Shown here piece after piece: positions 1 to 38,790 of a DNA stretch of 38,790 nt. The stretch is from Candidatus Staskawiczbacteria bacterium RIFCSPHIGHO2_02_FULL_42_22 (lineage in GTDB: Bacteria > Patescibacteriota > Minisyncoccia > Minisyncoccales > Staskawiczbacteraceae). Under the pieces are notes generated by a model. It was given only the letters and a program-made list of their open reading frames with translations, did not search any database and was not told the origin of the DNA. Each line of letters begins with the position of its first letter. Positions within the stretch are counted from its first letter, which is position 1. A program made the translations under genes and the position numbers. The stretch covers positions 1 to 38,790 of the forward strand of contig MHOT01000026.1 in the NCBI GenBank assembly GCA_001820175.1, read 5' to 3'.

Positions 1-77
1 GGTTTTAATAGTTTCATATACCCCTATTATACCAAGAAATGAGCGTAAAATCAGTCGAATTATTCAACAAAGCCATT

Positions 78-1568
78 TCATACTATTACTTCGCACTCAG
101 GCAAATGTAATTTTAACGCCGCAAGCCCTTCGGGTCCGATGCCCGACATGGTAAGGTAAAGTAGTTTCAAATTTTTTAATGCTTTTGATTTAGCTAATAA
201 TTTGGCTCCTTCCGGGCCGATAAAATTATCCGATAGATCTAATTCTTCCAAATTTGGAAGATTAAATGATTTCAAAAATTCAGCAATCCCCTCGACCCGA
301 ATACTATTATTTTTAAGAACCAAGCGGTTAACGCTTCTGAAATTTGCCGAATTGGCTATAGCCCCCATTTCTTTGGGTCCTAATATAGTGCAAACTCTCC
401 TCATATCTAATTCGGTTAAATTGCCAAAACAAGTACTATTAGCTAACTCTAATACTCCCGTACCACCCATCACCAATGCCTCCCCAATATTTAATTTTTC
501 AAGTTTGTGAAGTTTTTCTGATTGAGCAATAAGATGCGCCACCTCGGGGCGAATAGGATTAGAACTCATATTAAGTTCTGTCAATCTTTCAATCATCAAC
601 CCCTCCAGTAAAACACGAACTCCATCTAAACCAATTTCGTTACCACTAATATCCATGATCGTTAGTTCTTTCAAAGTTCTTGAATTAGACAACGCTTCTA
701 TCCCCTCGATTCCAATCTCATTTGACCCAACATTCAGCGAGGTCAGATTTCTTAATATTTTTGATGATGCAAGGGCTCTTGCCCCCAAGTTACCAATTCT
801 ATTACCCCAAATACTAAGATTTTTTAAATTTTTGAATGCCGCAGCTCGCGCCAACACTTCTGCTCCGCCCGATCCCAGATTATTGCCTCCAAGTTCAAGA
901 CCAGTCAATTTTTTTAAATATTTAGAACTGGCAATTTCCCGGATGCCGGCTTCAGTAAGAATACCTTGATGCAGGCCCAATGATGTTAAGTTTTTCAGAT
1001 GCCGGCACCTGGCGACCACCCCGGCCCCACCATCATGCGCGTTGACCATGGAAAGACGGCGCAGTTGTTCCAGCTGGCGCTGGCGCGTCTCAGCTAGCGC
1101 CTCTTGCAAAACATCTGCATCGGGGCAAATGCCAATCCTTAAGTCCGATACCGGAGCGATACTGAATACCTCTTGGCCATGCTCAACAAAATCGGGCACC
1201 CTCAGACCCACACTTTCTGGCATTCCTCCCTTAAATTGAATAGCGGTTACTCCGAAACGAGATAATCTTTCTTGCCAAAAATCGTTTGCCGCTTTAGTTA
1301 ATTTCCGTTCTCGCCGCCTAAGGGCACTGATTCTCTGCCTATTTTTTTCCCGGTGATCTTGGTCGCTTTGCAAATCAGACAATTCAATTTGGATGCGCAT
1401 GAATTCCCCAACATCTGCATAACCCTGCTCCTGCAGCCAATCAGCACACATTAACCGGGGAGCCATATCGTCGGGGTTTTTTGCAATAGCATCAATAAAA
1501 GCATCTCCCTCTTTTTCTGGGACATTTAATTCACTTGGCTCGTCCTCACTATTTAATATCTCGCTCAT
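78..1568 (-). CDS. Leucine-rich repeat protein with TIGR02996-type N-terminal domain
   Basis: A 496-residue protein. Residues about 22-62 match the repeat-companion domain TIGR02996 (motif MCADWLQEQGYADVGEFMRI), a module known mainly from Planctomycetes-like proteins. Residues about 190-490 carry some eleven ribonuclease-inhibitor-type leucine-rich repeats of 24-28 residues (for example LTSLNVGSNEIGIEGIEAL). No signal peptide or membrane segment is visible, so a cytoplasmic protein-binding role is inferred; the partner is unknown. It starts at ATG (MSEILNSEDE) and ends with TGA. It is the last minus-strand gene of the window and has no functional link to the ribosomal genes. Confidence 0.85.
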   Translation of the reverse strand: MSEILNSEDEPSELNVPEKEGDAFIDAIAKNPDDMAPRLMCADWLQEQGYADVGEFMRIQIELSDLQSDQDHREKNRQRISALRRRERKLTKAANDFWQERLSRFGVTAIQFKGGMPESVGLRVPDFVEHGQEVFSIAPVSDLRIGICPDADVLQEALAETRQRQLEQLRRLSMVNAHDGGAGVVARCRHLKNLTSLGLHQGILTEAGIREIASSKYLKKLTGLELGGNNLGSGGAEVLARAAAFKNLKNLSIWGNRIGNLGARALASSKILRNLTSLNVGSNEIGIEGIEALSNSRTLKELTIMDISGNEIGLDGVRVLLEGLMIERLTELNMSSNPIRPEVAHLIAQSEKLHKLEKLNIGEALVMGGTGVLELANSTCFGNLTELDMRRVCTILGPKEMGAIANSANFRSVNRLVLKNNSIRVEGIAEFLKSFNLPNLEELDLSDNFIGPEGAKLLAKSKALKNLKLLYLTMSGIGPEGLAALKLHLPECEVIV

Positions 1569-1633
1569 ATTTTTTATTTTTTACTTGGTTTAATTTTATC
1601 ACAACAAAAAAAATAAAAAAGCCCGCGTTGTAA

Positions 1634-1661
1634 TAAAAAAGCTCGACCAGTAAGATCGAGC
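1634..1661 (-). terminator. Rho-independent terminator of the 79-aa gene
   Basis: On the minus strand a GCTCGA/TCGAGC stem with a short loop is followed by TTTTTTATT. It lies directly after the stop of the 79-residue ORF. Confidence 0.8.
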
Positions 1662-1669
1662 CCAATCCC

Positions 1670-1909
1670 CTAGGGAAACAGAGCGATTCTTCTTAATCCA
1701 AGCGGAAGAGTTCTGTAAGCCCAACTTTTGACCTTTCTTTTAGAAAAACCAAGATCCTTGGCAATCACCAAGAATGGGAAGCGCCGGGAAGTATCTAGCC
1801 ATCCCATAAATGTTCCCCTGATCGCCAAATCAGATTCAAGACGGTTTTTTGCATTCCGTGCCCGTTTTCCCAGGCGTTTTTCTAGACGCTGTTCCTCGGT
1901 TTTCTTCAC
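1670..1909 (-). CDS. Small basic protein of unknown function
   Basis: A 79-residue Lys/Arg-rich protein. It begins with GTG, preceded by GGAG at a good distance, which decides the start. It has its own promoter (1945-1973) and its own terminator, so it is an independent mini-transcript. The middle (residues about 42-65, with LVIAKDLGFSKRKVKSW) reads like a helix-turn-helix of a small DNA- or RNA-binding protein, but I recognise no family. The -35 box of its promoter lies inside the last codons of map. Confidence 0.6.
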   Translation of the reverse strand: MKKTEEQRLEKRLGKRARNAKNRLESDLAIRGTFMGWLDTSRRFPFLVIAKDLGFSKRKVKSWAYRTLPLGLRRIALFP

Positions 1910-1944
1910 CAGATTACTCCAGAAAGGGTTAAAGTTACTTTTTT

Positions 1945-1973
1945 ATAATATCATTTTGCTATACCTGCGTCAA
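1945..1973 (-). promoter_or_regulatory. Sigma70-type promoter of the 79-aa gene
   Basis: On the minus strand TTGACG, 17-bp spacer, TATTAT. The -35 box overlaps the end of map. Confidence 0.65.
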
Positions 1974-2708
1974 CACCTTGCAACCGTCGCGAGTAATGGC
2001 AACCGTATGCTCAAAATGAGCCGCCAGCGAACCATCCTTAGTGGCAAAACCGTAGCCATCGTCGGATTTTCGTAAATTATAATCCCCCATCACAACCATC
2101 GGTTCAATGCAAATAACTATGCCTTCTTTTAATTCTACTCCGGTGCCGCGCTTTCCAAAATTAGGAATAAACGGGTCTTCGTGCACGTCTTTGCCAATCC
2201 CGTGGCCGCATAAGGTCCGCACTACCCCAAACCCTTGATCTTCAATAAACCGCTGAATAGTATTTCCCACATCCCCTGTTTTCACCCCGGCCCGCGCTTT
2301 TTTAATTCCCAATCGTAATGCTTTTTCGGTTACTTTCAACAACCGCTTTGCTTCAAATGAAATTTCACCAACAGCAACCGTCATGGCCATGTCGGTGTTG
2401 TATCCTTTATACAAAACCCCCAAATCCAACCCCACAATGTCACCATTTTTAAGCGGCACATTCGACGGAAACCCGTGTACCACATTTTCGTTGACCGATG
2501 CGCAAAGTGAATAGGGAAAATTTTCGTAGCCCTTAAAGGCGGGGCGAGCGCCATATTTTAAAATCAGGGCCTCGGCGGCCCTGTCTAATTCTAAGGTAGT
2601 AATTCCGGGTTTTACCATGGCTGCAATTTCCTTGAGCACCGTTGCCAGAATTTTGCCACCCTCGGCCATCATCTTAATTTCATTTTCTGTTTTAATAATG
2701 ATATTCAT
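1959..2708 (-). CDS. map: Methionine aminopeptidase, type I
   Basis: Removes the N-terminal methionine of nascent proteins in the cytoplasm. The 249 residues are full length for a type I enzyme. The metal ligands are all present: Asp95, Asp106, His169 (in CGHGIG), Glu202 (in IEPM) and Glu233 (in FEHTVAIT); the substrate-binding His79 and His176 are also in place. There is no N-terminal zinc extension. It follows adk, as in the classical secY-adk-map arrangement, but a 170-bp repeat region separates the two genes. Start at ATG (MNIIIKTENE). Confidence 0.97.
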   Translation of the reverse strand: MNIIIKTENEIKMMAEGGKILATVLKEIAAMVKPGITTLELDRAAEALILKYGARPAFKGYENFPYSLCASVNENVVHGFPSNVPLKNGDIVGLDLGVLYKGYNTDMAMTVAVGEISFEAKRLLKVTEKALRLGIKKARAGVKTGDVGNTIQRFIEDQGFGVVRTLCGHGIGKDVHEDPFIPNFGKRGTGVELKEGIVICIEPMVVMGDYNLRKSDDGYGFATKDGSLAAHFEHTVAITRDGCKVLTQV

Positions 2709-2710
2709 AT

Positions 2711-2878
2711 AACGTGAATCTTGAATCTGGTATCTTGAAGCTAGAATTGAATTTTGAATAATGAATGTGCGCGAAATTCTAAATTCATCTATTAGACCTG
2801 CTGTGTAAAGATTTTCCTACCGAAACCTTTACGCAGCAGGTCTATTCTATTCAAGCTACAAGATTCAAGATTCAGAAT
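2711..2878. repeat. Intergenic foldback, GAATCTT heptad class, with nested palindrome
   Basis: Left arm reads GAATCTTGAATCTGGTATCT in 7-bp steps; the right arm is its approximate reverse complement (CTACAAGATTCAAGATTC). A second palindrome (2793-2844) sits in the apical part. Confidence 0.85.
2793..2844. mobile_element. Short palindromic element, GACC...GGTC type
   Basis: A 48-bp palindrome (GACCTGCTGTGTAAAG and its inverted copy) flanked by TA on both sides and inserted in the heptad foldback. It shares AAAGATTTTCCTACCGAAA with the larger element at 32734-32895 and looks like an internally deleted relative. Confidence 0.7.
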
Positions 2879-2879
2879 T

Positions 2880-3587
2880 CTATTTTATCATCGATAAAAT
2901 CTCCTCATGTACCTTCGCCACACTCCCCTCGCCGTTGATTTTACTGACATTAAAACCGTTGTCTTTAAAATAATTAAACAATGGAAGGGTTCTTTCTTTA
3001 TATTGAACCAGCCGCGTTTTAATGGTCTCGGGATCGTCTAAATCCTTCCTGTTCATTAACGCTGAGCCGTCTAACGGGCAAATAGTTAATATTTTGGTCT
3101 CATCATTAAACAAAATAGAATGGCGCATTAATTCGCAAATTTTCCGATGCGTATTTCTAAATACCGTCACTTCCGCTGATATTTCAATCAGCACAATATG
3201 GATATTTTCCTTACCATACAATTGCGCCAACAAAGGCATTTCCCGCTCGGCTTCATACACTGTCCGCGGCGAGCCCGATAAAATAATATTATCGCCATCG
3301 TCATGCAATCGTTGCAGTTCTTTCATGGTAAGATATGTTACCCAGGGCGGACTGCAAAGCTCCCCCCGTTTCCAAATTTCTCTTTCGTTTAATACGTCAA
3401 ATTTTTCACCCTCAATTTCTATAAATCTTTCGGGGGCATCGGCTGCCATATTTTCAGCCATTTTAAATTCGCGTTCCAGCATTTTACTGGTTTCAAACAA
3501 ATACAGCCCCATCTTTTCAGACAGAAGCTCCGACTGCGTTCCTTTTCCCGCCCCCGGCGGACCGAATAAAATGATGGCTTGTTTCAT
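2880..3587 (-). CDS. adk: Adenylate kinase (nucleoside monophosphate kinase)
   Basis: Converts AMP and ATP to two ADP in the cytoplasm. 235 residues from ATG (MKQAIILFGPPGAGKGTQ), with the P-loop at residues 9-16 and the NMP-kinase motif as SGSPRT. The LID region (HSILFNDETKILTICPLDGS) lacks the four-cysteine zinc site. The ORF-track start is a GTG six codons upstream; the ATG is preferred because it directly precedes the beta1-P-loop strand. It lies between secY and map, the usual position in the spc operon. Another NMP kinase is specified at 27141-28241. Confidence 0.92.
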   Translation of the reverse strand: MKQAIILFGPPGAGKGTQSELLSEKMGLYLFETSKMLEREFKMAENMAADAPERFIEIEGEKFDVLNEREIWKRGELCSPPWVTYLTMKELQRLHDDGDNIILSGSPRTVYEAEREMPLLAQLYGKENIHIVLIEISAEVTVFRNTHRKICELMRHSILFNDETKILTICPLDGSALMNRKDLDDPETIKTRLVQYKERTLPLFNYFKDNGFNVSKINGEGSVAKVHEEILSMIK

Positions 3588-3602
3588 TTGCTGTGCAAAT
3601 GG

Positions 3603-3641
3603 CACGGAATCACGCGGAAATTAACGCGGAATCACGCGGAC
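3603..3641. repeat. Single-arm ACGCGGAATC repeat
   Basis: Tandem copies of a CACGCGGAA-like unit just upstream of adk. The same unit family forms foldbacks at 6930, 7617, 17528 and 29455; here only one arm is seen. Confidence 0.6.
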
Positions 3642-3693
3642 CAATTGCCACTAACTATTTTTAGTGTAACAAAATTATTGGCATAATAAAATA

Positions 3694-3722
3694 TTGACAA
3701 TATCTATCAAATATAATATGCT
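3694..3722 (+). promoter_or_regulatory. Promoter of mini-gene 3760
   Basis: TTGACA, 17 bp, TATGCT. CAGTAC follows at the expected start of transcription; the same hexamer follows the promoters at 19460 and 22381. Confidence 0.65.
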
Positions 3723-3759
3723 ATTATTCAGTACATCCCACTTTCGTGGAGGGAACATC

Positions 3760-3882
3760 ATGGCATTCAAGGTAGGCCCACACAAGAAAAAAATGTCTTC
3801 TATTCCTAAAAATAGAAAAAAACCGAGCGCCAAACAAGATCAGCCAAAGACAAAGGGGAAATCAAAGTTTCATAAAAAATAA
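3760..3882 (+). CDS. 40-aa Lys-rich mini-protein
   Basis: A 40-residue, very basic protein (MAFKVGPHKKKMSSIPKNRK) of unknown function. The start is decided by GGAGGG seven bases upstream; the longer ORF of the track (from 3694) would begin inside the promoter. It has its own promoter and terminator and runs opposite to adk and secY, between which it lies. The charge suggests nucleic-acid binding, which is inference only. Confidence 0.65.
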   Translation: MAFKVGPHKKKMSSIPKNRKKPSAKQDQPKTKGKSKFHKK

Positions 3883-3896
3883 TTTCAAGAAACTTC

Positions 3897-3925
3897 AGAG
3901 CAGTGACTCCAACTGCTCTTTTTTT
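3897..3925 (+). terminator. Rho-independent terminator
   Basis: AGAGCAGT / ACTGCTCT stem followed by seven T, 14 bp after the stop of the 40-aa gene. Confidence 0.9.
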
Positions 3926-4001
3926 GCACAAAATCCGCCCAGAAGGCGGATTTTCATACCTCATGCTCAATACTAAATACTAAATACTTAATACTAGAAC
4001 A

Positions 4002-5279
4002 CTAGAACGCATCATATTCACGCATCTGCAATTGTGCATTGATCTGGCGCATGGTATCCAAAACAACACTCACCACGATTAGCAATGACGTGCCTCCAAT
4101 TAAGAAAGTAAAACCTGTGACTCCGGTAGCTCCGGCCACAATATTTGGCAATATGGCAATGAGTCCCAATGAAATAGCGCCAATAAAGAGCACCCTGTTT
4201 AATATGTGGGCTAAAAATTTACTAGTTGATTCGCCCGGACGCACGCCAGGAATAAAACCGCCCATTTTCTGTAAATTTTCAGAAATGGCCTTGGGGTCAA
4301 AGGTAACTGCCGTGTAAAAATAGGTAAAAACCACGACTAATATAAAGTAAAGCACCCCGTGCACCCACTGGTTATTGAAAAATAAAACGACGTTTGCCGC
4401 AAATGTGCCCACCAAGCCCGGCACCCCGGCTAAAAATCCGGCAATCATTCCGGGAAACAGTAAAATAGAAAGGGCAAAAATAATAGGAATAACTCCTGCC
4501 GGATTTACGTTAAGCGGCAGGTACGTTGAAGTCCCGCCATACATCTTAGAACCACGCACCCGTTTAGCATACGAAACGGGAATATTTCTTCGCGCTTCGG
4601 TAATTAATACCACGCCGGCAATAATGACAATTGATAACACAAAGAATAATACATACGAAGGAATCTGCGAAGTCGACCAGGTGACAAATGTCTGGAAAAT
4701 ATTTACCGGAAGCCCCGCCACAATACCGGCAAAAATTAACAATGAAATGCCGTTTCCCATCCCCTGTTCGGTAATAATTTCTCCCAGCCACATTAAAAAC
4801 ATGGCCCCGGCTATAATAGTAACAATGGAACTTACCATAACCATTGGTGTAAGGCCCGTAATAACTCCTTGCCGTTGAAGCAACGTGAGCATTCCATATC
4901 CCTCAAATGCCGCTAGAGGAATGGTTAATAATCTACCCCACTGGTTAAACTTTTGCCTGCCTGCTTCACCTTCTTCTTTATATATCTTTTCCAGGGCAGG
5001 GAAAATCATGGTTAACAATTGCAGAATAATGGTAGCAGTGATGTAGGGTCCAAGACCAAGCAAAACAATAGAAAAATTACTTAATGCGCCACCGGAAAAG
5101 ATATTTAAAAGACCGAAGACCTGGTTTTGAGCAAAAAAATTCCGTAAATTTTCAAGCCCGATTCCGGGAATCGGAATATTGGCGGCAATACGAAAAACCA
5201 CGAACAAAAACAAGATAAAAACAACTTTGTTTCTAAGTTCCCTATTTTTAAATAAGAATGTTAGTTTTTCGTACCACAT
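4002..5279 (-). CDS. secY: Protein translocase subunit SecY
   Basis: Central pore of the Sec translocon in the inner membrane. 425 residues with about ten membrane segments; N-terminal RELRNKVVFILFLFVVFRIA and the conserved plug region IPIPGIGL are clear, as is GNGISLLIFAGI. The start is taken at ATG of MWYEKLTFLF; the track adds MRSKS from a TTG that is part of the small hairpin in front of the gene. It follows rplO as usual. The 3' side carries AATACTAAATACTAAATACT repeats. Confidence 0.97.
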   Translation of the reverse strand: MWYEKLTFLFKNRELRNKVVFILFLFVVFRIAANIPIPGIGLENLRNFFAQNQVFGLLNIFSGGALSNFSIVLLGLGPYITATIILQLLTMIFPALEKIYKEEGEAGRQKFNQWGRLLTIPLAAFEGYGMLTLLQRQGVITGLTPMVMVSSIVTIIAGAMFLMWLGEIITEQGMGNGISLLIFAGIVAGLPVNIFQTFVTWSTSQIPSYVLFFVLSIVIIAGVVLITEARRNIPVSYAKRVRGSKMYGGTSTYLPLNVNPAGVIPIIFALSILLFPGMIAGFLAGVPGLVGTFAANVVLFFNNQWVHGVLYFILVVVFTYFYTAVTFDPKAISENLQKMGGFIPGVRPGESTSKFLAHILNRVLFIGAISLGLIAILPNIVAGATGVTGFTFLIGGTSLLIVVSVVLDTMRQINAQLQMREYDAF

Positions 5280-5295
5280 GCTTTTGCTTCGCAAA

Positions 5296-5452
5296 AGAAA
5301 CTCTAAACTCTAAATCCTAAACCCTAAATAACTACGAAATCCTAAATTCTAAATTCTAAAATCTAAAATGAAGTTTGTTTAGAATTTAGAATTTAGTATT
5401 TAGAGTTTCGCGAACACTTAGAATTTAGAGTTTAGAATTTAGGGTTTCACAT
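5296..5452. repeat. Intergenic foldback, CTAAATC heptad class
   Basis: Left half is CTCTAAACTCTAAATCCTAA in 7-bp steps; right half is TTTAGAATTTAGAGTTTAG. The right arm runs into rplO and supplies its last codons (Lys-Pro-stop). Confidence 0.9.
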
Positions 5453-5873
5453 TACCGCCGGCTTTTTCAATGGCTTCTTTGGCGCTTTTTGAAATTTTGC
5501 AGTGCTCAACGATGATTTTTTTAGTAATAGTTCCATCGCCTAATATTTTAACAGCTGGCATTTTACCGGAAACCTCGCGAATAATTTTTTTCTTTACCAA
5601 AAACAGTGGATTCACTAATTCTCCGTCGCTGCAGTGCTTTTCCAATGCGCTAATGTTTACCACTACCGTATTATCTTCTAATACAAAACTTCGATAGCCC
5701 TTTAATTTTGGGTATCGCTTAATTAATTCACGGATGATAGGCGTCATTTTCCTGCCGGAACGCGCGGTTTGTCCCTTGCCGCCCCTACCAGAATAGGTCC
5801 CCTTCTTTCCTCCGCGGCCCACAATCATCCTGTCTTTTGACTTGTGTTTTGGTTGTAATTGATGAATCTGCAT
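5439..5873 (-). CDS. rplO: Large ribosomal subunit protein uL15
   Basis: 144 residues from ATG (MQIHQLQPKHKSKDRMIVG), with the glycine-rich N-terminal extension (GRGGKKGTYSGRGGKG) that penetrates the 23S rRNA. The track start 60 bp upstream lies in the TTTGACA foldback and gives a non-conserved leader, so it was rejected. The last residues KP and the TAA come from the CCCTAAATTC heptads. Located between rpsE and secY; the usual rpmD (uL30) is missing here, as is common in Patescibacteria. Confidence 0.95.
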   Translation of the reverse strand: MQIHQLQPKHKSKDRMIVGRGGKKGTYSGRGGKGQTARSGRKMTPIIRELIKRYPKLKGYRSFVLEDNTVVVNISALEKHCSDGELVNPLFLVKKKIIREVSGKMPAVKILGDGTITKKIIVEHCKISKSAKEAIEKAGGNVKP

Positions 5874-5880
5874 ACTATTG

Positions 5881-5958
5881 CTAACAATTGACCATTGACA
5901 ATTAACCATTGACCAAGAGCAACGCGCTGTCACTGGTCAAATGTCAAAGGTCAAATGT
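5881..5958. repeat. Intergenic foldback, TTTGACA heptad class
   Basis: AACAATTGACCATTGACAAT against GGTCAAATGTCAAAGGTCAA; apical part contains AACGCGCTGT. Lies between rpsE and rplO. Confidence 0.85.
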
Positions 5959-6494
5959 TATCTGGTTTTTAACTTTCTTAGCGCCTCCATAGTTGCCCGT
6001 GCATTGTTTAATTTATTTTTTGATCCGGATAAAATTTTTGAGGAAATATTTTTAATTCCCGCTAAATCACAAATGGTTCGCACAGCTCCACCTGCCACTA
6101 ACCCTCGTCCTCTTTTTTGAGGTTTTAGCAAAATAACGGCAGGGCCTACTTTTGCCTCAACTTGGTGGGGAATTGTCCCGTCAACAATTACCACATTTAT
6201 CATATTCTTTTTAGCGCGAGCGGTGGCTTTTTCAATGGCTTGAGACACGTCCTTGCCCTTATCTATACCAATGCCAATTTTGCTTTTTTTATCTCCCGCC
6301 ACCACTACGGCTCTAAAACTCATCCGTTTGCCCCCGCCGGTAACCCGAGTAACTCTGGTTAAATCCAAAAGCTTAGAATCAATACCATCATTGACTTCTT
6401 GTTTTCGACCAAACCCTCTTCTGACAGACCTGAAACCACCAGTGTTTCGTTCCCGTTGGGTCGGTGATGTGTGTTGTTTTATTTCTTCAGCCAT
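5958..6494 (-). CDS. rpsE: Small ribosomal subunit protein uS5
   Basis: 178 residues from ATG (MAEEIKQHTSPTQRE). The double-stranded-RNA-binding-like S5 domain (RVTRVTGGGKRMSFRAVVV) and the C-terminal domain (GIKNISSKILSGSKN) are both present. The track start six codons upstream is in the repeat. The stop TAA is the first triplet of the TAACATTTGACC repeat. Order rplR-rpsE-rplO is conserved. Confidence 0.96.
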   Translation of the reverse strand: MAEEIKQHTSPTQRERNTGGFRSVRRGFGRKQEVNDGIDSKLLDLTRVTRVTGGGKRMSFRAVVVAGDKKSKIGIGIDKGKDVSQAIEKATARAKKNMINVVIVDGTIPHQVEAKVGPAVILLKPQKRGRGLVAGGAVRTICDLAGIKNISSKILSGSKNKLNNARATMEALRKLKTR

Positions 6495-6499
6495 AATTT

Positions 6500-6580
6500 T
6501 AACAATTGACATTTAACAATTGACCATTGACAACCGACGTCACCGTTGGTTAATTGTCAAATGTCAAAGGTCAATGGTTT
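6500..6580. repeat. Intergenic foldback, TTTGACA heptad class
   Basis: CAATTGACATTTAACAATTG against TTGTCAAATGTCAAAGGTCA, loop with CCGACGTCACCG. Between rplR and rpsE. Confidence 0.85.
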
Positions 6581-6925
6581 TTAAAATTTTAAACCACCCG
6601 CTCTTGCTCCATCGGCAACTGCCTTAATTCTACCATGAAAAATATTACCCCCCCTATCAAATACCACTGTTTCAATCTTTTTTTCAGCGGCCTCTTTAGC
6701 AATTAACTTTCCCACCTCTATTGAACGAGTTACTTTATTTCCCTTGCTCTTCATTTTTATGTCATTTACTTGGACTAACACTTTAGCGGCATCGTCATCA
6801 ATTAATTGGGCATAAATATGTTGACTGGACCTAAAAACCGAAAGCCGTGGACGTAATTTTGTACCAGACATAGTAGCCCTAATTTTTTTGTGAATTCGTT
6901 GTCGTTTAAGTTGCTTCCTATTCAT
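6581..6925 (-). CDS. rplR: Large ribosomal subunit protein uL18
   Basis: 114 residues; binds 5S rRNA. Conserved features: RLSVFRSSQHIYAQLIDD, KLIAKEAAEKKIETVVFDRG and the end ADGARAGGLKF. The ATG is preceded by GGAG lying in the loop of a small hairpin (TTTTTACGGAGTAAAAA), a clear case of a ribosome binding site presented in a loop. Confidence 0.96.
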   Translation of the reverse strand: MNRKQLKRQRIHKKIRATMSGTKLRPRLSVFRSSQHIYAQLIDDDAAKVLVQVNDIKMKSKGNKVTRSIEVGKLIAKEAAEKKIETVVFDRGGNIFHGRIKAVADGARAGGLKF

Positions 6926-6929
6926 TTTT

Positions 6930-7040
6930 ACTCCGTAAAAATCGCGGATAAGCGCGGATTGTTACGCAGATTCTCGCGGATACGTTACCGTAATCTGCGT
7001 TGATCTGCGTGGTATCTGCGTTAATCTGCGAATTTTATTG
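6930..7040. repeat. Intergenic foldback, ATCTGCG class (10-11 bp period)
   Basis: Left arm has ATCGCGGATAAGCGCGGATT, right arm AATCTGCGTTGATCTGCG in tandem; the loop contains ATACGTTACCGT. Lies between rplF and rplR. Confidence 0.8.
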
Positions 7041-7057
7041 TTTACAATAAAATTGAG

Positions 7058-7609
7058 TTATTTTTTGGTTGCTACTACTTTCTTGCCCTCCTTCCTTCTA
7101 ATCTTTTCCCCCTGGTATTTAATTCCCTTTCCTTTATAGGGTTCTGCTTTTTTGGTGGCTCTAATTTCTGCTGCAATTTGTCCTACGGCTTCTTTGGAAA
7201 TTCCCGAAACTGTCACCACGTTTTTTTCCACCAAAAAGGTAATTCCCTCTGGTTGTTTAATTTTCACAGGATTTACAAATCCTAAATTCAATACCAATTC
7301 ATCGCCGGTCACTGCTGCTTTAAAGCCCACTCCTTCAATTTCTAATTTTTTTTCAAATCCCTTATCTACGCCTTCTACCATATTAAAAATCAGCACCCGA
7401 TACAATCCCCAGAGCGCACTGGATTTTCCTGAAGCATTTTCTTTTTTAGGAGTTACGAAAATCTTAGCATCTTTAACTTCTGCTGTAATTTCCCTTGGCA
7501 TAGTTATATTCAGTTCCCCTTTAGGGCCCGTAACTTTCATATGCTGTCCTGACAATTCAACCTTAACGGCTGCCGGAATTTCAATTAATTTTTTACCAAT
7601 CCTGCTCAT
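7058..7609 (-). CDS. rplF: Large ribosomal subunit protein uL6
   Basis: 183 residues, full length, with two L6 repeats; the signature PYKGKGIKYQGEKIRRKEGK is at the C-terminus. MSRIGKKLIEIPAAVKVEL is the expected start. A short hairpin (TTTTACGAAGTAAAA) ends directly at the ATG. It is separated from rpsH by a plus-strand mini-gene and a structured element, although these two genes are normally adjacent. Confidence 0.97.
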   Translation of the reverse strand: MSRIGKKLIEIPAAVKVELSGQHMKVTGPKGELNITMPREITAEVKDAKIFVTPKKENASGKSSALWGLYRVLIFNMVEGVDKGFEKKLEIEGVGFKAAVTGDELVLNLGFVNPVKIKQPEGITFLVEKNVVTVSGISKEAVGQIAAEIRATKKAEPYKGKGIKYQGEKIRRKEGKKVVATKK

Positions 7610-7616
7610 TTTACTT

Positions 7617-7680
7617 CGTAAAATCGCGGATTTACGCGGAAACCGATTGCAAGCAATCGGACGCGGATTTACGCGGAAAT
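7617..7680. repeat. ACGCGGATTT repeat around a small palindrome
   Basis: CGCGGATTTACGCGGAA occurs twice in the same direction around the palindrome CCGATTGCAAGCAATCGG. Unlike the other gaps, the outer arms are direct. Confidence 0.75.
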
Positions 7681-7682
7681 TA

Positions 7683-7711
7683 TTGACTTAAACGATTTTT
7701 TATTATATATT
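7683..7711 (+). promoter_or_regulatory. Promoter of mini-gene 7750
   Basis: TTGACT, 17 bp, TATATT, about 38 bp before the start codon. Confidence 0.65.
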
Positions 7712-7749
7712 ATTTATAGCCCTCAGTCAACTCATACAGGGGAGAAAGA

Positions 7750-7947
7750 ATGAAGATCAAGATTGAAAACCTTGACGATGGGGTTGTTAGTATGATCCCA
7801 GAAAACGATGAGGATGAAGCGGTTCTAATCAAACTAGCTACATCCCGTCTACTTTCTTCAGTACGAACACCTGTTCATCATGGTATTATTTCGGAGGCAC
7901 TCGCCCATCTGAAACAGTTTGAACAAACAACACAGTTCCTTACTTAA
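7750..7947 (+). CDS. 65-aa hypothetical protein
   Basis: An acidic 65-residue protein (MKIKIENLDDGVVSMIPEND) of unknown function. The start follows a strong AGGGGAG ribosome binding site. It has its own promoter and a GGCGCCG-type terminator and lies opposite to the ribosomal genes between rpsH and rplF. Its opening MKIKIENLDD resembles MKIKMDSL of the 103-residue mini-gene at 19536, which may be a chance likeness. Confidence 0.7.
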   Translation: MKIKIENLDDGVVSMIPENDEDEAVLIKLATSRLLSSVRTPVHHGIISEALAHLKQFEQTTQFLT

Positions 7948-7959
7948 TAAGAGGAACTC

Positions 7960-7990
7960 GGCGCCGGAAATCCAACGGCGCTCTTTTTTT
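7960..7990 (+). terminator. Rho-independent terminator
   Basis: GGCGCCG / CGGCGCT stem and a run of seven T. Nearly the same stem ends the mini-genes at 15615 and 22451. Confidence 0.9.
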
Positions 7991-8040
7991 ATGTTTTTTC
8001 CACCCTTATCAAGATAACCCCCACAAAAAATAATAGCGAG

Positions 8041-8162
8041 GGTGTTCTTTCAAAAGAGCATATCGGAGGGCGCCCGTTGTGGTGCCCGAGATCTAGACCC
8101 GTTTGAAATTGCATACAATACCCGCAATTTCAAACGAGGTTGCGCTCTTTTGAAAGAACACC
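8041..8162. repeat. Three-armed inverted-repeat structure
   Basis: A perfect 19-bp outer stem (GGTGTTCTTTCAAAAGAGC and its reverse complement) encloses two hairpins: GGGCGCC with GTGCCC, and a perfect 13-bp stem CGTTTGAAATTGC with an 11-base loop. This makes a three-way junction as DNA cruciform or RNA. No promoter is evident; it may be a palindromic element or a structured transcript between rpsH and rplF. The track ORF across it is not credible. Confidence 0.7.
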
Positions 8163-8175
8163 TGAAGCGCCCCCA

Positions 8176-8565
8176 CTACCAGATTTCCAACATCACCTCT
8201 CCGCCCAACTTGGCTTTCTTTGCCTGGTTATTAGTCATTAAACCCTTCGGCGTTGAAATGATGGAAATTCCAAATCCTCCGCGCACTTTCTTGATTTCCG
8301 TTGCCTTGGTATAAATTCTCTGCCCTGGCTTGGAGACCCTTTTTGCGCCTTCAATGGCCGGAATTCCATTATCATATTTTAATACAATCTTCATGATTCT
8401 GTTTTTATCTTTGGCAATTTTCTTAACATCCTGAACAAAACCCTCTTGTTGCAAAATTAATCCAATTTGGTTTTTCAATTTCGAGAAAGGAATCAAAACC
8501 TCTGGTTTTGCAACCGCTTCGGCATTCCTTATTTGATTTAACATGTCAGTGATTGGATCAGTCAT
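8176..8565 (-). CDS. rpsH: Small ribosomal subunit protein uS8
   Basis: 129 residues, full length. Begins MTDPITDMLNQIRNA and ends GGEVMLEIW, both as expected for the family, with the conserved STPKGLMTNNQAKKAKLGG segment. Binds the central domain of 16S rRNA. Stop TAG. Confidence 0.97.
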   Translation of the reverse strand: MTDPITDMLNQIRNAEAVAKPEVLIPFSKLKNQIGLILQQEGFVQDVKKIAKDKNRIMKIVLKYDNGIPAIEGAKRVSKPGQRIYTKATEIKKVRGGFGISIISTPKGLMTNNQAKKAKLGGEVMLEIW

Positions 8566-8571
8566 TTTTAA

Positions 8572-8657
8572 TGAGAATCTTGAATCTCGTATCTTGAAGC
8601 TTGAATTCTTGATTCAATATTCCATTCAAGATACAAGATACTAGATTCTATATTCAC
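8572..8657. repeat. Intergenic foldback, GAATCTT heptad class
   Basis: GAATCTTGAATCTCGTATCT against AAGATACAAGATACTAGATT; regular 7-bp steps on both arms. Between rpsN and rpsH. Confidence 0.9.
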
Positions 8658-8661
8658 GTTT

Positions 8662-8847
8662 TCACCAACTTGATTTTTTGACTCCTGGTATTTCTCCTTT
8701 ATTGGCCAATTCCCTGAAACAAATTCTGCAAAGTCCGAATTTTCTCATAAAACCATGCCTTCTCCCACACTTAAAACAGCGTCTTTGCAGGCGTGAAGAA
8801 AACTTTGGTTTCATTTTTGCTTTTGCTTCTTGTGATGTCTTAGCCAT
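8662..8847 (-). CDS. rpsN: Small ribosomal subunit protein uS14, zinc type
   Basis: 61 residues with the zinc-ribbon cysteines CFKCG and CRICF, so the type Z form. It ends GVKKSSW followed by TGA, which is the normal end of the family and shows that TGA is read as stop here. The start follows the small hairpin CTTTTACGAAGTAAAAG. Confidence 0.96.
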
Positions 8848-8865
8848 AATGCTTTTACTTCGTAA

Positions 8866-8941
8866 AAGAAACTCTAAACTCTAAATTCTAATTTCTAAAT
8901 TCTAAAACGGTTTAGGATTTAGAGTTTAGGATTTAGGGTTT
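8866..8941. repeat. Intergenic foldback, CTAAATT heptad class
   Basis: The cleanest example: AAACTCTAAACTCTAAATTC on one side, TTTAGGATTTAGAGTTTAGG on the other, and the loop AAAACGG is itself one heptad. Provides the end (Lys-Pro-stop) of rplE. Confidence 0.93.
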
Positions 8942-9499
8942 ATTTTCTTTCAGTGGGAATCCCATTAACCTGAATAATTCTAATCCTTCTTGGTGGGTTT
9001 TAGCGTTGGTAGATACGGTAACTTCTAAACCGAAAATGGTTTTTTCTTTTTCGATAAAAATTTCGGGGAATGAAATGTGCTCTCGAAAACCAAGATTCAT
9101 ATTACCTCTTTTATCAATCGACGAGGGGTTTAAACCTTGAAAATCCCGAGATCGCGGCAGTGATAAATAAATAAACCGTTCCAAAAAATCCCACATTTTG
9201 TCCTTTCTCAATGTTACCATGGCCGCAATTTGAAGGCCCTCCCGAAGGGCAAACCCCGCAATGGATTTTTTGGAAGCAACTAATCGGGGTTGTTGTCCAG
9301 CAATTAATGCCATATCTGAAAGGATGATATTTTGGACTTTTTCCCGTTCACCCGAAGTTTTATTGACCACTTGCTTACCAAAAGAACTATTCAGGGTAAC
9401 TTTGGTAAGGTGAGGAACCGCCATCGGATTTTTGTAACCGAACTTAACCATCATGGCAGGCACAACTTGTTCGTTATATTTTTTTCGTAAGCTTTCCAT
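8933..9499 (-). CDS. rplE: Large ribosomal subunit protein uL5
   Basis: 188 residues; 5S rRNA-binding protein. MESLRKKYNEQVVPAMM start and the conserved LPRSRDFQGLN and GLEVTVSTNAKTHQEGLEL segments are present. The last residues and TAA are encoded by the AAACCCTAA heptads downstream. Order rplX-rplE-rpsN is standard. Confidence 0.97.
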   Translation of the reverse strand: MESLRKKYNEQVVPAMMVKFGYKNPMAVPHLTKVTLNSSFGKQVVNKTSGEREKVQNIILSDMALIAGQQPRLVASKKSIAGFALREGLQIAAMVTLRKDKMWDFLERFIYLSLPRSRDFQGLNPSSIDKRGNMNLGFREHISFPEIFIEKEKTIFGLEVTVSTNAKTHQEGLELFRLMGFPLKENKP

Positions 9500-9600
9500 T
9501 GTTTTGAATCTTGAATCTAGTATCTTGTATCTTGAATTGAATGTTGAATTCAGAATTCTTTATTCTATTCCAGCTTCCAGATACAAGATACAAGATTCAC
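9497..9600. repeat. Intergenic foldback, GAATCTT heptad class
   Basis: GAATCTTGAATCTAGTATCT against CCAGATACAAGATACAAGAT. Between rplX and rplE. Confidence 0.9.
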
Positions 9601-9601
9601 A

Positions 9602-9907
9602 CTATACTTCTGATTGGCACTTTTTGCAAATTCTGAATTTCTTATTGTCTGTAATTTTATATCCCACTCTAGTTGCTTTACCGCATTTTGGACAAAGGAA
9701 TTTCACATTCGATGCATCCATTGGGGAAGGAACGGGAATTACTTGGCCCTTTTCGCCCTGTTTTTTTGGTTTTATATGTTTCTTTTTTACATTAATTCCC
9801 TCAACCAAAATCTTCTTCTCTTTTGTAAGCGACCTTAAAATCTTGGCAGTTCTGCCTTTATCTTTTCCTGAAATCACTAGCACTGTGTCTCCTTTCTTTA
9901 ATTTCAT
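9602..9907 (-). CDS. rplX: Large ribosomal subunit protein uL24
   Basis: 101 residues with the N-terminal KOW motif (MKLKKGDTVLVISGKDKGR). The C-terminus carries two CxxC pairs (FLCPKCGK and ICKKCQ), a zinc-ribbon variant. Located between rplN and rplE. Confidence 0.95.
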   Translation of the reverse strand: MKLKKGDTVLVISGKDKGRTAKILRSLTKEKKILVEGINVKKKHIKPKKQGEKGQVIPVPSPMDASNVKFLCPKCGKATRVGYKITDNKKFRICKKCQSEV

Positions 9908-9948
9908 ATTCTATTTTCTATTTTCTAATTTCTATTTTCTAGAGCAGT
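9907..9948. repeat. TTCTATT heptads, single arm
   Basis: Five degenerate TTCTATT units between rplN and rplX without a matching inverted arm. The unit also occurs upstream of fusA (22335-22372). Confidence 0.7.
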
Positions 9949-10307
9949 TCTGTGGCCATCATCGCTATTTTATCAAAACCCTTTTCCTTTACTTCTTTTG
10001 CTGCGGGGCCAAATACTCTTCCGCCCTTCGGCAAATTACCTTCTCCTAAAATTACCACAGCGTTATCGTCAAAACGAATATACGAACCATCCTGCCTTTT
10101 AAATTCTTTGCGCTGTCTGATAATTACCGCTTTTACCACCTCGTGTTTTTTTACCAATTTTCTTGGTTCGGCTTTTTTTACGGTTCCTACCACAATATCT
10201 CCCAATTGAGCGTATTTTCGCCTAGTTCCGCCGGGCACATTAATACACTGAAGGATTTTAGCTCCAGAATTATCTGCCACTTTTAACATTGATCTTGGCT
10301 GTATCAT
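9939..10307 (-). CDS. rplN: Large ribosomal subunit protein uL14
   Basis: 122 residues, the standard length. MIQPRSMLKVADNSGAKILQ and the end GFDKIAMMATELL are typical. Between rpsQ and rplX as expected. The stop TAG merges with the TTCTATT repeat. Confidence 0.97.
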   Translation of the reverse strand: MIQPRSMLKVADNSGAKILQCINVPGGTRRKYAQLGDIVVGTVKKAEPRKLVKKHEVVKAVIIRQRKEFKRQDGSYIRFDDNAVVILGEGNLPKGGRVFGPAAKEVKEKGFDKIAMMATELL

Positions 10308-10311
10308 ATCT

Positions 10312-10443
10312 TTGAAATTATTCTAATTAACCTAATTGCTCTAATTATTCTAAATAATGTCTAAATCCTAATTTCTAATTTTGACATTCACTTATTGGGA
10401 TTTGATTAGGTCAATTAGAATAATTAGGTTAATTAGAATAATT
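10312..10443. repeat. Intergenic foldback, CTAATTANN class (period 9)
   Basis: AATTATTCTAATTAACCTAA on one side and TTAGAATAATTAGGTTAATT on the other, stepping by 9 rather than 7 bp. Between rpsQ and rplN. Confidence 0.85.
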
Positions 10444-10675
10444 ACACTTTCCCAATAACCCTAAAATGCTTATCTTTGCTTATTGGGGTGGTTTCTTCGA
10501 TTATTACTTTATCCCCCACCTTATATTCCTTTGCCTCATCATGGGCCTTATATTTTTTATGGGTTTTGTATCTCCTTTTGTATTTTGGATGCTCTTTGAT
10601 GCTTTCCACCTTCACTACCACGGTTTTTTGCATTTTATCGGAAACCACAATTCCGGTTAATTTTTTCTTAGGCAT
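10442..10675 (-). CDS. rpsQ: Small ribosomal subunit protein uS17
   Basis: 77 residues from ATG (MPKKKLTGIVVSDKMQKT); GDKVIIEETTPISKDKHFRV is the conserved C-terminal OB-fold part. The track start MRSKSI is a TTG inside the small hairpin CTTTTGCGAAGCAAAAG and is rejected. Binds the 5' domain of 16S rRNA. Confidence 0.96.
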   Translation of the reverse strand: MPKKKLTGIVVSDKMQKTVVVKVESIKEHPKYKRRYKTHKKYKAHDEAKEYKVGDKVIIEETTPISKDKHFRVIGKV

Positions 10676-10687
10676 AATGCTTTTGCT

Positions 10688-10765
10688 TCGCAAAAGAAAC
10701 TCTAAATTCTAATTTCTAAATTCTAAAACGGTTTAGGATTTAGAGTTTAGGATTTAGGATTTCGC
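10688..10765. repeat. Intergenic foldback, CTAAATT heptad class
   Basis: AAACTCTAAATTCTAATTTC against TTTAGGATTTAGAGTTTAGG with loop AAAACGG. Nearly the same sequence as 8866-8941. Ends rpmC (Lys-Ser-stop). Confidence 0.9.
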
Positions 10766-10942
10766 TTCTCGAATTATGGTTAACATTCTTGCGATTTCTT
10801 TTTTGACCGTATGAATTTCCTTAACATTCTTTAATTGATTAGCGGAAAACTTAAACCGAAGATCGTTCAGTTTTTTTCCATGATCTTGTACCATCTTTTT
10901 TAATTCAGTAATGTCTTTTTTTCGTAATTCTTCTGTCTTCAT
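10754..10942 (-). CDS. rpmC: Large ribosomal subunit protein uL29
   Basis: 62 residues, two-helix protein: MKTEELRKKDITELKKMVQD and the conserved LKNVKEIHTVKKEIARMLTI. Sits between rplP and rpsQ. The last residues and TAA come from the downstream heptads. Confidence 0.94.
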   Translation of the reverse strand: MKTEELRKKDITELKKMVQDHGKKLNDLRFKFSANQLKNVKEIHTVKKEIARMLTIIREAKS

Positions 10943-10943
10943 A

Positions 10944-11064
10944 AAACTTGAATCTTGAATTTAGTATCTTGTAGCTTGAATAGAATAGATGAATTTTGAA
11001 TTTCGTACACATTCACTATTCCACATTCAATTCCAGCTTCAAGATACAAGATTCCAGATTCACA
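10944..11064. repeat. Intergenic foldback, GAATCTT heptad class
   Basis: CTTGAATCTTGAATTTAGTA against TCAAGATACAAGATTCCAGA. Between rplP and rpmC. Confidence 0.88.
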
Positions 11065-11067
11065 CTT

Positions 11068-11484
11068 TTACACCTCGCGTTTAATAAACTTTGTCTTAAT
11101 CGGTAATTTGATACTCGCCCCCTTAAATGCTTCCCGAGCCACTTCCTCCTTCAAGCCGTCGATTTCAAAAATAATCCTTCCTGGTTTTATGGCGTAGACG
11201 TAGTGGTGCACCCCGCCCTTTCCCCCTCCGAGCGGCACCTCTTCTCCCTTTGAAGTTACGGGCTTGTCGGGAAAAATTCTCACCCACAATTTACCTCCCT
11301 TTTTCATATAGCGAATAATATGTCTGCGTGCCGCTTCTAATTGCCGCGCGGTTATCCATTTAGTGCCCATGGCTTTTAATCCAAAACTGCCGAAATTTAA
11401 TTCCGTAGCGCGGGTTTCAACTCCCCTGGTCACTCCTCTGTGCCATTTGCGGTGTTTTACTTTTTTGGGCATCAATAATGTCAT
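11068..11484 (-). CDS. rplP: Large ribosomal subunit protein uL16
   Basis: 138 residues if started at ATG of MTLLMPKKVKHRKWHRG; the inner ATG of MPKKVK is also possible. The upstream part in the track lies in the TTTGACA foldback and was rejected. Conserved: FGSFGLKAM, ITARQLEAARRHIIRYMKKG and GKGGVHHYVYAIKPGRIIFE. Lies between rpsC and rpmC. Confidence 0.95.
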   Translation of the reverse strand: MTLLMPKKVKHRKWHRGVTRGVETRATELNFGSFGLKAMGTKWITARQLEAARRHIIRYMKKGGKLWVRIFPDKPVTSKGEEVPLGGGKGGVHHYVYAIKPGRIIFEIDGLKEEVAREAFKGASIKLPIKTKFIKREV

Positions 11485-11486
11485 AA

Positions 11487-11560
11487 CGAACATTTGACAA
11501 TTAACAATTGACATTTGACTGACACTTTTGGTCAATGGTCAAATGTCAACTGTCAATTGT
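11487..11560. repeat. Intergenic foldback, TTTGACA heptad class
   Basis: CATTTGACAATTAACAATTG against GGTCAAATGTCAACTGTCAA. Between rpsC and rplP. Confidence 0.88.
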
Positions 11561-12264
11561 TATGTAAACTTCTCTCCTTTATAAATCCACACCTTAATTC
11601 CAATAACTCCGTACGTACAATACGCTTCACATTGGGCATAGTCAATATCGGCTCTAATGGTCTGGCGTGGAAGCCGTCCTTGTTTTAACCATTCTTTTCT
11701 GGCAATTTCTACTCCATTCAGTCGCCCCGAGACCTCAATTCTCACCCCCTTTATTTCCGGATTTTGCATCACCCGATCCAATACCATTTTCATCACCTGC
11801 CTAAAAGGAATTCTTTTTTCTAACTGCTGGGCAGCCCATTGAGCGACCAGCATAGCAGAAATCCATGGATTTTTTATTTCTTTAATATCTATTTTTATTT
11901 CCCTTGCTCCGGCCGCCCAGGCCCTGGCCAAGGCGGTTTCCTTTGCCCCTCCTGGTCTTGCCGATGAAAACACTTTATCGTGCATCTTTTTTACAATCAT
12001 TTTTTTTAAGCTTTCTATTCCTTCACCCCCTCGCCCAATAATAAGTCCTGGCCGCGCCGATTCGATGATAATATTTAATTTATTAGCTGAATGTTCTATT
12101 TCTATATTGGAAACCGACGCTTCCACTAAGATTTTTCGCAAAAAATCCTTGATCAAGAAGTCCTCTTCTAGATATCGTGGCATATTGGCACCATAAAAAC
12201 CGCGAACATTCCAGTCCTCTACGCCTTTTATCCTAAATGATTTTGGGTGAACCTTGTGACCCAT
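11560..12264 (-). CDS. rpsC: Small ribosomal subunit protein uS3
   Basis: 234 residues with start MGHKVHPKSFRI, the KH motif (PGLIIGRGGEGIESLKKMI) and the C-terminal domain (GVRIEVSGRLNGVEIARKEW). Part of the mRNA entry channel. It begins right after a small hairpin (TTTTACGAAGTAAAA). Confidence 0.97.
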   Translation of the reverse strand: MGHKVHPKSFRIKGVEDWNVRGFYGANMPRYLEEDFLIKDFLRKILVEASVSNIEIEHSANKLNIIIESARPGLIIGRGGEGIESLKKMIVKKMHDKVFSSARPGGAKETALARAWAAGAREIKIDIKEIKNPWISAMLVAQWAAQQLEKRIPFRQVMKMVLDRVMQNPEIKGVRIEVSGRLNGVEIARKEWLKQGRLPRQTIRADIDYAQCEAYCTYGVIGIKVWIYKGEKFT

Positions 12265-12276
12265 AACTTTTACTTC

Positions 12277-12438
12277 GTAAAAGAAATTCTAAATTCTAAT
12301 AATTACTAGGGAGGGAGGAATGTGAAAAATGCGTTTTTCATATTCCGACCGAGCGACGTAATTATATAAGCAACCGAAGTTACTTCTATTTCTAAATCCT
12401 AAAGCGTTTTAGAATTTAGAGTTTAGGATTTAGAATTT
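12277..12438. repeat. Intergenic foldback, CTAAATT heptad class with extra inner segment
   Basis: AATTCTAAATTCTAA and GTTTAGGATTTAGAATT arms. The centre has an additional inverted pair around GAATGTGAAAAATGCGTTTTTCATATTC. Between rplV and rpsC. Confidence 0.8.
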
Positions 12439-12782
12439 CATTTTTTGGGATTAATTTCACTTATCACTAAAGTAATGTGTGACGTCCGTTTCATGATAGG
12501 ATATGCCCTGCCCCGACTCATGGGGTGCGATCGCTTTAATTTGGGACCTTCATCCACCGTAACCTCGGATATTACCAGATTATCTTCAATTAATTGGTAG
12601 TCATGGACCGCAGATGCTACGGCGCTATTGAGTAGGCGCAATACCGGATCTGCGCTTCGCTTTACGGTAAATTCCAACAAGGCCCTGGCGTCAGCCACGT
12701 TCTTGTTGCGTATTAAATCAATCACTTGACGTGATTTCCGGGGAGCAGTTCTTAAATTTCGTAATACGACTTTTACTTCCAT
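12438..12782 (-). CDS. rplV: Large ribosomal subunit protein uL22
   Basis: 114 residues; lines the exit tunnel. MEVKVVLRNLRTAPRKSRQV at the N-terminus and RAYPIMKRTSHITLVISE near the end are the family marks. Ends with TGA. Between rpsS and rpsC. Confidence 0.96.
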   Translation of the reverse strand: MEVKVVLRNLRTAPRKSRQVIDLIRNKNVADARALLEFTVKRSADPVLRLLNSAVASAVHDYQLIEDNLVISEVTVDEGPKLKRSHPMSRGRAYPIMKRTSHITLVISEINPKK

Positions 12783-12784
12783 AA

Positions 12785-12865
12785 TCTACATTTGACCATT
12801 AACATTTGACATTTGACCGACGGCGAAGTTCTTGGTCAATGGTCACATGTCAATGGTCAATTGTT
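12785..12865. repeat. Intergenic foldback, TTTGACA heptad class
   Basis: CATTTGACCATTAACATTTG against GGTCAATGGTCACATGTCAA, loop with CCGACGGCG. Between rpsS and rplV. Confidence 0.88.
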
Positions 12866-13208
12866 ACTTGGCTTCTGGTTTTTTAACTTCCGCTGCTCCG
12901 GCTACCTTAGCCGCCTGTGAAGCTTCGGCTTGCTGCTCTAATCCTTTTTGCATCTTTCCGCCGTGCCGTGAAAATTTGGTTGAAGGAGAAAATTCGCCCA
13001 ATTTATGCCCCACCATATCTTCGCCTACAAATACCGGTATAAATTCTTTTCCGTTATGAACTCCAAAAGTAAACCCGACCATTTCCGGAGAAATCGTACA
13101 GTGGCGTGCCCAGGTTTTAATAACCACCTTGTCCCCCTTTCTTACCCTAAGAACCTTTTCCATTAATCGGGGATCTACAAACGGACCTTTTTTTAAACTT
13201 CTGCTCAT
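12864..13208 (-). CDS. rpsS: Small ribosomal subunit protein uS19
   Basis: 114 residues. The core ([20 protein letters not shown] to [15 protein letters not shown]) is normal. The tail after residue 90 is an Ala/Glu/Lys-rich extension ([20 protein letters not shown]), longer than the usual 90-95 residues. Between rplB and rplV. Confidence 0.96.
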
Positions 13209-13297
13209 TTAAACATTTGACATTTGACATTTGACATTTGACATAACGAACTGTACGGAACGTTGTCAATTTGTCAATGGTTAATTGTCAATTGTTA
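13208..13297. repeat. Intergenic foldback, TTTGACA heptad class
   Basis: Four perfect ACATTTG units, then a centre with ACGAACTGTACGGAACGTTG, then TGTCAAT-type units in 7-bp steps. Between rplB and rpsS. Confidence 0.92.
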
Positions 13298-14158
13298 CTT
13301 CTTTTTACGTCTTTGTATAATAAATTTATTCGTCCACTTTTTACGATATCTCGTTTTCACTCCCAATGCCGGCAAGCCCCATGGTGTTTTTGGATGCTTC
13401 AATCCAATGGGCTGTCTGCCTTCTCCTCCGCCGTGTGGATGGTCAACGGGGTTCATAGCGCTTCCTCGTACATGCGGCCTCCTTCCCTTCAATCGTGATT
13501 TACCTGCTTTCCCTACCCTATAAAATCTATTTTCCGGATTTGAAACCATTCCAATAGTAGCAAAACATTCACCCTTTACTTTTCGTATTTCACTTGAAGG
13601 CATTTTTATATCAGTAAAACCATGTTCTTGCGCTAATACTTGAGCAGCATTCCCGGCAGATCGTACCAATATTCCCCCTTTTCCCGGCTCAAGTTCAATG
13701 TTGTACACGTTGGTCCCAACCGAAATATTTTTCAACTTCATCCGGTTTCCTGGAGTCAAAGGAGCTGCCTCTGAAAATACCACCGTATCGCCTACTTTTA
13801 ATCCTTGTGGAGCCACAATGTATTGCCTTACTTTACTTTGGCTCGCCGAAGCATTTTGCGAAGGCAGCTCTGAATATTCTATTAATGCAATAAAGCCGGT
13901 TCTATTCGGGTCATATTCAAGAGCGATTACCTTGGCCGGCATGTCCATTTTGGTCTGGGAAAATTCTATGATTCGGTACAACTTTTTTACTCCGCCACCC
14001 TTATGGCGCGTGGTAATTCTACCTGATGCCTTTGACCTTCCAACACTGCGTCTTACGTATTTTACAAGCGATTTTTCTGCACGTTTTTTTGTAAGCAAAG
14101 AAAAATCAATCCCGGTCATCCCTCGCCTCGATGGAGTTGTAGGTTTATAAACTTTCAT
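13295..14158 (-). CDS. rplB: Large ribosomal subunit protein uL2
   Basis: 287 residues, full length. The C-terminal signature AMNPVDHPHGGGEGRQPIG near the peptidyl transferase centre is intact, as is GRITTRHKGGGVKKLYR. Between rplW and rpsS. Confidence 0.98.
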   Translation of the reverse strand: MKVYKPTTPSRRGMTGIDFSLLTKKRAEKSLVKYVRRSVGRSKASGRITTRHKGGGVKKLYRIIEFSQTKMDMPAKVIALEYDPNRTGFIALIEYSELPSQNASASQSKVRQYIVAPQGLKVGDTVVFSEAAPLTPGNRMKLKNISVGTNVYNIELEPGKGGILVRSAGNAAQVLAQEHGFTDIKMPSSEIRKVKGECFATIGMVSNPENRFYRVGKAGKSRLKGRRPHVRGSAMNPVDHPHGGGEGRQPIGLKHPKTPWGLPALGVKTRYRKKWTNKFIIQRRKKK

Positions 14159-14161
14159 AAT

Positions 14162-14278
14162 TTTGGAGTAATCACGAATATACGAATTTGCGTTAATATA
14201 CCAATATACGAATATGTGCCACGCCGCGATTTGTATATTCGTATATTATTTTAGATTTGTATATTCGCGATTACTCCT
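14162..14278. repeat. Intergenic foldback, CGAATATA class (about 8-bp period)
   Basis: TAATCACGAATATACGAATT against TTTGTATATTCGCGATTACT; loop GCCACGCCGCG. Between rplW and rplB. Confidence 0.85.
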
Positions 14279-14694
14279 TAAAATAGTTCTATCTTTTGTC
14301 CTTCTTTAACCGTCACTACGGCTTTGGTGAAGGCCTTTTTAAATCCTTCGGTTCTACCCAAACGTCTTTTTTTACGCGGCGCTTTTATAATATTTACATC
14401 CAGCACATTCACCCCATAAATTCCCTCTACCGATTTTTTTATTTCCGGTTTATTGGTATTGTTGTATACCTTAAAGGTATATTTATTCTTTTCGGCCAAA
14501 TCAGTGGCTTTTTCAGAAATGTGCGGCTCTTTAACAATATTATAAGAAAATCCCTTGCCCGCAGTAGCTTTAGCGGAGGATGATTCTACTTTTACAGTGT
14601 TTTCAACTTTCGGTGTAACTGAAATCTTCGGAGCATTTTTCTCTTTCGCTTTATCTTTTTCCTTTTTTCTTTTTAAAAAATCTAGTAATGCCAT
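14278..14694 (-). CDS. rplW: Large ribosomal subunit protein uL23 with N-terminal extension
   Basis: 138 residues. The L23 domain is residues about 48-138 (NIVKEPHISEKATDLAEKNK to VTVKEGQKIELF). The first 47 residues are a Lys-rich extension. Residues about 38-47 (ESSSAKATAGKG) come from a short GC-rich palindromic insert (14555-14580) like those at 24121 and 27491. Docking site for trigger factor at the tunnel exit. Between rplD and rplB. Confidence 0.95.
   Translation of the reverse strand: MALLDFLKRKKEKDKAKEKNAPKISVTPKVENTVKVESSSAKATAGKGFSYNIVKEPHISEKATDLAEKNKYTFKVYNNTNKPEIKKSVEGIYGVNVLDVNIIKAPRKKRRLGRTEGFKKAFTKAVVTVKEGQKIELF
14555..14580. repeat. Short GC-rich palindrome inside rplW
   Basis: GCCCGCAGTAGCTTTAGCGG resembles GCCTCGCCGAAGCTTTAGCG (24121-24150) and the palindrome in the gene at 27141. 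In rplW it is translated in frame as a linker. Confidence 0.6.
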
Positions 14695-14707
14695 AATTTT
14701 TACAGCG

Positions 14708-14780
14708 TAAAAATAAATCCTAAACTCTAATTTCTAAATTCTAAAACGGTTTAGGATTTAGGGTTTAGGGTTTAGTATTT
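14708..14780. repeat. Intergenic foldback, CTAAATT heptad class
   Basis: CCTAAACTCTAATTTCTAAA against GGTTTAGGATTTAGGGTTTA with centre AAAACGG. Runs into the end of rplD. Confidence 0.9.
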
Positions 14781-15414
14781 ATGATTTGCCACCAAAGGTG
14801 GCTTCTATATCCTTAATTCCATCCTTACTTACCAGCACATACTTATAATTCAATAAATCCACCACATTCAAATTCCGTGCTTCCGATACTCCGGTTTTGG
14901 CAATGTTTCTTGCCACTAAAAATGTCTTTTTATCCGCATTCGGGGAAACAACCAATCTGCTATTTGTTTTAATGGGCAAATTTTTAATAGTCGCAGCCAT
15001 CTCTTTTGTTTTTGCTTCTGGTATTTGCAGTGAATCCACTACCACCAAGAGATTATTTTTCACTTTTTCCGAAAGCACCATATACAAGGCCTTTCTCCTC
15101 ATTTTTACTGGTAACGCTTTGGCATAATTTTTATCATTTCGTGGGCCTCCCGAGACCCCTCCGCCCTTCCAAATTGGGGACCTGGTCGATCCGTGTCGCG
15201 CCCTTCCCGTTCCTTTCTGTCGCCAGGGTTTTCGTCCTCCACCCCGCACTTCTCCTCTGGTTTGGGTATGAGCACCCACTTGCCTTTTGTTTGCAGTTTG
15301 TGAAATCAATACTTGGTGCACCAAATCAGCGTTCATTTTGACGTCAAAAATTTCTGCAGGTAATACTGAGTTTCCTATCACTTCGCCTTTTTGATTATAA
15401 ACATCAACCTTCAT
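14779..15414 (-). CDS. rplD: Large ribosomal subunit protein uL4
   Basis: 211 residues from ATG (MKVDVYNQKGEVIGNSV). The long loop RGEVRGGGRKPWRQKGTGRA that enters the tunnel is intact. The track start 93 bp upstream lies in the ATGGAAC repeat. Between rplC and rplW, although a mini-gene and a 182-bp palindromic element separate it from rplC. Confidence 0.96.
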   Translation of the reverse strand: MKVDVYNQKGEVIGNSVLPAEIFDVKMNADLVHQVLISQTANKRQVGAHTQTRGEVRGGGRKPWRQKGTGRARHGSTRSPIWKGGGVSGGPRNDKNYAKALPVKMRRKALYMVLSEKVKNNLLVVVDSLQIPEAKTKEMAATIKNLPIKTNSRLVVSPNADKKTFLVARNIAKTGVSEARNLNVVDLLNYKYVLVSKDGIKDIEATFGGKS

Positions 15415-15493
15415 GGAACATGGAACATGGAACATGGAACATGGAACAAAACTACGACGTCTTGTTATGTGTTCTATGTTATGTGTTATGTGA
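15414..15493. repeat. Intergenic foldback, ATGGAAC heptad class
   Basis: Four CATGGAA units, centre ACTACGACGTCTTG, then TGTTATG/TGTTCTA units in 7-bp steps. The same class lies in front of the SWIB gene (29809). Confidence 0.9.
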
Positions 15494-15544
15494 CCCCACT
15501 TATCCACCCTCGCGCAAAATTCTTGTAGGAATTTCGCGCGACGG

Positions 15545-15573
15545 TTGACAAATTTAATTTATTGTTATATAGT
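15545..15573 (+). promoter_or_regulatory. Promoter of mini-gene 15615
   Basis: TTGACA, 17 bp, TATAGT; the best promoter match of the window. Confidence 0.75.
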
Positions 15574-15614
15574 GATGCTGTGTTCATTTTTGCTACCACC
15601 CATGGAGCAGCAAT

Positions 15615-15845
15615 ATGAGTATTCTTGATCAATACGAGCAGGTCTGCAAAAGTTGTGGAGTGACCATCGCTGACGTTGATCGCTTCTGCCATCAATGCAG
15701 ACACCCCGTTCTTCTTCCACCAAATGTGAGCGCACTAACTATCCAAGAAAAACAGGATCGAAACCCAGATGGTTGCTTGGATTTTCATAACCTATATCGC
15801 AGAATGCGATATAAGTTTTGTCCAACATGCGGCAACCAATTCTAA
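15615..15845 (+). CDS. 76-aa zinc-ribbon mini-protein
   Basis: 76 residues with three CxxC pairs: CKSCG, CHQC and CPTCG; this spacing suggests a double zinc ribbon. GGAG seven bases before the ATG sets the start. Own promoter and terminator, opposite to rplD and rplC between which it lies. Function unknown; a nucleic-acid- or protein-binding role is inference. Confidence 0.75.
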   Translation: MSILDQYEQVCKSCGVTIADVDRFCHQCRHPVLLPPNVSALTIQEKQDRNPDGCLDFHNLYRRMRYKFCPTCGNQF

Positions 15846-15851
15846 TATCGT

Positions 15852-15884
15852 AGCGCCAACCTTCAGGTTCGGCGCTCTTTTTTT
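15852..15884 (+). terminator. Rho-independent terminator
   Basis: AGCGCC / GGCGCT stem followed by CTTTTTTT. Confidence 0.88.
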
Positions 15885-15952
15885 ACTTCGTCATCGCGAA
15901 CCGCAGTGAAGCGATCTTTTTAAAAAAATCTAACTATTAGATTGCTTCGCTC

Positions 15953-16134
15953 TATGGAACAAACATTATGAAACCGCACTAAACTCGCCGCAGGTTTGGC
16001 AATATTGGGCGGCTTGGAGCAAAAAGTTTGTGAGGCGTAGCCGAAGCTACGCCGAACAAACTTTTTGTGAAACCTGCCCAAGATTGGCAAATCCGGCAAG
16101 GGTTGGAGTGCGGTTTCATAATGTTTGTTCCATA
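15953..16134. mobile_element. 178-bp TA-flanked palindromic element, copy A
   Basis: Arms TGGAACAAACATTATG and perfect inverse; the core of 178 bp lies between TA and TA. The centre is a GGCGTAGCCGAAGCTACGCC hairpin. Read from the left end it is open for all codons (WAAWSKKF, FCETCPRLANPARVG) and it is also open on the other strand. It sits inside an older ATTGCTTCGC...GCAATGAC repeat (15890-16146). Confidence 0.9.
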
Positions 16135-16195
16135 GCTCGCAATGACAACGTTGACCAAACCCTAACCCCTAGACGCTAACCCCTAATCTCTAATA
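16135..16195. repeat. Repeat remnant and CCCTAA-like heptads
   Basis: GCTCGCAATGAC closes the older repeat; ACCCTAACCCCTAGACGCTA follows and continues into the end of rplC. Telomere-like in look, but only the single-arm form of the CTAAATT class. Confidence 0.6.
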
Positions 16196-16775
16196 ATGTC
16201 CCCCTGTGCCCCGGAATTGCCCCCTTCAGCGCTAAGACATTATTTTGGGCATCAATACTGGCAATTTTCAAATTTTTTACGGTGATTCTTTCAAAACCCA
16301 TGCGTCCCGGCATTTTTCTTCCTTTAATTACGTGCTGGGGAAATCGTTGGCCAATAGATCCAATGGTGCGGCTTTCGTGTTTGGCTCCGTGGGTGGCGTT
16401 TCGGCCATGAAAACCGTGCCGTTTTACTCCTCCCTGAAACCCTTTTCCTTTTGAGATTCCTGACACATTAACGGTATCTCCCTCCGTAAATTCACCGACT
16501 GAAACTTCGTCGCCAACGTTTTTTAGAAATTGGGAATTGGTAATTGGATATTCTCTCAAATATCGATACTCTTTGCCCTTCATGGTTTTTTTAATCTTGC
16601 TTTTCTTTTCAATTTTTACAAATCCCAACTGAAGCGCATCGTACCCCTCTTTATCTTTAGATATTTTTTGTAATACCGTGCATGGCCCTGCTTCAACCAA
16701 AGTCACCGGAGTGATATTTCCCTTTGCATCAAACATCTGAGTCATTCCAATTTTTTTCCCTAAGATAAACTTCAT
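16176..16775 (-). CDS. rplC: Large ribosomal subunit protein uL3
   Basis: 199 residues from ATG (MKFILGKKIGMTQMFDAKGN); the track start nine codons upstream is not conserved. The loop reaching the peptidyl transferase centre (KGFQGGVKRHGFHGRNATHG) is intact. Between rpsJ and rplD. Confidence 0.96.
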   Translation of the reverse strand: MKFILGKKIGMTQMFDAKGNITPVTLVEAGPCTVLQKISKDKEGYDALQLGFVKIEKKSKIKKTMKGKEYRYLREYPITNSQFLKNVGDEVSVGEFTEGDTVNVSGISKGKGFQGGVKRHGFHGRNATHGAKHESRTIGSIGQRFPQHVIKGRKMPGRMGFERITVKNLKIASIDAQNNVLALKGAIPGHRGTLLEIRG

Positions 16776-16794
16776 CCATGTGATGCAAATTACA

Positions 16795-16978
16795 AATGTC
16801 ATGCAAATTTACAAATATGCGAATACATATTCGCATATTCGCCAAATTGGCACTACATTCGCGTTATTGGCATCTTATAATCAAATAACGGGCCTTCAGC
16901 CCGATAAAGTAAAATCTTATAACAAGACCTTATTTTGGACTTTTCTCTTACCAGGTAAGAGTAGTATCTCGTTTTAAT
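16795..16978. repeat. Gap between rplC and the rpsJ foldback with three hairpins
   Basis: ATATGCGAATACATATTCGCATATTCG near 16815 is a short foldback of the CGAATATA class. CGGGCCTTCAGCCCG (16889-16903) and CTCTTACCAGGTAAGAG (16945-16961) are compact hairpins. On the minus strand the first of these two is followed by TTATTTG, so a weak terminator or attenuator before rplC is possible. No gene seen. Confidence 0.5.
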
Positions 16979-17113
16979 TGTGAATATTGAATCTTGTATC
17001 TTGCCGCCCCAAAGGGCGAGCCTCGCCCAAAGGGCGGGAAGCTGGAATGTGGTGAGAAAATTCGTCATTCAAAATTCTATTCAAGCTACAAGATACAATA
17101 TTCAAGATTCTAC
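16979..17113. repeat. Intergenic foldback, GAATCTT class, with GC-rich insert
   Basis: TGAATCTTGTATCTTG and CAAGCTACAAGATACAATAT arms. The left arm is split by a GC-rich palindrome (CCGCCCCAAAGGGCGAGCCT and inverse) that resembles one inside the element at 26927-27145. Confidence 0.8.
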
Positions 17114-17144
17114 TATATTTTTATCAAAATATCAACCCCCCTTC

Positions 17145-17516
17145 TTAAATTTTTATGGATATATCTACTCCTGACGGTAAATTCAAGTCGCGCAGGGCTT
17201 CAATAATTCCCTCGTTTGGGCTTAAAATATCAATAATCCTTTTGTGTACCCGCATTTCAAACTGCTCACGGGCGTTTTTGTGGACAAAAGTTGATCGGTT
17301 TACGGTGTATTTTAAAATTTCCGTTGGCAGTGGCACGGGCCCCACCACTTCAACCCCCTGGCGATTGGCAATATCAATAATCTGTCGCACTGAATTATCT
17401 ATGATTTTGTGATCATAGGCCTTCAATTTTATCCTGATTTTTGGCATCACGGCAACAGCGGCCTCTTTTGGAGTATCAGTTTCTGGCTTCTTTTTTGCAG
17501 CTGGTTTTTTAATCAT
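17145..17516 (-). CDS. rpsJ: Small ribosomal subunit protein uS10
   Basis: 123 residues. The S10 core starts at [20 protein letters not shown] (residue 24) and contains [20 protein letters not shown]. The 23-residue Lys/Ala/Pro-rich extension ([20 protein letters not shown]) is unusual; initiation at the inner ATG would give the normal 100-residue form, but the upstream ATG has a hairpin leader like its neighbours. Between tuf and rplC. Confidence 0.95.
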
Positions 17517-17527
17517 TTTTATTCATT

Positions 17528-17640
17528 TTTGCTCGGCAAAAATCGCAGATTTACGCAGATACCACGCAGATTTACGCAGATCGTGATACGACGTATCCGC
17601 GATTATCTGCGTTGAATCCGCATTTTTCCGCGACAAAAAT
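17528..17640. repeat. Intergenic foldback, ACGCAGATTT class (about 10-bp period)
   Basis: Four CGCAGAT units, centre CGTGATACGACGTATCCGCG, then ATCTGCGTTGAATCCGC. Between tuf and rpsJ. Confidence 0.85.
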
Positions 17641-17649
17641 CATCAAGTA

Positions 17650-18843
17650 TTACTTGATGATTTTTGTTACCACTCCCGCTCCCACGGTTTTTCCTCCTTC
17701 TCGAATAGCGAATTTTGATTTTTCCTCCAAGGCAACTGGTACAATCAATTTAACCGTTAAGTTAGCAGTATCTCCGGGCATCACCATTTCGGTTCCGGCT
17801 GGCAAGGTTACGTCTCCCGTAATATCTGAAGTTCTAATGTATAATTGCGGTTTGTATCCGGTGAAAAATGGAGTGTGCCTGCCGCCTTCGTCTTTACTTA
17901 ATACATACACTTCGGCTTCAAATTCAGTGTGAGGGGTAATTGAACCGGGTTTTGCCAACACTTGGCCTCGTTCAATATCTTCTTTCTTTAATCCTCGTAG
18001 TAAAATTCCCACATTATCTCCGGCCTGCCCCTGATCCAATGATTTTTGGAACATTTCAACCGAAACCACCACGGACTTTTGCGTTGGCCTGATTCCCACA
18101 ATTTCAATTTCGTCGTTTTGTTTGATAATTCCCCGTTCAATTCTGCCGGTAGCTACGGTTCCTCGTCCCTCAATAGAGAAGACATCTTCAATAGCCATGG
18201 CAAACGGTTTATCTAATTCTCGCGCGGGTTCCGGAATATAGTTATCACAGGCATCCAATAATTCAACAATTGGCTTAGCGGCCGCGTCATCAACAGAAGT
18301 TGCGGCTAACGCCTTTACAGCCGATCCCCTGATAATAGGAGTGGTATCTCCCGGGAATCCATACTTTTTCAATAATTCCCTTACTTCTGATTCAACCAAA
18401 TCCAAAATTTCAGGGTCATCTACCATGTCGCACTTGTTCATCCAAACCAGCAAACTTGGCAAGCCAACCTGTTTGGCGAGCAAAATGTGTTCTTTGGTTT
18501 GAGGCATCGGTCCGTCTGGAGCTGACACTACTAAAATTCCGCCATCCATTTGAGCGGCTCCCGTAATCATATTTTTAATGTAGTCAGCGTGTCCAGGACA
18601 ATCAATCAATGCGTAGTGCCTTTTTGGCGTTTCCATTTCCAAGTGAGTAATAGAAATCGTAACCCCTCGCGCCTTTTCTTCAGGGGACTTGTCAATTTCG
18701 TCCACACCTTGTCCGGACGACTTTAAACCACGTAATTTGGTTACGTGCATAATTGCCGCCGAGGTGGTGGTTTTTCCGTGGTCAACGTGACCAATAGTTC
18801 CAATGTTTACGTGAGGTTTGGACCTCTCGAATTTATCTGCCAT
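17650..18843 (-). CDS. tuf: Elongation factor Tu
   Basis: Delivers aminoacyl-tRNA to the ribosome. 397 residues from ATG ([20 protein letters not shown]); G motifs [17 protein letters not shown] and NKCD are present. The track start 17 codons upstream lies in the ACACAGAT foldback. Own promoter at 18968-18996. Only one tuf copy is in the window. Confidence 0.98.
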
Positions 18844-18847
18844 TTTT

Positions 18848-18946
18848 TTAAGATACAGATTCACACAGATGCTAAACAGATCCACACAGATCACGAATAC
18901 GTGAATCTGTGATTTGTGGAAATCTGTTTAGAATCTGTGATGCTCT
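18848..18946. repeat. Foldback upstream of tuf, CACACAGAT class
   Basis: GATACAGATTCACACAGATG against GTGAATCTGTGATTTGTGGA, loop with ACGAATACGTG. It lies between the tuf promoter and the start codon, so it forms the tuf leader. Confidence 0.85.
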
Positions 18947-18967
18947 GCTTTTTTAATTTCTTTGTTA

Positions 18968-18996
18968 ATACTATTATATTATTCTAAATAAGTCAA
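18968..18996 (-). promoter_or_regulatory. Promoter of tuf
   Basis: On the minus strand TTGACT, 17 bp, TAGTAT. Confidence 0.6.
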
Positions 18997-19042
18997 TAAT
19001 CTGTAAATCAAAAAACGCTGAATTCTGCGCTTTATAGGAAAA

Positions 19043-19258
19043 TCATTCAATCTCCAATACTTCTTCAAGTTTTTTTACCCTCGGCCTAAGGTCTCCAATA
19101 TCTTCTAGTTTCTGCTCAACAACTTTAATCCTCTCATCTATTTTTTGAACCTGCACCTTAGTTGCTGCGTTATCAAAACTATCCTTCACCATTTGGGCAG
19201 TAGGAAAAACTTCTTTCATCGCCTTAATTAATTTTTGTACATCTTTATCGTCTAACAT
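19043..19258 (-). CDS. 71-aa coiled-coil protein
   Basis: 71 residues from ATG (MLDDKDVQKLIKAMKEVFPT). The second half (about residues 35-70, VQKIDERIKVVEQKLEDIGD) is a predicted heptad coiled coil. It overlaps the 3' end of the zinc-finger gene upstream, so the two are translated as a pair. Function unknown; such small helix-plus-coil proteins are common in Patescibacteria. Confidence 0.65.
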   Translation of the reverse strand: MLDDKDVQKLIKAMKEVFPTAQMVKDSFDNAATKVQVQKIDERIKVVEQKLEDIGDLRPRVKKLEEVLEIE

Positions 19259-19421
19259 TTTGTTTGCTTTCTTTTTCAATAAGTTTTTTCTCTTTTAAAA
19301 AATTTATTATTGGTTGGCCACAATCTTCACACAATTCGGTTCTTCCCCAAAATCCAAACCCTGCCATCACCGGCTCTTTTTCAAGTTCGACTTTGCATAA
19401 ATCACATTTATTCACCATCAT
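19245..19421 (-). CDS. Small zinc-finger protein
   Basis: 58 residues from ATG (MMVNKCDLCKVELEKEP) with two CxxC pairs, CDLC and CEDC, about 25 residues apart, as in a treble-clef or zinc ribbon. It is the first gene of a two-gene unit with the coiled-coil protein. The promoter's -10 box is only about 10 bases before the start codon, so the transcript is nearly leaderless. Function unknown. Confidence 0.65.
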   Translation of the reverse strand: MMVNKCDLCKVELEKEPVMAGFGFWGRTELCEDCGQPIINFLKEKKLIEKESKQNVRR

Positions 19422-19429
19422 ATACAACC

Positions 19430-19488
19430 ATTATAATCTTCCAGAAAACGTTGTCAAATTTGACAAATAATAATAGTTATGATACATA
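19430..19488. promoter_or_regulatory. Divergent promoter pair sharing a palindrome
   Basis: TTGTCAAATTTGACAA (19451-19466) gives a -35 box on each strand. Minus: TTGACA, 16 bp, TATAAT (19430-19435) for the zinc-finger gene. Plus: TTGACA, 17 bp, TACATA (19483-19488) for the 103-aa gene. Confidence 0.75.
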
Positions 19489-19535
19489 GATAACAGTACT
19501 CGCTCGTATCAACCAAACTCTTTGGGAGAAGAATC

Positions 19536-19847
19536 ATGAAAATCAAAATGGATTCTCTGGTTGCAATCAACTTCTATGACAACAGAGGTGATTCCACCAA
19601 AAAGAGAGCTATCGGCAAGGTCCTCATGGGAAATGACACAATACCACCAAGCAATTACTGCAAAGTGGAAATCACCTATCCTGTATCCTGCAAAGGAACT
19701 CTGATTGGTGTTTTGCTCCAAGACCTAAAATACTTGGGTCACGAGGTTACCTCTTCCGAGGGTACCATACCCTGGGAGGAAATTGTCCTTCGCCTGGCCA
19801 GAGAGCTCGACCAACAACAAAAGGAGGAAGTGAAATTAGGCACGTAA
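19536..19847 (+). CDS. 103-aa hypothetical protein
   Basis: 103 residues (MKIKMDSLVAINFYDNRGDS) with no family recognised. The N-terminal two thirds look like a small beta-rich domain, and the C-terminus is helical and charged. Start set by GGGAGAAG nine bases upstream. Own promoter in the divergent region and own terminator; opposite in direction to tuf and fusA. Confidence 0.7.
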   Translation: MKIKMDSLVAINFYDNRGDSTKKRAIGKVLMGNDTIPPSNYCKVEITYPVSCKGTLIGVLLQDLKYLGHEVTSSEGTIPWEEIVLRLARELDQQQKEEVKLGT

Positions 19848-19870
19848 GCCCCTTCTCTTTCTCAACCGTA

Positions 19871-19902
19871 CCTGCAATTGAAATACATTGCAGGCTTTTT
19901 TT
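19871..19902 (+). terminator. Rho-independent terminator
   Basis: CCTGCAAT / ATTGCAGG stem, then CTTTTTTT. Confidence 0.92.
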
Positions 19903-19910
19903 GTAAAAAT

Positions 19911-20040
19911 TTTTAGATTGGATTGCTGCGGCAATTACAACAAGCGCCGCGCCCGAAGGCGCGGCGAATTCAGAATGACGGGCGTATCCGCGATTATCTG
20001 CGTTGAATCCGCGCCAATCCGCGAATTTTTTGTTTACAAA
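19911..20040. repeat. GGATTGC...GAATGACG repeat and ACGCGGATT units
   Basis: TGGATTGCTGCGGCAATTA to CAGAATGACGG encloses GCCGCGCCCGAAGGCGCGGC, a member of the ATTGC...GCAATGAC family. ATCTGCGTTGAATCCGCG units follow (19990-20030), as near rpsJ. Confidence 0.65.
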
Positions 20041-20046
20041 AATGAA

Positions 20047-20130
20047 TTATTTCGTTTTTCCTTCTATAATCTGCTGGGCCACATTGTTTGGCACCTGTTC
20101 ATATGAATTAAATTCCATGGTAAAAGTCGC
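20047..20130 (-). pseudogene. Orphan 3' end of a fusA-like gene
   Basis: On the minus strand 27 codons and a stop read ATFTMEFNSYEQVPNNVAQQ and on to EGKTK, which matches the end of the intact EF-G (SFTMEFNSYEQVPANVALEI) with many silent changes. No upstream part is left. It lies about 125 bp downstream of fusA, separated by a palindromic repeat. Confidence 0.85.
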
Positions 20131-20254
20131 TCATTTCATTCGCTCCTCAGAAACCCGCGGTTTCTGATACTCGCTTCGCTCGTAGTTTCCTACACGGGGA
20201 GATACCCGATCTCCCCGACCTCCTCTGTATTTACTATGGAATTTCTCTAAACAA
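20131..20254. repeat. Palindromic repeat between fusA and its orphan tail
   Basis: Contains GGGGAGATACCCGATCTCCCC, the hairpin AGAAACCCGCGGTTTCT and GCGAAGCGAG-type sequence. Its ends (TACTATGGAATTT and inverse ATTCCATGGTAAA) are copies of the fusA FTMEF codons in opposite directions. Confidence 0.7.
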
Positions 20255-22330
20255 TTATTTCTTCCTACCTTCAATTATTTCCAGAGCAACATTAGCAGGA
20301 ACTTGTTCATAGCTGTTAAATTCCATAGTGAAAGATGCTCGGCCTTCGGTAAGAGATCTTAATGCCGTTGCGTATCCGAACATTTCGCTTAATGGCACCA
20401 TGGCATCTAAAATTTTCATGCCGGCGCGTTCTTTTGTTTCCTCAATTTTTCCGCGCCGTGAATTTAAATCGGAAATAACGGTTCCAAAAAATGCCTCGGG
20501 TGTGATGACCTCGGTTTTCATGATCGGTTCCAAAATAACCGGCTTGGCGCGCTTGGCGCCGTCTTGCACGGCCATGCTGCCGGCAATTTTAAAGGCAAAT
20601 TCAGAAGAGTCAACATCGTGGAACGATCCGTCAATCAACGTTACTTCCACATCAACCATGGGGTAGCCCGCAATAATGCCCTTGTCCAGTGCTTCAATAA
20701 TACCTTTTTCAGTCGGCTTGATAAATTCTTTCGGAATGGCGCCCCCCTTAATTTCGTCAATGAATTCAAAACCCGTACCGCGTTCTTTCGGCTTTAATTT
20801 AATGACAACGTGTCCGTATTGACCCTTTCCACCGGACTGCCTGACATACTTTTCCTCGGCTTCTGATTCACCGGTAATGGTTTCCTTGTAAGCAACCTGG
20901 GGCCTGCCGAAGTTTGCATCCACGTTAAATTCGCGCTTTAAACGGTCTTGAATAATATCCAAGTGCAATTCGCCCATACCCGAAATAATGGTCTCACCGG
21001 TTTCAATGTCTTCTTTAATTCTAAAGGTCGGGTCTTCCTGGGTTAATTTCCTGATGGACATGATCAGTTTTTCCTGATCGGCCTTGGTTTTTGGCTCAAC
21101 CCGCATGGCAATCACCGGTTCGGGGAATGAAATTTTTTCAAGCACCACTGGTTTGTCTTTGTCGCATAATGTGTGGCCGGTAACCGTATTTTTCAATCCA
21201 ACCGTGGCGCCAATTTCGCCGGCATACAATACATCTAATTCTTCCCGCGAATTTGATTTCATTCGCAAAATCCGGGCGATTCGTTCTTGTTCGCCCGTAA
21301 CTGAATTCAATAAATAGGTTCCCTTGTTAAGTGTGCCCGAATACACCCTAAAAAATGTCAGCTGACCCACAAAAGGATCCGTGGCCACTTTAAATACCAA
21401 AGCGGAAAATGGTTCCTCGTCCGTAAATTTCCGTTCAATTTCTGCCCCCGTTTTAGGATCAGTTCCTTTTACAGAACCGATGTCCATGGGACTTGGCAAA
21501 TAATCAATAACACCGTCTAAAATTAATTGAGTTCCCTTGTTTTTTAAGGCGGTCCCGCAAAATACCGGCACCAATTTGAAAGCCAAGGTTGCTGTACGCA
21601 ACGCTGCCATAAGCTCGTCTCTGGAAATTTCTTCTCCTCCTAATAATTTGTCGGTTAACATATCACTACTGCCGGCAATCATATCTACCATTTTCTCGCG
21701 CCATTGCTTTGCTTTTTCCACCATGTCAGCCGGAATTTCTTTTTCAACGACATTTTCTCCCATTTCGCCTTCGTAAGAAAGCATTTTCATTTTCAGTAAA
21801 TCAACTACACCGGCAAAATCGGCTTCAGTTCCAATAGGAATAGTTATAGCTACTGCGTTTTTGGTTAACTTATCATGAATACTCTGGAAGGACTTATCGA
21901 AAGATGCCCCCATGCGGTCCAGCTTATTAATAAAACAAATTCGCGGTGTGCCATATTTATCGGCCTGCCTCCAAACAGTTTCGGACTGCGGCTCAACTCC
22001 GGCAACGCCATCAAACACGACGCAAGCGCCGTCCAATACGCGCAAAGATCGCTGTACTTCGGCGGTAAAATCAATGTGGCCAGGAGTGTCAATTAAGTTC
22101 ATTTGTATCCCCTTCCAGTGCATAGTAATAGCGGCGGCGGTAATGGTAATTCCCCGTTCCCGTTCTTGCGGCATCCAGTCCATCACCGTATCTCCCTCGT
22201 GCACTTCTCCGATTTTGTGAGATACTCCGGTATAAAAAAGCAACCGTTCTGAAACCGTTGTCTTACCGGCGTCAATGTGGGCAATAATTCCGAAGTTACG
22301 CATTTTTTCGATGGGATACTGTCTAGTCAT
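20255..22330 (-). CDS. fusA: Elongation factor G
   Basis: GTPase driving translocation. 691 residues from ATG (MTRQYPIEKMRNFGIIAHID); G motifs AHIDAGKTT, DTPGHIDF and NKLDRMG are intact, as are domains II-V to the end IIEGRKK. The track start 19 codons upstream lies in TTCTATT repeats. Normal neighbours rpsG and tuf are in the right order but are separated by toxin-antitoxin genes and mini-genes. Confidence 0.98.
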   Translation of the reverse strand: MTRQYPIEKMRNFGIIAHIDAGKTTVSERLLFYTGVSHKIGEVHEGDTVMDWMPQERERGITITAAAITMHWKGIQMNLIDTPGHIDFTAEVQRSLRVLDGACVVFDGVAGVEPQSETVWRQADKYGTPRICFINKLDRMGASFDKSFQSIHDKLTKNAVAITIPIGTEADFAGVVDLLKMKMLSYEGEMGENVVEKEIPADMVEKAKQWREKMVDMIAGSSDMLTDKLLGGEEISRDELMAALRTATLAFKLVPVFCGTALKNKGTQLILDGVIDYLPSPMDIGSVKGTDPKTGAEIERKFTDEEPFSALVFKVATDPFVGQLTFFRVYSGTLNKGTYLLNSVTGEQERIARILRMKSNSREELDVLYAGEIGATVGLKNTVTGHTLCDKDKPVVLEKISFPEPVIAMRVEPKTKADQEKLIMSIRKLTQEDPTFRIKEDIETGETIISGMGELHLDIIQDRLKREFNVDANFGRPQVAYKETITGESEAEEKYVRQSGGKGQYGHVVIKLKPKERGTGFEFIDEIKGGAIPKEFIKPTEKGIIEALDKGIIAGYPMVDVEVTLIDGSFHDVDSSEFAFKIAGSMAVQDGAKRAKPVILEPIMKTEVITPEAFFGTVISDLNSRRGKIEETKERAGMKILDAMVPLSEMFGYATALRSLTEGRASFTMEFNSYEQVPANVALEIIEGRKK

Positions 22331-22380
22331 ATGCGAGAATCTAGAAAATAGAAAGTAGAAAATAGAATTTCTACGGCCTA

Positions 22381-22408
22381 TTGACAAAATATTAATAAAT
22401 AGTAAAAT
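22381..22408 (+). promoter_or_regulatory. Promoter of mini-gene 22451
   Basis: TTGACA, 16 bp, TAAAAT; CAGTAC follows 14 bases later. Confidence 0.6.
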
Positions 22409-22450
22409 GGGGACAGCTCATCAGTACCATTTTTCCAATGAGGTGATGCT

Positions 22451-22651
22451 ATGCAATATTGGGAGTGCTGCTTTGTTTCTATTGCGAATGCAAACATAGA
22501 AGAAGTGGAAGCGGAGGTTCAAAAACAAATCAATGCGCTAGGAAGGCAGGGATGAAGAATGGTGCCTATCACCATTCCTGGTCCGGGCGGGGCGGGTGGT
22601 CTTGGAGGAATTTGGATGGAGCGCGAAGTTTCATCTGAAAAAAAGGAATAA
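22451..22651 (+). pseudogene. DUF4177-like mini-gene with an in-frame TGA
   Basis: ATG follows GAGGTGATGCT. After 34 codons (MQYWECCFVSIANANIEEVE to NALGRQG) a TGA occurs, then 31 more codons in the same frame (RMVPITIPGPGGAGGLGGIW). The joined protein resembles small DUF4177-type proteins, where the position of the TGA is a conserved Trp (GAEGWELV). A TGG to TGA change, or readthrough, would explain it. Own promoter and terminator are intact. Confidence 0.6.
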
Positions 22652-22678
22652 TCTCCCAACCAAGAATCAATGGAATGG

Positions 22679-22708
22679 GGCGCCGAAAGGATTCGGCGCT
22701 GTTTTTTT
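22679..22708 (+). terminator. Rho-independent terminator
   Basis: GGCGCCG / CGGCGCT stem followed by GTTTTTTT; same stem as at 7960. Confidence 0.9.
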
Positions 22709-22717
22709 ACAAAAAAT

Positions 22718-22966
22718 TTATTTTTTGTAATGATTCGTGATACTGAAAACTTCCGCTATACCATCGTTAATAAAAAACAATGCGCGATATTTTTGGTCAA
22801 TTCTGAAAGAATAAATCCCTCTCCAGTGCGGCTGTAATAATTCTGTTTTTAAAGAAGCGTGCCGAATATTTTTCCAAAACATCAAACTCGCTTTTTGCCA
22901 TTTTTTCTGGAGATTGTGAGCATTAACATATTCAATGATATCTTTTCGAAGCGGTGACAGTTTCAT
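22718..22966 (-). CDS. RelE/ParE-superfamily toxin
   Basis: 82 residues with the RelE-like pattern of three helices followed by strands (HWRGIYSFRIDQKYRALFFI, then EVFSITNHYKK). Members cut mRNA on the ribosome or poison gyrase; the exact target is not clear here. It overlaps the antitoxin by 4 bp (ATGA), typical of antitoxin-first operons. Confidence 0.8.
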   Translation of the reverse strand: MKLSPLRKDIIEYVNAHNLQKKWQKASLMFWKNIRHASLKTELLQPHWRGIYSFRIDQKYRALFFINDGIAEVFSITNHYKK

Positions 22967-23175
22967 TTCTTTCCATAAGAGGATTTTTGCAAACCATCTT
23001 TCAAATCTCTTAAAAATCCTTTGGTGTAAAGATTGGTTTTTTTGAAATCTTCGGCAACATCTTCAGGGGAGTCCTTTATTAAAAATTCAAAAACACGCCC
23101 GGTCAGCTTTCGATAACCTTCCGCTTGACGTTGTAATTTCACATATTCATTTTTAGAAATAGTAACTTTGTTCAT
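22963..23175 (-). CDS. Antitoxin of the RelE-type pair
   Basis: 70 residues from ATG (MNKVTISKNEYVKLQRQAEG); track start six codons upstream not supported. The N-terminal VTISKNEYVKL pattern is that of a strand-helix DNA-binding antitoxin and the C-terminus is likely the toxin-binding tail. It would bind and silence the toxin and autoregulate the pair. Confidence 0.75.
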   Translation of the reverse strand: MNKVTISKNEYVKLQRQAEGYRKLTGRVFEFLIKDSPEDVAEDFKKTNLYTKGFLRDLKDGLQKSSYGKK

Positions 23176-23208
23176 TAACGTATTGTAATGCACTCTCTAA
23201 AAAATTAA

Positions 23209-23298
23209 ATCCTGGATTGCCGCGCCTGCGAGCTCGCAATGACGGACATTTTCATTTCCGCGATTTTCCGCGTAAATTTCCGCATCTTTCCGCGCGCT
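23209..23298. repeat. ATTGC...GCAATGACG and CGCGGATTTT repeats
   Basis: GGATTGCCGCGCCTGCGAGC to TCGCAATGACGG is a small member of the ATTGC/GCAAT family; TTTCCGCGATTTTCCGCGTA and similar units follow. Confidence 0.6.
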
Positions 23299-23418
23299 TT
23301 AGCGAGCGAAGTGCGCAAAAGCTTTGTTCGCCTCTGCCATTCGGTGCGTATCTGCCTTCCCCACCTGCAACGCTTCTGTGTAGCAATGCGGGCAGATTTT
23401 TCATGGCGTTGCCTTCAT
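23299..23418 (-). pseudogene. Orphan copy of the rpsG 3' end, interrupted
   Basis: On the minus strand ATGAAGGCAACGCCATGAAA (matching rpsG) is followed by an insert of about 40 bp (CTGCCCGCATTGCTACACAG...), then [18 protein letters not shown] and a stop, the exact end of uS7. It abuts the original stop codon of hicA, so hicBA lies between two rpsG ends. Confidence 0.85.
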
Positions 23419-23829
23419 CTATAATAATAAATCTAAAAATTCTTCTACGGTTAATTCTGCTTGTTCAATAATTGACTTTATGGACATCACATCCAGAAAC
23501 CGCACTTAAGTTGCCGGCGGTTTGGCAGTATTGGGCGGCTTGGAGCAAAAAATTTGTGAGGCCTAGCCGTAGCTACGCCGAACAAATTTTTTGTGAAAAC
23601 TGCCCAAGATTGCCAAATCCGGCAAGACTTGGAGTGCGGTTTCAGGATGTGATGTCCATAAGGTCTTTGGATTAAGATCTTTTCTGTGAAAGGGAATGGT
23701 TACTCTTAAATGGGATTTTTCAGGGTGACGAAGTTGAACATGGCTCCCAGATTGGTGATATTCGTAAAAGCGACCTCTTTTTAATGCTCTCAATACCAAT
23801 AACGAAGGAATCCTAGGGAGTTTTGGCAT
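23419..23829 (-). pseudogene. hicA: HicA toxin gene split by a 178-bp palindromic element
   Basis: HicA is an mRNA interferase. Codons 1-57 (MPKLPRIPSLLVLRALKRGR, catalytic His in GSHVQLRH, then DLNPKTL) are followed by the element, then in the same frame KSIIEQAELTVEEFLDLLL and TAG. Removing 180 bp gives a normal 76-residue HicA. In this copy and orientation the insert has TAG and TAA in frame, so translation stops after 88 residues and the C-terminal strand and helix are lost. hicB is directly upstream. Confidence 0.88.
23479..23660. mobile_element. 178-bp TA-flanked palindromic element, copy B, in hicA
   Basis: Arms TGGACATCACATCC and inverse; core 23481-23658, TA at both sides. The plus strand is open for all 60 codons (VWQYWAAWSKKFV, FCENCPRLPNPARLG); the strand used by hicA has two stops, one from a single change in the central palindrome (GGCTAGGCC). 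Confidence 0.92.
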
Positions 23830-23830
23830 A

Positions 23831-24061
23831 TTACATAGCTAATTTAATATTTTCTTTTTTTATTTTATTTACTATTATCCTATCCTTCAATAGGGCTTCA
23901 ATATAACAACGAATAGCATCCTTTGCCATTTCTCTAGCTTCTTTTAAATTATCTCCTTCCGTAACCAAACCAGGTAGATTTGGAACCGTCACCGTATACC
24001 TATCGGCGTTATTTTCAAAAACGACATCATAATGATAAATTTTTTCTATTTGATGTTTCAT
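23831..24061 (-). CDS. hicB: HicB-type antitoxin
   Basis: 76 residues with the HicB partial RNase H fold (YHYDVVFENNADRYTVTVPN, LPGLVTEGDNLKEAREMAKD, AIRCYIEALL). Antitoxin and autorepressor partner of HicA. It lacks a C-terminal helix-turn-helix or ribbon-helix-helix, so DNA binding is doubtful. One base separates it from hicA. With hicA broken, the pair is probably inactive. Confidence 0.85.
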   Translation of the reverse strand: MKHQIEKIYHYDVVFENNADRYTVTVPNLPGLVTEGDNLKEAREMAKDAIRCYIEALLKDRIIVNKIKKENIKLAM

Positions 24062-24114
24062 GTTTATAATTTTAATTTTATTCGTAATTCGCTTAAATTC
24101 GTAATTTGTAGGAT

Positions 24115-24178
24115 CATCTCGCCCGCCTTCGCTAAAGCTTCGGCGAGGCCCGTATAAAAATTGCTATTTTTATCGGGC
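24115..24178. repeat. Short GC-rich palindrome and hairpin after rpsG
   Basis: GCCCGCCTTCGCTAAAGCTT with inverse (24121-24150), then TAAAAATTGCTATTTTTA hairpin reaching into the rpsG stop. Same GC-rich type as in rplW and in the gene at 27141. Confidence 0.65.
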
Positions 24179-24634
24179 AAAGTGCGCAAAAGCTTTATTC
24201 GCCTCTGCCATTCGGTGGGTGTCTACTTTCTTTTTCATGGCGTTGCCTTCATTGTTGGCTGCGGCTATGAGTTCTTCACTCAATTTTACGGCCATGCCTT
24301 TGCCCTTTTTTGATCTGGCGGCGTCTAAAATCCATTTAATCGACAAATCCAGTTTTCTTTCTTGGCGAACTTCCATAGGCACCTGATAGGTGGCTCCCCC
24401 AACTCTCTTTGGTTTTACTTCTAATAGTGGAGATACATTTTCAATGGCTTTGTTAAAAATTTCTAGCGGTTCTTTCTGGGTTTTTTCTTTGATAATATTA
24501 AAAGAATCGTACACAATTCTTTGTGCCACGGTTTTTTTGCCATCTTTCATCACTTTATTGATAAACTGCGAAACCACCAGGTCATTGTAGACCGAGTCGG
24601 GAGATAATTTGTGTTTTTTATACGCTCGCCTCAT
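24170..24634 (-). CDS. rpsG: Small ribosomal subunit protein uS7
   Basis: 154 residues, full length: [20 protein letters not shown] to NKAFAHFAR, with [19 protein letters not shown]. Nucleates the 3' domain of 16S rRNA. Second gene after rpsL. Its 3' end is duplicated at 23299-23418 beyond hicBA. Confidence 0.97.
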
Positions 24635-24644
24635 GGCTCGCTAA

Positions 24645-24742
24645 AGCGATCCCAATCTACGAATAACATCCTAATGATCCTAATACGTTACGACGCTATT
24701 CGGAACATTCGGATGCAAATTCGGATTATTCGGATCGCTGAC
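24645..24742. repeat. Intergenic foldback between rpsL and rpsG
   Basis: GCGATCCCAATCTACGAATA and CGGATTATTCGGATCGC arms; centre AATACGTTACGACGCTATTC. Units of about 8-9 bp. Confidence 0.8.
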
Positions 24743-24745
24743 TAA

Positions 24746-25156
24746 TTATTTTTTTAACTTGGTGCCATACCTGCTCCTTCCCTGTTTTCTATTTTCAACT
24801 CCCGTGGTATCTAAAATGCCTCGGACAATGTGGTAACGAACTCCCGGTAAATCCTTAACCCTTCCACCACGGATTAATACCACGCTGTGTTCTTGTAAAT
24901 TGTGGCCTTCTCCGGGAATATAGGCCGTTACTTCCATGCCATTTGACAACTTCACCCTGGCCACTTTTCTTAAGGCCGAGTTTGGTTTTCTTGGGGTTTG
25001 AGTGAAGACCTTCAAGCATACTCCTCGTTTAAATGGAGAAGGATAAATAGAAGGCCGGTTTTGCAAAGCATTAAAACCGTAATGCAAAGCCACGCCTTTC
25101 TTTTTGGCTTTTACTGACTTTCTGGGTTTTTTAATTAATTGACGAATGGTAGGCAC
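24746..25156 (-). CDS. rpsL: Small ribosomal subunit protein uS12
   Basis: 136 residues, decoding-centre protein. [20 protein letters not shown] and [16 protein letters not shown] are intact; the Lys of TPRKPNS is wild type for streptomycin sensitivity in the family. First gene of the str part; promoter at 25309-25337. Confidence 0.98.
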
Positions 25157-25160
25157 AACT

Positions 25161-25264
25161 CTAGAATCTTGAATTTAGTATCTGGTATCTTGAATTGAAT
25201 ATTGAATTTGGAATTCTTAATTCCTGATTCTATTCCAGCTTCAAGATACGAGATTCCATATTCA
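25161..25264. repeat. Foldback in the rpsL leader, GAATCTT heptad class
   Basis: GAATCTTGAATTTAGTATCT against TTCAAGATACGAGATTCCAT. It lies between promoter and rpsL, so it is in the leader RNA. Confidence 0.88.
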
Positions 25265-25308
25265 GTCAGCAGATAAAATAATAAAGCGCAATGCGCTCAA
25301 TAGTTAAG

Positions 25309-25337
25309 AGTGTATCAGAAAAGAAACAGACAGTCAA
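25309..25337 (-). promoter_or_regulatory. Promoter of the rpsL operon
   Basis: On the minus strand TTGACT, 17 bp, TACACT. AGCGCATTGCGCT hairpin and a T-rich stretch follow, possibly an attenuator or the terminator of the upstream protease gene. Confidence 0.7.
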
Positions 25338-25346
25338 TATTTGGCC

Positions 25347-25973
25347 CTACATTCCCGTAATAACACCAAATAACAGGCCGGTAACAGTCCCAAGACCCTG
25401 CAAAACGCCAAAGAAAATAAGGAAGATCAAAATAAAAATTCCGTACTGGCTTAAAAAGGTTTTCAGATACTCGAATTGATATGGGATAAATTTAAATAAT
25501 ATCCACGAACCATCAAGGGGCGGAATAGGAATTAAATTAAATATGGCCAAGATAATATTAATCTGGACAATAAAAGAAAATACGATCAGCATGCCCGGAA
25601 CCACTGTGAAAAAATCGGAAATATTGATAATGCGTATTAATAACCCAAAAAACAGCGCCAGTGCAATATTGGTTAAGGGGCCCGCGATGGAAACCTTCAG
25701 CCCCCCCCAGGCCTGATCCTTAAAGTTATAAGGGTTAATTGGCACGGGCCTGGCCCATCCTACAACAAAAGGGCTGCCGGCAATAAATAATAACAGGGGT
25801 AAGATAACGGACCCGAACGGATCTAGGTGCTTTAAGGGGTTTAAGGTTAAACGCCCGGCATATTTGGCGGTAGGATCCCCCAGCGAATAAGCAACATAGC
25901 CATGAGCCAATTCGTGGATAATAACCGAAAATAACAGTACGATTAATGAAAGAATGGTGATAAGAATGTCCAT
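25347..25973 (-). CDS. Site-2 protease family (M50) membrane metalloprotease
   Basis: 208 residues with several membrane segments. Zinc motif HELAH (residues about 19-23) in the first segment and the second motif NLIPIPPLDGS carrying the third ligand Asp. It is the short SpoIVFB/YwhC-like type without a PDZ domain. Likely cleaves membrane proteins; substrate unknown. The stop is next to the rpsL promoter. Confidence 0.92.
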   Translation of the reverse strand: MDILITILSLIVLLFSVIIHELAHGYVAYSLGDPTAKYAGRLTLNPLKHLDPFGSVILPLLLFIAGSPFVVGWARPVPINPYNFKDQAWGGLKVSIAGPLTNIALALFFGLLIRIINISDFFTVVPGMLIVFSFIVQINIILAIFNLIPIPPLDGSWILFKFIPYQFEYLKTFLSQYGIFILIFLIFFGVLQGLGTVTGLLFGVITGM

Positions 25974-25974
25974 A

Positions 25975-26176
25975 AATTGAATTTGAAATTTACAATTTGA
26001 AATTTGAAATTAGTAAGTATCAATATTTTAACAAAGCAAAATCTTGATAGATTTACATTATTTATAGCAGATATTGCAAAAAAGTGAAATATACGATATA
26101 GTGTTATTATTGTAATTTCAAATTCGACAATTTCAAATTGATTTCAAATTGTAAATTTCAAATTTCAAATTCAAAA
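25975..26176. repeat. Foldback with AAATTTG heptads, containing the rpmB promoter
   Basis: TTTGAAATTTACAATTTGAA on the left and TTTCAAATTTCAAATTC on the right in 7-bp steps, about 120 bp apart. The spacer holds the plus promoter of rpmB. Confidence 0.8.
26074..26102 (+). promoter_or_regulatory. Promoter of rpmB
   Basis: TTGCAA, 17 bp, TATAGT. Confidence 0.6.
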
Positions 26177-26178
26177 AC

Positions 26179-26364
26179 GTGGCTTCAAAAATTTGTTCAA
26201 TCTGTGCTAAAAAATCAGGAGTGTCTTGGTCTTTGGTTAAATTACGCGGAAAATACAACCCCACCCAAAAAATTCGCAAGTACCCCAATCTACAATGGAC
26301 TCGCACTCTTGCGGGCCAACGCGTTTTAGCTTGCGCCAAATGCATAAAAGCGATGGCAAAATAG
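26179..26364 (+). CDS. rpmB: Large ribosomal subunit protein bL28
   Basis: 61 residues with GTG start (MASKICSICAKKSGVSWSLV). Two Cys pairs, CSIC and CAKC, form the zinc site of this type; RKYPNLQWTRTLAGQRVLAC is the conserved part. It is a lone plus-strand gene. The TAG stop is created by the left TA-G end of a palindromic element (26362-26581) inserted exactly at the original stop. Confidence 0.9.
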   Translation: MASKICSICAKKSGVSWSLVKLRGKYNPTQKIRKYPNLQWTRTLAGQRVLACAKCIKAMAK

Positions 26365-26581
26365 CTGTGAATTACCAAACCCCTCGGAGCTATTTTTTTC
26401 AGATTTTGAGTCAGAAATTTGATAGAATTTTCAGCCCTACCCAAAGGGCCCAAAGATGGGAAAATTTACTGTGGTAAATTTGCCCACATCTTAACCTAAA
26501 AATTCTAGCGAATGTATGGCCAAAATCTGGGAAAAAGAGTCCGAAACTCTTTTAACATGGGGGTTTCGTAATTCACAGCTA
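26362..26581. mobile_element. 216-bp TA-flanked palindromic element at the rpmB stop
   Basis: Arms GCTGTGAATTAC and GTAATTCACAGC with AAACCCC/GGGGTTT further in; TA on both sides. The interior has GATAGAATTTTCAG, also found in the element at 32734-32895. Removal would restore AAA TAA. Confidence 0.8.
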
Positions 26582-26606
26582 AATAGGGGTCTGACACGTT
26601 GCCGCC

Positions 26607-26631
26607 AAAAAACGCCCTAAGGCGTTTTTTT
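26607..26631 (+). terminator. Terminator of rpmB
   Basis: AAAAAACGCC CTAA GGCGTTTTTT stem and T run; now 240 bp from the gene because of the inserted element. Confidence 0.88.
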
Positions 26632-26704
26632 GGTATATCCATGGCGTCCGTAAAACCCACGTTTTATATCATCAACATGGAGTAACATAGAAGCGCCCCT
26701 GAAA

Positions 26705-26735
26705 CAAAAAAATCAACTGAACATTGATTTTTTTG
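26705..26735 (-). terminator. Terminator of the 6S-like RNA
   Basis: AAAAAAATCAA / TTGATTTTTTT stem with a 7-base loop; it directly follows the rod-like RNA on the minus strand and can work both ways. Confidence 0.8.
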
Positions 26736-26737
26736 TT

Positions 26738-26871
26738 GCTCTGATTTCCTGATACTAAGATTTCTATGAAAAATCTAAGTGGGTGTTCGCAAGTCCCAAG
26801 CCACGGCCGGGACAAATATTGAACTCCCTTAAAAATGATAATATAGAATCTTTATTGGAAAAGTCAGAGCT
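26738..26871 (-). ncRNA. ssrS: Candidate 6S RNA
   Basis: No ORF. The two ends pair (GCTCTGACTTTTCC with GGAAATCAGAGC), followed inward by AAGATTCTAT with ATAGAAATCTT, an open stretch of about 14 bases on each side, then GGGAGTTC with GAACACCC and an inner GTCCC/GGGAC stem. This long rod with a central bubble is the 6S RNA architecture. A promoter lies 7 bases before the start and a terminator follows. The family call is inference; an unrelated structured RNA remains possible. Confidence 0.6.
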
Positions 26872-26877
26872 ACTTAC

Positions 26878-26906
26878 ATTTTAACTTTTTCAAAAAACCA
26901 GGTCAA
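26878..26906 (-). promoter_or_regulatory. Promoter of the 6S-like RNA
   Basis: On the minus strand TTGACC, 17 bp, TAAAAT. Confidence 0.7.
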
Positions 26907-26926
26907 GCCCAATTATCCACAAGTCC

Positions 26927-27145
26927 TTATAATGCGAATCTCGTTTGGCAATCGGAGTTAGTTGCGGCAGAATTTTGCCGCCAGGTTCGGAAAAATTTTT
27001 AGGCGTAGCTTGCCTACGACGAGCACATTTTTACCAAGCTTTGCGGAAAAATTATCCGCAAATAACCCGCCAAAAGGCGAGGATCGCCCCTCTTGGGCGG
27101 CCCGAAACTCTTTTACATTTTTGCCAAACGAGATTCGCATTTATA
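26927..27145. mobile_element. 209-bp palindromic element at the end of gene 27141
   Basis: Arms ATGCGAATCTCGTTTGGC and inverse, flanked by TTATA on both sides. The centre AGGCGTAGCTTGCCTACGAC resembles the centre of the 178-bp elements, and an inner CCGCCAAAAGGCGAGGATCG palindrome resembles the insert at 17010. The TAA stop of the neighbouring gene is kept. Confidence 0.8.
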
Positions 27146-28241
27146 GTTCAAGTACGCCTACTAATTGTTTTATCAACGACACTACCACCGGCGGAGGCAT
27201 TAAGCTATTAGAAGCTACTCCCTGATCATCTAACACTTCCCAGGACTTTTGTAAAACTTCAACTTTTCCAGAGGATTCATTAAAAGTGTAATGATACTCC
27301 GGCGTAATTTCATAGTCATCGGCAAATTCAGTGGTTTTTTCTTTAGGAATTGAGTTTCGTAGTAGAATTTTTGATATGCCATGCATAGCTTGGATTTGAC
27401 TCATGAGCAGTTCATCTTTTTCTAAACGGGAACGAATCGGCTCAATACCCTGCAAATCCCCTTCCTTGGTAACCATTCTTGGGCCCGCACCCTCCTTTGC
27501 CAATGCTTCGGCGGGCAGGCACGCCGGATTGTCGCACATTAGGTAAAATTGATTTTTCTCTTTGTCGTACTGAACATTTTTTGTCGGCAATAACTTTACG
27601 TTGCGGGAAGTATTGCACTGCGGGCAAATCACACGGTATTTTATGCGCTCATCAATAATATTGGTTGGCACATCAATGAGCACAAAAATATCCGGGTCGT
27701 TTCGATAATCAACCAAATGCTTGAAAAATAATGAATAAGAAACCTGATCGACATCGCGCGGGAATCCGTCAATAAAAATGGCTTTTTTACCAAGCCGTGT
27801 AATTTCTTTTTCTACGAGCGCCAGAATTAATTCCGATGGCAACAGCACCTTAGTGGACCGCTCTTCCATGGCCGTTATAAGCTCTGGCAGTGGTTTGGGC
27901 CCCCGATATTTTTTTTGCAAAAATTCCACCAGTTCCTGTTTTTTTACCGGATCTTTTAAAACTTCATCGAATGAGCGGATTAAGTCCCCCACTGATAAAT
28001 GCTCTACTCTTTCAGGACTAATAATTTCTTTAAACATTTTGGAATACGTTCCCTTCCCCGAAGATTTTTTTCCTAAAAGATAGACAATAAACGTGTTATT
28101 TTTCAAATAATCCTGCAGTTTTTTAATTTCCGGCCCCGCCTTGTATTCAAAATACTCCCGACGCCTGTTGGCATCGGTTAAGTCAAAGGTCTTGCCTTCA
28201 GAAGTTTTAGTACTAAAGATTGGAAATTCGATGTCTTTCAT
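27141..28241 (-). CDS. Adenylate-kinase-like protein, long form
   Basis: 366 residues. After a 45-residue N-terminal extension come the P-loop GKKSSGKGTYS (about 57-67), FIDGFPRD, and a LID with two Cys pairs (CPQC and CDNPAC) that may bind zinc. The C-terminal 80 residues are an extra helix-rich part. LPAEALAKEGAG in the LID is encoded by a GC-rich palindromic insert (27491-27519). Probably a nucleoside monophosphate kinase; its difference in role from adk at 2880 is unknown. The stop touches a palindromic element. Confidence 0.85.
   Translation of the reverse strand: MKDIEFPIFSTKTSEGKTFDLTDANRRREYFEYKAGPEIKKLQDYLKNNTFIVYLLGKKSSGKGTYSKMFKEIISPERVEHLSVGDLIRSFDEVLKDPVKKQELVEFLQKKYRGPKPLPELITAMEERSTKVLLPSELILALVEKEITRLGKKAIFIDGFPRDVDQVSYSLFFKHLVDYRNDPDIFVLIDVPTNIIDERIKYRVICPQCNTSRNVKLLPTKNVQYDKEKNQFYLMCDNPACLPAEALAKEGAGPRMVTKEGDLQGIEPIRSRLEKDELLMSQIQAMHGISKILLRNSIPKEKTTEFADDYEITPEYHYTFNESSGKVEVLQKSWEVLDDQGVASNSLMPPPVVVSLIKQLVGVLEL
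27491..27519. repeat. Short GC-rich palindrome inside gene 27141
   Basis: CCTTTGCCAATGCTTCGGCG with inverse; translated in frame as PAEALAKEG next to the second Cys pair of the LID. Confidence 0.6.
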
Positions 28242-28245
28242 TACC

Positions 28246-28355
28246 TTGAATCTTGAATCTTGAATCTGGAATCTTGTATCTTGAATTGAATAACTGAATG
28301 TGGAATTCTGGATTCCTTATTCTATTCCAGCTTCAAGATACGAGATTCTAGATTC
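28246..28355. repeat. Intergenic foldback, GAATCTT heptad class
   Basis: GAATCTTGAATCTTGAATCT against TTCAAGATACGAGATTCTAG, regular 7-bp steps. Confidence 0.9.
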
Positions 28356-29244
28356 ATTTTATCACTTTTATATTCTCTCCATCGCTCAAAATTTCCACCG
28401 TTCCCTGCTCATCCGTCCTTAACGTGGTTATACCAAAATTCTGTAATCTTTGCAAAACTTCGATAGCTGGATGCCCGTAGGTATTTTTTGCGCCAACGGA
28501 AATAACTGCCAGATCAGGATGCACTGCTTCCAAAAAATTTTCTGACGTTGAAAACCGCGACCCATGGTGGGCCACCTTCAATACATCTGAAGTTAATGTC
28601 GCCTCGCCTTTTACCAATGCCTCTTCAACCACACTTGAAACATCGGCAGTAAATAAAAAAGAATTTTTACCGTAGGTTAGCCGGCTTACAATACCCGTAT
28701 CATTATCTTCATTTTTGGGCCGGGCGTCCCGGCCTTCTATGTTAATAAAAGGATGCAAAGTTTCAATGGCTACCTTGTCGTTTTTTATTTGGTCGCCAGC
28801 TTTGGTAATAATGATTTTTGTCCCCTGTTTTTTGGCTTTTTCCAACAGCGTAAGCCATACTTGGTATTGCTCTCCGCCGCGCACGACACCGTTCCATATA
28901 ATATAGTCCACCTTATACTTTTTTAAAACGTAGAGCAGTCCGTTTAGGTGATCAGCGTCGGGGTGGGTTAACATGACCACGTCTAAGTGGCGCTGCCAGA
29001 AGGGTAATAGTTTGTGTAATTTACTCATTACCATAGCGTCTACTCCGCCATCAATGATAATGTGGCGCATACTGGGAGTTTCTATAAAAATGGAGTCACC
29101 CTGGCCGATATCTAATACCCGCACTTTTAAATGGCGGGGAAGAGCCAATATCCAAACCTGCTGCCAAATAAATATGTTTAACAATAATAAAACAGTTATT
29201 GCTCCCAAACATATTTTTTGTCTTGTGGTAAAAAAATTTTCCAT
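28354..29244 (-). CDS. ComEC/Rec2-type metallo-beta-lactamase-fold hydrolase
   Basis: 296 residues: one N-terminal membrane segment (about 13-32), then an MBL domain outside the membrane. VRVLDIGQGDSIFIETP, the metal motif THPDADHLNG and KVAHHGSRFS are the ComEC C-terminal signatures. The channel domain of full ComEC is absent, so it may be a free nuclease acting with a separate channel, or a different phosphodiesterase. Confidence 0.88.
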   Translation of the reverse strand: MENFFTTRQKICLGAITVLLLLNIFIWQQVWILALPRHLKVRVLDIGQGDSIFIETPSMRHIIIDGGVDAMVMSKLHKLLPFWQRHLDVVMLTHPDADHLNGLLYVLKKYKVDYIIWNGVVRGGEQYQVWLTLLEKAKKQGTKIIITKAGDQIKNDKVAIETLHPFINIEGRDARPKNEDNDTGIVSRLTYGKNSFLFTADVSSVVEEALVKGEATLTSDVLKVAHHGSRFSTSENFLEAVHPDLAVISVGAKNTYGHPAIEVLQRLQNFGITTLRTDEQGTVEILSDGENIKVIK

Positions 29245-29246
29245 AG

Positions 29247-29276
29247 AAAATGGCGGGCCCGCGGGCCCGCCATTTT
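29247..29276. terminator. Perfect 30-bp palindrome between two genes
   Basis: AAAATGGCGGGCCCG followed by its exact inverse. It ends two bases before the ATG of the ComEC-type gene and follows the DUF5679 stop. A bidirectional terminator is likely, but the place so close to a start codon also suggests a translation block. Confidence 0.6.
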
Positions 29277-29287
29277 AAATACGTTTT

Positions 29288-29452
29288 CTACTTTTTTGCT
29301 CCCATAATCCTAAACATCTTGGTACCGCATTTTTCGCACGTACCGGTCATTGCTCGCCTTTCAGTACCCCCCTTCCCCTTCATTGCAACTTCTTTTTCAT
29401 CTTTCATAAGCCGCTTTGCTTTGCATTTTACGCAGTATGCTTCTGTCGCCAT
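29288..29452 (-). CDS. DUF5679 domain protein
   Basis: 54 residues from ATG (MATEAYCVKCKAKRLMKDEK) with CVKC and CEKCG pairs, a small zinc ribbon widely found in Patescibacteria and Chloroflexi. The track start 31 codons upstream is in the ACGCGGAATT foldback. Function unknown. Confidence 0.85.
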   Translation of the reverse strand: MATEAYCVKCKAKRLMKDEKEVAMKGKGGTERRAMTGTCEKCGTKMFRIMGAKK

Positions 29453-29454
29453 TT

Positions 29455-29542
29455 GTTTTCGCGGAATTTCACGGAATTTCACGCGGAATTCTACGGAAAC
29501 GGTTCCGCGTTGTTCTGCGTTAATTTCTGCGCGATTCAGCGA
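29455..29542. repeat. Intergenic foldback, ACGCGGAATT class
   Basis: TTCGCGGAATTTCACGGAAT against TTCTGCGTTAATTTCTGCGC, centre ACGGAAACGGTTCCGCGTTG. Confidence 0.8.
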
Positions 29543-29547
29543 CATTA

Positions 29548-29805
29548 TTAAGAGAGATGCTTTGAGACCAATTTTGTCATTTCAAACATATTCACCATTG
29601 CTTTTCCGCCAAATAACACTTTTAATTTAGCATCTGCATTAATGTTTCTTCTATTGGTGGCATCCTGTAAATTATTTTTCTTAATGTATTCCCAAAGTTT
29701 TTTTACTACCTGGCCTCTTGGCAAAGGTCCTTTACCAACTACGGCCTCTAAATCAGCAGTAAGTTGCATGGGCTTCAATAAAGCTGGATTTGCTTTTCTT
29801 GGCAT
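29548..29805 (-). CDS. SWIB/MDM2 domain protein
   Basis: 85 residues from ATG (MPRKANPALLKPMQLTADLE). The SWIB domain is complete: GKGPLPRGQVVKKLWEYIKK, NLQDATNRRNINADAKLKVL. In bacteria this domain occurs in chlamydiae, some Patescibacteria and a few others and is thought to act on chromatin or topoisomerase; the role here is unknown. Confidence 0.9.
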   Translation of the reverse strand: MPRKANPALLKPMQLTADLEAVVGKGPLPRGQVVKKLWEYIKKNNLQDATNRRNINADAKLKVLFGGKAMVNMFEMTKLVSKHLS

Positions 29806-29808
29806 ATA

Positions 29809-29884
29809 ATTCATAGAACATACAACATGGAACATGGAACAAACGAAACGGCGTTTGTTATGTGTTCTATGTTATGTGTTATGT
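29809..29884. repeat. Intergenic foldback, ATGGAAC heptad class
   Basis: AACATGGAACATGGAAC against TGTTATGTGTTCTATGTTAT, centre AACGAAACGGCGTTTGTT. In the leader of the SWIB gene. Confidence 0.88.
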
Positions 29885-29904
29885 AATTCTTATATCGACC
29901 TTGG

Positions 29905-29930
29905 TTCTTGCATCACACTAACTGCAAGAA
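29905..29930 (-). promoter_or_regulatory. Leader hairpin of the SWIB gene
   Basis: Perfect 8-bp stem TTCTTGCA/TGCAAGAA with 10-base loop, about 25 bases downstream of the promoter. No T run, so probably an RNA stability or protein-binding hairpin. Confidence 0.5.
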
Positions 29931-29953
29931 TATGATTACTAATCCTTAAGTAC

Positions 29954-29982
29954 ATTTTACCCGATAATGGTTCTAAGGTCAA
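29954..29982 (-). promoter_or_regulatory. Promoter of the SWIB gene
   Basis: On the minus strand TTGACC, 17 bp, TAAAAT. Confidence 0.65.
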
Positions 29983-29996
29983 TCATGTCAAGAACA

Positions 29997-30455
29997 TTAA
30001 CTATCAATTAGGGGTTTTTGGGTAACAGATTTTATCTTTTCCTCAAAAAAATGAATCACGTCAACATAACCCAATACACAATGCTGGCCATCCCACAAAA
30101 ATGGTACCCCGACATCCGACGGATTTAGCCCGCATATCTGGGCCTTATCAGCCAAAATGGTTACATTTTTACTGCTACCCGATATTTCCAGGGTAGTAAA
30201 TGCGAAGATTTGCTCAATATTGCTATTTTTAATAAAATCATCCACCTTGGCGCAAGGCGCGCACCCCGCTTCTTTAAATAGTATGATGCCGGATATCGAG
30301 GTATCGCTTGTTTTAAAATAAGAAGCGACGGTACCAGGCACATCACCGTAGGCAAAAAATAATACTCCCTCCAAGAAAACCAACGCCGCAATAACCAAAA
30401 AAAACAATCTGTTTTTTTGCAACCAGGATAGTAGGGCACTAGTTGGTTTTTTCAT
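29997..30455 (-). CDS. Membrane-anchored thioredoxin/glutaredoxin-like protein
   Basis: 152 residues. One membrane segment at about 16-37, then an outside domain with the redox motif CAPC (in EAGCAPCAKVDDFI) and a cis-Pro position in DVGVPFLWDG. Likely a thiol-disulfide exchange protein of the cell envelope. Two more Cys (ICGL and HCVL) may form a second pair. It overlaps the DUF5652 gene by 17 bp. Confidence 0.8.
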   Translation of the reverse strand: MKKPTSALLSWLQKNRLFFLVIAALVFLEGVLFFAYGDVPGTVASYFKTSDTSISGIILFKEAGCAPCAKVDDFIKNSNIEQIFAFTTLEISGSSKNVTILADKAQICGLNPSDVGVPFLWDGQHCVLGYVDVIHFFEEKIKSVTQKPLIDS

Positions 30456-30687
30456 CTTTTTTAACGGCCGTTGATTTTTTATTAAAATAAAAAATATAAG
30501 CCATCTCTAGTATGCCAAAAGTATTTACTACCAACATGGCAATAAACCAGTTTCTTTGCCCATTTTTTGCCGCACGCCAAAGAGCTATCCCCTTCCAGAT
30601 GAGTCCCCAAATAAGCAACACCAAAAACAGCAAGGTGTACTTTGGGTCGTTTAATATATTAATGATGGCGGTGGTTTGTGAATCCAT
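30439..30687 (-). CDS. DUF5652 family membrane protein
   Basis: 82 residues with two membrane segments (about 18-35 and 46-68) and a Lys-rich tail. LIWGLIWKGIALWRAAKNGQ and NTFGILEMAYIFYF match DUF5652 of Patescibacteria. Upstream of and overlapping the thioredoxin-like gene. Function unknown. Confidence 0.82.
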   Translation of the reverse strand: MDSQTTAIINILNDPKYTLLFLVLLIWGLIWKGIALWRAAKNGQRNWFIAMLVVNTFGILEMAYIFYFNKKSTAVKKDEKTN

Positions 30688-30705
30688 AGCTTTTGCTTCG
30701 CAAAA

Positions 30706-30780
30706 GAAATTCTAAATTAAAAATCCTAAATCCTAAACCGTTTGAGAATTTAGAATTTAGAGTTTAGAGTTTAGGATTTC
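30706..30780. repeat. Intergenic foldback, CTAAATT heptad class
   Basis: AATTCTAAATTAAAAATCCT against TTTAGAATTTAGAGTTTAGA. Ends the SpoU gene (Lys-Ser-stop); a CTTTTGCGAAGCAAAAG hairpin precedes the DUF5652 start. Confidence 0.88.
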
Positions 30781-31229
30781 ATGTTTCGGATTTCATAGCC
30801 GGCTGCTCCAAACGCTACCGACACGTTCAGCGACTCTTTTTTGCCGTACATGGGCAAATAGATGACTTTATCTGATAATTCCAGGGCTTTTTTAGAAACC
30901 CCTTTTACTTCATTCCCAATTATCAGAGCCAGAGGGAATTTCGGTTTCAATTTGGTGTATAATATGTTTTTTGGCGTCTGTTCCAAAGCTACTACCAACA
31001 CTTTTTCTTTCTTTAACTTTTCTATCAATCGCCAGGTTTGTTTATGATATTCAAAGGGAATGGTTTTTTCCGCTCCTAACGCTGTCTTCGAAATTTTATG
31101 GTCTGGCGGCCGCCCGGTAATCCCGCACAAAAATATTTTCGTTACCCCCAATGCATCGGCCGTTCTAAAAATTGAACCCACATTTTCCAAGCTGCGGATA
31201 TTATCGCAAATGACATAGAATTCCTTCAT
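30771..31229 (-). CDS. SpoU/TrmH-family RNA methyltransferase
   Basis: 152 residues, SPOUT fold. Motif 1 RSLENVGSIFRTADALG, motif 2 ALIIGNEVKGVS and motif 3 IYLPMYGKKESLNVSVAFGA are all present. Transfers a methyl group from S-adenosylmethionine to a ribose 2'-OH of tRNA or rRNA; the site is unknown. No N-terminal substrate domain. Confidence 0.92.
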   Translation of the reverse strand: MKEFYVICDNIRSLENVGSIFRTADALGVTKIFLCGITGRPPDHKISKTALGAEKTIPFEYHKQTWRLIEKLKKEKVLVVALEQTPKNILYTKLKPKFPLALIIGNEVKGVSKKALELSDKVIYLPMYGKKESLNVSVAFGAAGYEIRNMKS

Positions 31230-31337
31230 TTGAGTGCGATGCCAATATGCGAATGCATACTAATGATACGAATCACGAAACGTACGCACGGCGTTATTAG
31301 TATTATTAGTATGAATTAGTATATTAGCATCGCATTA
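31228..31337. repeat. Intergenic foldback, AGTATTATT class
   Basis: GCGATGCCAATATGCGAATG against TTAGTATATTAGCATCGC, centre AAACGTACGCACGGCGTT. Similar to 36013-36118. Confidence 0.82.
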
Positions 31338-31340
31338 CAA

Positions 31341-32003
31341 CTACAACAATCTAAACTTATTTATCACCAACCCGAAATCGTACCCCAAAAATTGGGCGGC
31401 TTTGCGGCAAAATACCATGCGTTCGGTAAAAATTTCAAAATATTCCATGACGGGGCAAAAGTTAGTATCAATTTTCAAGGTCAAGGTAATTCTCTTTTTA
31501 TCCTTTTCCACTTTTAACATACTTTCGCGTGCCGCATAATTAACCCGGTCATGAATATCAGTTTTAAAATGATCCGGATCCGTTTTTGTAACCCGGGACC
31601 GGTCCACATCCGATTTATCGGCCAGCACTAAAATGGCAGATATGCGGTGGGTAAAATTCATTTCTTCTTTATCGTGATTAGAAATGGCCTGCATGATAAC
31701 CGCCAGTTCATTTGGGTCGAACTGATTTCCAAACACTTGGCCGAAAAGAAGCGCGCCAAAAAAATGGTGGAATGTGCGGGTCATAAAGTTTCCCATATCG
31801 TGGCAAAAACCGGCAATACCGGCCAGTTCGCACCGGCGCTCATCTAATCCGATTTTTTTGGCGATATCCATGGCCCGACTAGACACCACGCTAGAATGGC
31901 GCAACCCGTGGTTGGTATATGATAAGGCCTGCATAGCCCCTTCGGTTTGCTTAATAAACTCCAGTATTTGGGGATTTTTTTTGACGTCGTCTAAATTTAT
32001 CAT
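31341..32003 (-). CDS. HD-domain phosphohydrolase-like protein
   Basis: 220 residues. HGLRHSSVVSSRAMDIAKKI, GIAGFCHDMGNF and ILVLADKSDVDRSRV fit the H...HD...D metal ligands of the HD superfamily. The C-terminal part (ITLTLKIDTNFCPVMEYFEI) is an extra domain. Probably a phosphohydrolase acting on a nucleotide, substrate unknown. Confidence 0.85.
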   Translation of the reverse strand: MINLDDVKKNPQILEFIKQTEGAMQALSYTNHGLRHSSVVSSRAMDIAKKIGLDERRCELAGIAGFCHDMGNFMTRTFHHFFGALLFGQVFGNQFDPNELAVIMQAISNHDKEEMNFTHRISAILVLADKSDVDRSRVTKTDPDHFKTDIHDRVNYAARESMLKVEKDKKRITLTLKIDTNFCPVMEYFEIFTERMVFCRKAAQFLGYDFGLVINKFRLL

Positions 32004-32099
32004 CGGATAAATTTAACATTTAACATTTGACAATTGACATTTGACTTAACGAATTTCGTAAAACGTTGTCAATTGTCAATGGTCACATGTCAATTGTTA
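32004..32099. repeat. Intergenic foldback, TTTGACA heptad class
   Basis: AACATTTAACATTTGACAAT against TTGTCAATGGTCACATGTCA, centre AACGAATTTCGTAAAACGTTG. Confidence 0.9.
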
Positions 32100-32707
32100 T
32101 TAAATCTTTTCTCTATTTTCTCCCAATTTACCACATTCCACCACGCTTTCAAATAATCTGGTCGCACATTTTTATACTGCAAATAGTAGGCATGTTCCCA
32201 GACATCGTTTCCCATAATGGGCGCCGAGCCCTCGCTCATGGGGTTGTCCTGGTTTGCGGTAGACACAATTTCTAAAGCACCAGTTTTGGTACGCACTAAC
32301 CACACCCACCCTGAACCAAATCGTTTGGCACCCGCATCATTAAACTTGGTTTGAAATTCAGCAAAACTGCCGAATTGATTTTCAATAGCTCCCAGCAACT
32401 GGCCTTCTGGCTTTTGGCCAGATGACGGAGCCATAATCTGCCAAAACATTGAGTGATTAACGTGTCCCCCGCCATTATTTTTAACAGCCATACGAATTTC
32501 TTCTGGCACTTGATCTAAATTCATCAATAATTCTTCCGGGGTCTTTTCAAAAAGATCCGGATATTTCTCCAGTGCCGCATTTAAATTATTCACGTAAGCG
32601 GCGTGATGTTTATCATGGTGCAACATCATAATTTCTTTTGAAATATAGGGTTCCAGGGCATCGTAGGCGTAAGGTAAATCAGACAATGTGTGTATTATTT
32701 TTCCCAT
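32090..32707 (-). CDS. Superoxide dismutase, Fe/Mn family
   Basis: 205 residues from ATG ([20 protein letters not shown]). [32 protein letters not shown] and [20 protein letters not shown] give all metal ligands. Converts superoxide to peroxide and oxygen. The track adds 22 codons from a palindromic element upstream; these are not conserved. Confidence 0.95.
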
Positions 32708-32733
32708 AACATTATTCTGCTTTTTTATCTTAT

Positions 32734-32895
32734 TAGACCCACTGATCAAAGATTTTCCTACCGAAATGCCCAAATTTCAGCTGCAAATTTGCTAGAATTT
32801 CTCAACGTACCCTCTGGGTATGTCTCAAAATTCTATCAAATTTTCGCTATGAAATTTTGACGTTTCGCCTACGGAAACCTTTAATCAGTGGGTCT
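32734..32895. mobile_element. Palindromic element of the GACC...GGTC family
   Basis: Arms GACCCACTGATCAAAG and CCTTTAATCAGTGGGTC, then ATTTTCCTACCGAAA and TTTCGCCTACGGAAA. About 159 bp. It fills the space between the sod start and the DUF5654 gene and encodes the last residues and stop of the latter. Relative of 2793-2844. Confidence 0.82.
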
Positions 32896-33150
32896 TTGAC
32901 TAAATCTTAATAAATAAACAGTAATTAGCACTATAAAAATTGTTACCGCAATAGCATACAAAAAATTCGCCAAAACATTATTTCCGGGATTAGGGAAGAA
33001 TGTAACAATAAAAGATTTAATCGCCTCGTTCCAAGCAAGACCAGCTACTAAACCAAGTGCGGCCAAAATGTAGCCGGTGGTTTTTTCCTTAATTTCTTTC
33101 TGGATTTTCTTTCGCTCTTCTTTTATTTTATGTAGTACCATTGCTTTCAT
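32881..33150 (-). CDS. DUF5654 family membrane protein
   Basis: 89 residues from ATG (MKAMVLHKIKEERKKIQKEI); ATG three codons upstream is also possible. Charged N-terminal helix, then two membrane segments with LGLVAGLAWNEAIKSF typical of DUF5654. The C-terminal RPTD and stop come from the palindromic element, so the original end may have been different. Function unknown. Confidence 0.82.
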   Translation of the reverse strand: MKAMVLHKIKEERKKIQKEIKEKTTGYILAALGLVAGLAWNEAIKSFIVTFFPNPGNNVLANFLYAIAVTIFIVLITVYLLRFSQRPTD

Positions 33151-33174
33151 TATACACAAAAAAACAACGATTGG

Positions 33175-34332
33175 CTACAATTCCCCATTTTTTATTCTTG
33201 CCCTAATCCCCTCAACCACTCCATTAAAATAATTTACATTATGAAAGGTGATTAACTTTAGGGCCGTAATCTCACCGGCTCTGAGCAAATGGCAAATGTA
33301 GTCCTTTTTATAGTGCAAACACACGTCACACACACACCCTTTATCCAGCGGCTCACGTTTTTTTAAAAATTTAACTTGCCTCATATTTAATTTTCCTTCA
33401 CTGGTAAAAGCGACGCCGCGACGAGCGTAGTGCGTTGGAATGGTACAGTCAAAAGTATCAACTCCGGCTTTGATAATATTTTCCAAATCATCCAACTTGC
33501 CAATACCCAGCAAATGTCGCGGCTTTCTTTCTGGTAATTCGGCTATGACCCAAGCCAACATCTCTGATATTATTTTTTTGTCGCTGCCAAATTCCCCGCC
33601 AATCCCAAAACCATCAAATGGCAGCGACCCAATAAATTTAGCGCTTTCCTGGCGCAGGTCCTTAAACCGGCCGCCTTGGACAATACCATATAGCGCCTGA
33701 TTACTCTTTTTAACCTTCAAGCACACTTTCGCCCATTGATGCGTTTTTAACAAAGAGTTTTTCGTATACTCATAATCAGCTAAAGGTGCAGTACATTCGT
33801 CGAAGGCAAAAATAATATCAGCGCCAATTTGCTCCTGGATTTTTATGGACTCCTTGGGACCGATAAATAATTCCCTGCCATCAACCGGTGAACGAAAAAA
33901 AACTCCGTCCTGTCGGATTTTTATCTTTTTGGGCTGGGCGCCAATCTTAATTTGCTCCCGAAGATCAGCATCCGATCCCATGCGGTCTTTTGAATTTATT
34001 ATTTTACCCAAATTCAAATCCTGGCCAAAACCCAAGGAAAACACTTGGAAACCGCCCGAATCGGTCATGAGCGGTTTTTTCCAATTCATGAATTCGTGCA
34101 AACCGCCGGCTTTTTGAATCACTTTTTCACCTGGTTTTAAATGCAAATGGAAGGTATTGGAAATCAATATTTGACTTTTGGTTTCCTCAACTTCTTTGCT
34201 GGTTAACGTTTTTACCACGGCTTGCGTTGCCACAGGAACTAAACACGGGGTCTCAACGACTCCGTGTGATGTTTCTATAAATCCCAATCGGGCATTACTG
34301 ACTTTTGATTTTTTTAAAATTTTAAAATTCAT
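33175..34332 (-). CDS. tgt: Queuine/archaeosine-type tRNA-guanine transglycosylase
   Basis: 385 residues, TIM-barrel. Exchanges guanine 34 of tRNAs with GUN anticodons for preQ1 or queuine. MTDSGGFQVFSLG (catalytic Asp), GIGGEFGSD, VDTFDCTIPTHYARRG (nucleophile region) and the zinc site CVCDVCLHYKKDYICHLL are present. Stand-alone gene; no preQ1 synthesis genes in the window. Confidence 0.96.
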   Translation of the reverse strand: MNFKILKKSKVSNARLGFIETSHGVVETPCLVPVATQAVVKTLTSKEVEETKSQILISNTFHLHLKPGEKVIQKAGGLHEFMNWKKPLMTDSGGFQVFSLGFGQDLNLGKIINSKDRMGSDADLREQIKIGAQPKKIKIRQDGVFFRSPVDGRELFIGPKESIKIQEQIGADIIFAFDECTAPLADYEYTKNSLLKTHQWAKVCLKVKKSNQALYGIVQGGRFKDLRQESAKFIGSLPFDGFGIGGEFGSDKKIISEMLAWVIAELPERKPRHLLGIGKLDDLENIIKAGVDTFDCTIPTHYARRGVAFTSEGKLNMRQVKFLKKREPLDKGCVCDVCLHYKKDYICHLLRAGEITALKLITFHNVNYFNGVVEGIRARIKNGEL

Positions 34333-34420
34333 ACTGGCGATCTTAGGCCCCGTCCATTAATGCATAATAATCGGTTGGCGCCGAAAAATCAATCGGGTGG
34401 GCATTACACAATACTGGCAG

Positions 34421-34449
34421 TTGACATGGCTGTTTATAAAAGGTATCAT
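34421..34449 (+). promoter_or_regulatory. Promoter of mini-gene 34624
   Basis: TTGACA, 17 bp, TATCAT. The leader of about 165 bases contains a GCAGATATT/AATATCTGC hairpin (34571-34592); it is long for this gene and may hold a regulatory structure. Confidence 0.6.
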
Positions 34450-34623
34450 TTATCTAGACAATAAGTCGTCACACATAACGGCTTTTCGTCATGATCCTAT
34501 GGTTGCTATAAAAAGCACCTAGAGAAAGGTCGTTATATTATTTTTAACCATTAATTTCGCCGAAAAAATAGCAGATATTACAAAATATCTGCAGTAAACA
34601 TAGTAGGGATTAATGGTAAATAA

Positions 34624-34815
34624 ATGTTCAATAAATTCGATAACAACAAAGGCGGAGGAAGCTTTGCCCCACGACAAATGGTGCAGGGAAACTGGAAATG
34701 CAGTGACTGCGGAAAAGAAATTACCGAACTGCCTTTTGAGCCAGCTCCTGACCGACCTATCTACTGCCGGGACTGCTGGGCAAAAAACCGACCACCACGA
34801 CAAAATCGTTACTAA
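34624..34815 (+). CDS. CxxC-CxxC zinc-ribbon protein (TIGR04272-like)
   Basis: 63 residues: Gly-rich start (MFNKFDNNKGGGSFAPRQMV), then WKCSDCGKEITELPFEP and RPIYCRDCWAKNR. The paired CxxC with 17 to 20 residues between and Trp at both sides is the TIGR04272 pattern, common in Patescibacteria. The overlapping track ORF from 34613 is in another frame. Own promoter and terminator. Confidence 0.82.
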   Translation: MFNKFDNNKGGGSFAPRQMVQGNWKCSDCGKEITELPFEPAPDRPIYCRDCWAKNRPPRQNRY

Positions 34816-34846
34816 TCGGTTTTGCAGATCTGGCAAAGCCAGACAA

Positions 34847-34875
34847 CAAAAAATCCCGCAATGCGGGATTTTTTG
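34847..34875. terminator. Bidirectional terminator
   Basis: AAAAAATCCCGCA ATG CGGGATTTTTT hairpin after the zinc-ribbon gene. Confidence 0.9.
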
Positions 34876-34897
34876 TTGCGACACATTTACCACGACT

Positions 34898-35079
34898 TAT
34901 GGACATCACATCCAGAAACCACACTCCAAGTCTTGCCGGATTTGCCAATCTTGGGCAGTTTTCAAAAAAAATATGTTCGCCGTAGCTTCGGCTACGCCTC
35001 GCATATTTTTTGTTCCAAGCCGCCCAAGATTGCCAAACCGCCGGCGACTTTAGTGCGGTTTCTGGATGTGATGTCCATA
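34898..35079. mobile_element. 178-bp TA-flanked palindromic element, copy C
   Basis: Arms TGGACATCACATCC as in copy B; core 34900-35077 with TA at both sides. Open in both orientations (minus: WAAWNKKYARRSRSYG, FENCPRLANPARLG). Lies within a larger inverted repeat whose arms are CACGAC/GTCGTG and CGCAGTT/AACTGCG (34890-35255). Confidence 0.9.
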
Positions 35080-35263
35080 CGCAGTTGCGTCATTGCGAGG
35101 GCATCGCAATGCCCGAAGCAATCTCTCCTCATCTTTAGATTGTCCCGATTGCGAAGCGATCGAGGATCCTCGACAAATCGGGACTTCGTCGCCCTTCGAC
35201 AAACTTAGGACTCTTCGCAATGACGATGATGTTGATTTAACTGCGTAGGTCGTGATTTACTTA
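35080..35263. repeat. GTCATTGCGAG...CTTCGCAATGAC repeat
   Basis: Inverted ends GCGTCATTGCGAG and TTCGCAATGACG with several inner hairpins (GATCGAGGATCCTCGA). Outer CGCAGTT/AACTGCG and CGAC/GTCG continue beyond copy C, so copy C is nested in it. Confidence 0.7.
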
Positions 35264-36010
35264 TCAGAATTTTGCCCAAGAATTTTGTTGATAATATTGC
35301 CATGGCCGCATCTGCTCAACCTGGGCTTTTTTAAGAATCATATCTTGAATATGCAATGCGGATTTTTTCTCAATAGCCGGCAAAAAAACGGTGTCTTTGT
35401 GCTCAAAGTTCTCATTTTGACCCTCTTCCCCGGAAATGGTAATCACAATATCGCTCATGCCCAGAATTTGATCCAACAAACTTCTTTGAATTTTAACATC
35501 TTGGATGTGGCGGTAAGGAATGACGGTTATATCTTCTGAAATTATGGAACAAACATTATGAAACCGCACTCCAAGTCTTGACGGATTTGCCAATCTTGGG
35601 CAGTTTTCACAAAAAATTTGTTTGCCGTAGCTACGGCTACGCCAAACATATTTTTTGCTCCAAGCCGCCCAATATTGCCAAACCGTCGGCAACTTTAGTG
35701 CGGTTTCATAATGTTTGTTCCATAGCCCCTTTTTAATTTTTAAATTTTTCTGGGCAATGAAAATTCCGTAGTGAATGTACTCAAGCCAACCGATGGCAAA
35801 CACCAAAACCAATGCAAATAACAAAAAGGCCAAAAAAAGAAGTAGCACATTAGCAGTCACTGCAACATAAGTTACCGGAATATAGTTTAGTGAAACTAGT
35901 CCCGCAAACAGCATGGGTACCAGCACAAAAAATACTCCACTTTTACGCAAAATCAGCATAAAAAGTGTTTTCTGCCCCAGTGGATGGTACGTATGAATAT
36001 TTTCTTCCAT
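35264..36010 (-). CDS. Bacterial PH-domain (YdbS-like) membrane protein carrying an in-frame palindromic insert
   Basis: 248 residues. Two membrane segments (about 17-42 and 50-76), then the bPH2 domain beginning IAQKNLKIKKGL. Residues 97-156 are encoded by element copy D. The domain then continues ISEDITVIPYRHIQDVKIQR, the normal continuation of KKGL in this family. Without the insert the protein is 188 residues. The insert sits in the loop between the first two PH strands and has a Cys pair (FCENC). Role of the family: membrane-associated, poorly known. Confidence 0.88.
   Translation of the reverse strand: MEENIHTYHPLGQKTLFMLILRKSGVFFVLVPMLFAGLVSLNYIPVTYVAVTANVLLLFLAFLLFALVLVFAIGWLEYIHYGIFIAQKNLKIKKGLWNKHYETALKLPTVWQYWAAWSKKYVWRSRSYGKQIFCENCPRLANPSRLGVRFHNVCSIISEDITVIPYRHIQDVKIQRSLLDQILGMSDIVITISGEEGQNENFEHKDTVFLPAIEKKSALHIQDMILKKAQVEQMRPWQYYQQNSWAKF
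35543..35724. mobile_element. 178-bp TA-flanked palindromic element, copy D, inside the PH gene
   Basis: Arms TGGAACAAACATTATG as in copy A; core 35545-35722. Target CTA: the element adds 180 bp including one TA, so the frame is kept. Open in both orientations. Confidence 0.95.
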
Positions 36011-36012
36011 GC

Positions 36013-36118
36013 TTTGAATGCGATCCCAATATACGAATGCATACTAATAATACTAATGCTCGACGCGTACGTTTCGTTGATTCGGATCATTCGGATGAAT
36101 TCGTAGATTAGAATCGCA
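36013..36118. repeat. Intergenic foldback, CTAATACTA class
   Basis: GCGATCCCAATATACGAATG against TTCGTAGATTAGAATCGC, centre CTCGACGCGTACGTTTCG. Confidence 0.82.
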
Positions 36119-36358
36119 TTACTCAATGATACACCGTACCTCGTTTCCCTGACGAACCTCTAAAAAACCTGAATTTATTTCAAAAAAATGCTCTTTTCTA
36201 GCAACATCAACTACCTTCATAACTCCTGTCGTCAATTTACCAATATAGGTCTCATGGTTGTCCAACACCGTAATTTCACCCATCACCGTTTTGCAATTTA
36301 AAGACAATGCCTGTCCGGCAAATAATATTTTTTTGAGTGAATAGATAGAAATCTTCAT
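36119..36358 (-). CDS. atpC: ATP synthase epsilon subunit, short form
   Basis: 79 residues covering only the N-terminal beta-sandwich (KTVMGEITVLDNHETYIGKL, then FFEINSGFLEVRQGNEVRCI). The C-terminal helical hairpin that inhibits ATP hydrolysis in other bacteria is absent. Downstream of atpD, as expected. Confidence 0.85.
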   Translation of the reverse strand: MKISIYSLKKILFAGQALSLNCKTVMGEITVLDNHETYIGKLTTGVMKVVDVARKEHFFEINSGFLEVRQGNEVRCIIE

Positions 36359-36359
36359 A

Positions 36360-36496
36360 ACGAATTTTCAATTATCAATTTTCAATTATCAATGAAGTAT
36401 TAAATTACTAAATTATCAAACCGACGTTTTCATCATTAAAAATTCGTTCCGTTGATAATTTATTGAAAATTGATACTTGATAATTGATAATTTAGA
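36360..36496. repeat. Intergenic foldback, TTCAATTATCAA heptad class
   Basis: TTTTCAATTATCAATTTTCA against AATTGATACTTGATAATTGA, 7-bp steps; centre CCGACGTTTTCATC. Between atpD and atpC. Confidence 0.88.
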
Positions 36497-36498
36497 AA

Positions 36499-37893
<1,395 letters not shown>

Positions 37894-37901
37894 TTATTAA
37901 A

Positions 37902-38486
37902 TTACAAACGAGGCAAACCGAGCAATTCAATGGCCCGATCTAGTCCGTATGCTTTTAAAAATCTTGTGCCAAAATTTTTTTGAGTATCAATACTATATTC
38001 GCCTCTATCCAAATCTTCCTTCATTGATCTAATCTGCGCCGCCAATCCCCAGGGAGTAATCTTATCCTCTTGCCTTGTCATATCGGTAGCTGGCGAAATC
38101 ATTCCCCCCATAAGAATCACCTCTCCTCTTGAGAGAATATCGCACAACTCATCAATCGAATTTGCCTTATTTGCTTCTTTGACTAATTGATCAGACCTAT
38201 ATTTTATTGTCTCAAATTCTTCGTCATACCAATTTTCTTGTTCTTCTTGATCCTTTTTTCTTTTTTTTAAATATGCAATCTCTTCTTCCCTTGAAGGCCC
38301 CTTTTTTTCTTTTAGCTCATAATATTCCCCCTCCTTATCTGTCTTCTTTTCCCAAACTTCCGGATTACCAGAACCCGATCTTTTTTCTAAATCTTCTGCC
38401 ATTTCCCTCAATCTTCGCGATTCTTCTGCTTGCTCTGAAGTTTCTCCTAATCCCTGATCATCTCTTAATTCTTCTTGATTTACCAT
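37902..38486 (-). CDS. Hypothetical protein between atpG and atpD
   Basis: 194 residues. Residues 1-105 are very charged, with a long predicted coiled coil (SREEEIAYLKKRKKDQEEQE). The C-terminal 80 residues (ITPWGLAAQIRSMKEDLDRG) look folded and helical. Only 14 bp separate it from atpD, with no foldback, so the two are probably co-translated. No family recognised; an ATP synthase accessory role is only suggested by position. Confidence 0.75.
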   Translation of the reverse strand: MVNQEELRDDQGLGETSEQAEESRRLREMAEDLEKRSGSGNPEVWEKKTDKEGEYYELKEKKGPSREEEIAYLKKRKKDQEEQENWYDEEFETIKYRSDQLVKEANKANSIDELCDILSRGEVILMGGMISPATDMTRQEDKITPWGLAAQIRSMKEDLDRGEYSIDTQKNFGTRFLKAYGLDRAIELLGLPRL

Positions 38487-38512
38487 ATTTTTATTGAAAA
38501 TATTAGTATTCC

Positions 38513-38790
38513 CTAATTTAAACTTTCCGCTCCCGCGATAATTTCTGTAATTTCCTTGGTAATCGCCCCTTGCCTGGACTTATTGTACTGTAAATTAAGT
38601 GCCTGGCCCAAGTCGCTGGCGTTGTCGGAAGCGGTTTTCATGGCCATTCGACGAGCGGCGTGTTCCGAGGCATTGGCTTCTAAAATTAAGTGGTACATTT
38701 GCATAAAAAACAAATGCTTCACTAGGTCATCCAATATTTCTTTTGCCGATGGCTCAATTAAATACTCTTGCGGTTTGGTGTTATTTGGCA
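38513..38790 (-). CDS. atpG: ATP synthase gamma subunit, C-terminal part
   Basis: Partial gene; the 5' part lies beyond the window. Visible: EYLIEPSAKEILDDLVKHLF, then SEHAARRMAMKTASDNASDL and NKSRQGAITKEITEIIAGAE, the conserved C-terminal helix of the gamma shaft. Upstream of the hypothetical gene and atpD, as in the F1 operon. Confidence 0.95.
   Translation of the reverse strand, partial: PNNTKPQEYLIEPSAKEILDDLVKHLFFMQMYHLILEANASEHAARRMAMKTASDNASDLGQALNLQYNKSRQGAITKEITEIIAGAESLN

Follow-up and report, generated by a model that had tools for sequence, protein, structure and literature searches.

REPs of the GTAG and CGTC superfamilies are imperfect hairpins of 20-40 bp, and intragenic examples are known (PMC3733652). 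In small-genome bacteria, the palindromic elements of Rickettsia and Wolbachia (RPEs) occur as in-frame inserts in protein genes, often at solvent-exposed positions, and different families can share one gene site (PMC3767692; PMC10969869). RPEs have a length of about 100-150 bp (PMC3767692), and RPE-4/6 correspond to CGTC-type REPs (PMC3767692; PMC10969869). Another case of coding palindromes is that of nematomorph mitochondria, which have perfect inverted repeats of up to 284 bp in protein-coding genes (PMC6649704). No account of such elements in Patescibacteria (CPR) was found in the openly accessible literature, nor were relevant papers found with the core strings of the element described here.

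The window is a stretch of 38,790 nucleotides (contig MHOT01000026.1) from Candidatus Staskawiczbacteria bacterium RIFCSPHIGHO2_02_FULL_42_22, a member of the Patescibacteriota. The original prediction held that short palindromes in the genes of uL23 and of a kinase-like protein, together with a non-coding relative, belong to one repeat type that makes small in-frame insertions. All three sites were present as described and, once oriented alike, were found to share one dispersed motif, although the family extends far beyond the three named members and includes a copy in uL2 that had been missed. These motifs are very probably copies of one short dispersed hairpin element that has been inserted into genes. 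The host genes and copies in the window are the following:

13295..14158, minus strand: host gene of uL2 (rplB)
13835..13867, minus strand: copy in uL2, decayed, a 33-nt insert that reads LPSQNASASQS
14278..14694, minus strand: host gene of uL23 (rplW), with the Pfam L23 domain
14554..14583, minus strand: copy in uL23, a decayed 27-nt hairpin with an AAG tail, in frame
24122..24151, plus strand: copy in the non-coding DNA that separates rpsG from the next gene; hairpin at 24122-24148 with 2 mismatches
27141..28241, minus strand: host gene of the adenylate-kinase-like protein (Pfam ADK)
27489..27519, plus strand: copy in the kinase-like gene; hairpin at 27490-27516 with 3 mismatches; the gene reads the minus strand as LPAEALAKEG

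The element forms a 27-28-nt hairpin that ends in CAAG or CAGG on its 3' side. The consensus of the 27-nt form is CCCGCC-TYC-GCY-AA-RGC-TWC-GGCGGG-C, after which comes the AAG or AGG tail, and the whole unit measures about 30 nt. The position-wise composition of the flanks showed that conservation stops at about position 30 and that the ends carry only this tail, with neither a GTAG nor a CGTC tag; the cross-phylum set showed an AAG-like tail as well. Among 42 distinct copies, 22 have C-G and 18 have T-A at the inner pair of positions 12 and 15, and two-sided changes were observed at five stem pairs. The coupling of C-G and T-A cannot be ascribed to the search, whose pattern placed no joint constraint on positions 12 and 15. 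It was concluded from the covariation of the inner pair that the hairpin itself is conserved. Paired cells amounted to 88.6%, and the paired fraction and the covariation score were both higher than in all 500 shuffles. The hairpin structure also outscored every slid version of the 42 copies, a control that is biased towards structure because the copies were gathered by consensus similarity.

The genome of the organism (G000; 821,145 bases in 30 contigs) was searched whole. At up to 5 mismatches to the consensus, it yielded 12 copies, the relative G003 yielded 16 and the relative G004 one, while reversed sequences gave no match at this threshold; in the relative G007, 20 copies were found in parts that had been picked for having matches. 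A covariance model was built from the 42 copies, including the three originally named sites, and, at E<1, matched the own genome at 22 places, among them these three sites and uL2, but G004 at only two, both weakly. The E-values were 6e-5 (24122), 3.7e-4 (27490) and 1.7e-3 (14557) for copies that are also in the training set of the model. Like segments in the genome, for which the original prediction had proposed a search, number about 22 copies in all by the covariance model, of which 17 lie within conserved proteins.

This share of copies within conserved ORF alignments (17/22) compares with 49% of the genome under the same mask (p=0.009). In four other repeat families, in contrast, only 0-5% of the copies lie in conserved ORFs: 9 of 201 for the CGTC-type repeats (96% outside) and 5/106, 0/42 and 0/35 for the other three. 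Quicker decay of non-coding copies could add to the contrast between genes and non-genic DNA.

Evidence for insertion was obtained from 44 copies that lie in conserved ORFs of G000, G003, G004 and a part of G007. For 33 of them, one or more orthologues have a gap over at least half of the element, and for 24, every available orthologue does. Clean 27-nt copies match orthologue gaps of 10 residues and 28-nt copies gaps of 11 residues; the inserts are therefore whole codons, of 30 or 33 nt. The view that the motifs belong to a repeat type which makes small insertions in frame is supported. The hosts named by NCBIfam include GyrB (two copies), GyrA, RecG, SecA, RpoC and MsrB, as well as a MurE-like ligase, the CCA-adding enzyme, AspRS and TsaD. 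Several of the six frames of the element can be open; the added residues are mostly small and hydrophilic and, where examined, lie in turns, loops or linkers. As a separate observation, GyrA of this genome (G000 C10:3622-7392, L040) has 1257 aa and matches intein-containing models, and therefore it probably has an intein besides the copy of the element.

In the adenylate-kinase-like protein, LPAEALAKEG follows Cys241 of the LID cysteine cluster and was found in none of 21 kinase orthologues from related genomes. The copy is a clean insertion of 30 nt. Different inserts of 6-7 residues are present at this site in L123, L126 and L131, two of which are inverted repeats by eye. In the fold model (pLDDT 84), the insert is predicted to be coil for the most part, residues 244-247 forming a single helical turn.

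In uL2, LPSQNASASQS represents 11 extra residues in the turn of a beta-hairpin, which has 2 residues in 24 of 29 relatives and other inserts in five; uL2 of Thermus is without the inserted segment. The covariance-model E-value of this copy (0.29) is weak alone, and the copy was accepted because the insertion is clean and not because of the model score. In the uL2 model, from which only the flanking strands were used (overall pLDDT 55), strands 88-95 and 111-116 flank the insert. This turn is a hotspot of insertion, since this genome and L093, L095, L097, L098 and L108 all carry differing inserts. That of L108 is a perfect-looking palindrome, GCCTGCCGGCAGGC, and L097 carries a copy of a second family, CCCTTCGAC..GCTCAGGG.

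The copy in uL23 reads TCA TCC TCC GCT AAA GCT ACT GCG GGC AAG and gives SSSAKATAGK (residues 38-47), in the linker just ahead of the Pfam L23 domain (residue 52 onwards). The palindrome is imperfect, its left outer arm being decayed and 4 of its 27 positions being off the consensus. When 30 uL23 linkers were compared, an element-like stretch (2-4 mismatches) was found only in this genome, L094, L097 and L101, and all the others had at least 10 mismatches to the element. The linker is hypervariable, and other relatives carry other element types or none. Because the linker varies in this way and takes several element types, the uL23 insertion lacks a clean empty site. The copy, which was assigned by its DNA and not by an empty site, is real at the DNA level. 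The contrary evidence named by the original prediction, orthologues that keep the residues but encode them by non-palindromic codons, was not found among the 21 kinase orthologues or the 30 uL23 linkers.

Other repeats were recorded alongside the element. The CGTC-type repeat, with the core CGTCATTGCGAG, has about 200 copies in G000, nearly all outside conserved ORFs. A repeat of about 185 nt occurs in the window in four copies and in both orientations (15950-16134, 23476-23660, 34897-35079 and 35540-35724). AT-rich inverted spacers, CTAAATTCTAAA / TTTAGAATTTAG, occupy several of the gaps that separate ribosomal protein genes and also lie elsewhere:

5280-5448, AT-rich inverted spacer
8846-8946, AT-rich inverted spacer
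10674-10779, AT-rich inverted spacer
12261-12443, AT-rich inverted spacer
14691-14782, AT-rich inverted spacer
30684-30795, AT-rich inverted spacer

Of 380 genomes sampled across the phylum, 37 contain the exact 22-nt core, with its allowed variants, and none contains the reversed pattern. Among the matches listed for named genomes are many Patescibacteria, Acidobacteria, Bradyrhizobium isolates, Bacteroidota, Kiritimatiellae, Planctomycetota and others. A hairpin z-score below -2 was obtained for 11 of 54 genome-specific insertions of 6-16 residues. Several of these hairpin insertions were seen to be a coding palindrome, CCGCCC..GGGCGAGSCTCGCCC..GGGCGG, present in several proteins, with peptides such as RPKMGEARPERAAG and ALGEPRPSKDGRD. 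The second palindromic family, CCCTTCGAC..GCTCAGGG, occurs in G003, G004 and G007 and has a 3' CAAG/CAGG tail like that of the main element, which suggests that the tail is a common recognition tag. It can be proposed, tentatively, that the main element and CCCTTCGAC..GCTCAGGG-CARG belong to a multi-phylum superfamily of untagged coding REPs, built of a hairpin and a 3' CARG tail, which might be moved by an unrecognised enzyme, settle in essential genes and account for a considerable part of the short insertions in the proteins of these reduced genomes.

Several explanations of these palindromes were weighed. Convergence in coding sequence, by which Ala/Lys/Gly-rich linkers would have palindrome-like codons by chance, is favoured by the uL23 linker, which is rich in Lys and Ala and hypervariable and whose copy is decayed. 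Recoding and shuffling, however, rarely or never reproduce the element: real ORFs contain 9 matches at up to 4 mismatches against 2 in total in ten synonymous recodings of the proteome, the uL23 peptide reaches this level in only 0.17% of its synonymous recodings, and even 5 mismatches were never reached in 9,000 trials with codon-shuffled uL23 linkers. Convergence is highly improbable also in view of the non-coding copies, the stem covariation and the use of five or more reading frames, whose peptides differ greatly. The frames bear also on the idea that positive selection maintains the encoded peptide because it is useful, for example as a flexible or helical segment at the protein surface. 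In favour of this idea, the PASAKASAGK frame holds 28 of the 44 copies and 36 of the 44 are oriented as the host gene; four further frames are used, though, orthologues lack the insert at most sites, and other element types occupy identical sites. Selection against worse peptides would be the simplest reading of the bias in frame and orientation, and tolerance alone explains this bias; a useful peptide is very unlikely. A DNA uptake signal for natural transformation would likewise be short, dispersed and present in coding DNA. Known uptake signals occur about once per kb, a density far above that of about 22 copies in 821 kb, and the copies are inserts rather than mutated sites; this reading has next to no probability and was rejected for its low copy number.

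Insertion of a dispersed hairpin is favoured by the different palindromic inserts at identical sites in relatives and by the 22 copies in unrelated genes. It is read from comparisons across species, and the orthologues are too diverged for base-level junctions such as a target-site duplication. The process would resemble that of a mobile element (REP/RPE-like), with the nucleic-acid hairpin as its substrate; selection would remove insertions that disrupt the reading frame or the fold, and the added peptide would be tolerated rather than useful. A version of this explanation that names the enzyme is that a RAYT/TnpA-REP-type Y1 (HUH) transposase, now lost from this genome or left unassembled, would move the hairpin as single-stranded DNA. 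The REP-like size and the hairpin with a one-sided tail agree with it, as does an association of Y1_Tnp with the element among 58 genomes (odds ratio 4.8, p=0.007, uncorrected for relatedness). PF01797 (Y1), however, was not found in the own genome, which is about 95% complete so that a gene may have been missed, while five control genomes gave matches; it is also absent from G003, which has 16 copies, whereas G042 has 15 Y1_Tnp matches yet few copies. Eight Y1 loci were examined and had no copy of the element within them, matching flanking palindromes were absent at five of the eight genes, and the element is without a GTAG or CGTC tag. Naming this enzyme is thus unlikely to be right, and the Y1/RAYT link was rejected on account of the absence from the own genome, the lack of copies beside Y1 genes and the uncorrected association. 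No mobilising enzyme was found for the element in the own genome and the relatives examined. With respect to viruses as vectors, 36 stretches with the exact core were found among 2.9 million contigs, a result that carries no information on this point.

The dispersed hairpin offers reduced genomes a repeatable route to short insertions in their core proteins, since a single unit of about 30 nt occurs again and again in gyrase, RNA polymerase and SecA as well as in ribosomal proteins. It accounts for inserts confined to particular lineages, which are able to disturb ribosomal-protein alignments and trees. It also raises the questions of what mobilises a 30-nt hairpin without a recognisable REP transposase and why the surviving copies are mostly genic, unlike those of the four other repeat families.

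In comparison with REPs, the element is likewise a small dispersed hairpin (27 nt in a unit of about 30 nt, 22 copies) with a one-sided unpaired tail, but it has neither tag, 17 of its 22 copies are in conserved ORFs instead of between genes, and no Y1/RAYT was found in the genome. Like RPEs, it is palindromic and in frame within conserved protein genes, and different families can be found at one site; unlike them, it measures about 30 nt instead of 100-150 bp and is without the CGTC tag of RPE-4/6. The element was placed in neither class, because it differs from REPs in tag, in its position inside genes and in the lack of a transposase, and from RPEs in length. It shares with the nematomorph palindromes the position of inverted repeats within protein-coding genes, though those are long and perfect and the element is one dispersed 30-nt family. 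By analogy, it probably works like intragenic REPs and in-frame RPEs, being set apart from RPEs by description and not by sequence comparison. RPEs are known from Rickettsia and Wolbachia, whereas the element occurs both in this clade and across many other phyla.

Follow-up and report, generated by a model that had tools for sequence, protein, structure and literature searches.

Separate histories of arms and core in a mobile hairpin element of Patescibacteria

Correia elements (NEMIS) of Neisseria are non-autonomous sequences of about 100-200 bp with inverted ends and TA at the ends, present in many intergenic copies; they form a long stem-loop, occur with and without an internal module, and inversion of the element has been reported (PMC10969869, PMC2229807). 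Rickettsia palindromic elements (RPE) often lie in genes, into which they can insert in frame (PMC10969869, PMC2229807), and mobilisation by IS630-Spn1 has been proposed for the RUP elements of Streptococcus pneumoniae (PMC2229807).

The element described here was found in a contig of the tiny groundwater bacterium Candidatus Staskawiczbacteria bacterium RIFCSPHIGHO2_02_FULL_42_22, analysed over its whole stretch of 38,790 nucleotides (the window). It resembles Correia elements, by description and not by sequence, in size, non-autonomy, inverted ends, TA, intergenic copies, stem-loop, internal module and inversion, but it pairs over almost its full length and has at least five arm types shuffled over shared cores. 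Its palindrome and in-frame insertion (copy D, below, adds 60 codons) recall RPE, although RPE are frequent in genes, and a single examined copy of the present element is clearly inserted in one. A TA target, non-autonomy and movement probably in trans are shared with RUP, but no insertion sequence with matching ends was found for the present element. Hairpins maintained by template switching (PMC8794818) show similar patterns of multi-base compensatory change and loop inversion; those are, however, host RNA genes, whereas private changes in the present element are mostly one-sided.

A mobile hairpin in four copies

The window contains four copies of the element (A, B, C and D), all 182 bp long with TA at both ends:

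15953..16134, plus strand: copy A, 182 bp, beta arms TATGGAACAAACATTATGAAACCGCACT, flanked by ribosomal protein genes
23479..23660, plus strand: copy B, 182 bp, alpha arms
34898..35079, minus strand: copy C, 182 bp, alpha arms, intergenic hairpin with TA at each end
34898..34925: arm of copy C, the right arm of the element on the minus strand, TATGGACATCACATCCAGAAACCACACT
35052..35079: second arm of copy C, complementary to 34898-34925 but for one C/T change (G-U in RNA)
35264..36010, minus strand: bPH_2 gene, 248 aa, host of copy D
35543..35724, minus strand: copy D, 182 bp, beta arms, in frame inside the bacterial PH-domain gene (net 180 bp, 60 codons, TA duplicated)

The span 34898-35079 is exactly one element copy, a 182-bp palindrome. 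Self-folding extends over nearly the entire length of each window copy, the arms being perfect or near-perfect inverted repeats of 28 bp, and the RNA folding energy is -113.5 kcal/mol, against -48.5 for shuffled sequences (z = -15.4; z = -15.75 for DNA folding). These scores, together with 72 blast matches (about 35-40 places) in the element's own genome (821 kb, 95% complete), show that the hairpin is not due to chance. Both ends read TATGGAACAAACATTATG in copies A and D and TATGGACATCACATCC in copies B and C, and the interior from GAAACCGCACT onward is common to all four; this agrees with the first-pass annotation of this DNA, which had described one arm type in A and D, another in B and C, and a shared inner sequence.

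The empty-site reconstruction at copy D identifies the element as a mobile element that duplicates TA. Removal of 180 bp (182 less one TA) keeps the reading frame, with the junction ...KKGLISEDITVIPYRHIQDVKI..., and the bPH_2 gene without this insert gives a gapless alignment across that point to its orthologues from five genomes of the genus; deletion of 182 bp would produce a frameshift, and it follows that TA was duplicated on insertion and that the gene gained 60 codons. Its frame nevertheless remains open. Among the copies examined, copy D alone is clearly intragenic and the others are mostly intergenic. In-frame coding was rejected as the main function, since most copies are intergenic and frame +2, open in 17 of 32 own-genome copies, is open in only 2 of 18 relatives. 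None of the copies carries a gene for its own movement. The element is short, lacks a transposase gene and has inverted terminal repeats, as in MITEs, and at copy D it has a target-site duplication with an empty site. The frequent in-frame gene insertion of RPE is represented by one clear case, and the duplicated TA differs from IS200/IS605-derived or REP sequences, for which no target duplication and a Y1 transposase are expected; no Y1 transposase was found in the own genome. No Rfam family reached the gathering score in the window, and hits to miRNA-type families, being long hairpins scoring far under threshold, were set aside.

The window also has three families of quasi-palindromic intergenic stretches, many of them between ribosomal protein genes, made of degenerate short tandem words (CTAAATT/TTTAGAG, TTGAATC/GATTCAA, TTGACAT/ATGTCAA):

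8858-8941, 10679-10762, 14697-14780, 30689-30772: first group
2710-2793, 9504-9599, 25162-25257, 28261-28356: second group
11482-11571, 12780-12875, 13193-13306, 31996-32108: third group

Arm types, cores and base pairing

At least five arm types are present in the own genome:

alpha, TATGGACATCACATCCAGAAACCGCACT: 19 matched full-length copies
beta, TATGGAACAAACATTATGAAACCGCACT: 2 matched full-length copies
gamma, TATAGAACAAACATTATCACTTTGCACT: 4 matched full-length copies
delta, TATGGAACAAACATTACAAAACCGGCACT: 2 matched full-length copies
epsilon, TATAGAACACACATTCCAGAATTGGACTT: 2 matched full-length copies

The same type stands on both sides in 29 of the 31 full-length copies. The mixed copies are C17:1751 (left epsilon, right delta) and C4:13911 (left beta, right beta/delta), and a third, C12:49168, is shortened, with an alpha left arm joined to an inverted gamma left arm. 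With one tandem duplicate excluded, arms match in 28 of 30 copies, against a maximum of 21 in 100,000 permutations. The annotation's two terminal types on one core are therefore a correct description of the window but not of the genome, where several cores occur and the arm types number at least five, and mismatched arm pairs, the absence of which it had raised, turn out to be rare among the 31 full-length copies (two, plus the shortened one) and not missing. Two identical copies (L005, L006, at G000:C27:17783-18178) form a 214-bp tandem duplication that takes in flanking DNA.

Arms and middle have separate histories. Partner sites of left and right arm are strongly associated across the element (r2 0.79-0.86), r2 is 0.06-0.21 between core sites that are not partners, and between arm and core it is 0.07-0.12, low even for close sites, so that in a clustering by core and by arm the types do combine. 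Near-identical cores lie under different arms, with 5-7 core differences versus 9-28 arm differences: C8:2383 (delta) and C4:15345 (alpha) differ at 5 core and 20 arm sites, D (beta) and C18:68332 (gamma) at 6 core and 11 arm sites. Conversely, a second delta core has 24 differences from that of C8:2383, and A and D, with arms alike, differ at 16 core sites. At 22 of the 51 core sites, all four combinations with alpha and non-alpha arms occur, and the four-gamete test fails for 286 of the 1275 pairs of core sites. Two extra hairpin modules have been inserted in some copies, module X at one junction under alpha, gamma and epsilon arms and module Y in gamma and delta copies; because the modules sit at the same junction under different arms, core exchange is by descent and not by parallel mutation. 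The imported stretch in C19:20411 and C8:2383 is the left half of the core and ends near the loop. In the relative family of genome G384, six complete copies share the orientation of the core, and L211, one of the seven complete copies, has it inverted between the same tips; this inversion through inverted arms is direct evidence that the tips are separable from the core.

Base pairing was analysed in 38 copies from four genomes, and is found in 94% of cells. Changes on both sides have occurred at 37 of 75 pairs, giving a covariation score of 0.316, compared with 0.128 after shuffling and 0.04-0.07 with slid partners. In line with the selection for pairing of the ends put forward in the annotation, pairing is conserved, and well past the ends, with an r2 of 0.74 for core partner sites versus 0.13 for distance-matched controls (0 of 20,000 draws). 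In the arms, two-sided states are multi-copy in 17 cases and private in one (C16:22249, positions 27/156, the single private paired arm change), and one-sided states are private in 12 cases and multi-copy in 7, counts that are not independent, as sites within one arm type are linked. Frequent template-switch repair would yield private two-sided changes; the pattern fits better with selection under which paired copies multiply and unpaired ones are dead ends. Pairing of the tips is not obligatory, since in at least six complete copies in G384 the two tips disagree at positions 6-8, one having GACATC and the other GGTGTC.

Distribution and transposase search

By blastn, the element is present in 2 of 13 genomes of the genus and gave no match in the remaining 245 genomes of the order, and a pattern scan of 84,980 species returned matches in Candidatus Staskawiczbacteria, Candidatus Magasanikbacteria and Candidatus Yanofskybacteria. 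The Magasanikbacteria genome has about 20 copies according to a covariance model, with the tip TATRGACATCACAT on two different cores, and two more genomes of the phylum, G384 and G511, carry this tip on unrelated cores. Several Magasanikbacteria copies (L180, L181, L183-L186, L189) share the arms TATGGACATCACATTTAGAAACCGCACTAAG and have a quite different core. Weak covariance-model matches in G358, G447, G455 and G491, with other arms and little common sequence, were not taken into the family. Viral contigs, phages and plasmids were rejected as carriers, their core-pattern matches being coding coincidences, the arm match in L214 corresponding to the start of a phage gene (MEQTLLN), and blastn against them giving no match. 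A different hairpin element with arms AGGCCTCGTCCGTAAATAAC is inserted within a copy of the 182-bp family (L167 130-317; G000:C5:17541-17705), and similar hairpins are found in L168, L170 and L175.

Searches of the draft genomes for DDE_3, DDE_Tnp_1 and Y1 transposases and for arm patterns found no transposase with the element's ends, and DDE_3 had no match in three other element-bearing genomes. The sole IS630-type transposase of the own genome has other ends, TATAGCCTGTTAAAAACAAAATGTCGC; the IS630 of contig C30 was rejected as partner on account of its different ends, and L113, L109 and L105 were rejected as source of the arms, their ends being other sequences. L105 has a complete IS630-type insertion sequence (912-2027) with a 341-aa transposase and ends TATAGCCTGTTAAAAACAAAATGTCGC with TA, and L113, L182, L109 and L173 have other hairpins with arms like insertion sequence ends (TAGACTTGTCCC.AAATAA; TGAATTACGAAA), nested in L113. 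Ends shared with a resident autonomous insertion sequence support a MITE assignment, but are lacking for many accepted bacterial MITEs. As no partner with matching ends was found in these draft genomes for the transposase families searched, the element is named MITE-like.

A probable explanation for linked arms around an exchanged core

Were the arms exchanged, or the core between them? The element is likely a non-autonomous, TA-duplicating, MITE-like fold-back element made of one long imperfect hairpin, commonly of 182 bp, whose interior is exchanged or inverted by recombination. A DDE-type transposase acting in trans would recognise ends of the form TATRGA....ACAT, and dispersed copies would exchange cores by recombining within the interior they have in common, either through gene conversion or through inversion via the inverted arms. 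Since each copy is flanked by unique DNA, the arms would escape conversion and stay as they were at insertion, looking as if they changed together; linked arms around an unlinked core are the trace expected of conversion tracts that cannot extend past the arms. Copies with pairing arms would multiply, so that the arm types that spread would be self-complementary. We infer gene conversion from these sequence patterns, and the role of pairing in movement likewise. Replacement of the core is also simpler, requiring one internal tract versus at least two events for swapping both arms. The annotation had concluded that both arms were exchanged together; a single internal tract leaves the same pattern, and cores replaced in their left half only are observed (C19:20411, C8:2383), so that this conclusion is not supported. 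Its statement that such arms are not expected for a MITE was too strong, as the G384 relative has multiplied with tips differing at positions 6-8.

The annotation also proposed arm-copying, in which replication slips to the opposite hairpin arm by template switching, so that the sequence of one arm replaces that of the other and paired changes arise at once in blocks. This is conceivable but not required, and we regard it as unlikely. Arm types are separated by runs of fully paired changes, C16:22249 has its private paired change, an inverted gamma left arm is attached to the alpha left arm of C12:49168, the L211 core inversion is a known outcome of template switching too, and multi-site compensatory changes by this route have been described (PMC8794818); however, private arm states are one-sided in 12 cases and two-sided in one, mixed-arm copies persist, and several core exchanges are linear, stopping near the loop, instead of symmetrical. 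It is likewise doubtful that recognition of the hairpin depends mostly on its folded shape rather than on a fixed end sequence, with the machinery or replication copying arm onto arm, creating new ends in one step and keeping a passenger core. Compensatory selection acting on a structured nucleic acid, either transcribed RNA or extruded DNA, could explain covariation over the whole length, core and apical stem included, as well as the prevalence of multi-copy states among two-sided arm states (17 of 18) and of single ones among one-sided states (12 of 19). Yet it is improbable as the main force, with arms drifting pair by pair and recombination minor, given that conservation in unpaired interior columns does not exceed that in paired ones, that no Rfam family exceeds threshold, that the presence of modules X and Y under different arms calls for exchange, and that the G384 family amplified despite unpaired tip positions.

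Separate lineages, each with its own transposase and with cores alike only by parallel evolution, are very unlikely. Related genomes do have hairpins with arms near the ends of resident insertion sequences (L182 and L113; L173 and L109), but the arm and core combinations (22 of 51 core sites) and the four-gamete test (286 of 1275 pairs) largely refute this reading, the same module junctions under different arms speak against it, and the strict separation of arm and core lineages that the annotation had named as fatal to its own proposal is not what is seen. That short reads were stitched into false cores is hardly credible. The draft is in 30 contigs and the element exceeds typical short-read length, and an individual mixed copy like C17:1751 could result from chimeric assembly, but mis-joins would produce mixed arms, which are rare (3 in about 32), and would not swap the core between matched arms; moreover, the pattern recurs in the independent genome G003, where similar cores carry alpha and eta arms.

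Taken together, the element represents an apparently undescribed family of mobile hairpins across distant Patescibacteria (Staskawicz-, Magasanik- and Yanofskybacteria, and at least two more families), of which one small genome holds enough copies to tell apart the histories of ends and cores. Non-autonomous elements can shuffle their ends and interiors as modules while keeping long-range pairing, and this bears on how such elements could survive a change of transposase.
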